This document shows, one piece after another, positions 1 through 64,000 of a stretch of 64,000 nucleotides of DNA (positions are counted from its first letter, which is position 1; each line of letters opens with the position of its first letter). The stretch spans positions 25,267,934 through 25,331,933 of the forward strand of contig NC_045138.2 of NCBI RefSeq assembly GCF_008831285.2, in the 5' to 3' direction. Made by a program: the position numbers and the translations under genes. This DNA comes from Nymphaea colorata. Its lineage: Eukaryota > Streptophyta > Magnoliopsida > Nymphaeales > Nymphaeaceae. The notes below the pieces were generated by a model. The model was not told the DNA's origin, ran no database searches, and was given only the letters and a program-made list of their open reading frames with translations.

Positions 1-499
1 TCTAGGAGACTCGGCACGAGTCGTTCCATGAAGGGGTTTTTTTTCGTCCGGCTCGCTTCACCTGGGCCAAGTTGCGTGCCTTGAAGCCTTAAGAACCATT
101 TTAGAATCAGTTGATTGGGTGCGGTGGTGGGGTCATCGTGGTATGGTCCTTCTGTGCCAACCATGGAAGATGATGGTAGATTCTGTTTTATAACAGAATA
201 TTCTAAAGACTCCACTTGATCGTTGGATGAATCCCAGTCCCTTCGCCCCCAGATCGAACGTTCACTACGAGACCGAACCGTTGCTTTTTTGTCTTCCTCT
301 CAGAATTGTTTGATATCAGAAAATCCGCTTCCTTTTTATCAAAATTCGCTTCCCCGCTTTGAATTCGTTCGTTACTTTTGTTTTCTTCCGGGTCGTGTAT
401 CGTTTCCCGTATGCGTTACGCTTTGCTGGTAACTGCGGTTTGAACCTTGAACTTAGATTCTTGGCCAGAATCTCACGTCTTTATTTCTTTGCTGTGCAG
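1..499 (+). other. Probable intron 1 of the APS reductase gene
   Basis: No part of this stretch reads as the plastid transit peptide or the N-terminal reductase segment that should precede the exon starting at 500. It ends in a pyrimidine-rich tract and a CAG acceptor at 497-499, so I read it as the 3' part of intron 1. The short open frame at 223-432 resembles no APS reductase exon. The true first exon should lie before the window. Confidence 0.6.
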
Positions 500-1780
500 T
501 GGAGCTGAGGATGTAGCACTAATCGAATACGCACGGCTCACCGGCAGGCCGTTCCGGGTGTTCAGTCTAGATACAGGAAGGTTGAACCCCGAGACTTATC
601 AGTTTTTTGATGTGGTGGAGAAGCACTATGGCATCCACATAGAGTACATGTTCCCTGATTCTGTTGAGGTTCAAGCTTTGGTTCGAACCAAGGGCTTGTT
701 CTCCTTCTATGAAGATGGGCACCAGGAGTGCTGCAGGGTGAGAAAGGTGCGCCCCCTCCGGCGAGCTCTCAAAGGGCTAAGGGCATGGATCACCGGACAG
801 CGCAAAGATCAGTCACCGGGCACCAGGGCTCACATTCCTGTGGTTCAAGTCGACCCTTCTTTTGAAGGGTTGGATGGTGGTGCTGGCAGCCTGATCAAGT
901 GGAATCCTGTGGCTAATGTTAATGGTGTTGATATGTGGAATTTTCTCCGGGCCATGAACGTGCCAGTGAATTCCTTGCACTCTCAGGTAATCGTCTGGAA
1001 TTGATCATAGATTATCTTGGACGGTTCATATTTATCGTAGTTTCTATGAGTCCATTGAACGCTCTGCATAGTTGTTGACTGATTGCAATTCTTTTGCTAT
1101 ATAACTGTTGCGGCTAAGACATGTTGAGGTGATTGTTTTGAACAGGGTTATGTCTCTATTGGTTGTGAGCCTTGCACAAGGCCTGTGTTACCGGGTCAAC
1201 ACGAGCGAGAAGGCCGCTGGTGGTGGGAGGATGCAAAGGCGAAGGAGTGCGGCCTTCACAAGGGAAACATCCAGCAGGAGGTCGAAGGAAATGGGAGCGC
1301 CGCCACGAATGGTTCTGCTGCCCCATCAGACATTTTCAACAGCAAGAGCGTGGTGAGCCTCAGCCGTGTTGGAATTGAGAATCTGATGAAGGTGGAGAAC
1401 CGGAGGGAGCCATGGCTGGTTGTCCTTTATGCTCCATGGTGCCGCTTTTGCCAAGTAAGCAAAGTTGATGTCCAAAATGTAAACCAGCCATATCTGGAAT
1501 CTCTTTAAGTTCTTTACACTAAAGCAATTTTCATTTTTCTCAGGCCATGGAAGGTTCTTTCGTGGAGCTGGCAGAGAAATTGGAGGGCATGTCTTCTGGT
1601 GTCAAAGTGGGGAAATTCAGAGCAGATGGGGAGCAGAAGGAGTTCTCGAAGGAGCAGCTTCAGTTGGGTAGCTTCCCCACGATCCTGTTCTTCCCTAAGC
1701 ATTCATCCACACCCATCAAATACCCCTCAGAGAAACGGGATGTCGACTCATTGCTAGCATTCGTGAAAGCCCTCCAATAG
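500..1780 (+). CDS. APR: Adenylyl-sulfate (APS) reductase, 5' partial
   Basis: The gene encodes plastid APS reductase, which reduces adenosine 5'-phosphosulfate to sulfite with glutathione-derived electrons in sulfate assimilation. Exons are 500-986, 1146-1454 and 1544-1780, all GT-AG, and give about 344 codons in one frame. The first exon begins inside a serine codon (AG|T) of the [12 protein letters not shown] block. The reductase domain carries the paired cysteines of HQECCRVRK and GCEPCT, which bind the 4Fe-4S cluster in this family. The C-terminal half is a thioredoxin/glutaredoxin-like domain with APWCRFCQ and ends in VKALQ. The plant proteins I remember have CPFC here; this copy has Arg (CGC) in place of Pro. 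The transit peptide exon is missing only because of the window edge. The family call is secure; the effect of CRFC on activity is unknown. Confidence 0.95.
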
Positions 1781-3070
1781 GCTTTTGCTGGAAGAGAAAA
1801 GGAAGAAAATATCCGACACTGAAGCATATAAGTGGGGCATGGGGCGTTTGAGCTCTTCGCGCTGTTGCCCTGCCTTACGAGGACAATGCGTGGTCGTTTC
1901 ACTTTCGGTAGTGCAACGCGGGCAGTGATAGTCCTCTAAATTGAACAGATGCTGGTTAATGCACTTGAGACGGTGTATATAATTTTGTGTTGTTTCTCCG
2001 TTCCTCATTGCAGGGAGTTCCCCTTCTACTTCAGATTTATGTAGCTTTATTCATCTATGATATGAAATTGGAAGGCTTGTTTTCTGTTATCTTAAACATA
2101 TATAGTGTGCGGGGTTCTGCTTGTCATGATCTCGAGCGCGGTTCTGCTTCGCATACCATAAGCCCGTTACTGTTGTTCTGCCAACCTAAGTACTCAGAGC
2201 GATGTGTTACCAATGAATACAATTATTGGCAGGAGAATAGACGTCTCATCAGACGGGCGCGCACATACAAGTTGAAATGAAAAAGAACCACCAAATATTG
2301 CGATAACAGTAATAGCGTCGATGTTGATGGTGGTAATGACATCGATGACGACAGAGAGATGAAAGCGAGTTCTTTTTCATGAGCCTTAAAATTGTGCGAT
2401 TCAGGCACCCGCGCTCATTGTTCATTGGTCTTTTGTCGTGGAGAAGGTACGGCCAATGCTACAGGACATTGTTCATCGTTTCTATTGTTCTTTAAGTGGT
2501 TGCCATCCCATTAATAAGGCAAGCACTGAAGATCGCCTCTCTCATTTACACTTGCTACTTGTGCAACACATTTTCGCAGGTCTGTAATCTTGACACAAAT
2601 GAAAGCACATTTTTGTATCAAATGCCAGATACTGAATCTGGTTTTGTAATAGCCATACCGACAACCTTCTGATAGAGCATGAAATTGTTGCAGGGTTGAA
2701 CTTGATGTCTTCTGCTTTATTTTCTTCTTTTCTGGGTGAGATTGCAGCAAGGGCGCCTCTTCACTTTCAATTCATGAAACTGTCAAACTTTGAGACCAAA
2801 GACCCCCTCCTCCGGAGAAGAAAGTCAATCGTTCTATTCGACATCTTCTAGATACTGAAAACACTAGCGTGTTGGATTATCATGCTGACCATTGATTATC
2901 ATCCAAAAAATGGTGAACTTGTTTCGCAAGAAAGGGGAAAGTTAGCTCTCAAAATAAGATTTTAAGGAATTGGTACAATCAAAGGAGAAGGAAATAACGA
3001 AACAGAAATAAAAGCTTGTTTTGCCGACAAGACTTCGTTTCACTTGGCTAGTGAGTCCAAACTTCTAGGG

Positions 3071-3281
3071 CACGTTTGATCCCCAAGCATTTTACAGTAG
3101 ATGGTGCACTAAAATTCAAAATTTTGAAATAGGTTCTGGTTCCATCAAACGGTGGATGGAATTTGTACCCGTTCACACAACGGCAATGGAGAATCAGGGA
3201 TAACAGTTCACATTCCAAATATTCTGGGACTGAAGTTCCTGGAAACTTCATTTCTATTCTATATTCCAAGGGATCAAACGT
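3071..3281. mobile_element. Small inverted-repeat element (MITE-like)
   Basis: The ends carry the inverted sequence ACGTTTGATCCC at about 3072-3083 and its complement GGGATCAAACGT at about 3269-3280, enclosing roughly 190 bp without coding potential. Length and terminal inverted repeats suit a non-autonomous DNA transposon. I found no clear target-site duplication, so family and exact borders are open. Confidence 0.4.
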
Positions 3282-5696
3282 TATACTTGGTAAATCGTTG
3301 TCAAGGATTTAGTATCAAGGTGCTACTTTAAGCATAACGGGAATTGACAAAGTGAGTGCCCACTGAACCAAAACTTGCCATTCAAGAAAAAAGGTACATA
3401 AATAACTATGAGACATAGACTTGTCAGACATCAAGATAAAGATTGAATTGGATGACTAATTCAATTTTTATAATTATAAACACTTTTCTTAAGCCAACAA
3501 TGGCTTCTCACCTGGCTAGAGAGTGGACGGAAGAGACTTTCAGTTGAAAAAGTTGCCCGGTTTAATATATGTTTTGCAATAAACCCCAAAAAAAAACTGT
3601 CCGTCTCTGTATGGTTTTTCTTTCTAATGCTAGCTTTTATTTTTCAAGTTTTTGCCATGCATTTAGCAAACCATATGTTTTAAAACCCCTAGATTAGGGA
3701 GGCCACTCATCAGAATCTATCAACAAAACCATGGGTGTAAACTACAAATCGATCAGAATGAAGAGAGGTCACACTTTTAGCCATGGAGACGGAACAAAGC
3801 TAACAGCGCAAAGAAGAGGAGAAAAAAAAAACGAGGAAGGGGAAGAAGAGGACTGCATTTTTTTGCACATCATACAACATCAAATGAATAAATAAATAAA
3901 TAAATCAGGCAAAAAATGCTACATTGATTTCTAATAATTCACAAATACAAATGCCATACAAAATACCAACAAAACGTTGACAATGTTGAGACCATGGTTT
4001 TCCATCTCTCCCAGTCTGGAAGCCTTGCTTGGTCCGGTAACATTGTTGGACTTCACAGAGTTATTGACAGGCTTCATACTACAACAAGCAAACATACAAC
4101 TTAGAGAAAAACAAACTTATACGGAAGCATAAACCTAAGTGTGTGTGGGCGTGCCTTCACAGAACAAGTCTTTGTGTGTCACTTTTTTAAAATTTTCTTG
4201 CAAGATTACTTGTGTGATGAAAAAGCTACATGAATGTACCGAAGACCAGAACAAATCAATCCAGGAGTTTGCACTATGAAGATCTCAGATTTAGGATCCA
4301 GATTTATTCAATAATATACATGTTCTCATGATGTATGAACAAAATCCTAGCAGACCAATGGTGTGTGTACCAATAAGTTATTGAAACTTCACAATTAACA
4401 TATAGAAAGTGTTTTGCATGTCTTGCATCTCAAATCCAATTACCTTTTCTCCAACCTCCCCTTTTCACATTTAAATCCATGCTCTTCCCTTTTTTCAGAC
4501 ACAAAAATCAAGGCTCTTATAAGCATCTTGGATCAAAGATCCCTTCACCTTGTTTCTAACAAGAGGAAGGATCTTATAACCAGTGCCCGAGATCAAGCAT
4601 CCAAAATTTGATCTTGCTCAGCATTGAAACCCTTAAGCACACAAGGTGATCTAATTTAAACTTGTCCTTAGACTGGGCTCTAGCCTAAATAAAAGAAATT
4701 AAAGGCAAAGCTTCATACCAAAGCCTAGGTACAAATCAAACAAGGGATCTGAAATTAAGAACTAACTTTTGTCAGATTCAAGAACGCTGACAAAGAATTT
4801 GATTCGAGCCACTAATCAATGTAAGCATGAAGAAGTGTAATTCATAAGTCTAACTAAAGTGTAATATGAGATAATTCAATAACCTTGAAACTTAGTGTGA
4901 AGCTCCTGGAATACGAAACCCAACTTCCCAATTTACACCTTCAAAGAGGCGTTCAATAACCCAAATCTGATAATGAACCCTTAAATTAGGATCAGAGCCT
5001 CTGTGACATCTGATCTTACAGTAGACGTCCACATTAAACTAAAACTTGAGGACCTTAGATTAGACTCTATGTTAAGCTAAAACGTAAGATTGCAGACTTC
5101 TGCCGGAAAATCTAGGGGCACCATAAGCAAGTAGTATCTCGGATTCAGTTTTTTCTTCTCTTTTTTTTTTTTGCTGTTTAGGCATAACCAAGAGAGGTAG
5201 ACTGGTAGAAATCACTCAATCAGGCCCCTTCCGGGTTTAACCAGAGATCCTCGGGTCCAATAATGGAGCAGATCCAAGGGAACCAAACAAGCCTATTTAA
5301 GAGTTTGATCCAAAGATCCATTTTTAGGATTGACTAACTTTCAAGCCACTCAATCCCCGAAAACAATCACGTTCCTCTGGTTCGATGAGTGGAAAAAAGG
5401 GAAATGGGAGAAATAACATGTCAAATCAACAGTTACCCCTAACCTTTGCAAAGTAAATGGAAACAGGAAAAGCGATAGATGCCGTAAAGACCAGCACAGC
5501 ACAATAATTCATTTTCGAAGGACACCTTTTCGTGCCACAGCAGACAGAAAACATGGGGGCTGGTTTCCCTTTAGGCCGTAAGAACACTTGGATGGAATGG
5601 CCTACTCTACCACACCAAAGACCAAAGGGTGAAAATTCACACAGTAGAAAGGGAGTTTAGACAGTGATCAGAAAAGTTGCCTAAGTGACAGTGGCA

Positions 5697-5720
5697 ATAT
5701 ATATATATATATATATATAT
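5697..5720. repeat. AT microsatellite
   Basis: An uninterrupted run of twelve AT dinucleotides in intergenic sequence. Confidence 0.9.
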
Positions 5721-6096
5721 CAGCAATCTTATCAGAATCTTTAAAGCTACACATGAACACCTGATAAATGATATACTAAAGCTGAATAGACCACTACGCC
5801 ATGATTATCATCTAGCAGTGTGGCAGCAAAGATTGGGAAATTTTATCATCCCAAAAGGCCAAGACTCCGTGTAACTCACCATGTTGAATATGCTGCACCC
5901 AGTCGTGCATGATCACATGTCATTAGCACCCTATCATGTATTAATCTCACTACTTTTAGCACTTCTCGGAGATGTACTGCGATTTACAAAGCTTGTCTGG
6001 CAGAAAAAGTGTAACCCAAACAAGCCCAGTTGAGAGCCATCTAACGTAGTTCTCAAGAGTTTCAAGGACCTAGAATACATGAAAAAACTTGAATCA

Positions 6097-6252
6097 TGGG
6101 CAGAACCACATGTGGGCATGTGGAGGCAATTTGCCCACACAGTCCAATAAAATCCGTTATTTTTATATTGGTAACCCCAAAGTTTTGCATATTTACATAT
6201 AAAAAGTCACTCAGATATACAGGGAGTGCCCCTCAGCCATATGGCTCTGCCA
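6097..6252. mobile_element. Short inverted-repeat element with GGCAGARCC ends
   Basis: The left end reads GGCAGAACCACATG and the complement of the right end reads GGCAGAGCCATATG, two differences in 14 bases, around a 155-bp non-coding body. I recall similar GGCAGAGCC/GGCTCTGCC-ended non-autonomous repeats from plant genomes. A partly similar phrase (TTGCCCACACATGCCCATAC) occurs near 12850. No convincing target duplication was seen. Confidence 0.4.
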
Positions 6253-6759
6253 TTGACCTGAATACAGCCCTCGTTCGTATCCCTGGTTAGGCAAGACTCA
6301 ACATGCCCACAAGAACTAAACGGGTTGGGATTAGAGACACACTCAAGACATGACAAAGAAGCTTCTTCACCCCGAGTTTAATCCCACATGTTAGTGCCCA
6401 TACAAGTTTGATCTTGAGGGGGCTGCCATCATCTAAAAATAGATAAGTCACAACCAGTGTCACCGAAATCAGATCTTGTACCCATACGCCAACTCCGCAG
6501 ATCAGATAAATCTTAACTGAGTACTGTATATTTTTATCAAAAATGGATATTTATATATATATATAAATAAAAAGTCATAAATTATTTTTAAAATAGCAAA
6601 AAAAGACACGTGACACCACGCTATCAGCCACTGAATGGATCGGCTTGCCACCAAGTTGGGTCAAATCGGCCGACTCAACCCGATTTCTATAAAGCTGGAC
6701 AAAACAGTTGGGACGAAAAAGAACCTCCTTTTTGTTAAAAGAAAGCTAACACACCAGAT

Positions 6760-8930
6760 CTATAAACTGAGCAAATAAAGCAGATCCAAGCAAAACATGG
6801 CCACTGGCAAGCCAATGGTACTGTCGGCCGCAACTACACGGTGAAAGTTATTTAACCATTTAACCCGTCGAAAAGAATTAGATGTGGAAGTACTTCTGGT
6901 ATAGTAATGTCACGCTCCTACTTTTTGTATATAGGCTTAACAGATAAACATGCTTTGTTTGCTTCCTATCACGTTGGCGCCCTTAATTAAGGTCCCCAAG
7001 TAAAACAAAGTCCAGTTAAAGTTGCATCTTATTTATTGTTTAAAGCATGATAGATCCCATTTAGTAGACCCCATGATACGCCATGTTCATATTCTAAACC
7101 AAATTAAAGAATGCATCGTTACGCTACCTAAATCTTTAAATCATTAGAAACGACCAAGAATCAAGCTCAATAAGCAATTAAAATAATTTAAAGAAATTAT
7201 ATTTGACAAAGATCGAAATCTTCTCACCTTCCCGGGAAAACACAAGCACCGCTACCTGCAATTGGAACAGACCAAACCAGAAATGAGCCCCGAAATCAAT
7301 CGAAACAAACAACAACATTTTCAAGCAAAAGATGGAAACCCAACATAGCAAAGATCATCCACCATGAATCATGAACAAAAAAAATCAAAAAGCAACTTAG
7401 GTTATTGAGCAGCAAGAAAAGACACCAACAAAAGGAATTCAGGCTAAGAGAAGAGACTCACTTGGGTCAGTGGTAGAGATAATGGCGACACCATTGAAAT
7501 CACAGGAACCAGAGACTCTCCCTTCCTTCTGGTAATAGCTATCAAACGCATAAGATGCGTGGTGCTTCACCGTGTTCGGATCATAGCACACTTCTCCCGG
7601 CTGAATCGCCGAGCAATTCGCGTGTCCCGGCCCGCAAGCCCAGTCAAGAGCTGCCTGCAGCAACTTAGTGTCTGCTCCATCCATGGACACGCAGAACGTC
7701 TTATTGGTGGTGTCATTGGCCATGAAAGCCCCACTTCCAGAGACGTGCAAAAGGTACACCGGCGTGCCGTTCCCGTAGAACAAACCCCAATTCGCCTCGG
7801 AAGCAGGGCTGGTTCTCAGATCTTCGTTCATCAGTTCATAGATGTAGACGCTCGGAGTCACCTCCGGCCGCTTTGGCGTCCCGCTCTTGTCGAGTATGTG
7901 CTTGATGAGGTTGGAGTTGTAGGCGTCGGCGTTGTCGATTGTAGCGTAGGGCTCCTGCTTGGGATCCCCTTTCGAAGGCCACCCTGTTTCTGTGATTAAG
8001 ATAGGCACATCCGAGAAATTGAGGTTCTCCATCGAGACATACGCGGAATCGATCATGGCGTCGAGGACGTTGGTGTAGTGAAGCAAAGTATTGGGATCAA
8101 CCTCCTCTTTCGTGGGACTGATTGGCCGGAACAGAGCATTGTCAAGGGGAACCACACCTTTGTTTTGCATAAAGACATAGTAGGGATAGAGATTGAGCAT
8201 CAATGGCGAGCCGGTTCTGCGGAGGAAGGACAAAAGGGGGAGGAGATATTGCTCAAGGGTATGATTGAAGAAGGCCTGAGAAGGGGAAAGGGGTCGATGA
8301 TGATGTCTGCCGGGTGGGGAGTAGATACCTTGACGACGGAATCGAGGTTGGAGGCGACGAGGGCATTGTGGAGGGACTCGATGGCAGGGAGGAGGAGAGG
8401 GGAGGCGGAGGAGAGAGTGGTGAGGACCTCGTCACCGACGGCGATGGCGACGATGGCGGTGTCGGGATAGAAGGAGGCGATGTTGGTCTTGACCCAAGCG
8501 GCGGCGGAGGCATTGGAGGAGCCGATGCCCAGCAGTTGGTTGTTGGGGATGCCAACGATGACCCTAATCTTCGTCCTGGAGAGGGCGCGGAGGAGGTCGG
8601 GATCGGCGTCGTAGAGGCGGACGTGGGTGATCTGCTGAACCTTCAGGAGGGACACCAGCTCCGTCGGCGAGAGCATGGAAGACACGTCCGTTCCTATGTT
8701 CACCCCCACATAGGGCTCTTCCTTCACTACCACTCCCACCGCCACTGCCGCTACTGCTGCTCATGCGCCAAAATACATCAACAGAGAAGAAAAAAATGAT
8801 TGTTTACCAATCTCACAAAGACAGAGAGAGAAAGAGAGAGAGGTCGGCTATGGAGTCTTGGGGGGTTGGGAAATGTACCTGAGAGGCAGAGGAGAGTGAG
8901 GAGGAGCTTGTTGCTTGCACTAGCATCCAT
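6760..8930 (-). CDS. Glucan endo-1,3-beta-glucosidase (GH17 + X8, GPI type), frameshifted
   Basis: The product would hydrolyse beta-1,3-glucan (callose) at the cell wall or plasma membrane. Proposed exons, 5' to 3', are 8879-8930 (signal peptide start MDASASNKLLLTLLCLS), 7462-8759 (most of GH17 and X8), 7228-7255 (28-nt microexon reading SSGACVFPG) and, tentatively, 6760-6820. The GH17 nucleophile motif is ILITETGWPSKG. The acid/base motif reads VAIAVGDEVL, with Asp where VGNEV is usual. The X8 domain starts at KTFCVSMDGAD and keeps its Cys pattern. The last exon would give a hydrophobic tail, TIGLPVAMFCLDLLYLLSL, that suits GPI attachment. The frame breaks near 8283-8286: upstream reads DIIIDPFPL, then a one-base shift is needed before QAFFNHTLEQYLLPLL. 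The base missing from a C run in the sense strand could be a sequencing error or a real lesion. Family is certain, intactness is not, and the last exon is about 0.4. Confidence 0.88.
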
Positions 8931-11900
8931 GGCAATGGTTTGGTGCTGCAGCTGCTGCTCCTCGCATAGCTGTGGGTGGAAGTGGGGCGGGGGAGTGTGT
9001 ACTATTCTTAGGAGTTTGAAGTGTGTTGGGGGCTGCAGTGTAGCGTGGAGATTGTGAAATTTAATAGTGGAGAGGGTGAATTGTTGGGAAGGGAGGAAGA
9101 TTTTGGTCTGATTTTGGCTTATAATTTAATCACAGATACAATCATACAAAGGCTTGTTGGCAAAGGAAATGGCGTCATTCTTGCTTCCCCCCCCCCCCCC
9201 CTCCTTTTCAAGTGGCTGACGCATAAGATTGACCGGTTACGGCCTGCAATTACATTTTTCAGGCTAATAATTCTTTTCTTTTTCAGAAAAATAAGTCTTT
9301 AGATCTCCCCATTGAAAAAATAAGTCTCACTTGAACATGAAGAAAGGCAGAATATGGTGGCATTATTTGACAAACTAAACTTCTTTCCATGGACAACGGA
9401 TTTGGTAGAATGTGCAAGTATAGTTTTGTTTTTTCCTTTTCCTGATCAAACTTTAGAAGTGGGAAAAGAATCTTGAATAAAGTCAGAGTTCATTCAGCAG
9501 TCCACTGTATGGTAAATGCCGAGACAGATTACTGAATAAGGTTAGACTTGAAGCTGCAATGAAACGTGGTTTGAAGTTGTCAGAAGCAAACTCCAAACGT
9601 TATTGGAACTGTGTAGATTTAGGAAGAGGAACCAAAAAAAGAAAACTTTTTTGGTGAATGAAATTACCTTTAACGCTTGTTCAAGAAGGGAAACAAAAAT
9701 CAATCTCCCAAACCCAGGTGATTTAAGTACCCTCTTGGCCTGTGAGACACTAGAAACAAACGAAGTCCTCAAGGCATATACTTGATGCCCCTTGATCATC
9801 TTCTGTTGTTATTATAAGAAACCATCAAAAATACAGGTATGGTTCTGCAATTTTTTTTTTCGTAATTTTTTGCCTTTAAGAGAAGGAAAAAAGGAAATGG
9901 TAGGCAACTTTACAGACCTGGCAGCCGAGTGAAACAACAAACATGTTGCTGTCATGAATTGACAAAGCTGCCCCTAAATGGAGAATAGATGGTGTGGTAT
10001 CTGCAGAGGGAAGAAGACGAATCTTTCTGGAATTTGCTGTATCTCGAAAGGACACCGGTTTCCCTGAAAGACAGGGGTTGCCTCTCACGGGTGTGAAGCT
10101 GTCAATGGAGGCTCCACAGCTCAATCCCTCCAGTTGTCATTCTGGTACCTGCTGCACTCTGCATCTCGCAGCCTGCAGAAGTGATCTCGGATGAATGGTA
10201 GGCCTGCTTTGGTCATTTCCTGCAAATCCAAAGATTTCCACCTTGTAGCCCGAAGGACAAAATCTTCTGTTCTCTTCCATTCACGTGCATACAGTGTGAT
10301 AGAAAGACGGCAAATTTAACTTTGTATTTCGTGAAAAGAGCCTCAACTTTTGCCGAGATGAATCTCTTCGCTTAAACATTTTGAATTTCGAAAGATGAAG
10401 CTGCCAACTTGAGCTATGATCTCAGGGTTGCAGAGAGTTCTGTCGCTGGAGTTTTGTACTAGAGATTAATTTGCTGCTCATTTCGCCATTTGATGTTACT
10501 TTACTCGGCTACAGTAGCTTCTCATTTTTGAATGAGCAGGAGATTTAACAGCCTATCATCTAAAGGAAAAAAAAAAAACATCTCTCATTCTTTTATCCTC
10601 AAAGGCTATGGTGCACACTTCAGGAGTGTCAGGCTACCACCATTTAGGATTTCAAAGGAATAGCACATATGAGAATGACAATGCGCTTTTAATAGACTGC
10701 CTGCTTGACTATGTTATGCCCAATGAAATCACAGGAGCTCTTCCTATTGCCGCTTATAAATTGAATGTACTGGTTCAAGTTGTTGAACACCTCTGTCAAT
10801 CAATCATCAGCTACTTGCGTATCTGAAATTGTGTATTTATGCAGACTACATGAGCTGAGTGGAGGAGGTTAGTAGGCAGACTAAAATATATAGAATAGAG
10901 GAAACATCGTCTTTATTGGTGACGGCGGTAGAGGTTTCTTAGAAGATTATCAAATATATATAGTCTCCCATTTTTTGCAAATATGAAATGGCTTACGCTC
11001 CCTCCGCGACTCCACAGCCTTTAACTTTTTTTAGTATTTTATTTAAACGATCTTGCTGCAAATGTAGGCTGAGGTTTAAAAGCTAGACCATCGCATGTTG
11101 TTTGGTCAGATTCAGGCTCCCATTCTCGTTCAATTGAACTTACATCCAAAATAATGAAGTGAACTTTCAATTTTCACTGGCTGCCAGATTTGTGTTGACA
11201 AGTAGAATATGAACAAGGGGAGCGAGCTTGGGCGCACGATCTTACACTATAGCCTACACTAAGAACGAGGCAGTAAGATGTTCTACCATTAGAAGCCAAA
11301 CCAGAAAAAAAAAATGTATAATGGGACCAGTTATCATTTCCAAGGATTTCAGGGAATGCAATTAATGTCGTGAAAATATATATATACGCTTTCTTCTCTA
11401 CTTTTAAAAAATTCGGGGAGCTCCTGTCCCGTCCAGCTGAGCTGGGTATCGGCGTGCTTTCCAAAAAAATGTCATGGAGAGCTAGCAGTCTGGTGACTCT
11501 GGTTTAGCCTCTGAAAATTAAATACATAACTAAAAGAAAGCTAGAAAAAATCAACCATGTGAAACGTCATATAATGCAATTATGTAAAAGCCTCTCACTT
11601 ATTGCTATTGGACTTCATTCCATACATCTTGGTTTGAAGATCGTAATGTAAATTCCCCACACCAGTCTTCATATCAAACCTGATAAATTCAACGTATTGT
11701 TTAAAGTAGAAAAAAAAAATAAATGGTGACACCGGCTGTTCAGAGTCATTTAACTTAATGAGTAAAGTTGTGATGAACATTTTCATTATCTAGTATTAGT
11801 TCTTGTATTTTTCTCTTTTTTTTTGTTTTTTTATCCAATTATCCATTACTATAAATCAAATAACCCTTTAAATAGGTATCAGCCAAAGACCAACATGATA

Positions 11901-14900
11901 GGTATCAGCCAACCAGCTTTTCACCTAAGATAAAGAATCAACTGATGGATATTTAAGCGCCACACAATTTGTAGACGTGATATTTTCACGAAGACCTGTA
12001 AAGTGATGCTGTGATACAATAAAGAAGCGACATGCCTGGGTCCACGGTCGCGGTTAAACTAACCACAACTCCTACCAAGTTATACTGATAGGTCACGTTT
12101 TTTAGGGGTTGGTACAACGGCTTAAGGACCAGGTAGCTAGTGAATGTTAAGAGAGTCAACTTCATATGCTACCAAAAGGGTCATTAAAGAGCATTAGAGG
12201 CGGCACTCCAAAACGTCAAAGACAAAAAACGAAAGGTTGAGTGGAAATTTCGGCTCTCTACCAACCAAGCAGTGGGTTCCCTTCTGAGACAAAAGTTATA
12301 CTGACTTGACTTCACACATGTTGAAGTCTTTAGGGCTCCAAAATTTTGAATCCAACCCTGAACCACTCAGATGGTATATGAAACCCTATTCTTTTTGCAT
12401 ATTGTTTTTCATCTAATGTTTTTTTTTGTGTAATAACATATTTCTACGTTAACCTTCTCGTCTTTTTACCTATTGTAAATAAATCACCATAACTACAACG
12501 TTACATAATTCCGTGTGTTCAACGATAGGATGTTCTTATATCGCGATCCTCTTAGAAAAGGGAATGTTAGATACGCTTAGGCTATACTGATGTGGTATCA
12601 TATCATCAGATCCACAGTTGGAATTATCTATTTAATATTCAACCTACATGTGGCTCTAATGATGTAGCAGATCAAATATTTGAGTGCAAGGTGGAAACAA
12701 AGAATATTATAGGAGAAAATATTCCTAAAATAGATCCATACAAGGAATATAAAGTACTTACTATTTTAGAAGAACATTTCGGCTTTTTTGGACATGCAGA
12801 GGCGTTTTAACTTTTAAATAGTGTGCCACATTAGGGATCGTATGGGCAGTTGCCCACACATGCCCATACAATTTATTAGGTCATGGTGTCTATCAATATT
12901 TTAGTGTGTACTAGAAGGACGCAATATTTTTTTGAGGGTTTTAAATTGTTTTACTATGTGCCAGTGCTCCTAAGCAAAAAAATTCTGATTGCACCATAAG
13001 CTCTCTCGATGGGGGCAAAACAATGTACATGAAACCTTGAATTTCTTGAAACTTGTCTTGCTCATCAACGCCCACTTCTACTAATGCTCATGGAAGTCAT
13101 CGTGCAATAAGCTATGTCTTTACTATGTGAAATGAATCTACCTCAATTTTTAAGGCAGATTCATGAAACATTCACAAAGTGTCCATGTTGCCAAACAACT
13201 TCTTATTAACACCATTGACAAAATATATATAGCCGGTCCTCAGCTGCCTTTCTGATTGTAAGTTTCGGTACAGACAAACTCCATGTGAGTGCATGATCAC
13301 CTCGTCAAGCCAATATCACTCTTCAATGACACTGAATACATATGCGATTGTAGGTCCTACAGCTCAGGACAGAATAATTGTCATGGCTGTTAATGTTTTA
13401 CAAAAATAAAGTGCCTTTCTTGTTGTTGTCTTTTTGTATAAAGTATGTTTCCATTTTCCAACTTCTTTCTCATAGATTGCCTCGTTTTAGAATGACAAAG
13501 GTGTTCCTCTTTCAGTATAATTCGTTGAGCCTTTTGATGCTGTTCATTTTATGCAGTGGGCATAAGTGGTTTTTCCTGTAGATAAGTTCCTTGCAGTAAG
13601 ATAAATAAGTTCAGTTCACACTGATCAATATCCCTTGAAAACTTAGGTGAATGAGTCCTGCATTCTCAGTGGTCATTATTTCACCTGGTTGGATGGACCA
13701 CACTTGCAGAAATGGGTATTCGGCAAGAAAGGCAAACTATGGTTCTTTGTTCATCACTTATGAATGGAATTCAATGGATGAAATACTGTGAATAGGACAT
13801 CTGACCTGACATCACTCATTGAAAATTATGAAATGTCATTCTCCACTGTTGGTAAATGTGCTCTCGTTAAATGCAGGTACTCCACTTCAAGGTATCCACA
13901 TGAATATGAATGCACGTTGAACATTTTATCCATTCCTGTACTTGATGAAGATCCCTTCTCCAACAGCTTTCACCGGTTAAACTGTATATGCAGTGGTAAA
14001 ACGCTCATGGTTTTTTTTCTTTAGCAACATTCAACATTCAAGTGCTTGAATGTTGGAAATCAAATTCCATTCATTGGGTGCTTCTTGCAGGATGTGGCAC
14101 AAATACGCCTAAATATGGTTTTGTTTAAAAGCAAAAGAGCATTGTGGTAGATGGGCCAAGCAAAGTAGCCCTGAAGTGCAATTTTGATCAAGTGGTTGCT
14201 TGAATCTTTTGCATACTATTTAAATAGCTCGTATTTTTTTTTAATGTTTACTTAGGGAAAACTATCTTTCACGTAAAACCTCCAAGACTATATCATTCTG
14301 TCTTCAAGCTTCTATCGCTTCGAAGTTTGGATGAACCTACAATATATCCTTGTGCTCGGGTGTCATGCTTACTACCAATGGCAAAACAAAGTAGTGACAT
14401 ATTGATGTGACAATGTCCATGAAATTTGATCATTGGATCCATTGAATGTGAACTGCCTTGCTACCCGGTTGTGTTATATGTCCTTTGTGGTTTATTGTCT
14501 CTATAGTTGCCAAACGTTTCTCGAGGCAGCAAGGCACTCTGGGACCTTAGGGAGACGAGGGGGAGGGGCTTTGGCCATCACTCCAGCGGTGGGATTAGCC
14601 TCTCGCTCACCAAAACTATAATCGCCAGAAGTTCAATGGAAAGTTATCATTTGGAAGAAGAGAGGTTGTGGCAAGCATGAGCTTCTAAGTTCTAACCCCT
14701 TGACAACATAAACGAAGCATGAATTATGTACGTAGGCATCGGGAAAGCTCAAGTTGGTATGGATCCAAAGGTTAAAGTCACTAACTAATTAAATCTCATG
14801 GCCTTGCTTGAATATGATCCCGTCAGAGGTGAATTTTTTGTTCCGGGAAGATTAATTTAAGCCACTTATGCAAGACAAGAAGAGCAGGGTGAAAAACAGG

Positions 14901-15604
14901 GCTAAGGTAGCATTGGAAGGACAAACTGTTCTTTTAGAGGGAGAAAATATCAACCGCTTTGGGATTGCGGGTGGAATAAAAGTTTACCACTAACAAATGA
15001 GGTTGAAAACGCAACATGTAAGGTGAAAAATGTTTCATTACCCAAAAGAAAGGCCGGCAAAAAGTTCAGACCCTTTATGGTTGAAAAATTCTCAACACTT
15101 TTTGAGGGTGAAAGAATGTTCACCTGGTTAGAGTACATTTGAAAATGTTGCCTTATCTTAAGAATAAATGCACATTCGGAGTACACTTTACCCTGCACCC
15201 AAGCACTATTGAGGAAAATTCTAGAATAGTACTTAAATAAACTAAAATTAATCTTCTATTTAAATATTTGAAATTCGAAACCTGATATATTGCGTGTAAT
15301 TGGATAACGTTATGTCCCTCAATATCGAGTGTTCACAAAATTCGATATAAGAGAAATTTATACTAAATACAAATCTGATAATTCCATTGAATGTTAATTT
15401 TCTTGTCGAATTTAACTGCTTGAATTCGGATTCCAACCGGTGTATGGGGCTTAGTATCAATGTTGACATACCATTTACCCTTTCTCGTTTTCGACCGAAG
15501 CCAGCCATTGAACAATGTGGCGCTCCCAAATTCCCAAATTTAAATCCTCGGTTCCAGCCTTCCTCATTTCCTCCTTCAGCCTGAAACCGCTGCCAGTTTG
15601 CGCC
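8931..15604. other. Spacer between the divergent glucanase and TDP2 genes
   Basis: About 6.7 kb that should include both promoters. I find no convincing gene. A minus-strand open stretch at 9876-10124 ends in a possible donor (GCCAG|GTCTGT), but I recognise no domain in it. A run of 14 C lies near 9187-9202. The remainder is AT-rich and contains short poly-A and poly-T tracts. Confidence 0.5.
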
Positions 15605-17390
15605 ATGGAGTGGCCCTGTTGTAGGTGCACCTTCCTCAATCCTTCCTCCGAGAAATCATCTTGTCAAGTATGCCTGACTCCCAAATCTTCCCCTTCTCCC
15701 TCCAAGACCATACAGGAATCGTCGTTAGCTTCTTCTTTTTCTTCTGCACCAACACCACCATCCTCATCCCAATGGCCATGCATGGTCTGCACCTTTCTGA
15801 ACCCTCTGGGCGCCACCAGGTGTGGAATCTGCAGCACCACTAAGACCGAAACTACCTCTCTTCTGGATGACGATGACGACGTACCGGATGATTCTGTTGG
15901 GTCTGTCTTTCGCCCCTTGAAGCGCTGCAATCTAGCTCGACAATCTGACAAGCCGTCCGGTGAACCAAGCGGAGCGCCGGCAAACTCCGATGTATTGAGT
16001 TCGGTCGAGTACGCCAATAACGAACTGTTGCGGGAGCTTCACGCCGAGAAACGGGCAAGGATGGAAGCCTTGAAGTCGGACCAATCCATTGGTGGGGATT
16101 GATGATCTTATAGCTTCTGCTTTTTCTGACCCTCCTATTCATGTTTCTTTTTGGCGCCTTGATCTTCATCTCCACTGATGGGATAGCGGGGTTTCCATTT
16201 TGTCCATGTCTTGATTGCTCTATGGTCTTCTAGCTTGAAGTTCGGGTGCTTAACATGATGAAGTGAATTGGGTTCGTGAGATTTATCCTGCTTTGTTAAG
16301 TGTGAATTGCAAATTGTGATAACAAGTGGATATATGAATCTTAGACTATTGATTAGACGATGACCTGCTACAATGAGGAAAAAGAATGTAGGGAGCGTAC
16401 AAGGCTTTCATGATTTAGAGATTTTGATGGTGGAAAGAAGAATTCAGTCAGTACTCCTATTCAAGATGTGACATGTTTATATAATCCTGGTTTCTGAATG
16501 TTCATGGACCGCTTTCTTTAGCCGCATATTTCCTGAACGAAGAAAAGATAAACTTTTAATAAAAAGTTACGGGGAAATAGCCAGAGAAAGGAGGTGTCTG
16601 CGAGTCAGCCTCTGGTGCTGTACTAATTTACAACTAGTGCACGTAACGATTATGGCATTCTTTTATTGCTGTGGCTTAAAACAGATGGCCCTCAGGCCTC
16701 AACTACATTGCTAAGTAGGAAGTAGGCTGGATCATGTAGTGGTAACATATGAGCTATCCTACTGTGAAATTTATAGTTCTGCTGCCTTAATTTCATGGCT
16801 GATTTAGTTTCATCCTTCATTATGGGTTTAAAGATAATGCTGTGGCTAGGTATATGATAGTCCAAGATTGGTGCAAAAGTTGTATAGGTAAAGATAGGAG
16901 GGGAAAGGAGAAAAAAAATTTCATGGTTAGAAGATGCCGTATCCAATTGATGGAAGGGATAGTACTGCACGATTAGATCTGCTAACTATTATTATGCGAG
17001 TTAGTATGCACGTCTTTACCAGTTATATGTCATGCGAATTTTACTTATACTTATCCGACTTTTCCAGCATCAGTTACTATCCATTTCAATCAAGAGAAGT
17101 CATTATTATAATTGCAAGAAAGTTACAACATACATCTGTCTTTAAGCAATTCCTCATCTATTTTGACTGAATTTACACCTGAACAATGTACATCGTACTA
17201 TTCGACTGAAAAGGTTACACCTGTACATTTTATGTTTCCTCTTGACAGGCCTTACTGAACCATGTCAAGAATTGGACACCATGACAATCTTGACATACAA
17301 TGTTTGGTTCAGGGAAGATCTAGAGTTGAATGAGAGGATGCGGGCACTTGGTGAACTCATCAAACAGCATGATCCGCACGCCATTTGTTT

Positions 17391-17448
<58 letters not shown>

Positions 17449-17680
17449 CACGCCTGCATGCTGGCACACAAGCAAACACTTATCTTTCTAAACTTGAAAC
17501 TTTCTGAACTTTCTTATGGCTTATATTGTAGGAAGTCACACCCGACATATATGAAATTTTTAAGAAATCAAGTTGGTGGAATGCATACCACTGCTCAGTG
17601 TCAGATAGATTGGCATCTGTAAGGCCTTACTTTTGCATGCAGGTGAGCAAAAGAAGGCATAAAGGAATTCTTTGTAGACT

Positions 17681-17712
<32 letters not shown>

Positions 17713-19085
17713 CTTTCCTTATACACAACAGAGAGAGACACTTGGATATGTGTGCACCACTATCCCTTCGATGTGCAGAAATGGATTGTTTTCCTTCAGA
17801 AATAAGAATCCCACTGTCAAACTTACATGTACTTCGCTGTAGCATTGCCTGTTAAGTGTTAAAATAATCTGGTTTATTACAATAAGATGACTGCAGATAT
17901 GTGTACTTTCCAATGTAAAAGTGTCGGTAAGTTTTCTACATCTCAACTATTTGCTGTTTATTGGCATGACCCCTTTTAGCATGTAGTTGATCAGTTGGTG
18001 TTTGCTGAGTCTAACTGCAAAGTGGTGCAGATAGAACAAACTACCAAGAATTTATCTTCTGTTTGCATATGATCCAGTGTAAAAGAGTCATTAATTCTTT
18101 CAAGCCAAAGTTATTTACAATTTATTGGCATGACCCATTTAGCAGATAGTTAGTGCTTGTTGAGTCTTGACTGCTAAGTGGTCCAAACTCCAGACAGAAC
18201 AAATGACCAAGTTCATGTCTTTTGTTTGCATTTGCATTAGTTAATGAGGGATTATTATGTGCTGTGAAAGCTTTTTATGCATTTGTTTGAAAATGTGCAT
18301 ACAAATCAAGGATTTGTTCTCACTTCTCAGGTCTCCGGAAAGTTTAAATTGTTCTCTGTATGTGTATGTATGGGAGAGCACTGATGCTTCTCTTGTCCTT
18401 ATTAACAATATTGGTTATTGACATAATAATGTTATTGTGTTCATGATTATGCTAACCAACATGGCCTGATGCAATTCAGCTGAGCAAGCTATCAGTAAAA
18501 GGATTCTATCGCTACCCATTCAACAATTCCATAATGGGAAGGGAACTCTGCTTGGCTGACCTTGATGTTGGTGCGGGGAAGCAGTTGGTAGTTGCCACCA
18601 GTCACCTTGAAAGTCCTTGCCCTGCACCCCCAAGATGGGACCAAATGTACAGCAAAGAACGCATTGTCCAGGCAAATGAAGCTTTAGAACGACTTAAGGC
18701 TTTCCCAAATGCCATATTCTGTGGTGACATGAATTGGGATGACAAGTTAGATGGCACCTTTCCATTAGTTGAAGGGTGGATTGATGCTTGGCTTGAGCTT
18801 AGGCCTGGAGAAAATGGTTGGACGTATGATACAAAAGGAAATGAGATGTTGTCAGGTAATAGGACGTTGCAGAAGCGGTTGGACAGAGTCATGTGCAATT
18901 TGAGAGATTTTCAGATAGCCAGTATTGATATGATTGGGCAGGAAGCAATTCCAGGACTATCATATTGCAAGGAGAAGAAAGCGAAGAACACTGTGAAGAA
19001 ACTGGTGCTCCCAGTCTTGCCAAGTGATCACTATGGACTGCTCTTGAAAATAGAGCAGAAGCATGGGAAACTAGCACAGAAATGA
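15605..19085 (+). CDS. TDP2: Tyrosyl-DNA phosphodiesterase 2 with RanBP2 zinc fingers
   Basis: TDP2 removes trapped topoisomerase II from DNA 5' ends by cleaving the 5'-tyrosyl phosphodiester bond. Exons are 15605-16091, 17249-17394, 17532-17642 and 18480-19085; they total 1350 nt in one frame, or 449 aa. Two RanBP2-type zinc fingers open the protein: WPCCRCTFLNP (about residues 3-23) and WPCMVCTFLNP (about 57-76). The exonuclease/endonuclease/phosphatase domain follows with TYN (N180), LQE (E212, split by intron 2), SHLES, GDMNWDD (D331) and PSDHYG (H432), matching the TDP2 catalytic set. I chose the ATG at 15605 because it sits in GCCATGG and begins directly at the first finger; an upstream in-frame ATG at 15515 would add 30 residues of poor quality. 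From memory, the Arabidopsis homologue also has RanBP2 fingers, whereas animal TDP2 has a UBA domain. Confidence 0.95.
17396..17446 (+). repeat. CT microsatellite at the start of TDP2 intron 2
   Basis: A run of about 25 CT units begins at the second base of the intron, so the donor reads CAG|GTCTCTCTCT. Length variation would leave the coding sequence unchanged but could affect donor recognition. A second, interrupted CT/ATCT tract lies in intron 3 near 17680-17710. Confidence 0.9.
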
Positions 19086-19958
19086 CTTCTGCACGAACAG
19101 AAGTGCATGAAATCCCCTGGATGACCTGCAACTGGTTTGGTTTGGTATTTTGCTGTGAAATCGTTCTCTTTTTTGTGATCTAAACGTTGGATGCTTTAAC
19201 GTCAAGAAAGGCCAGAGCACCGACAGAGGATGACTGAATGATACTCTGATCCTAGACCTTTGTGCTTCTAGTTCTAAACCGTTATCCAACCGTATGTCTT
19301 TGTAGATAATCTTGATGACATTTAATGTTACTTACAGTATAGGCTGATGGTCATTTTGCTAATGTGTATGTGGTTGCTAACTTGATGGCATGATACAAAT
19401 GTAATCTCTTTCTTTTGCCGGGTTCGTTCTCTTTGTTTTACTATGTATGCATAATGTATTAGCATTTTAGATAGTTTGTTCACGAGCGCATATACTTTAC
19501 AGGAGATTTACATTCAAGTGCTACACTTTTCAAATGGAAAAATAAACTTTTTAAAGAAAATTTCTTTTATAGTCAGCTTGACTTCCAAGTGGCCAATTTC
19601 ACATTTGACTCGCTTTAATTGAATATCATTTTCTGGCTCCTTTTTGATGTATATCAGTGATAAATTTAAAACGTAAAGAACAAAAAGGTCACCAAGGTTT
19701 AACTGTGCAAGTTCTTATGAAAAAAAAAAAACAAACAATTGCCTTAAATATTTAAGGTCAGGCCAACTTAATGTAACCTTTTCTACTTTAAGCATCTAAT
19801 TACTGGATGAATGCAACTTACCCTCTCATCAATAATAAGTCAACGATGAGTGATGGTATGCCGAAAAGTGTTAAACTTGTTTAATAGCTCTAACGTTAGA
19901 GTAAGGCTTCGAGATTCCCTTTGCAGGTTTCAGCAATTTGATTATAAGTAGGGTATCT

Positions 19959-20280
19959 TGTTGGTGTATGAAATTTGATTCATACTGGACACTTATTTGC
20001 AATACCGTAGATTCAATTTCGCGGTGTAAGGACATTTATGTCATTTTGTACAAATGCGGGTTTGCCCTAATCTTTATGTTGTGAGGGGGGGCGCAGTTTC
20101 TTTTTGGGTCTTTTCTCTGAGAGTGTCTGTGTTCATCTGAAAGTGAATAGTGAAAGATCTGTGCGACCGTGGACGTAGGAGATTATTGCTCTGAACCACG
20201 TAAATCTTTGTCTTCTTCCTTATTGTTTCTATCCTCTTCTTGAGAGTGCGAGAGGAGAGTTTTGTGTATTGTTTCTAACA
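19959..20280 (+). mobile_element. Solo LTR, probably Ty1-copia type
   Basis: The 322-bp unit begins TGTTGG and ends CTAACA, an inverted TG...CA terminus. The flanks TATCT and TACCT look like a 5-bp target duplication with one change. The 3' part (GTGGACGTAGGAG followed by GAACCACGTAAATCTTTGTC) resembles copia LTR R/U5 regions I remember. No internal retrotransposon sequence or second LTR lies nearby, hence a solo LTR left by recombination. Confidence 0.65.
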
Positions 20281-20623
20281 TACCTGTGAGGTTCAAATCG
20301 TTTTGGATGCAAGACCCTCTCCCTTTTTCCATACCTTTGGAATTTAAGACTACTTTGAAATTTGGGTGGAGAGTGGTACACAGTGTTACACATTCACTGT
20401 CTTAATATATAAGAGTAGTGTGAGAATTGAACTGATGATTGGAGTTTCACCCATCACTAACTAGGCTACACCACTTAAAACTAATGGATTGAGTCTGTCG
20501 GCAAGTACCTAAAAATCCTGTTGTCCAACTTAAAGGGAGGAAGTAAGCAGTTGTAATGAAAATTGGATATTGGATTGGATAGTTGGAACCTCAAATCCAT
20601 ACAAATATTGTTATACATTCAAA

Positions 20624-20905
20624 CCTTTTATTATGCTAAAAAAAATAATAAAGTACGTCATGAATAGTAGGAAGTTGACAGAAAGTATGCATCCAAAACC
20701 AGTTAATTTTTCTTTCTTTATGATGAAAATAGTGTTGGGTATATTTTGAAAAGGCGATATATACCTTTTATTATGCTAAAAAGAAAATAATAAGGTACGT
20801 CATGAATAGTAGGAAGTTGACAGAAAGTATGCATCCAAAACCAGTTAATTTTTCTTTCTTTATGATGAAAATAGTGTTGGGTATATTTTGAAAAGGCGAT
20901 ATATA
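20624..20905. repeat. Tandem duplication of about 140 bp
   Basis: Two adjacent copies start at CCTTTTATTATGC (20624 and 20764). They share the GTACGTCATGAATAG segment and differ mainly by small changes in an A-rich run and in the AT tract closing the second copy. Near-identity suggests a recent local duplication. No coding potential. Confidence 0.9.
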
Positions 20906-22281
20906 TATATATATATATCTCTCCAAGTCAATATTCATGCAACGTTGATTGAGTCCTGCCTCACGTTCAGCGTCACTACTAAGTTGATTTCTATTTCTCG
21001 AATGTCTAATCCGATACATTTAACTAAGGGAAATATAATTATCCCATAAAAGATAGTTATTTATGTTGCTTATCTATTTTGACTTCACTAAAAAGAGCCA
21101 CACTTGTTTGAGCTGTCCCACAAATTAGTGGGCAGTTTTTTCCTAATGGTAGCAAAAAAGAGTGTTACAAAGATCGGCTTTAATCCACTGAGCCAGTGGT
21201 AGGTATGCCAATTCGATCCAGTGGCCAATTAAGGAATACATTTGCTATTATTTTTAAAATATCTTTATGAGTTTTCTCATTTTAAGTAATTTGCAAGTTA
21301 TTTTTCACTTACTTCATTAAAAAACTAAATACTTTAATATTTCTGCCGATTTAAATAGATGGCTCAATCGGTCTATTCAAGCAGCTTGGCAACTTTTGAC
21401 TGGCACTTGCAGCAATTCAGTCCAGTACTCTTGGAAAACCCAATTTACTTCTTCTTTTTTTTTCTAAAACTCTCAAATCCAATTTATTTTATTTTTTTAG
21501 CTTGTATTTCAGGGCACCTTCAAAAAATGGCGTTTTGTGACCATTTGTGTTGTAATCAGTATTGAAAACTTTGTCTAGATAAAAATTACATTTTGTGTGA
21601 ATAATGTAAGGGGAGGCTAAGTGATTCACTTTCTGTCGAAAGCCAACGAAAATAAATTTTGATTACCTCAAACTCTATAACATAGCTCGTTTAAGTAGGA
21701 AACGTGTAGATGGTGCGTCCTTGCTTCGATTTTCATGGGTGTTACTCCTTTAAATTGTAAAAAATGGTAGTGCTTTATTGAATTGAAGGCAACCTGCTGC
21801 TCTTATAAACCCCAATGCAGCATAAGACTTTAGAGGTAGGAGAAATGAGGTCGGATTTCTCTTCCAAATGAAGTATTGTTATATGAGCAAATACGCTTTA
21901 AATTTCCGTTCACATTCAAAGTAATAGTTATAGGCGTCACCCAAATCACTCTAAAATTGTTCTATCCACATGTCTCCTCTAAAGCATTCATGGATAACTA
22001 AGATAGTCTTTTGGCACCAATAACTTATTGTTATTGTTTTAAGAATTTATTTCTGAAAAATAAAACAGATTCATCGAACACTTATAATGGCGTTTTATTA
22101 TTCTACCCTATTTTTTGAGAAGAGTTCTTCAAATAATAACATACCGTTGTAGATTAGAACCATTTTGAGTTTCGGACTTATAAATTTGAAATGGAATGTT
22201 ATGCTGGAGCACAGACCCGGATCGGATTCCACAATGGTAATTTTGTTGACAGGTAGGGATGCAATAGTAAATGTCGACTTA

Positions 22282-22290
22282 AAACCCTAA
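22282..22290 (+). promoter_or_regulatory. Telo-box upstream of fibrillarin
   Basis: AAACCCTAA lies about 100 bp before the fibrillarin start codon and is followed by two partial repeats (AAAACCCTC near 22290 and 22323). Telo-boxes are known promoter elements of plant translation, ribosome and snoRNA genes. A CTATATGAA near 22309 could be the TATA element. Confidence 0.6.
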
Positions 22291-22387
22291 AACCCTCGCC
22301 GCATCGCGCCTATATGAATCTCTAAAACCCTCTTCGCTCCTCACTCGCCCACGCTCAGACTCCAGAATCCCTTCGACTTCATTCAGG

Positions 22388-25300
22388 ATGAGGCCCCCGA
22401 GAGGTAAGCTTGCATCTTCTTCTTTCTTAAGCCTTCTTCTTGGTCATTCTTATTTGCTCGAGGGGCATATGTTCTTCCTTTCCGTGGATTTTGGAGGTTT
22501 TTCTCCTCATGTTTTAGGACACAGAGGAGATAAGGAGTTCTTCTTTCCCCACCCCTTGGAGCTTTATCACGCTATTTCATTACCGGTACTATCTTTTTTT
22601 TTCTTTGTGCTTGAAGGTAGAGGAGGAAGAGGTGATGGAGGACGAGGGCGTGGTGATGGCGGTGGAAGAGGAAGAGGGAGGTTTGGCGCGAGCGATAGGG
22701 GAGGAAGAGGCGGGGTAAGAGGCGGGGGAAGAGGTGGCGGAAGGGGTGGTGGAAGGGGACGTGGGAGAGGTGGTGGTGGAATGAAGGGTGGGAGCAGGGT
22801 GGTCGTCGAGCCGCATAGACATCAAGGAGTGTTTGTGGCAAAGGGGAAGGAAGACGCTCTCGTCACTAAGAATCTGGTTCCCGGAGAATCTGTCTACGGC
22901 GAGAAAAGAATTTCTGTTCAGGTGAAAAAGCACACCCTTTTTGACGCTTGTAGGCACAATCAGAGCGTTGATACTCGTTCTAGTCGTAGTGGTATATGTG
23001 TTATTTGAAATTTGGACCATTGTCAATCTTAAGCGAGGAATGTGATTACCAGAGAACTCGTCAAGAAGCACATTAGATAATTTCTCATGGTTGTGGTTTT
23101 CAATGTCCAGAATGAAGATGGTACGAAGGTGGAGTACCGAGTCTGGAATCCATTCCGGTCGAAGCTTGCGGCAGCTATTCTTGGTGGTGTGGACAATATT
23201 TGGATGGTAATTTCATTCTTCAGAGTATTTTTCTGCTTTACTAATGTATTCTGTTTCGTATTGGCGTCTCAGTTTTTTCTATTGTTGCGTTGTTAGGGAC
23301 CTGGATCTCGTGTTCTTTACCTAGGAGCTGCTTCAGGGACCACGGTGTCTCACGTCTCCGACCTTGTTGGCCCGGTAAGTTCCTGCTGAGGTGCCAGATT
23401 CCCTTCTTCACATAGTCTACATTGTTAGCAAATCGAATACGCATTGCTTACGAACCGTTTGGATGCGTTGTGAATTCCAATATCAAGTTTGAGGATTTCA
23501 TAAACTTGAGCAAGTCATCTGACTTTAGTAGCCTAGTTGAATATAACTTAAGATGCTCATCATTCAGTTTATCGTTAACTTGGTCTTGAGGATCTGATTT
23601 TGAGCACGAATTTTTCTTTTGTTTCTTTGATGTCTATTATTTTTTTTAACATTGATATACGATGTCTATTGTTTCTGACTTTTTTTTTTTATTTTTCTTG
23701 GTTTTTGTGCTTGTATTTTGTAGACCGGCGTGGTTTATGCTGTCGAATTTTCACATAGAAGTGGAAGGGACCTGGTGACCATGGCTGCAAAGAGGCCCAA
23801 TGTCGTGCCTATCATTGAGGATGCCAGGCATCCGGCGAAGTATCGCATGTTGGTTGGAATGGTTGATGTCATATTTTCTGATGTTGCACAGCCCGATCAG
23901 GTATAACCGTATCTGCTGTTTGAATTTTGTCTGCATCTAATCTTTTGGAGCAGGTGGATTGCATGTCTATTAGCACAAGCCTGTGATTTGAGTTCAATTC
24001 ATGTATTTGGTCGAGCTATTTATCTCATTTCAAAAATTTTGTTTTTTGTATTGGACTTCTGGCAATTCACGCATAAAGAAACAGGATGTCTTCAGCAATT
24101 CACGTCTCTCTCCCTCTCTCACTCTCTCACGTATACACACTCATCCGCACAAGCACACACGTTAACATAGTCACACAGGCAAGCCAAGGAACACACTGAC
24201 TTGCACTCACACACATGTTAAAGTAGATTACATTGCCAGTAGGTGACCCGATTTTCATTTGCATGTGATGAGGTTACTCGGATTCCCCTTCAGGACATCT
24301 TGGATGATGCAAATTCGAGTCTCTGATGCGAATGTGGACTTTTCCAACAAGTTTAAGTACATTTATTTTTTCATTTATGTTGTACCATTATGAAAGGCAA
24401 GGTGCATGTGATGAGTTTACTCGGATTCCCCTTCAGGACATATTGGATGATGCCAATTTCGAGTTTCTGATGCTAGTTATCTCTCTGTATTATTGAATAT
24501 TTTTAATGACCTGAATCAAAATTCTGATGCTTGTGCACAGAGGCTTGTGAACAGGTACTATCTTTCCGTTACTTTTTTACCTGGAAACATCTTGTTTCCT
24601 TTTCTTTCTACTGTTAATGTTAACATAATCTAATCCTGAATAAGTAGCACCTCATTATTGATGAATAATCAAAGAACTTTTTACAGTTTGTTTCACAAAA
24701 TATAATATAGTGGGTTAAACCACACATTTTTCTTTCTTTCCTTCTCATGTTGCTGGTGACTTGATGAGCAACTGCTGGAAAAGGTCTGTACTGGATATGT
24801 TTTTGATGTACCATTCTCTGCCTTAGACTAATATTTTTATGGTGGAGATGCAATTAATTCACCAGTATCATCAATTCCTACTCAATAATTTGTATTTCTA
24901 CATCTACTGATGATATGAAGCATGTCTTTGAAATTCTTTGACTGTTTTAGTTTAATTTATTGGTGTAATGGTGTACTTCTTATGTATGATTCTTTACTTG
25001 TACTCTTTGTTATGCAGGCACGTATTTTAGGCTTGAATGCGTCATACTTTTTGAAAAATGGTGGTCATTTCGTGATATCTATCAAGGTATGTAAAAATGC
25101 ATCTAGTTACATTAAGTAGAGACAGCCTAGATTTTGTATTTCCTTGCACTGTTTGTGAACATCTGCTTTCAATGTTGTGAGTCATTCGTTTTGAAGATCA
25201 GGCTTCATTCTTCGTCTGTGTTGAAACCATGAGATTTCATAAAAATGTTCTGTTTGTTAACCTGGCAATTTGTGTTAAACCGTTATTAAAGCTTGAAAGC

Positions 25301-25719
25301 TCGGCCGTTGTGACCCTTGCTGGTCTTGTTTCTTCTTTTGCTTGTCTTTGAACCCAAGCTCTTTTAGAACCACATGAGGTGGTAGTTGCTAGTTTCTGCC
25401 TTGGAGTAAGTAGATCAATGCACCCTTCCTGCTGACCATCTTGTTGAACCATTTGTTGTGCTTGTATTATCTTCCTTTTAGGATAGATGACACCCCTCTC
25501 TCTGTCTTCCTCTTTCTAATTAGTTTCTTGTACCAGGCAAATTGCATTGACTCTACTGTGCCAGCTGAGGCTGTTTTTGCACAAGAGGTGAAAAAGCTGC
25601 AGGCCGATCAGTTCAAGCCGGCTGAGCAGGTTACGCTGGAGCCTTTTGAGCGGGACCATGCCTGTGTTGTTGGTGCCTACAGGGTGCCCAAGAAACAGAA
25701 ATCCGCAGCTGCCGCATAA
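22388..25719 (+). CDS. FIB: Fibrillarin, rRNA 2'-O-methyltransferase
   Basis: Fibrillarin is the catalytic subunit of box C/D snoRNPs in the nucleolus and transfers methyl groups from S-adenosylmethionine to rRNA 2'-hydroxyls. Exons are 22388-22403, 22617-22921, 23111-23206, 23297-23374, 23724-23900, 25018-25086 and 25537-25719; they total 924 nt, or 307 aa. The first coding exon is only 16 nt (MRPPR plus one base). Residues 6 to about 55 form the Gly-Arg rich GAR domain. The methyltransferase domain has the SAM-binding motif [17 protein letters not shown], then [21 protein letters not shown] and [13 protein letters not shown]. The protein ends [11 protein letters not shown]. At the exon 3/4 junction it reads NIWMGPGSRV where I remember NIWIKPGARV. 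Intron 5 hosts two C/D snoRNAs, as fibrillarin genes do in Arabidopsis. An upstream telo-box fits co-regulation with ribosome biogenesis. Confidence 0.97.
24261..24329 (+). ncRNA. Box C/D snoRNA, intronic copy 1 (U60-like)
   Basis: In intron 5 of fibrillarin. Box C is GTGATGA (24265-24271), box D is CTGA (24323-24326), a C'-like GATGATG lies at 24303-24309 and a degenerate D' (CAGG) at 24291-24294. The flanking GCA and TGC can form the short closing stem. Just before D' is TCGGATTCCCCTT, complementary over 13 nt to AAGGGGAATCCGA, which I recall as a conserved 25S rRNA segment. Arabidopsis fibrillarin genes are known to host U60 in an intron, so this is probably the homologue. The identity needs a sequence comparison. 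Confidence 0.85.
24404..24473 (+). ncRNA. Box C/D snoRNA, intronic copy 2 (U60-like)
   Basis: A second copy about 143 bp downstream of the first in the same intron. It keeps box C GTGATGA (24408-24414), the TCGGATTCCCCTT guide, D' CAGG, C' GATGATG and box D CTGA (24467-24470), with the same GCA/TGC stem. It differs by a few bases, mainly between C' and D, while the spacers between the copies have diverged. Boxes and guide are conserved where the neighbouring intron is not, which points to two functional guide RNAs. Confidence 0.85.
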
Positions 25720-28177
25720 CCTTCCAAACTACACTCGGATGTTTCTTCTCTTTTATAGTTTTAGGAAAATTTTTTTTGTCAGCAATTTGAAATTCTGTAC
25801 TCTGCTAAATGCGGGGCTGCAACACTTTGGTGTAACTGCTGTGATTATGAACGTCATATTTAAAGTTGCACGTTTTGGAGGATATAATCTTTTTCTCCTG
25901 TCTGGTGAAATGGGAACAATTGTTGCTGGAGTTCCATCCATCTCAATGGCCTAATGGGCAGATTTTCAAAAATGGGGTTTTCGTGCCAACCCATTTGGAG
26001 GTGACAAGTTCCTGAAACATGCTTCTTTCCATTGGCAACAAATCCATCCCTTCTGTACTTGATCCTGTATCAAATTCAAAATTTCGTTCACCGTCTACAG
26101 TAAATTCCAGGGCTAGCAAACGCTTCCTTTATGCACATAAAATAAACGTGGTCTAGTGCTTGGAACCTTTTAAATATAGAGGTTTTCAGCGTTGCGGTTC
26201 TAGACTAGGAGATGCGGATGCAAGAAAAATTTCTCGAGAATAACAAAAAAGACAAAGAAGAGCGCGATTGCTAAAAAGCATGAAACTGGCCCTCTGGTCA
26301 GCCATCTCTACGTCTTGACCTCCACTGTAGTAGTCATCAGCCGATGCCTTCGCTCCATAAAGTAAAGTGCTTTACGCGCTTTTCCGAATTCGATGGCATC
26401 CTTTTTCATTTTTTTGTTGGTTTACTATTTGATGGCATGGCATCTATCAGGAACCATGCTGAGCTTGCGTCCTGTCTCAAGGTGAGTCCGCCCGCCATCT
26501 TGCCTGGGAAACTCACAGTCCATCATGGTAAAGTTTCCAGGTCTCAGATTAACAGAGCTGCAACATCGGCCATGAAAGGCCAGTGAGTAGGTTAACCATT
26601 GATACGGCACAAGCTTCTGGCTCTGGTGATACTGCTAATCTGTACGCCCCATGAAAGACATTGGTTTGAACGGGGTTTGATTGATGTGAAGCACAGTGTT
26701 CCTGTAGCAGTGCTGTCAATGAGAACAGATCCATGACGTAATTGGCGGATCTTATCCTTTGTCCGCACATGGCGACCGCGTTAACAGATGCTGATCATGT
26801 CGCCAGACAGCTTTGATACACTGTGACATACATTATAGATAGCCCTTGATTTTTTCTTTTTTAATTCTGTCATTTTGTAGATTAAAATGCAATCTTATCA
26901 TTGAAGAAGACGTTCAATGTTGTGATGCTGAAGCTTTATCGATGACCAAAGCCTGCTCAGACGCACACTAAGTTTGAGAACGGTAGAGACTTAAGAGGAT
27001 ACCGTTTTTAAGTTCATAGATCAACGAAGCTGGAGTACAAAGGAGTTCAAACTCAGAAAGGTTTGATAGAAAAGACGTAGAACAGGAACCAGTTTAAATG
27101 CCTAGTGCACCTTTCAAGATGGGGAACCGATCTTGAAGGGGAAACAAGTTCAAAATGGTTTCAGTGTAAACGTGTAAAAATTAAAGGCTGAGATTCCGCA
27201 CATACTCTGACATGTGACATGTCGGAGAACAAATTCGTCGAGAGAGGTTCTTCTTTCTGGCTCCGTAGTTGTCATGGCCTCCATTTGCCTGTCTCCCTAT
27301 GAAGAAAAAGCGACTTTTCTTATATCTTCTGTACCACTTTATGTACATAAGCAAGTTTGGAAAATGAGGCATGCAAGTCAAATGCAAGACAAGCCATGTA
27401 CTCCTTTTCCTGCTAAATTGCCAGGCAACGGATACTGTCGCAAATGAACATGTCTGGACAGAGGTCTAAACAGAAGGACCGAAACTGATCAAGAATATGA
27501 GTTTGGAGAACTGGGACATGGTTCCTCTGATTTCAGCCTCTCACCCTCTTAGCAAACGCAAGAAGTTAAAGTAGTGAACAAACAAGCTAATCTGTTGTCC
27601 TAAGGGACACACCTTTCCGATTTCTCTGAGAAAACCGGTAGCCCTCACATGGTGGTGACCATTCATCACTAAAATGAAGGTCGAGATGGCCAAACTAGTT
27701 AAGAAATGTGATTGAGCAGATCATAATGTCTGTTTACTGTTGATCACGAGGTCTGGAGATACCACACAGTAATAGAGAATCATAAACTTGAGCGGGGAGG
27801 TCCCACCTGCACTTGTTCTGTCCCTTTCACCTGCTTGCCAGTGGACTCGTTTCACACCACCATTAGCCCATTGGTCAGGTTGTTCCAAGGCAACGTGATC
27901 TCAGAGTGTTCCGTCTGGACATTTCCATGTCTATCACTTTTGGCATCTCGTGGTGAACGCCAGTCAGGGAGGGAAAGATAGGACAGACGTGCAGATCCCC
28001 GCGCAATTCTACAGAACATCCTTTTGGTATCCTATAATATGAAATGGCCCTTACATTCTGCTGAGGGGAGCCCACACGGTTTACCATTTGCTCTATTTAC
28101 ACGCCCAGAATCTTGCTCACAACACACCTCTCAAGACACACACTCTCACACACACACAGAAAGAGAGACAGAGAGAG
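25720..28177. other. Spacer between fibrillarin and the GDSL gene
   Basis: Contains the fibrillarin 3' UTR and the GDSL promoter. The open stretches at 26344-26586 and 27214-27447 show no recognisable domain or splice context. CA and GA runs at about 28140-28177 directly precede the GDSL start codon, as is common in plant 5' leaders. Confidence 0.6.
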
Positions 28178-30879
28178 ATGTCTGTGTGGGGCTTGAGGTT
28201 GCTGTGCTTTGTGACGGTTCTGGTTGGGGGATGTAAAGCAGCGAATGCAGTGGAAGAGGATCCCCGGAAGACATCGGTCCCTGCGCTCTTCATCTTTGGG
28301 GACTCACTGGTGGATGTGGGCAACAACAACTTCCTGAAGCTGGCGCTCGACAAGGCCAACTTCCCCCACAACGGGATCGATTATGCAGGACAGAAAGCAA
28401 CTGGCAGGTTCAGCAATGGCATGAACTCTGCAGATTTCATGGGTACTCTCTCTTTCGCTCTCATTTTCATCTACTACATTTGTTTTGGTTCTGCCAGTAT
28501 ATTGCCTGGTTATCATTGAATTGGCATTGTAAATTTCCAAATTCCAACATCCTGTTGGAAACAGTCCTTTTGAGTAATGTTTAATCAATGTTCTGCTGTC
28601 GCTCTCTCTCATTCTCTAATCTCTCTCCGTCGAAACTTTTTTGCGCTTATAGTTTCATCACTATTCAAAAAGTGCGCCTTCATTTCTGAATTTTCGAAGT
28701 CTGTAACTTCACCGTCGTCCCATAGATGAAGTCAAACTCACTTGAGAAAATGACAGTATTACCTTGAACCGAATTATCAGTTTTCAGTTTCGGGTGAGTG
28801 GGAGGAAACCCACCGCCGGCCAAAGTCTTCTGGAATAAGTCAGGTGCTTTATTAATAAATATCGAAAACTTAGTCATCCTTTTTGGTTACTGCCAAGACT
28901 TCAGGTGTAGTTTAAAAAAGAAATTCATTAATTTTCAGTTGAATTTGTCACTTGTAACAGTGATAGTCTAAAATATTATCCATAATTTGGATTAAAGATA
29001 ATACTCATACTTCATTACTTCCAGAAGTTCGACTCTGTTGGTTTACGATATACTCACATCGGACCAGCCGTGCCACATTGTGTAATTGAGAAATCAGAGA
29101 GCAAAGGAGAGCCATCTAACTCTGTTTATTCTGCAGCTCAGAAGCTGGGTTTGGCAACCTCTCCTCCGTATCTTTCTCTAAACAATGCTAAAGGTAGTAG
29201 CTCCATCATGGGCGGCGTCAGCTTCGCATCAGGAGGAGCAGGCATACTGGATGGATCTCCAAAACCAAAAATTTTTGTATGCGTCTCATGGCCTTTGTCG
29301 TCGTCACCGCATTAACACTGGTTGCAATTTCATCTGTTGTCGAGCTCTTACGCTTAAGTAGATCGTTCCTTAGACAGTCCTGTTCTTATTGACTGCAGGA
29401 ACAGACGATACCACTCAATAAACAGATTGAGTTCTACTCAACCGTCTATGGGCAGTTTGTGGAACAACTAGGGAGCATTGAAGCCCAAAAGTATCTATCA
29501 AGATCACTGTTTGCAGTGGTTATAGGAAGTAATGACATACTGGGATACTTCAAACCTACTTCCTCAATGAAACAAAAGTATTCTCCCCAACAATATTTAG
29601 ATCTGCTGATGACCACATTGAAAGGTCAGCTTCAGGTAAATTTTCAACCAGTTAGCGCTTTAGTCTTAGTTGATTTCTGCTCAAAATAGCTCTATACATC
29701 TCGTTGGAAAGCGATTCAGAAGGTTTCAAGTTGCAGAAGGAACTTGAAATCTGGAGCCGCCCGTCTCCTGCTAAGGGGTCAATAGTAGGCAATGGTGGAG
29801 CTTCATATGGTTCAGGGTGGACTTGTGATCACCTAGTGTTGAAAATCTTGGAAGGAATGTACAGGCGGTCATGGGTGGCATTTGAACCAAGAACAGTACC
29901 GCAGTACCTCTCTAAACTTTATAACCAGTACCCCCATGGTTTATTCTGTGCCTGCTACTGAACCTGGGTGTGATGGACCAGAGGAGTCTCCGGGCTTCAA
30001 TTCCAGGGAATGAACCAACTGGTTGCACAAGGTTCCTGAGATAGAGGACCACTATCAGAGCAATCTGTTGAAGCTGTGTTATCACAAAGAATCCATGACA
30101 ATATGAGTAGGAATAACAGCTTTCTGCTCTGGCATGGATCCTTTGTGATACTCATAGTTTCAACAGGTTTATTTAAGTTTCCAAGTTTGCAAATTTAATG
30201 AGCCTGGCCTGTTTAGCTCTGTGAAACTAACTGGAGCTAGAGTTGGATGTCTTAGTTAGCAAGGCTTCATTTATCTAATTGTTACTGCAAAATGTTTCAG
30301 AGGATATACAATCTGGGTGCACGCAAAATAGTATCCGTTGGGGTTGGACCAATCGGATGTAGCCCTAAAATAAGAGCTAGAAATGAAACAGAAGGTTGCG
30401 ATGAAGAGACAAACGACTGGTGTGCGAGGTATAATGAAGCTGTCGTGAGACTCCTGCAGAACTTGAAATCTGAATTGAAGGACTTCAACTATTCCTTCTT
30501 TAACACTTACCTCCTTGTGCATGACTTCATCGAAAGGCCTTCTTCCCATGGTGATACACTCTATTCGTTAATTATTATTATTATTAATTCCTCTTTTGTG
30601 CTAGAATTTCGATCAACTTACTGGTTTTTCCTATTTTTATTGTGGTTTGGATTTGCAGGATTTGTGGAGGTTAAAGCTGCCTGTTGTGGGCTAGGAAAGC
30701 TGAACGCCATTTTTCCCTGCATACCGATTTCACACTATTGTGGGAATAGATCGGATCATGTATTTTGGGATTTTTATCACCCCACAGAGGCTGCTTCTCG
30801 TATGCTCGCTGATGCTGCTTTTGATGGCTCACCACCTTTTGTTTACCCCTTTAATGTAAGGAAACTTTCAGCAATGTAG
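28178..30879 (+). CDS. GDSL-type esterase/lipase
   Basis: A secreted SGNH-hydrolase of the large plant GDSL family; the substrate cannot be read from the sequence. Exons are 28178-28442, 29137-29276, 29399-29635, 30301-30550 and 30659-30879; they total 1113 nt, or 370 aa, usual for the family. A signal peptide (MSVWGLRLLCFVTVLVGGCKA) is followed by block I FIFGDSLVDVGNNN with nucleophile S43, block II GGVSFASGGAGILD, block III VVIGSNDILGYF, VGVGPIGC, and block V VFWDFYHPTEAA with D335 and H338. The start is the ATG after the GAGAGAG leader, the only one that gives the signal peptide. Intron 3 (29636-30300) is long and holds an 85-codon open stretch that I do not recognise. All catalytic blocks are present, so the gene looks functional. 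Confidence 0.95.
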
Positions 30880-31684
30880 TTCGGCATGAACTAAGAACTC
30901 AGAGAAAAGACGAAAGAAAACATTGTTATATTTAATAGAGAAGCATGCAGTTAGTACAATGTGCATCATGTACCACCCATTCGCAGTGGCACTGTCAAAG
31001 CTTGCATTGGCAGATGAAAAGGAGAACTAAGGCCTGAATAATCCAATTCAAGACTGCATATCATCATATTTGTTATGGCCCAAGATTTATAGATTATTCA
31101 GTCTTCTTCAAATTTATTTGCAAATAGAATAGATGATAGGAACTAAAGTACTCGTTTACTCAATTAGGTAACCAGGTTCAAAGAACTCATGAACTGAAAA
31201 ACTAAAACATAGGTTCTATAAGCAATACATCAAAGTTTTGACATTAATAGGGGGCTAATGCAGGTAAACAAGGCCGAAAATATGAATCAGTCGCAAGATA
31301 TAAATGAATATGAGAAAGCTCCCTCTTATGAGTGCAACTCTTGTTAAGACTTGGGAATATGTTGGATATATATACAAGTCAAACTGACAGAAACTTATAT
31401 AGTTTATTGTTTAATACCTGTTAATTAATGGGCTGCTGCACTTGTCTCTGTCAGACCCTTGGCTTATTAGATTAATCACATGAAAAATCAAAGTTTTTCG
31501 CATCATCCTATAGCTTTAGACCCTCACCAGCAGTTAATTGATCATTTGATTTGTCTTGTTTTTGCAAGTTGGGAGGTTTCTAATTTGCTTCGCCTTTTAG
31601 TTTGTGGGTAAGAACTAAAAGCTACGTACATGCATGGTTTACAACAACTTATGGGGATCAGAATCCAAGACCAGTGATGATTTT

Positions 31685-31850
31685 CAAAGACAACTTGATG
31701 AGCAGATACAAAAAAATGTCAGCCTCATCCATAAAATCAAAATGCCACAGTAGACGACCTCGCAAATAATATTGAGGTACTTGTATAAATATGTATTTTA
31801 AGTATCAAACAAGGTGAACAGAGAAAAGAATAATGATCTTAACTTTCGGC
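31685..31850. repeat. Direct repeat, copy 1 (copy 2 at 32605-32755)
   Basis: The stretch with ATGTCAGCCTCATC, TGTATAAATATGTATTT and GAGAAAAGAATAATGA recurs in the same order and orientation at 32605-32755 with scattered differences. The two copies bracket the MSH5 3'-end copy, which suggests they belong to one duplicated or inserted unit. Non-coding. Confidence 0.7.
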
Positions 31851-32009
31851 GAATGTATAATTGCTGGCGCATGTATCCTCTTATAATTAGTGCCCAACAT
31901 ATTCCAGAAATTGGAATCCACCCTTTTAAATAATGACGCTTTTGTATTAGATCATGGCCTGATTCGGTGGCATACATGGCATGATCTTTTATTAAATTTA
32001 TTTCTTTTT

Positions 32010-32590
32010 CCATTTTCTTTATTTTTTCTCTTTGATCTTTTATTTTTCAAAATATAAGTTTCAATTTGACCAATTCACAACCGGTTCCAGTTCATGCAAC
32101 TAGCTAGGCTTATCGAGCTTGACCAGGCTCGTACATGTCCATTAGTCCGCTTTGATCCAGTTATAATATTACCTCCTCCACCCGAAGGAATTAAAGTCCC
32201 TGCAATTTCGAAGAAGGGAAAAGAAAGGTAATTAAAGAGGGTGAACGGTCATTGAACGTTCAATCTTACATCCAATTAGCCTTCGGAACGGAAGGATAGT
32301 TCATTGGACGTTCAATCTTCATTAGAAACATCGTATTAACGCCAGTAGCTTCTCCTCTGTCTTCTGGATTCATTGGAGAAACCATTTATTTGCTCAATGA
32401 TGTGAAAATTAAGGAAGAGTAAGTGACTCTTAGAGGAGAAGACTATCCTGCACCTTTCATCCTCGATCGCGTTCAGGATGAAGAATGCTCTTTGAAGCCC
32501 TCTTTTAATTAGGTAGACATATGATGAAAAGATTAGCTGCATTTATTATGCACCTGCTCGTAGTCACTATCGATGTAAGTTGACCTCTTC
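32010..32590 (-). pseudogene. Decayed partial copy of the MSH5 3' end
   Basis: On the minus strand this reads a degraded version of MSH5 exon 33 (RGLQRAFFILNAIEDERCR against EVLQRASFILNALESDK in the gene) and of exon 34 (EEKLLA), with deletions inside exon 33. The downstream non-coding sequence matches too, for example CCTCCTCCACCCGAA and the TCCATTAGTCCRCTTT segment near 35635. It lies about 3.5 kb beyond the end of the intact gene in the same orientation. The copy lacks the purine/pyrimidine fold-back element present at 35059-35567. It cannot encode a functional product. Confidence 0.8.
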
Positions 32591-32910
32591 AAAATCATTA
32601 CCTTCGAAGACAATTTGATGAAATGTCAGCCTCATCAATAAAACCAAAACGTCATATTAGACCTCTCAAACAATATTGATGTCTTTTAACATGTATAAAT
32701 ATGTATTTCAGGATCGAACGCAAAGAAAAGAAAAGAGAATAATGACCTTAATTTTCCGTGAGCCCGCTCAATTTCCAGACGGAGGCCTTCGCTCGCATGT
32801 GGGATGGGCTCATGGGCATGCAGGCACAAGGTTAGACGGCTGGTTGGGAAGAGAGGAAGCCGATCGACTGAAATTAGATGGTAACCACCTTCATTGCAAA
32901 AAAATCCGTT

Positions 32911-33215
32911 GTTGAAATTGACGAGTACAGAACCATGCACCGTTTTAAAAATAAGTTTGGATAGAACTTTAGCCGTGCACGTGTGATCTCTTCATGTCTA
33001 GCGCAAAATTGGAAGTCTGGTATTGGGCCTATGGATATGATGCGTAAACAAATAGGGCTCCGCTATTGAAATTAATGAGTACAGATTAAAAATAAGTTCT
33101 GATCAGAACTTTATCTGTGCACATGTTAGCTCTTCATTTGTAGCTCGACATTGGAATTCTGGTGTTGGATCAATGGATTTAGAGGCGTAAACAAATAAGG
33201 GCTCCTCTGCCTAAT
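32911..33215. repeat. Tandem duplication of about 153 bp
   Basis: Two adjacent units starting near GTTGAAATTGACGAGTACAG (32911) and ATTGAAATTAATGAGTACAG (33064) share AAAAATAAGTT, AGAACTTTA, TCTTCAT and GGCGTAAACAAATA-like blocks. They are clearly diverged, so the event is older than the 20.6-kb duplication. Non-coding. Confidence 0.65.
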
Positions 33216-33394
33216 TCCCAACTTCTGGAACGATGCTCCTCTTGGCGGCCTACTAGGTAGCCCCTCCACTCATCTCTACCTTTCTCCACTTAATTTGATG
33301 CTGGGCAAAAGGCTAATTTCTGTCACTACTCGTTCCGAACATGAGCTTAACAAGAGACCAAGAGCAAAAAGAAGACCAAACTCCAACCCATGGA

Positions 33395-33560
33395 GAATGC
33401 AGCTGGACTTGTTCTTAATTCAAATGCATATCTGATTGTACAATTATGTGACTAACCTGATGCATAGAGGGTATATCCAATCTAAAGCCGATTTGTTAGC
33501 ATCTAAGATGAATTTCCATAGAGAGAAATAGCAGTCACCTTTTTCCATTAGTATACACGG
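33395..33560. repeat. Dispersed repeat shared with 54705-54890
   Basis: GAATGCAGCTGGA, a TTCTTAATTCAAAT-like block, the GTGACTAACC-like block and the AGCAGTCACCTTTTTCCATTA-like end recur in the same order near 54705-54890, with many differences. This looks like two old copies of one repeat family either side of MSH5. Borders and class are unknown. Confidence 0.5.
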
Positions 33561-34103
33561 ATGTGTATCAAGAAAAAACGTCTACTGAAAAGAGGAACCT
33601 TTTCATTTTTTACAAGCGAGATCTTTTCATCGTACTTAGAAAAATCTGACAAATCCATTGCTTAACGATTTAAAATTAGCTTTGGAGATTAAATTTGTCA
33701 ACTAACTTTTTTGAATCTCATCAGAGATAGATCAACAAAACGGCGTAAAAATATTTTTCAAATGTTATAGATTTGCTTTCACTTACAAAATAGTTTCACC
33801 TACCTTCAAAAAAACACGTGCACTTGAAGGCAAGGAGGGATGACATAGACCTTTGTTCCAGTCGTATCCCGTATTCTGCTACATGCCCTGATTTCATCAT
33901 TGGCGTAAAAGAAATTAGAGAAAGGTAGTGTTCAGTTGCGCCGGGCAGATGCATCAGTGCATGATTGGCTACTAGCTTTCTAAAATATAAAGAACAAGAG
34001 AGAAAATTTTAGAACGCTCAAGTTCTAACTGCTTAGATTGCATAGGAAATAAGCGAATAAATGAAAGAGAGCCAAATTCAAACGTGCTTTTTATTGTTAA
34101 TAG

Positions 34104-34400
34104 TTTATCCCACATGCTTCGAACGATAGTGAATGCTTGAAGATCTTGGGAAACTGCAGGAGCGCCATCTCCGCGGAGGGAGGGAAAACAATCATATTAG
34201 ACATTGTACTTGATGAGCGAAACGAATTGTTGACAAGGGTAAAGCTTGCGACAGACCTGTCGGCAATGATGCTGACGTCTGGGAGAGGGATAACGGAGGA
34301 AGAGTCGCGAAGCCTCCTGCAAAATGCCGGGTTCAGAACTTCAGTCGATGCAAGATCACACATTATAACCCTTCAATCCGTCATTGAAGCGTATCCATAG
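34104..34400 (+). pseudogene. Plant O-methyltransferase C-terminal fragment
   Basis: The open stretch after a stop at 34101 reads FIPHASNDSECLKILGNC, then GGKTIILDIVLDE, GRGITEEESRSLLQNAGF and a terminal IITLQSVIEAYP followed by a stop. This is the C-terminal third of a caffeate/flavonoid-type SAM-dependent O-methyltransferase. The roughly 14 residues normally between IPHA and NDSEC (the segment with the catalytic HDW) are missing, and no upstream exon with the SAM-binding region is present. I read it as an orphan fragment of a lost or transposed gene. A remote upstream exon cannot be excluded, but none is seen in the 3 kb before it. Confidence 0.75.
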
Positions 34401-35058
34401 CGTTTCAGCAGAAGATATGTTGATTCTCTTTTGTGTCTTCGTATAAGCAATCCTATCATCAACTAGATAAACATACGCCGCATTAATTTTCATTTCTTTA
34501 TTACTTTTTTCATTTTTTAATTCCTTGGTTTCATATTTTTCAAAATATACGTTTCGATTTGACCTATTTCATAAATGGCAAAGCTGGCAAGTTAACCCAA
34601 AAGATTGGGCCAATAGTCATGTTCCAAACATAACCGAGTTTCAGAAGGCTGGGGTATGGCTTGGTTGAATCAGCTCGAAATCACCTGATTTTAGGCTATT
34701 TCACGTAGCACCAGTTCTAACTATTACCCCAATATCAATAAAAAATAAATTGTGATTTTTTATTATGAATAAACTAATCGAATGCATTTTATTTATTAAT
34801 TGTTATTATTTTGTAGTTGTGGTTATAAACTACAGTTATTTGACTGTGTCTACTTGGTTATACTTTTTCATCATTTTGTAATAAAAACAGATGAAAAAGT
34901 TTACAACTTCAACCGAAGAAGTTGCGGCGTCACCTTGTTGTTCCATGACCTAACTACCATACACGGTTCCAGTTCGTCCGGATCCTTCTGCCGAGTGCCG
35001 ACCGGTTAGGTTGAGAAGCCAATTTTAACTTCACTCCACCACTTCATGCAACTACCAT

Positions 35059-35567
35059 GCCCTGTTTGGTTGGAGGGAAAGGGAAGGAAAGGGATGGAGG
35101 GAAAGGGAGGGAAAGGAATGGAAAGGGAAGGAAAGGGATGAAGGGAAAGGGAGGGAAAGGAATGGAAAGGGAAGGGAAGGGAAGAGAAAGGGAAGGGAAT
35201 GGAATGAAATGGAAAGAGGTGATTATAAAAGCTTGTTTGGATAAAAGTGAATGGAATGGAAAGGAAACGATACAATTTATAATAATACCCTCAATAGTCA
35301 AAAGGTTGGAAGGAAAAACGTGGAGGGGTATTGTGGGCAGTCAACACTTTTGTACTTACTCCCTTTCCTTTCCCTCCCAATCCGTCCGATTTGGGAGGGA
35401 TTGAATTTACACTATACAATCCTTTCCTTTCCTTTCCCTCCCCTCCCATCCAAACAGACTTTCTCTCTTTCCCTTCCTTTCCCTCCTTTCTAATTAGCCA
35501 ACCAAACACAAGAGGGATTGCTCAATCTCTCCCTTTCCCTCCCTTTCCTTCCAACCAAACAAGCCCT
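35059..35567. mobile_element. Purine/pyrimidine fold-back element
   Basis: The ends are inverted copies: GCCCTGTTTGGTTGGAGGG on the left and, complemented, GGGCTTGTTTGGTTGGAAGG on the right. The left third is almost pure purine (GGAAAGGGA repeats) and the right third almost pure pyrimidine, so the two arms can pair. Inner blocks (AGCTTGTTTGGATAAAAG at 35229 and ATCCAAACAG at 35447) also match as inverted repeats. Size and ends resemble MITEs with GTTTGG termini. The homologous site in the MSH5 3'-end copy near 32095 lacks this insert, which supports mobility. Confidence 0.65.
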
Positions 35568-35830
35568 TAGGGGTGCCTGTCTAGGAGCGCGAAAGTACGC
35601 CTAGGCTTGTGGAGCTTGAGCAGGCTCGTCTGTCCATTAGTCCACTTTCCAGTTATATTTCCTCCTCCACCCGAACGAATTAAAGTGCCTGCGATTTCGA
35701 AGGGGAAAAAAGAACCAAAAAAAAAAAAAGACTCGTACACCCAATTAACGAAAGGGTGGACGTTCATTAGTTCAATCTTACACCCAATTAACCAACCGAA
35801 CGGAAGGATATGTTAACCTCTCTCTACTGC

Positions 35831-38159
35831 CTAGATGGCAAGATCCCTCAAGAAAAGCTTCACGTCACCCTTAGAAACATCAAATGCCAGTAGCTTCTCC
35901 GCTATCTCCTGGATTCAGTGAAGAAGCGAGTTGTTCACTCTTATGATGTGGAAAGAAAGAAGAATAGATTCATAGAGGAGAAGATTACCCTGTACTTTTG
36001 ATCCTTAGATGCTAATTTTTCGCTGCGAAGGCGGCCAATTCGTTTGTCACTCTCAAGCGCGTTCAGGATGAAGGATGCTCTTTGAAGTACTTCCTTAGGT
36101 AACCCTGTGGGGAAAAAATTAGCCGGATTAATTATGCACCTGCCATCAGTATGAACACAAGTTGGCCTGTCCAAATGGACTGCATGAATGGCTGCAGTTG
36201 GAAATGCAGCTGGAACGCAAGTTATCCACATTTTTCTCACGATCCATGTGTGCGTGTGCATGTCTCATGTGAAGAATAACACATTCACTGATCAGATCAA
36301 CCATGGGCAATAATATCATCAATTTTCTCTTGATTTGTGGTTGTGCACCTATATAGATTAGCAACAAGCATATATAATAGTTTGTGTTGGAATCTACCAG
36401 CAAGTTCAGCACAATGCAGACCTGCAGAACCAGAAGCACGCCAAAATAAATAGGCTAGTCAAGAAAAGCTTCTTCAAAATTTTAACAATATGCAAGTGGA
36501 TACCAAAGCTCAAAAGAGAACGTCCTGGGACAAGCCTGTCAAGCAGCCAAGCAGATGATTAACAGATCACAGTGATATATTGCAGGAAGAAAACAAAATG
36601 GCCCATGCTTTCAAATAATGAAAAAAGAAAAAAGAAGCGAACTGCTAGATACCGGTACAGGAAGACAATATCTCCTTGCTTTGCATCAATATTGGACTGT
36701 AGAACACTCGTGGTGTAGAACTTGATTTTTGCAGACTGAGAGAAGCATGCAAATCAACACAATTCAAGAAGCTAGTGGTATTGACCTTTGGTAGAATATT
36801 ATCATTGAATATCTCCTAAATTCAAGAAAGTGGTACTGACCTTTGGTAGAATATCATCATTGAATATCTCAGACAAATGTGTGCACAATAGTACCTGCAA
36901 CCAATTTAATTATGTCACCTGAAAAGCTTTCAGAGTTGAAGCAAGCTGGACTGGACACAAAGATCTAACTGATTGCTCAAACTTGTAAAGTAAAATATTC
37001 CACCCAAACATCCAAACGTTCGCACTTTACAAGAATTATACCCTGAGACAACCACAAATCCAAGGTTTAAAGAGTAAAGCAGCTTTAAAACCCAGACAAT
37101 GGGTTTGAAATGACGATAGTTATGTTAAGTGTTAACCACTGATAAACATTGTTTTTTTTATAAAGCTTCAATTCTCATAAACAAAAGATCTACAACAATG
37201 GGAAAGGCAGCATTGGGCAGCCATATATAGAGAATTCCTTTCCGATGAACATCCAATATGGAACAAAAATTTATAATGATCACAAATAGAAGGCAACCAT
37301 ATATTGTAAAATAGATGGCCGGTTTGAAGCTAAGAAGGACAAGATATACCCAACCTTGGGAGGATGATGCTGAGCATCAAAATGATGTATTGTTCCACCT
37401 AGGAGACCAATACCATCTAACAATTCATGAAACAAAAAATGTTAGGGAACGTGAATGCTTTCACATTGATAGTGAATCAGCAAAAACGAGGTCCAGAAGA
37501 GTAAAATTTGTTGGGACCATGTTTACCTTCAGTGAGGGTTCCTTTACCAAATTCATCTATCAAACATAGAGATTTTTTCGTGGCATGCCTGGAAGCCCAT
37601 TTTAACAAAATAAGCATGCACAAACAAGGTAAGGCAAAAACAGATATGGAAAGATTATTCTCTGTACCTTAGCATTGTTCCAATTTGATGCAGATCAATC
37701 ATAAAAGTTGACTGTTTACAGGATAGAACTTTGCTCCCCATTGCACAAAATATCCTGCAAAAAGCTAAAAGGTCGTATTTGTATTGCCTGTTGAAGAAGC
37801 ATTGAGGAGTAAAAGCCAATTGCTTTTGATTTCAACAAAGGAACCTATCAGTGAGTCCAATTTTTGCAGCCTCTGCTGGCACAAAACTTCCAATGTGAGA
37901 AAGAAATACAATAAGTGCAACCTGAAAGGCAAAATTAATACAAAAGTTTACCACTTCTAATGCTACCATGAAAACTAAGCATGAATGTAACAAATTAGAT
38001 TTCACTATCATTTAATCTAGAAAATTGTGAAAGGAAAGTCAATCAAGACAGTTAGTACCATTTACCAGAACTAAATAAGTTTAAAATATACTGACATACA
38101 GATAGATACATACATGATACATATATACATACACACACACACACACACATATATGTGTA

Positions 38160-38200
<41 letters not shown>

Positions 38201-41200
38201 GTATTTATATGTATAGACACACACACACACAAAGCTGGAGTGCTAAGTTTTAGTTGTACTGACAAGAATGAAAGGCATAGGAATGCAAAAATTGGAGGGC
38301 ACGATAATAAGGAAAATAACGTGTAAGTGCAAAAGGATCTGTGTAATAAGTGCTGGTGAAGTGTTTGGAAGAATCACTATCAAGAACTATATTTTATCAC
38401 TATACTATATTAAAGCCTTCATCAATATTCTTAATCAAAAACACAAAATCACATGCAACTAACAAAAATAATGTGCATATTAAACCAAGACAAAAGTGAC
38501 ATCAAGGAGTAGTAAAAAGTCTACTTTGAAAATCAAGGTACCAGCCTACCACGGACTAAAGAAGTTTATGCAACAATTGGTACCATCCATCATATCTATT
38601 AGTATGTCCAGCTAATAATCATTGTAAGATATGATTCGATTTTTATTCTGAAAATTTAACATATTACAGTTTACTTGTTTGGATTCAATATTGCAAACAT
38701 GGAATATCATGATTTTAAAGGTCATAAAACTTCCCCCCAAGTGAATTTGGTTACTATATGCATAGATGTTTCTCAGAATAATACACGACCTTTCAGGGAA
38801 CAGCTAGTTTGAAGGACATGCATGATATTTCAGGCTTCAGCAATTCAAACAATGCCAGGTCAAAGTTGTTTTCTAGTTGCTATTCAGTCATACTCATAAC
38901 ATGCATAATTTTTTCATTTACAGAATATCAAGCATTGGACATGGTGAAAATATTTAAAAATAAACAAATTGAAAGGTAGTACATTGATGACTAAAGTTGT
39001 CAATGATAGAGGTCAGATGTCCTTATCAAGACATTGACAGTCAAGACAATGACAGTAAATGAAATAGAAGCTGTTGAAATGACAGAGTTTTGAAGTTCTT
39101 TTGGTCATACTTTATAGTTGAAGACAAATGAATCTTCAAAACTAGGATTCATAATTTTCAGACGTTTGCTATCAATATCAAAGCAGTTTCACATTATGCA
39201 TAAGTGAACTCTGGAACTACTAGTATACCAACTACTAACCTCAAAAAAGCTCGTGCTTGATATGAGTTTCCAATTTTTTCAGTGTTAAATACCTTATTTG
39301 AACCTTTAGAATTTATTTTCATTTGGTGGACCTCTAATGAAATTTCATGGAAAGACGACCCAATAAGGCTATAACTTCTATATACAATGAAATGACAATA
39401 AGGATAGTGGTGCAATTTGCAGTAGCCATTGCCAGGAATTCATTTTCCACAAATACCATGTTAGCACATTAACCTTCTTCTTGATCTGGATGAGCAAACA
39501 ACTGCAGTAATGCTAACCACTTTTCCCCTCTAGCAAACGTTCAACAAACTCGCATCACAGACTAAACTATATTCAGTAATACTAAACAACTTTGTATATC
39601 TGTTTTCCTTTTTCTGGACAAGCCAAAGACTCGCCTCATAAATAAAAGAACAAAGCCAGCATATAAATGCAGGAAGTCATACTTCTTTATTACCTGCTTA
39701 ATATAAATGCTTTTGCCCGAGTAGTTAGGACCAGTAATGATGTTTATTAGACCTGAAAAATAGAAAGTCCAGTATATGAGTAAATATGGACCTGCACATG
39801 TGTCTGCATGCATAGCATGTACGTGTGTGCATAAAAGCATCAACACAAGTGGAACATGATATAACAACTTGCATACCACTGTCATCGATTCTTGTGCCAT
39901 TGGGAACAAAAGTATCCACTGTCATCTCCTGTAACATGTGCCTGTATAATCATTTTCTAGCTTAGCAACGAAATATCCCATTTTCCCTGTCCAAAGAACA
40001 GTAACTTTGATTGCATACTGATTTTTCTGAGATTGAGAAAAAATTACCTGCCATTTTGTATATCAATGACTGGATCCTCTGTCAGAATGGGTCTGACATA
40101 ATTATTTTGCTGTGCTACCAATGCCAAAGACAAGTAGCTGAAAATAAAAACTTATTTTACCCAAGAAAAACATATATAAGGAAACAGAAAATATAGAAAA
40201 CTAATATTATGGGATATAAAACTGCCATAACAAGAACAAATACCCATGTTATAAGCAGAAAATATACATGAACTTAGAGAGACATTTCTATTTCAAAAGC
40301 AAGTTCAAGATATCAACTGTTAGTGGCATTCACCAATCAAGCTCTGCCGCAAAATTAACAGCAACCAGTATATGAACAAAGAAATCTTGTGTCTGAGATG
40401 TTAACTCCCTTATAATTGCTCTTTCCATATCTAGAAAAAAGAAGAGAAAGAATAAATAATTAATCAAAGATAATTTGACATCACATCAAAGCATGGAACT
40501 GTTCTCACTTCTCCTATTAAAAGAAACTTTGCTACTCTATTAACAATGCAATTACTACCGATATCTAATCGAAAACATCATAGCTTTATATGCAGCTAAG
40601 CAACTTGTGCACTGAAACAGATACATAAAAAGGAAATGTGCAGTTCTGCTTTGTCGTGCACACACCAAGAATTTTATGATAAATGTCACCAAAAGCAAGA
40701 TCCAACTCCCTCGTCTTTGATGTCCGGTAAAAGAACTGTTTCTCATCAGCATCTTCATCAGAAAACTACATTTACATCCAGAAAAATATTATAAAGCCAT
40801 TAATTGACACAAACGCAAAAATATAACAGAATTTAATTAAAAGTCTAAAAGAAACACAGTTTACACTTTACAGTAAAATACTTACAGCAAACTCAAAATC
40901 TTGGAGAAAATCTAATGTGGCTTCCCCGAGTTTCTCCTCAAAAATGCAAAACAAGTAACCTACATATGGCCAGAAAATGGACTTGAGAGTCTCTTTCATG
41001 GCTTTTGAAGCTATTATTAAACAAGTGCAACTGCTTGACAAGTAGCAAATTTCTGTTTTGGTCAAAGCCCTTATGTGTCCCTTAAGTTGGTCAAAGCCCT
41101 TATGTGTCCAACTTATGTTTTAAGGTCTAATTGCTATAAACTGTATAAGTGAAGGACAGGATAGTCTTTTACTGTACTTCTAAGTGAGCCTTAAACTAGG

Positions 41201-44200
41201 ACATCAGGCCCTTTAGTGAGTTATGATAGTTTTTCTGAAGTAGCAGCCAATGGGAGGCTGCAGCTGCGTTTCTGGAGCTGCTTGAAGTTGATGAAACTGC
41301 AAATCAGGTTAGTACAGCTACGTTATCATGCTTTGGGTTGGTTGTTTGGATACTATTTCAACGTCTAAAGATCATTCTCTATTGAAATTTTACCAAATAT
41401 GCAGAAACAAGAGAGAGCTTCCAGTACTGAATTTGACAATTTTGGAAGATCCAGTGCTTTTCTAGATTTTGCTGTTGATAGCAAAAAGATGAAACAGCTG
41501 TGGCTGGAATGTTGCCGTAAGCTATTCTATGGAACAAAAATTGTGCAAAATGTTGATCACATAGGATGGCCTCCTGTGTTGGAGAGTTGCTCATCTTCCT
41601 TTTGCAGTTATTATTGGAGGAAAACTTCACTTTGAAGAAGGCAACTTTCTAAGGGTACACAAACAACCCACTATAACTAAAACCGAGTAAAGTATTAATG
41701 TGACCGAGTAAAATATTAATGAATATAATGCAGGACTAACAAAAATAAATTATTTAAGGTGACAAAACAATGTTACAAAGTGATACTGGTGCACAGATTA
41801 TAAAAACATGTCATTTTACAGAATAATCATAGTAACCGATATCTGCAAATTTATCCTTGAATTTTTTCAAGTTGTGGTCTGTTTAGAAAACTTGTCAGTA
41901 GTTCAAAAAATTGAAGAACAATAGAAACAACAGAAAAATTATGAGGTAGTTGGCTTCTCATGGTACTTTCTTGCAAAACTGTAAAAGAGCAATTACAACA
42001 CTTTTTTTTTTTAAATATGAAAGAAACAGAAAGCATAAACTGAAAACAAGAAAAACAAATTTTCTAAAAAAGTTGCATTTTTTTTTATACCTAAAACAAT
42101 TCTACTGTGATATTACCAGTAAACGACTTCCATATCAACCAGTATAATGCAAGTAATAAGAATAATTTAAATTAAAGCAACAGTAATATGTTAAAACTGA
42201 ATGCTTTCAACAAAGAGAACCAAAAGAAACTAGAAATCATAAAAGCATGGAGAAAATGAGTAACACGTACTGTAGAAGGTCTGCATCCCACAATTGCATT
42301 ACAGATCCAAATTTGATGACATGAATAAGGCAATGGTCAACTAGCATACCTATTTGATGGATATAAACAATACATGAGGTATATTTGTTTCCATCCTTGG
42401 GAGGTAGACGTGATGCCTCAACAGCAGAAACCTGTGAAGTACTTCTCAGATGGTTGCCTTGAACTAGTGGAAAATGTGTCAAGTATAATGGAACAAAGAA
42501 ATACCTTTTCCAGAAAGTCTGGCAATTCATCATATATAGTTCTCAACTCATCCAACTATTAATGTCAAAATGGAAACAAAATGAATAAGAATGCATTAAA
42601 CAAAGTTACCAGCAGAAGGGGCAAGCATGAAGAGAAGGATTGAAACTTGGAAGAATTTACAAGTGAATGCTTAGAGATACACAACTAAACATGTGCATGC
42701 AGGTGGCCACCTGAATGTGGATAGACTAGGACCAGGATTAATGCATCCTGACAAGTGTCACGTCAACAGATCACCCAAACTTGTGGTCCTAGCTTGCAGC
42801 CAGTGTGATCTCTCCAGCATAAAATGCATTTCTGTTTGCGTAAACAGCAGGGGCCATTCATGATGCCATCACCAGCTATTGCTGATGAAGTCAGAGCGGC
42901 CATGAAAAAAAAGAAGACAGTACCCGAAATCCTCTTTTTAAAAAAAGAATCACAACACCACAGCAAATGCTGCCAAATTTCCCTTCCTCCTAAATAGAGG
43001 CTGGAGACAACTTTTGACGTTCTTTTTCTTTTTTCTCAAAAAAGAATATAACATACTGGAAGCAGGGACCTCATCCACTTACAACGTTGCGAGAAAAGAT
43101 CAAACTCAGAATACTTGCATCAAAATCATTTAATTATGTTTTATGTTAAAGAATTAGGTTTGTTGAAATTTTAATAGCTTACACGATTTAAAAGAAAACC
43201 ATAGATTTTTGAACCAGTTGATTTTGATGCTCAAATAGGGTTTCATAAAAATCAAATGCTCAAACAATTGGAAAAAAATTGTATATGTTATAATATCTCA
43301 CTAAATTCAAGCCTGATCTTTTAAGTTTTCATTAGATTTTCTCTTGCGGGTGCATGTTACATTCTGATGGTTTTTCTCACATCTGTACAATATAATCAAT
43401 TTGTACCACTAAACCTTCTAATCATTGCTATCAGCATGATTACCAGCAACACATCAGTTCGCTCACAGATATGACATGGCTGATACACATCAGTACATAT
43501 TACTTTATTTTTCATTTATATTTATAAACAACTAAAAACTGAACTAAAATAATTTAAAAGAAAAAATATCATTCTTTAAGCCATTTATCATTTTGGCGAT
43601 AGGCCACTGTGATGCATGCCAACTATTGATGATTCTGCCTTCCATACAAACTGAATACAATCTTTACAACAATGGGATAGGCCACTTCATTGAGTTCATC
43701 CTGTTCAGTGAGGTATGAAGTGTCCATGCCCTCTTCAATGACATTGACAGGAGAAATCATCAGGATGGGCATTGCAACTTTTCATTGCAAGAAAAGGAGA
43801 GCAGTTTGGGAAACTTGACCAGAGTTTCCTACCTCTTCACAAAATCCTTGTCTAATCATTGTTCCATAACCTCTTTCCTTGCTAAGAGATACATCAATTA
43901 CACCCATTACCTGAAACAGCTCAAATTTTTAATTTTTAATAATTCCTCAACCAACAATGGCTCAATAATGTAAGCAGAAAATTGTAAGTGGAAGAATGAC
44001 AACAAAATATTAACCACCATAGATGTTGGAAATCACTAGGAATTTGTCCTCATTTGCACAATCAACATGAAATGAAAAATATGTAAAGGACAAGATTTAC
44101 ATCAAACAAGTGTAACTGAGTTTCTATGTGGTTAATTGAAAATGTTCATAAAATTATTTCGGTCGAGTTGAATATTAAAACAGAAAAGGATAATGATTAT

Positions 44201-45508
44201 GCCTTCAAAAAAGACATGGAAAACATACCTAACTTCGTGAATGCAATCCTGAATATATTTGCAACCTTTTTTAATGTAAGTGATTCTTATGTTTACCCAA
44301 AACTTTGCCCCAATTTTAGCTTCAAGCATGTAGACCTTACTAATTTCTGAATTGATATGACTGCATAACTATGACAGTAGATTGTTGTTTACCGGATGCA
44401 TGCTGATAGAATGAGCATAAAAACCTTGAGATAAGGCCCGAAATGTGAGCAAGTGCTGAAAATATGGAGAAAAAGAGAAGGTAACAGGAAGGGAAGAGAC
44501 TAGGAGACACGTTTTCAAGATGAAATCATAGAGCAGGTGGCTGCTTACCTCTTTATCTAACATTAGATATCATCGATTAGATTACAATCATTAGATTTTC
44601 TTTCTTAAGTACAACAAACACGACAAACGGATTAAGCCATCATTGCAAGGCATAAACCAAAAAGCTGCCACTTCTATTATTTCAATCACAAGCCACCAAC
44701 AATTCTCTACAGTAGGAACCAGCCAGTGATATATCTTCTAACATAGCTTAGTGAATTTGCATGCTTAGAGTAAGATCTTAATTGTGAAAACGTAAAGGGT
44801 AATTCCATTCTTTTTGCTAGAAGACACAAGACTAATTGCCAATAGATTCAACAACAAACAGAACATGAAACGACTAGTTTAAAATTTTAAATTGAGAAAA
44901 GCAGATACATTCAGTTTCAGAGAGAACCAAAATGTTTTACCAAAACTTTGTCATCCCGTTCATTTGTTATCTATCTATATAAAATCATTATACCCTAAGT
45001 TGCCAAAAATTGAAAGTTGGCCACAAGGTGTTCAAGACCCTAAAAGACTAATCAGGAAAAGTTGATCCAAGTCACTTGACTACAAATAAATAAATACATA
45101 TTTTTATATAGAAACAAGTACAAAAACATATATATCTATACAAAGAATGAATGTACATATTTATAGGTCAGGAATTAGTTGGCTATCCAGTAACCAGTGA
45201 CTAAGTTGACTAATTGTCTAGTCTGACCAACCAATCACAGGTTTCGAAACACAGATTGGTCGATAGCCAACTGACATGACTAGCTGGATTAGTAGACTGC
45301 CTAGTCGAGATGTTGGCGACTAAGTTATATCCCTCAAGGTATACTTCTCCAGCAGCCAAGGGCAGATCTACATTTTTTTCTAGCAAGAGCCCCTGTTCAC
45401 CCTGAGAAAATTGCTCATCAGGGGTTTCGCCCACAATGGCTTGGGTCCTGAACGCCTGTACATGTTGGTGGGCATATGCTGGTTATCAGTGGCCAGTGAT
45501 TTTTAGGG

Positions 45509-45540
<32 letters not shown>

Positions 45541-48500
45541 GCTGTGGTTGCTGATGTATCCTTGTGTTCTCTGCAGTTTAGACATCATGCTCCCCCTGCT
45601 AACAACTTGGATGAAAAAGCGCCAACTTCAACAAATACTTTCCCAGACATTTTGCTTATCCATCATAGTAAGGTGGTAGTAAAATTAATCAAAGGAATTG
45701 TCACATGGATGTATCAAACAGTTGCATGTAAACTTACAACCACCAAAAAGTCAAAAACCAAAGAGATGTATAGAAATTGTAAGATTCATACAGTCACAGC
45801 CTAGAACTTACACAAGCACCTAGTTGGGTGAATCTTAACATCCCCCTAGAGACTGCTCCTATTTGCCAGAATAAAGGAGATAGAAGACAAGATGTATATA
45901 ACTCATATTCTTTCAAATTTTTAGATTCAGACTATTCAAGTCATTTCCATATGTAGGATATGAGAAAATTGTTTAATACTAGTTCACATTGAAGAATTAC
46001 TACAAAGGGAGTATAAATATGTATATTAACATAACAAAGTAATGTCTATTACCAGAAAAAGATTCTCATATATGGAAAACTGAATATAGCTACAGAACCA
46101 ACCAATTCATAGAGGCGTATCAACTCCGATGTAATAGAGGAATAAGCCTGCAGTTTTTTTTTTTCAGTGAAACAAACATAATTAATTGTTGAATAGAAAA
46201 TTGTGCTGAACTTTTATTATGACTAGCAGGACCAACTACCTTGTCAACAATCTGCAAAGTCAAGCACTCTGAACGCCCTTGCAGCCTATCTCCTATTCCA
46301 ACTTCGAAAATGTTTCTTATGTGCAAGAGTGAACTTATGCTCTGAAAAACAGGTGGTCATTTGAAAAGAGTTTCAAAGCAAATGATAATGGAAAAATACT
46401 ATTGCAATATCTGAAAAATAACTAAATGAAAGACCATTGTAATAGTTGGAATCATCATTGCCTTTATAACAGTGTTCCAGCCATCTGATGAAGCTATATA
46501 GCTTGGGGAGTTGAATTTCTGAACATTCAAAGGAAAAAAAGTGGATCAACTTAGTGTACAACAAGCGGCAACTCTCCTAAACAACATAAACTACATAAAA
46601 GAAAAGTTTCACGCAGCACTACCTTGAGAGCTTAACCTAATGAAACAGCAAACTATTACACAGCCAAAACCAAGCAGCACTACCTTCAGCACTCGAGGAA
46701 TGTCCTTTACATGCTTAAGACTTCCACGCAATGCCATGGTTGATTCTTCACAGAAGTGGAAAAATGAAATCTAATATCATGTCAAGCACAACAACATAAA
46801 AAATCCCATACTTGTTCTGAGATAGTGGTGGATACAATGTCAAGGCGCTCATTCAAAACTTCAAGATCAAGCATAGGCCTTAAGAACCAACTTCTGTTAA
46901 AAAAGAGTGCTCACACAATAAATATCCCTTATAATGCAGAAGATTCAAGTTCTTTCAGTTATAGGTCCATGTTTTACCTCATGAGGCGCCTGCCCATTGT
47001 TGTGACACACTGGTGACAGAAGAATTGATGTGAAAAAAAAAATTGCTACAACTGTAACAATAGTGATAACAACATAAAAGGTAAACTTTGGAAACTAAAA
47101 CTTTTTACCTTGTTAAGTACCCCAAAAACAGAAAACCTGCAGTTTCAACTTTCAATTCAAAAATCATAATCTTGAGACCCTTTTTAACATGCAGGATACA
47201 ATAATTTTCACATAGGGAGAGATCTTGCCCTTCCTTAGCCTTCCCAATGCCCATGCAACTTGGGTGCTTGTCTACTTGGAAAATCTGCAGTGCTTCATAG
47301 GCAGCTGCATCAAGTTTCAAGAACTTGTCTCTAATTTCCCATGTAAGCATCAACAGCATAGTCCAGAATATAAATGATATTACAAAGGTGTCAGAACACC
47401 ATACATGTCAAAGCTGTAAACTGGTAGGAACAGTGTCAATGTGATGGAGGATACAGTGAAATCTCTAGGATATGGTCAATGGTTATTGATGCATTTTCAC
47501 ATTCATTCTGTTCAGTAATATCCACAAGCCTCTCATTTTCCAGTATGGCAAGAAGCCCTCCAGTTGCACGAACTTGGACATCACTTCTCATATTCATAAA
47601 CGAACTGAGCTGCATATGTAGAACCATAAAATAACCAAAAGAAGCCAGAGGTGAAAAAAATTGTGAAATATTTGTTTATGTTGGTAACACTGAAGGTGCT
47701 ATTTCTGTAACTGAAAACTACCACTAAAATAGAGTACCAAACCTAAGGAAAGTACTTTTTTGGTATATCAATGAAAGTTCATATTTATCTGGCCAGTCCA
47801 GGAGAGGAACATAGCCGGATAATCTCTGGGATTGAAGAGCAGAAAATAGTTGCTGTTAGACAACATCGGCTTGCAGCATCACACTCATGAATCAATCAGA
47901 AGACAAAGCTGTCGAAAGATATAACAGGTATATCAAAATATTTAACAACCTTTTTTTCCCAATCACCTTGTGTAATTTTTAAGCAAATAATTTTTCAATG
48001 AATTCCTTTCATTGAGTCCAGTTGGGACGTTGTTATGAGGTTTTGTAAAAGCAAGTCATGAGAATTAGAGACAGGCATTACATAAAGTTTACCTTGGATT
48101 CTTCTATATTCTCCTAATCCATATAATTTATAATTCACTTGCGTCTTCTGTCATTCTAATTCTTTGATCAATAATGTCCTATGTTCTGCATGAAACGACT
48201 ATGTCAATTGGGAATGCAGCAAACAGTAAACCTTTAGTTGGCATCCCATGGAAAATTATTTAAATTCAGTAATAATGCTGAGGTTTCTGTGAATCCTTAA
48301 AATGGAACTGACATTTAAATGGAAGCAAAGCGTGTTAAACTTACAAAGCAAACCCTTTCCTTGGTGCTCAGTGCCTCATCCATTCCGGTGAGCCTAAGAT
48401 ATAGCATTCTGGAACAGTAAAATGAAAATGTCAAGTATCCATAGCTGACAAAAAGCAAATCAGGAGGTTAAGGACCTCTATTTCATTTATATGTATTATA

Positions 48501-51500
48501 ACTAGAAAGACAATGGTGGTGGCCAAGCAAACACGGAGACAAGGAATTCAGGTTTCATTTTTGCAAGACAAATTATTGACCATTTTAGTTTTAGCATCAA
48601 ATGCAAACTTCATACTGCAGGGAGGATGTTGACAAACTACAAAAGAAAGAAGGCATAACTTGAATATTTACATAAATGACTGTAAATGGTTGATCTGAGA
48701 AAAATACATGATAAAAATATTATCCTCGATAAGGTTAACCTAAACTGGTTAGCAAGACTTGGATAAGTTTTCCCTTTTCACTGAAAGTAAAAAAATATTG
48801 ATAATGGCTGACCACAGATTAGCTACCAAATTTACATCTCTTCCTGGTAGAATATTGCTTCCTGAAGAAGGATGAAATGAGATGTGCATATCAAGTGCAT
48901 CGGCATAGAGAAGAACAACATTCTATGATCTCCTTTGCTGCACTTTCTGTCATGCGAGACACTACAGCTACAGGATCTACTACTTAGGAGATCAAATGCC
49001 AAGATGAATTTAGAACACTTTAGCATGTCAAATATGGTATACACAGTTCTGCACCATAGACGGACTCAACTCATTATTTCTTCAGCTTATATTTTCATGC
49101 ATAATAGTCCCTTAAAAGGTTATTGCATATTCAGCATCTAGCTTTTGAGTGTCCATATTCTGTCCCATGCACACTCTTATTCTGCCAATTTGCTTGGAAT
49201 TTTGTAACTAATATTTTTTTCAAGGGTTTATAAAGGGGGGTCATTAATGAGATGATTGTCTTGGTTCCTAGCCTTTTTGAAGTTGGAGCCGAAACTGGTA
49301 GGGGGCGGGTTGGGATCCCTCGAACTAGGGGCCCGAGCCCGAGAGTGGGTCGGGTTGTTATAGAGCCCCTTTTACAGTCCTGTATTAAGGCCTAACCCTT
49401 CTGCATTGGTCCTCCAAGGTGTCAACTATTGTCACATAAAACACGTATTCTTCGAAAAAAACGTGTATAATACCCAAGAAATAAGTCAGCCTATAAAAAC
49501 AGCAATTAGACGCGTCCTTTTTAAAAAAACACCAGAAAATAAAAAACGTGAAAAAAAAACGTGTATTATACATGCATTTTTCGTATTTTTTATTAATTTT
49601 TATTTTTTATAATTTTCAGGATGTATTAAATATTTTAAAAATTTGCTGAGATTTTCCTGAGATATTCCCAAGATATACAACTTTGCCGTATTATACCCGA
49701 GAAATTCCTCACCATATAATACCCATACACAATACATGTGACAATGGTGTCAACTAGGTTTAAGCAGTCTTCAACCAATTTTGTTCATCTAATGCCCAAT
49801 CACATGCAGTCTATGCTAACTACATGAAAGTTTCTATATTTAATTGATGCATTTGTTAGTCACTATATAGCTTTGATAAATTTTAGACTCAGTTTCTGAT
49901 TGAAAGTTTAGAAGAGATTAATAGCATAAAGATCACATTCATGCTGTTGTACCTGTGCCAAGCTTGTTCGTAGCTGAATATTGAGCTTTTTACAAGCTTT
50001 ACTTCAAAATCATGGCTCCCATCTGTGCAGCAGTGGCACAATCATAAACAAGGCTAACATACTTTCTACAGTTCACAAAGGATTTGCACTAACCTTTCTT
50101 TCTCAAAGCAGAGAGAAACGATTCTTCTGCTTTAGTGCTTGTGTAAATCACTGATGGGTTTGCTTGGTATTTCACTACAGTAACATCATTCACAGAAATA
50201 AGTTAATTAAACAAATCAAAGAGAATGGGGCAGAAGACAGTGTCAGTAAAGTATGTCTTAATGCATAAGTGTACACATTTACAAGATTAGAGGAATGTGG
50301 CGCATGACTTTTGCCACATGAAAAATAGCAGTACATTGGGTATCTAAGGATGAAACCAATTACATAACCCAAGGACTGCAAATCAACAACTAACCCTTGA
50401 TAGTTAACACAATCAGTTAAAAGTCACGAAATACTAAGTATTGGTGGGCTTTCTACATGTTTTTTCAGTGTTATCAAGTATAGTTATGAAACCAATGCAA
50501 TGCCTGTATTCACCATTTCCACGAATTGTCATAGCTTAACAACTGCCTGCAAGCAAATTCTGCAGTGAACACTTGGATTTAACACTGAAAAGAAAAAGAA
50601 CATCGAGTTGCAGCTGCTGCTCATTGTAATTCCCAGCTTCAGTATGGCTGAAAAGGCAGATAAGTCCACTAACCAAATTTACCTTTGGAATAATGTGAAC
50701 TGCTTAGTGTTTTAACGGAGACTTTTCAAAACAAGCCATCTTTATACCTTTCTTACGAAAATGACATGCATGAATAAATTTTTGCAACCCACGTTGTGGA
50801 ATCACAAAGTATATGCCTCATTTCAAAGTGGCATATAATATTACTCAAATTCTGAAGGACAAAAGCACATTTACAAGCAGCTTAATCTCGTGAAAAACAA
50901 TATAAATTGATTAATTATATTCTTGACTCAACGAGAAGCAAGCATATTGGACATATCCAAGTATGGAACTCAGTGAAGATAATGATGTTAAAGTTTACCA
51001 AGATTAATTAGCGGAAAGTCATCTGTTCCATCCTCCCATACCTCCAGCACTTGAAGTTGGTGGATGCCTACATCATAATATGCAATCCCCACTCTGTTCA
51101 CATAAAAATCCAGTATCTCCACATAAAAGAAAACAATAAATTTTATGTGCATTGACTGGCCATGTTCACTAAAATTACAGTATTTGCTCCAAACCAGTGC
51201 GACAGTCTTAATAAAAGATCAAGACTTAATTCCGTGATATTTTATAGTAAACCTACTGCTGCAAAAATTCAAAGCCATAAAACATGACAGGGAGCCTAGC
51301 TGGATGATTACCGGTGCCCTTGCATGATACATGCCATGTAGACCTGGTCCAATGACAATTAGACAGTAAGTCAATAAAAGAGCAGATACATCATAGCAGG
51401 GCCATGTAAACAATCGGTTTATAACATAGCAAGATAACTTCAAGAGGCTGAGTCGAAACAGTGTCCAGATTGTGATATCAATAATGAAGCTGAACAGACA

Positions 51501-52795
51501 CTTATTTTATGAGAACATATTTTAGATCAGACGCTCTCCGACACTTAACTTGATATTCTAACAATATAATTAGCTCGATGAGCGTAACAAGACGAGTACA
51601 TGCAGAAAATGCTTTTACATAGAGCAAATGTTGTTAGAGAAACGGACACTCGGTTGGACTTGTTTCCATTTTTCTTAATTCGCCATAAAATGATTCTGTT
51701 GAAATCAGAGTATGCTATAAAGCAGAGCATTTCACCCGTACTAACAAAGCAGCAAAGCAAAAGAAACAGAAAAAAGGGCAACAGAGGTAAACTTCTAAAT
51801 TTCTCTTGTCGTTGCCACTCGAAATGAACATACTCTGCATACACTGTAAGAAAAATGACAGAGTTTCACAGACATATATCAGATTGTGCGTAGCGAAAGG
51901 AAAAAATTCCATAACACAACTAGCTCATACCGACGACACTCGCACAAGAGAGGAACTGGCGTAAACGTTTTCCCCAATTTTAGCTTATCAAAAGGAGGAC
52001 AACTAACAGCCACTCAAACGGAGAAAAAACTACATCTTGGAAAATATCCAACACAGCTTTACACACGATTCTGAAATACCTTCCATTAGCAGCACATTCC
52101 CCGAAACCAATTTTAACTGCAACGACTACAGATTCAATGATCAATAACTTAAAACATTTTCCCAGCCCATTTTCTCTCTTTATCCAAGAAAACCGAACTC
52201 GTGTCTCATAGCAAATACGCGAAGGAAAACATCTGGCCAATCTATGAGAAAATGACCTTGTTTTTCGCCCGTTTTATCATCTTTTGTAAAGTCAATTGTA
52301 ATCAAGAACCGATAACAGGTTCTCGGACGATCTTCTCTCTTTATCCAAGAATTGGAGTCTCGTAAAGCAGCAAGGACTAAAGAAAGGAAGATCGCAGTCA
52401 ACCTACGCGAAGATATTATGATTCTTTGTTTTCTTGAAGGTAAACTCGGATCAGCGGACGAGAAAACGATCTGGTTCTTCGTTTTCTTGATCTTTAGCTA
52501 AATGATTCGCGGATCGCCGACGAAAAGAAATTTCGGAAGGTTACTTTTCTAGAAAGAGGAAGCGATTTCCATGTCTTCAAAAGAATAAACTCAGTAAAAG
52601 CAAAATTCAGCTCAAGCAAGGAGAAGATGTTCTGGTTCTTCGTCGTCCTTCATAACCTTGCATGGAAAGTTTCGCTTGGAAAAGATTTTTCCGATCGACG
52701 ATCTTCCCACATAACTTCTTCAAATGGGGCGAGGATCAAGAAATCACCTGAGATTCGAGCTCCGTCTCATCCACCCCTTCTGAAGGAGCGTCCAT
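35831..52795 (-). CDS. MSH5: MutS homologue MSH5, complete, 34 exons
   Basis: MSH5 pairs with MSH4 to stabilise recombination intermediates and promote class I meiotic crossovers. Exons, 5' to 3': 52748-52795, 51312-51343, 50999-51093, 50094-50174, 49953-50022, 48345-48408, 47455-47609, 47229-47330, 47109-47136, 46978-47009, 46836-46893, 46684-46770, 46462-46518, 46240-46341, 46103-46147, 43833-43910, 42505-42555, 42350-42431, 40886-40959, 40666-40765, 40334-40430, 40048-40137, 39877-39941, 39694-39752, 37845-37921, 37668-37754, 37527-37588, 37355-37416, 36841-36894, 36653-36735, 36504-36535, 36398-36421, 35989-36104, 35831-35908. They sum to 2427 nt, one frame, 808 aa, close to the length I recall for Arabidopsis. 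Walker A is GPNYSGKS (572-579) and Walker B is LCLIDEFGKG (D650, E651). The N-terminus is MDAPSEGVDETELESQ, then VYMACIMQGHR. Introns 8 and 13 need GC donors. Several introns carry repeats. The gene looks intact. Confidence 0.95.
36763..36894 (-). repeat. Tandem duplication covering the end of MSH5 exon 29
   Basis: A unit of about 55 bp with ATTCAAGAA, GTGGTA, GACCTTTGGTAGAATAT and ATCATTGAATATCTC occurs twice in a row. One copy is the 3' part of exon 29 with its donor (AAAG|GTCAGT). The other lies directly downstream in intron 29 and carries a second potential donor (AAAG|GTCAAT). Splicing from the second donor would read into a stop codon. Confidence 0.8.
38121..38232. repeat. Compound CA/TG/TA microsatellite in MSH5 intron 24
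   Basis: About nine CA units are followed by ATATATGTG, TG units, a long TA run, then CA units again. The CA and TG blocks are mutually complementary and can form a hairpin, and the alternating purine-pyrimidine pattern could adopt Z-DNA. Confidence 0.9.
41250..41645 (+). other. Exon-like gene fragment antisense within MSH5 intron 18
   Basis: On the plus strand, opposite to MSH5, a segment reads EAAAAFLELLEVDETANQ and ends in CAG|GTTAGT. After a short gap, an ATGCAG acceptor near 41400 opens QERASSTEFDNFGRSSAFLDF, continuing through AVDSKKMKQLWLECC to a GTAAGC donor at about 41516. A TTTTGCAG acceptor near 41607 follows. Three consecutive exon-like pieces with splice sites on one strand suggest a fragment of another gene carried into the intron, for example by a transposon. 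I do not recognise the family. There is no start, no stop in context and no complete domain. Confidence 0.45.
43911..46102. other. Long intron 15 of MSH5 with repeat content
   Basis: This 2.2-kb intron holds a CT run (45510-45539) and a patch near 45150-45330 with several CAACCAATC- and TGACTAA-like short repeats. No open frame in it matches a family I know. The plus-strand frame at 45436-45804 runs through the CT tract and looks spurious. Confidence 0.5.
45510..45539. repeat. CT microsatellite in MSH5 intron 15
   Basis: Fifteen uninterrupted CT units on the plus strand. Confidence 0.9.
49428..49745. mobile_element. Mutator-like MITE in MSH5 intron 5
   Basis: The 318-bp element has terminal inverted repeats ATTGTCACAT (49428-49437) and ATGTGACAAT (49736-49745). 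It is flanked by an exact 10-bp direct repeat, GGTGTCAACT, at 49418-49427 and 49746-49755. A 9-11 bp target duplication points to the Mutator superfamily. The body is AT-rich, has an ATTATACCCGAGAAA motif near its right end and no open frame of note. A related copy lies at 54297-54677. Confidence 0.8.
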
Positions 52796-53269
52796 TCCCT
52801 TCTCCAGTTCTCCCTCTCTGCTCAATATTACCGCGAGTTCTATGAGATTTTTGAGTCGCGCTTTTGCCGCCACCCGGTATTTAAAGGGAAAGATCTTTCG
52901 TCGACGGTCAGCATTTTAACCCTAACAAAGGAAACAGTCCTTATGTTTTTTAATTTCATGAAACTTCCACTTCCTAAAATTGATTTCGAAATGGCACCCG
53001 CTTTTTTGCGGTCCTTCCCAAGTCCGCCGTATCACAATATATATACCACTTCTCTTGATCAAATGGATCGAGTCAGGTCCAGTTCATAATTCATATTCAT
53101 CCAAAACCAGATTTTCTTAATAAACAGCATGTCCTTTCTAGTCCGAAGTAGATCATACAATACACATTAATGTTAAAATGGGCCAACCATCTGGACTCCA
53201 AAATAAACGTTATCATTTCTCATGTACAATACACATTAATTGAGACTAAGCTTTTGAAATATGAGTTTG

Positions 53270-53720
53270 TTTAGTTTGCAGCCTTGTATATTACATCGTT
53301 TTAGTATTTTCTTGACATTGAACTTGTGTGAAAGATGAGAATTCTTTTGGCGTTAGTTTTAATTTTATCTCTAGAATAATTTTTGCTGCTTTACTAAACT
53401 TTTTCATTTCCAGAATGAGCAGACAACCAATTTTCTCATGAACTTTATTAACTTCACGTTATTACCATCTAATAACAACATCATCCACATATAAAATGAG
53501 TAATGGAGCTCGTGTCGGGCGAACAGAAGTCACATTGATGCATTCTTTTGCAACATCTTTTAATGGTTCGTTTAAGCAAACTCTGTGTTCAATAATTTTG
53601 CTGCCTTTTGAAAGATCATGGAGATCCTAAACTTCATTAGCTTTTCCAAATACCAACTCATCATCCATTTCTCTCTTCTATTCATATTTTGAGGGCAAGA
53701 AGTTCTCTCTCAAATGTCTT
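53270..53720 (-). mobile_element. Ty1-copia reverse transcriptase relic
   Basis: On the minus strand the sequence reads, with frameshifts and stops, EMDDEL, then CINVTSVRPTRAPLLILYVDD (the RT catalytic YVDD region, 53480-53530) and later KFSKAAKIILEIKL, matching the order of copia RT motifs. The frame breaks several times, so this is an old inactive fragment. I see no flanking LTRs. Confidence 0.7.
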
Positions 53721-54296
53721 GCTTCAATGAGAACACCATAATGCAGGATCCTTGTCTCCATAATTCGATGAACTATGAAATTTAACACTCGTTATTTTGA
53801 AGTGCTTTATTGTTGGCCAACTCGGTGAGAAGAATCGGGAGTTGTCTGAGTTGGCTTGGGATCGTCCTCTCACTGGGCCACAAGTCAGGACCCAAGCGAG
53901 TCAGCAAGTTGGGTAGATGTATTTTTTACTGTATTTTCACTTAAAATGAATGGAATACAAGATGTGTCGCAATATGTTGCCTTTTTTTTTCTGCTTCATT
54001 ACGTCATCTAGAAAGTGATAATAATAATCAAGCATGATGAAGTCATGAGAATAAACCTAAATAGAACAAATAAGATGAATTTTTCTTTGTCCATTGGTTC
54101 TATATGAACAGTGAAATTGGCTCAAGGAAACCAAGTGGGGATAAAAATATATACAGATATATTTAAAAATGAATAAAAGAAGATATAGAATGTATTTGGG
54201 GCTTCAGAAGGTGCAGTGCTGCCGGTGGCATCGTCGGTTTGCGGAGATGGCCGGTGATGGCCACTGCATGTTCTAGCAAAACCCAAAACCTTAAAA

Positions 54297-54677
54297 ATAG
54301 TTACAGAAAACACTTTTTTTTCAAAAAAAAAAAAGTGAAAAAAACGTGATAAATTAAATGGCTGTTTAAAGCTTTAAAAATGCGTTTTTTGAACAAAATT
54401 GAAAAAAAAGTTAAAAATGAAAAAAATGTGTTTTTAACATGTTTTTAACGCGTATTTTCACTTTTTTAGTTTTTTTAATGTCAAATAGTTTTTTTTTTAT
54501 TTGTTGTAAATCTACTTATCTTTAAATTTTTGTGTCATAAGTTTCTCACTTATTTTATTTTCTTTCATTTTTAATTTTTTAAAATTTAACATATTTTTTT
54601 CATTTTTTTCAAATTAGTCATATTATACCCGAGAAAAACTTCACCGTTTAAAACTCTAATATGTTATTTATGACTAT
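54297..54677. mobile_element. Second, diverged member of the MULE-type family
   Basis: It starts ATAGTTAC and ends GACTAT, with flanks CCTTAAAA and TCTTAAAA as a likely 8-9 bp target duplication. It shares the ATTATACCCGAGAAA motif near the right end, the CGTG/CACG-type short repeats and the AT-rich body with the element at 49428-49745. Termini are less perfect than in the other copy, so borders are approximate. Confidence 0.5.
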
Positions 54678-55189
54678 TCTTAAAACCTCTTCAAGACCTA
54701 GCTGAATGCAGCTGGATTTTTTCTTCATTCAAATTCAAATCTGTATATGTGACCGATTAACCAGATTTATTAGACGGTACATCTAATCTAAATCTGACCG
54801 TTTATCACAAGCAGACTTGTTTGAGATAATTTCCTGAAAGGCAAAAAGTAGTCACCATTTTATTAATATATGGTAATGCCTATCAGGAGAAAATATTTGT
54901 GGAAAAGGTGGGCCTTCTTCATGGAGTTACGATGGTATTCCTTTTTCAGGCGTAAATTTTTCTTGCGTTTGATGGAGAATGGGAAACCCGTACTATTTCC
55001 CAACCTCTACAGTATTTCACTTTAGTAATAAACCATAGCTTATTATTTATTCACATTATTTGTGCCCCATAGTTACTTGCCTGGCGCCCTTTAATCAATT
55101 TATTACGTCAAAGATTTTTGGAATCAAATGCCCCTTGGCCAATAATCTCATGTACCGCCCATGAATGACAACTAGTTAGTCGGGCAATA

Positions 55190-55385
55190 TAAAAGCAGAT
55201 ACATGACTCTTGGTGGAAGGCCTGAAAGTAATGCATAGAATAGAAATAAGGTTGCAGAGCCATGTAAACGAATAAACGATCAGTTTGTAGCGTGGCAAGA
55301 TAACGTCAAAATCAGGCTGAGGGAAACAGTCTCCAGATTGTGATATCAAAGCATGAAGCGGAATGAATGTGTACACTAACTATTT
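55190..55385. repeat. Copy of part of MSH5 intron 1
   Basis: AAAAGCAGATACAT, GCCATGTAAACGA, AAGATAACGTCAA, CAGTCTCCAGATTGTGATAT and the following AATGAAGC-like block match 51377-51505 in MSH5 intron 1, in the same order and orientation, with small insertions. Together with the 3'-end copy at 32.0 kb, pieces of this locus are duplicated on both sides. Confidence 0.75.
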
Positions 55386-56243
55386 ATTTAAACTTAGCAC
55401 AACGGGCAAGTTAGGACACCTGCAATATATAATAACAATTTGTTATCATTTCATGAACTTCTCTTAAAGATTGGACACATTCATGAAATACTATAACATG
55501 TCTCAATTTCCGAGGCATATTTTTGGAGCAGTAGCAAGCTATTCTCATTGCTAAACAGCTCCTCATGGTACTATTTCTGGCCATTAAGTCATTGATTAGG
55601 CCAAATATTTAGAAAACTAAATAGTATTCGATTACATTCAATGTGCATTGTATCTATGCAGGAATGAAACAATTTTTGGATCCTGTTGAATTTGCAACTT
55701 AATTTGAACATTTTTGAAGAACGAAGACAATTTTTGTTATTTTTCACAAATAAAAGATTTAATGTGCGTTCACTTGTGCTATTAAGTCCAAAATGAGGTT
55801 CATGTGAAAAAAGCGTATTAAGTCCAGTAAATTGAGCTGATTTTGCTAGGAAAATGATATCTTTACCTGCTCGTGTATGAGAAACAGTAATAAGTAAGCC
55901 AAGAAAACCATGTGGGAACTAACATCACAGGAAACTCATTTTCTTGGACATATATTGGCAAAATTGAGCCACAACTGAAGCAAGTTTCCTCGTGCTACTT
56001 GTTCTCGCTTCAAAATGCTTTATCAGATCTGTCCTCTGCCGTGGCCTACTCCGTTTCGTACAAGAAACAATTTTCTTTCTGCGTTGTTTTCTTCGTATAC
56101 GCTACTCTTAAAATGTGTCATTTTTTTCCAGGAAAATAATAGATTTTCTTGGTTGAATATACAGAAAACAAATGCAAGAAACTGATCTGGCCAGCAGCAA
56201 TGGCTGAAAAAACGCGTGTATCATGCCATTTTTGTGTAAAAAA

Positions 56244-56463
56244 CTAAGGGTGGGCGTAGGGCCGGGCTGGGCCCGGGTCAGCCCAGCCCGGCCCGGCCCG
56301 TTAAGAATTAAAAAAATAATTTTTTTATGTTTTAATAATATATATTTATTATGTTTTTTAAAAAATTATTTTATAATTATAAAATAATTTTTTAATTTTA
56401 AATGGCTCGGGCCAAAACCCGGGCTATCGGGCTGGCCCGGCCTGGCCCGATGCCCACCCTTAG
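56244..56463. mobile_element. GC-ended inverted-repeat element
   Basis: Perfect 12-bp termini CTAAGGGTGGGC and GCCCACCCTTAG enclose GC-rich inner arms (GGGCCGGGC, CCCGGG and GGCCCGG blocks) that are also inverted, around an AT-only core. The 220-bp unit would fold into one long hairpin. Such GGGCCGGGC-type elements are common plant MITE-like repeats. A decayed relative may lie at 57000-57260. Confidence 0.7.
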
Positions 56464-59400
56464 CAAAAACTAATATCATCTCGTTGAATATATTGCTGAG
56501 AATAAAAATTCATGGAATTGACAGGCCAGTTTAATCAGTCAGGTTATATTATGTATTATGGATTCAAAAATTACCGAAATTCCTTTATATATTTAATGGA
56601 AAATCCCTCCATTACATGGGCAAAAGTGGAACCTGATAATTTTTCTCTCACAAGCTTACAAAAATGCTTCTTTGCTAAAATGTGAGAATATCCCTTCCCA
56701 TGTTAATGGCATACCATGGAAATTCCAGCACTTTTTTTTTTGAAAAAAAAGAAACCATTCCCCGATTTCATGCTTGCAAATTTCTCGTTTTTCTCTTTTT
56801 GACGTTCGATGCACCCAATAGTGGGAAAATACATCTTTCCTTGTCTCATAAATTTGCCTTACAAACTAGACAACAGATTCTGTTACATGAATATGCTCAT
56901 AGATCTATAGGACATTCTTAAAATATCCCTATTGCCAAACAACTGTTTAGGTTGTGGTTGTGCACTGACCCAAGTATTCAATGAATATTTGGTACCCAAT
57001 GCAAGACCTGGGTCCTAAATTTGAGTGTCAGCCAACCCAACAGGTTAGGTCGGGCCAATCCCAATAGTCCCGACAATTTATTTATAACATTATTTTATTA
57101 AAAAATATATATTTGTACATTTATTTTAGTACAATTAATCATATTTTTGGTTTCATATTATATGTTTATATATTATGTTTATTTTTTATATTTTATTATA
57201 ATTGAACACGGGTTGCAGGTTGTCGGCAGGGCCAGCTCGATGCCAGCCTCAGGAAAAGTTTTGCCCATGATTTAGTGGACTTGCAGTCATAAGTATATGG
57301 AAATTTGGAACCATGAGATTTTCCATGTTTCCGTTCGATGCAGCAAATGTCATGTGCTTACAGACGGCTGACTATTGACACAATACTTTTAGCTCCCGTC
57401 AATTATTGGTCCCGCTCATCCTCTTAGATGCAAACAGTAATTGATATGGATGTGCAAACTGGCACATTCCTATCAGAAGAATGATTATCGATTTAATATG
57501 TGGAAAAGGTGGATTCACACGGACAGATCCGCGCTTTATGATTGATCCGTCTCTCCATGCTCCATGCACATGGTGCAAAACGCGGAACTAAATGCTCCAG
57601 ATCACTCCAATGCCTTCCCCTTCTTACATGATAGCTTTATTCATTGGAAAGCTGGTTTCCTTTTTTAATAATTTTCATCCTAAAAAAGCCGCGCCAAACC
57701 GCTCTTACAATAGCTTATATCTTCCAATATCTTGTGCTTGTTAGCCATCTGAAAGTCATTCATTTCTTCATGTGCTACTTCGGTTGCGCTTCAACTTGTG
57801 TATCGATTGTTGACATTATTTTTACAGCACAAAATATTGAGCACTACAGATATTATAAATAAAGGCTGGCCATCTACCAGCCTCCACCTCAACCCGTTAC
57901 ACTAACCCCCTTAAGAAACAACTCATGAACAATGTTCTTGAGTTTACTAAAATGATGTAACATGTTTTCCTCTTGTATTTTTATAGGTAGAGAACACCGC
58001 TTGTGACAAAAAAGAGAAGGGTTGATTGTCCATAACCTGTGTCCTTATAGAATATAGCATTAGGGCATCAACCCATAAGCCGAAACCGAAACCACGTGTT
58101 TTCTTTTATCTTGGATACCAAACAGGTGCAACCTTTGTAGTCGTCAATGCAAGTTCCTATATGAACAAAAGCAAAGCCAAGATTTTTTTTCAGCGATAAG
58201 CCAAAAAAATTGATTTTTTCAATATAATTTTCCCTACACTCACAATTTGGCAAGCTTGAATATCATGTGTATTTGGATCCGGCATCCACTTAATCTGCTG
58301 CAGGTTATCCAAATGTAGAAGCAGGGCTGCTTCGTGTTAAATTAATAAAAAAAAATGTTTGAAACCACGAACTCCTAAATTTGATATAGAAAAGGCGGAG
58401 CCAGAATTTTTTTATGAAGCAAGGGCCAAAATATCAAATTTTTTTATATAAAACAAATATTTTTTTTTGAAATTTACATATAATTTTTTTTTAAAAAAAA
58501 ATTGAGATGACACCAAGAACCAAGGGGCCCTACCTTGTCTGAGTTGCGTCGGGGAGACCTTGGATGCTATTATGAAGACTAAGGACGCCTCAAATGATGT
58601 CGAGTGCTCCAGCTGTAGAGATTTAGAGTGATCTTCGTTAATGCTGATGCTGTCTGTTTGACAGAGGATTTCTCGTGGAGGGTGGATCGATCATTTTATG
58701 GATCTTGAGCTGCTCTACGGACCTGCCCTGTGTGTTTGGGTTTTAGACCTTGACCCGAACGCTCGGATTATTGACCCGAGGACTATTTCAGTCGAGCTGA
58801 TACAAGGTGGCCTAGTTAAACTATAAAGTTTAACCATCAATATTGATATCCTACAAGGACAACGGATTTGGTGAGAGTTTCGACTACAAAAAGATCCAGA
58901 CCACAAAAAGTTGATGAGCTGGGCCGGGGCGGTTGGCAGATCCAGAACACAAAAAGATCCAGATCCTTTGGGAGGAGATGCCTTTTGACTGCTCTTTCGG
59001 TTAATGAAGGCCAACATGGATCCAGCTGGAAGCAGAAGATGGGGACTGTGTCGGCAGGGAGGAGCCAACTGGTTTCTCACATGCTGAGTGTTCACACCTC
59101 GAGAAGAGGTTTGGATCTGTTGGCGCAGCTTATATCTGGACCGGACCCGAAAATTCTGATGCTGGGGACCAAGCTTCGTCGGAGGACATTAGGCCGAAGT
59201 CCTTCCCCCATTTGAAGGTCCTTCATCGAAGTTGAATGCTCTAAATGCTCATGTGTATTGAAGACAATCATTTTGCAACTTAAAGAACAAAAGGAGAAAG
59301 CAGTACAAAGTTTCACATTTCTAAAAAATGATAAGTGTACCTAACTACCATAGGCATCTATTTGAGTGGTACCATATGTAGGGCCGTTTCATTTCCCTTT

Positions 59401-59597
59401 TTCTTCCAAAACTAAATTTTGTGTTCCTTTTTTTTACTCCGTTTCAGCAAATGACCATAGGCTGTGCACTATTAAAAGAAGAAATATGTTACTATATTTC
59501 GTATATATACATGATTCCATGAATTTCATATGGATTTGTGCATTTTACCAAATTGAATCAGAATTTAAATGGTTGGGTAACTCTAAAAAACCATAAT

Positions 59598-59606
59598 CAC
59601 CATTCA

Positions 59607-59648
<42 letters not shown>

Positions 59649-59657
59649 TGAATGGTG
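59598..59657. repeat. Perfect 60-bp palindrome with AT core
   Basis: CACCATTCAATTTA at the left and TAAATTGAATGGTG at the right are exact inverted copies around an uninterrupted AT run, so the whole 60 bp is self-complementary. Confidence 0.9.
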
Positions 59658-61360
59658 TAGCCTTAATTCAATATGGCGTAGACCCAGATAGAATCTGGCA
59701 GGACCATGTCCTAGTCATGTGCCAAAATATGCTTAGCGTATAACCCCAACTCGCCTATTCTTCTGCTAGCTCAAATTCTAGTTGTAGTCATTAAGCAATC
59801 ACATAGTCAATGAAAAAGAAGGCTAGAAAAAAGAACACTGCTGAAAAAAGGGAAAACGTTTCACGAGATGCAACTTCTTTTTTTGTCAAGAAAAGCTGCA
59901 TCATTTCTGTTTTTTAAATCCTTTACATAAGTCTTTACACGGCGGTGTTGCACTTAGGGGTGAATTGCTGGTGACGCCTCCATTAAATTGGCTAAGTATG
60001 AATGTGGTTTCCTCTGTGATCAATCCATGAGGACGAAATTCTTAAACTTCCATCTTCTGACTACAATGTTTCTTCTCACCTTAAGGTGGTGGAAGCCATT
60101 GGAGTTGGCTAACGTTCACATGGTAGCAAACTTTGGGTAATGATCCTTTCCCCCTAAATTCATGCCACTGATTTTTGGGCATTTTATAAACAAATCTCAG
60201 CCTGGTGAGCAGAGAAAAGAAAAAAACAGTAGAGACCAGAGAAAGATGACTGGAAACAGAGCAAATGAGGAAAGCACACTCTCTTCTGTTATTCCTTTTC
60301 ATTATTTCTAGGTAAACAGATGAATGCAATGCATAATGGGCAAGAAAAGGGTCAAATTGGTTGTTGTCCTGATTCTTCTTGCTACTTCTGTGATAACTGA
60401 CTTGATTCCCACTCCTCTGTTGTCCCATTAAACTTCCATTTTGGTAATCTGATGAAAGGATGTTTTGATGAATAACAAATAGAATTCAGCTTCAATTTTC
60501 TACAGTTACTGCTGAGAGATAATTACTACTATTCCCTGAATTATTCTTTGAGGTTAGGTTTATAATAAGAGAACTGTTTTTCTGAGTTCATTAAAGACGA
60601 AACCAATGATTTAGCAAAACAATTTGTAAGTGCTTCAGATTATATATATAATTACGAATATCTACTACCTTCGACGTCAAAGGAACAGAAATGTGATCTC
60701 ATGTCTCCCAAGTGGAAAAGTCAGAAAGGGAAGAATGAGAGAACTCGGTCTGGTAGTATTAAGAAATCCTTGTGCCACATATTGAAGACACTGTGAAATA
60801 AATTTTAGCAGACTCACCTGCCGTTCATTAATTCGACCACCAAAACATGGTCCTGCAGAGCACAGAATAAAATCAAACAACAGAAAGGGGAACTTTCGTC
60901 CTTCTGCTTCTTCCTTCTTGCCCTTGACTGACTCTCGGCTCCGAGGAACCATAAATTCTTTGCTTCCCTGTTTTGGCATATTTTGTAAAATAGGACCAGT
61001 TTCATAAAATTTTCAAATAAACACGGGACATAACTGCAATTTCTATCTTCCCGGCCTAAATAATCGACATATTTCCCTGCCTCACTCCCTCCTCAGTTCT
61101 TACTTCCCAGCCTCTCCCTCCTGCTATAGAAAAGACCACAAGGAACCAGGACGCCCCATCAAAGCCTTCGCAAAACTTGCAGCGAATAGCGGAAGGGGAT
61201 CTTTCTCTCTCTCCATCTCTCTCATGTTTCCATAGTACACGCTGTTTCGGAGTCCCCACGCGTTGCTCCACTCGATCGATTTACGCAACATCGGGTTCGA
61301 ACGAAGGTCACACTCTTTTCCTCTAGAGTTCTACAGGCATTACTTTCATTTTCGGTTCTA

Positions 61361-63983
61361 ATGAGCAGGTCTGTGAGCATCTGGGGCGCCATGAGAAGCA
61401 CCATCGTTTTCAGATTTCTTGCTCTCTTTTTGCTTCTCGTCGTTCCCTTCGTCAATGGTGAGGACCCCTACAGATTTTACACATGGAACGTCACTTATGG
61501 TGATATCTACCCACTTGGGGTGAGGCAGCAGGTGAGTGAAAGCAGTTAGCAATACTGAAACTACCGCAACTACCTTTCCTATCACGAACATATCCACCAC
61601 CACCATCACCACCGGCCTTACCACCACTACCGCTGCCATTTTTAATCATCGAAATGTCTTACTAATGCACCGCCGGAATTGCAATTTCAGGGGATTTTGA
61701 TCAATGGGCAGTTTCCGGGACCGGAGATCGACTGTGCTACCAATGACAACATCATTGTTAATGTCTACAACAGCCTTCCGGAACCGTTTCTTATTTCCTG
61801 GTGAGAAAATTTTCTTTTAAAGATTGATGGCGGGTAAAAAGCTTGAGTACATCTGTCTCGTTCTGTTGTATGGCCAAAGTGGTAGGCCGGCAATCTGTCC
61901 TCTCTATCTCTGTAGATCTGGTTCCATCTCCAAATTGGGCGTGCTATTTAAGAAATTTGTATCCTTCTGAACTGGTTTTCATCGTTTTCTCTATTATATT
62001 CCCTTGTTTTCTCATGCTAGTCTCCTGTGCTATTTTAACGCTTCTCTTGGCGGATTGGAACGATTCTGGTTTCCACTTGCACTGAGAAATTAAATTCTAG
62101 GCGTGTAAGATTATGTAACTCGGCAACACGCGCAGCCAAATGTATTGACTTTTTCCCAAAATTTGAGTCATTATTTATGGCGGTAGATTTGTTACTGAGT
62201 TTCTCAGTGATAGAGGACCATTTATTCGAGTTCGATAGCAGGTAAAAAAACATTTAATTACTGAACAAATATAATCGGTGCGGGCTTGATCGCCATGATT
62301 GAGAAAATATTTTTTATACAGAAAAGTCTTCGTCTTAACTGTTCACCCTTTTTTTCTGTTCATTGCCAGCCTTACAGTTCTCCCATGGGAAGGTCATGCA
62401 CTGATTCTTGACGTAGTGATGAGTTCATTTGCTCACGTCCCATCTTCTTAGTACACCATTGTCCCTCTTTTTTAGATATAGAAATCGTATGTATTTGATT
62501 TATATACTTTTGCATTCTTTTTTCCTCGAATAATTTTCAAAGGCACACTTTGCCTTTGGTAAAAACACACTTGATATAAATATCCTGTGAAGTGTTAAAT
62601 AAAAATTTTTGTATCATTAACTTGGAGATAACATTTTTATCATTGAAAAGCTTAAGTAGATTTCCAACAATTTTAAAACTTTTTGCTCTATTGTCAGAAA
62701 TTTCCTTCCTTTTCTTTTTATATTGTATTCCTTCTACGTGGACAGTGGGCTAGCCGGCTAGCGATCGATGTACACGGTTTTCGAAATATACACATCGACG
62801 AATAATTGACAGAACCGAGTCTGTGTTTATATTAGTTGCCGAACTACCCTACTAAGCTTTTTCCGTTGTTGCTTTTAGTAATTTGGTTCCGAGTTTTTTT
62901 TTTGGCCGGAAAAAAGAAACGTATTAAACCGTCTGCCGGAAAACGGGAAGATTTTCGTTTAGAGGATTGACTTTTTTTTGAAATCCTAATTATAGGACCT
63001 GATTTTCTGATTGTCTTGCCACAACCAGAAAAGACATTCACGTAGTTCTTCACTCCGGTTGTTCTAGCACAACTGAACTTTGTGTTGTTCATCAATGACT
63101 CTTCTGTCGCTTATCGCAATCGCAGGAAGCAGATAAAGCTCCACATGTGAACCCCGATAGGAACCCCACAGTAACCGCGGGAGCCAGGGCGTGAGCCGTG
63201 GCACTACATTTATCCGTCGTTCTCTTGTCCTTCCTATTCCCCCACCTTCATTGGTCCTTTTCACGAACTCCGGACCCTTATTCAGTAAAACAAACATACC
63301 AAAAACCCTCCACGTGATTCGACCCACGGAACCTTGTTTGATTCCAACCGTGGCGGTTATATCTATTTGGACTTGGATCCCCTTTCTGCAATCCAAGTTT
63401 GGATCTTAGACTTTTTGGTCTTGTATATTTTGAGAATTGGGTCAGATCTACATCCGATCCATTATCAACTGAACTGAATTGCTGTAACTGTGATGTTTGT
63501 ACCCTGTGGAATCAGGAACGGCTTGCAACACAGGAAGAATTCATGGGAAGATGGAGTCTATGGCACAAACTGCCCCATACCACCTGGGAGAAACTTCACA
63601 TACATAATGCAGGCCAAGGACCAGATTGGCAGCTTCTTCTACTTCCCTTCCTTAGCTTTCCATAAAGCTGCCGGCGGCTTCGGCGCATTCAGGGTCAGTA
63701 GCCGGCCGCTCATTCCCGTCCCCTTCCCCCCGCCGGCCGGAGATTACACCGTTCTCATTGGTGACTGGTTCAAAGCCAATCACACTGTAAGTGTAAATTA
63801 AAAAGGAAAATTATCAAGGGGAGCCATGCCTTTTTCTCTACGCGAATTCGACTGAATTGTGTTTCTTCTGATACATGCAGGATTTGAAAGCAATTCTGGA
63901 CAACGGAGAAAACCTGCCATTTCCTGATGCCGTTCTCATCAATGGTCGCGCCGCCAATGGCATGTATTTCACTGTTGATCAAG
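61361..63983 (+). CDS. SKU5-similar (SKS) multicopper-oxidase-like protein, 3' partial
   Basis: A secreted, cupredoxin-fold protein of the SKU5/SKS family, related to ascorbate oxidase and laccase and linked to cell-wall growth. Exons seen are 61361-61531, 61691-61800, 63516-63786 and 63881-63983; the last ends at a GTAAGT donor 17 bases before the window edge. The start may be 61361 or the in-frame ATG at 61391 (GCCATGAG); both give a signal peptide ending near PFVNG. The mature part begins EDPYRFYTWNVTYGDIYPLG, typical of SKS. The position where true oxidases have the copper ligands HWHG reads SWNGLQHRKNSWEDG, so the trinuclear site is lost as in other SKS members. QFPGPEIDC, GTNCPIPPG, GSFFYFPSL and VLIGDW complete the first and early second domains. 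Intron 2 is 1.7 kb and shows nothing recognisable. Confidence 0.93.
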
Positions 63984-64000
63984 GTAAGTTACCAATGTGA

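Follow-up and report, generated by a model that had tools for sequence, protein, structure and literature searches.

Tandem box C/D snoRNAs of the U60 family in a fibrillarin intron of Nymphaea colorata

Barneche et al. 2000 is said to be the original report of the box C/D snoRNA U60 in the Arabidopsis fibrillarin genes FIB1 and FIB2, and Liang et al. 2002 reportedly described intronic clustered snoRNA genes in rice. In the part of PMC8053127 available to us, an Arabidopsis RiboMeth-seq study, U60.1F is placed in an intron of FIB1 and U60.2F in an intron of FIB2; Gm2125 is reduced in fib1-1, which does not express U60.1F, but not in fib2-1, in which U60.2F is still made. The accessible part of PMC8351944 also deals with U60.1F and U60.2F in these two genes. 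As far as the available text of PMC5122169 goes, plant paralogous snoRNAs may lie side by side or several per intron; its main text contains neither U60 nor snoR60. The latter is named in PMC11222342 and PMC5513076.

The locus of Nymphaea colorata described here resembles that of Arabidopsis, as given in these excerpts, in the RNA family, the host gene and, by homology, the 25S target base. That Arabidopsis fibrillarin hosts U60 had been stated in an earlier, sequence-only reading of this DNA, and agrees with what that part of PMC8053127 reports. The arrangement differs: Arabidopsis has two fibrillarin genes with one U60 each, whereas in Nymphaea colorata the sole fibrillarin gene found has two U60 in one intron. 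Several snoRNAs per intron and adjacent paralogues are known from plant clusters, but two copies of one RNA in a fibrillarin gene were not seen in the literature searched, which includes papers available in part. This open-licence literature yielded no published description of U60 paired in tandem within fibrillarin, which does not amount to showing its absence from print.

U60 is here in its known home; the case is mostly ordinary, and the side-by-side pair is the only twist. The locus extends the siting of U60 within the fibrillarin gene to another plant, and to the Arabidopsis arrangement it adds a tandem pair. The linkage between U60 and fibrillarin would span one of the earliest flowering-plant splits, while the general picture of snoRNA action is unchanged. 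A table in the portion of PMC2780460 available to us lists human U60 with yeast snR48 and a different site. The names of the plant and human RNAs are therefore not to be equated, the name being all that the two share.

The fibrillarin gene and the two units in its fifth intron

The window, i.e. the whole 64-kb stretch of DNA that was analysed, contains a fibrillarin gene with the following features (positions are those of the window).

22388..25719, + strand: fibrillarin coding region, seven-exon gene model, PF01269
22388-22403, 22617-22921, 23111-23206, 23297-23374, 23724-23900, 25018-25086, 25537-25719, + strand: fibrillarin exons of the gene model
23901..25017, + strand: host intron 5 of the gene model, 1117 nt, GT..AG

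In this gene model 6/6 introns are GT..AG, intron 5 being the longest, and the product is a protein of 307 aa with the N-terminus MRPPRGRGGRG. PF01269 Fibrillarin covers its residues 69-296 (E 3.1e-108), which bears out the earlier placement of the snoRNAs in intron 5 of a fibrillarin gene. A six-frame PF01269 search of the assembly (407.8 Mb, 783 contigs; 4/4 candidates scored, gaps read as N) reported no second fibrillarin gene: the five exon matches all fall at this locus, so that the host is the only fibrillarin gene detected. A single gene is not odd in a seed plant, since the available part of PMC7608942 gives one FIB sequence for Picea abies and two for Amborella. By eye, CT-rich and CA-rich low-complexity DNA occupies 24105-24230, just 5' of the first snoRNA unit; such DNA might promote local duplications.

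The two units lie in intron 5, 71 nt apart.

24259..24330, + strand: U60/snoR60 copy 1, 72 nt; RF00339 90.5 bits, E 6.2e-19, model 1-72 of 72
24266..24271, + strand: copy 1 box C, TGATGA
24278..24290, + strand: copy 1 D' guide TCGGATTCCCCTT, 13 nt, complement of 25S AAGGGGAATCCGA
24291..24294, + strand: copy 1 box D', CAGG, its register backed by the Gm2125 position
24305..24310, + strand: copy 1 box C', TGATGC
24323..24326, + strand: copy 1 box D, CTGA
24261-24263 with 24327-24329, + strand: copy 1 GCA/TGC stem
24256-24263 with 24327-24334, + strand: copy 1 closing stem plus flank, 8 bp (7 Watson-Crick, 1 G-U)
24402..24474, + strand: U60/snoR60 copy 2, 73 nt; RF00339 85.9 bits, E 1.1e-17, model 1-72 of 72
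24409..24414, + strand: copy 2 box C, TGATGA
24421..24433, + strand: copy 2 D' guide TCGGATTCCCCTT
24434..24437, + strand: copy 2 box D', CAGG
24448..24453, + strand: copy 2 box C', TGATGC
24467..24470, + strand: copy 2 box D, CTGA
24404-24406 with 24471-24473, + strand: copy 2 closing stem GCA/TGC, 3 bp, next position unpaired

The scores come from a cmscan search of the whole window against Rfam 15, to which the E-values refer. Only two matches reach a gathering score (40 for RF00339), both to RF00339 snoR60 and both full-length, which confirms that the two tandem C/D snoRNAs proposed from the letters alone belong to the U60 family. The span proposed then, 24261-24473, is bounded by the outermost GCA and TGC, and the Rfam limits are slightly wider. 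An assembly-wide RF00339 search, in which 61 of 60,611 first-look candidates were scored and gaps were read as N, reported copies 1 and 2 as the only matches, hence no further U60 copies. As expected for a plant RNA, relatives gave no match in viral contigs (28-nt pattern) or in bacterial and archaeal contigs (20-nt pattern).

Both copies match all 72 positions of the model, and each agrees with the Rfam consensus at 63 of these; four departures (alignment columns 6, 7, 42 and 46) are common to the two. Each contains GTGATGA (RUGAUGA) and CTGA (CUGA), an internal C' TGATGC and a degenerate D' CAGG, which is two letters off CUGA. The copies are identical in 66 of 73 aligned columns, the rest being six substitutions and one inserted base, and no box or guide base differs. 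Boxes C, C', D' and D, the GCA/TGC stem and the 13-nt guide are kept in both copies, just as the sequence-only reading had them. The closing stem is 8 bp long in copy 1 and only 3 bp in copy 2, against the 4 pairs of the Rfam model.

By minimum-energy folding, copy 1 is equalled or bettered by 47/200 shuffles and copy 2 by 193/200, which counts somewhat against the latter, although this method does not model the kink-turn and is of little guidance for C/D snoRNAs.

Another snoRNA family was considered and rejected: the sole other match, to SNORD12/SNORD106 (RF00581), came from a laxer cmscan search of 20000-30000 and is below the gathering score of 43. It is a weak overlap with copy 1 that includes the UUCCCC guide core (22.5 bits, E 0.87), and is to be taken as a lead only.

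The predicted 25S target and the register of the guide

The shared guide had been matched to 25S rRNA in the sequence-only reading, and the match holds. On both LSU pieces tried, the D' guides of the two copies form a mismatch-free pairing of 13 nt; in four runs (each copy on each LSU piece), 0/100 shuffled guides per run attained this length. On the 18S piece, the pairing of these guides is limited to 5 nt. Chance resemblance is ruled out by these runs together with the two RF00339 E-values. The assembly has three occurrences of the 14-mer AAGGGGAATCCGAC, 3/3 in stretches that match LSU rRNA.

Counted 5' from the D' box CAGG, the fifth guide base pairs with the third of the four Gs in GGGG. 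Counting along GGTACGGACAAGGGGAATCC, this G is the only one of the four with U at -11 and A at +2. The sites listed in the available part of PMC8053127 are U2114, G2125 (attributed to U60) and A2127; only the third G fits this spacing, which makes the predicted base the homologue of Arabidopsis 25S Gm2125. The accessible text of PMC6461891 uses another numbering, in which the target of U60.1F is LSU-G2114.

None of the three 25S places with the U60 target is an intact gene, all three being interrupted rDNA. The complementarity to the species' own 25S rRNA that was to be looked for is therefore found in interrupted copies, and the target in a working 25S gene of Nymphaea colorata was not seen. 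No working 25S gene was found with the patterns searched across the assembly, from which it may be absent.

Nothing convincing emerged for a second guide next to box D on partial rRNA, in pieces that cover a minor part of 18S and stop short of the 3' region of 25S. Watson-Crick runs adjacent to box D reach at most 7 nt there, and the best, that of copy 2 on 18S, is equalled by 5/100 shuffles; runs that allow G-U extend up to 10 and 11 nt, the shuffle comparison applying to Watson-Crick runs only.

Function and origin of the pair

We consider it probable that the plant box C/D snoRNA U60 is present here as two working copies, tandem-duplicated in intron 5 of the only fibrillarin gene detected; judging from their family, boxes, host and target complementarity, both are likely functional, copy 2 being the weaker. 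Each copy would be transcribed within the fibrillarin pre-mRNA and released from the intron through either post-splicing trimming or cleavage of a two-snoRNA precursor. A processing stem in the 71-nt spacer is no better than shuffles (z 0.34; 121/200 fold at least as well). The RNA would then assemble with 15.5K, NOP56, NOP58 and fibrillarin, its D' guide would pair with 25S AAGGGGAAUCCGA, and fibrillarin would methylate the 2'-O of the third G of GGGG in AAGGGGAAUCCGA, the homologue of Gm2125. A pair within a single gene could match the dose that two fibrillarin genes with one copy each provide in Arabidopsis.

From the conserved elements and the diverged bases around them, the sequence-only reading had argued for selection on both RNAs. 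The first half of this argument stands: the 70-nt flanks are unlike, since the real pair is equalled or outscored by 120/500 shuffles upstream and by 354/500 downstream, and the likeness of the copies ends within a base of the snoRNA limits. The second half does not follow as it was put, because unlike flanks point to selection only if the duplication took them in; had the snoRNA alone been copied, the flanks would never have been homologous. The pattern suggests either that both RNAs are under selection or that the snoRNA alone was duplicated.

A sign of selection that does not depend on the flanks may be read from the substitutions: on the cmscan alignment, with the inserted base excluded, 4/6 occupy the 14 lower-case (variable) columns of the Rfam consensus and 2/6 the 58 upper-case columns (one-sided Fisher p = 0.011; a second alignment places the inserted base elsewhere). 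With so few events (n = 6), it would be a modest sign that conserved columns are avoided.

The pair may be a lineage-specific duplication, as the sequence-only reading proposed. Regarding the origin of the second copy, as distinct from its function, it is possible, although we lean the other way, that the snoRNA alone was copied, by RNA reinsertion or by a very short duplication, rather than by a segmental duplication followed by decay of the flanks; the unlike flanks would then be uninformative on selection. The abrupt end of the likeness, and flanks no closer than shuffles, are what such copying would leave. Against this, direct repeats within 30 nt of either copy do not exceed 5 nt, which leaves no visible target-site duplication, and the shared intron, the shared strand and the 71-nt spacing fit a local tandem event.

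It is unlikely that copy 1 alone is the working U60 and that copy 2, a duplicate either young or in decay, owes its likeness to recent origin or gene conversion. The lower score of copy 2 (85.9 against 90.5 bits), its closing stem of 3 bp instead of 8 and its poor predicted fold all go in this direction; its boxes and guide are nevertheless intact, it matches the Rfam consensus at as many positions as copy 1, and the substitutions avoid conserved columns. We therefore still prefer a pair of working copies.

It would be decidedly improbable, in our opinion, that U60 was doubled in the sole fibrillarin gene through selection for a fixed ratio of U60 to fibrillarin; were it so, the doses of the guide and of the methyltransferase would be coupled in one gene, as opposed to the two FIB genes of Arabidopsis with one U60 each. 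Least probable of all, and barely credible to us, is a mainly cis role for the pair, in which snoRNPs assembling on intron 5 would compete with splicing in a feedback on the dose of fibrillarin: the host does encode the snoRNP methyltransferase and intron 5 is the longest of six, beyond which we would only be inferring, and such feedback is not needed to explain the arrangement in Arabidopsis, where U60 acts in trans on 25S according to the available part of PMC8053127.

LTR elements in the interrupted 25S copies

The places with the U60 target are the following.

C11:22797521, - strand: 25S place with the U60 target, locus L003
C11:23713327, + strand: 25S place with the U60 target, locus L004
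C594:7522, + strand: 25S place with the U60 target, locus L005

At all three, an LTR starts at the same base, directly after ...GCATTGCGAT / ...AAAACAAAGCATTGCGAT. The LTR begins with TGTTCCC and is followed by TGGTATCAGAGCC, a stretch that resembles a primer site. The two copies on contig C11 are nearly identical (386/387). The LTRs of C11 and C594 are 86-87% alike (317/368 and 318/367), and the rDNA sides 94-95% (377/403 and 360/377).

At C11:23718481-23719311 (L024), the far end of the C11 element, its second LTR ends in CCCGTGACA and is followed by GCGAT, then directly by an LTR of the C594 type. GCGAT stands on both sides of the first element, which points to a 5-bp target duplication. 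Insertion of two related LTR elements thus seems, from these junctions, to have occurred at one and the same 25S base. The family is not confined to rDNA, as five further LTRs belonging to it (L019-L023) are flanked by sequence other than 25S; two of them belong to one element, with CCAAC on both sides. LTR matches lie on 13 of the contigs C1-C14 and on only one other contig.

Positions 1-1541 of the C594 locus are rearranged rDNA, in which internal 25S directly follows some 436 nt from the 5' part of 18S. Last, a fourth match to the 25S/LTR junction pattern, with 3 mismatches, lies at C1:35123998-35124022.
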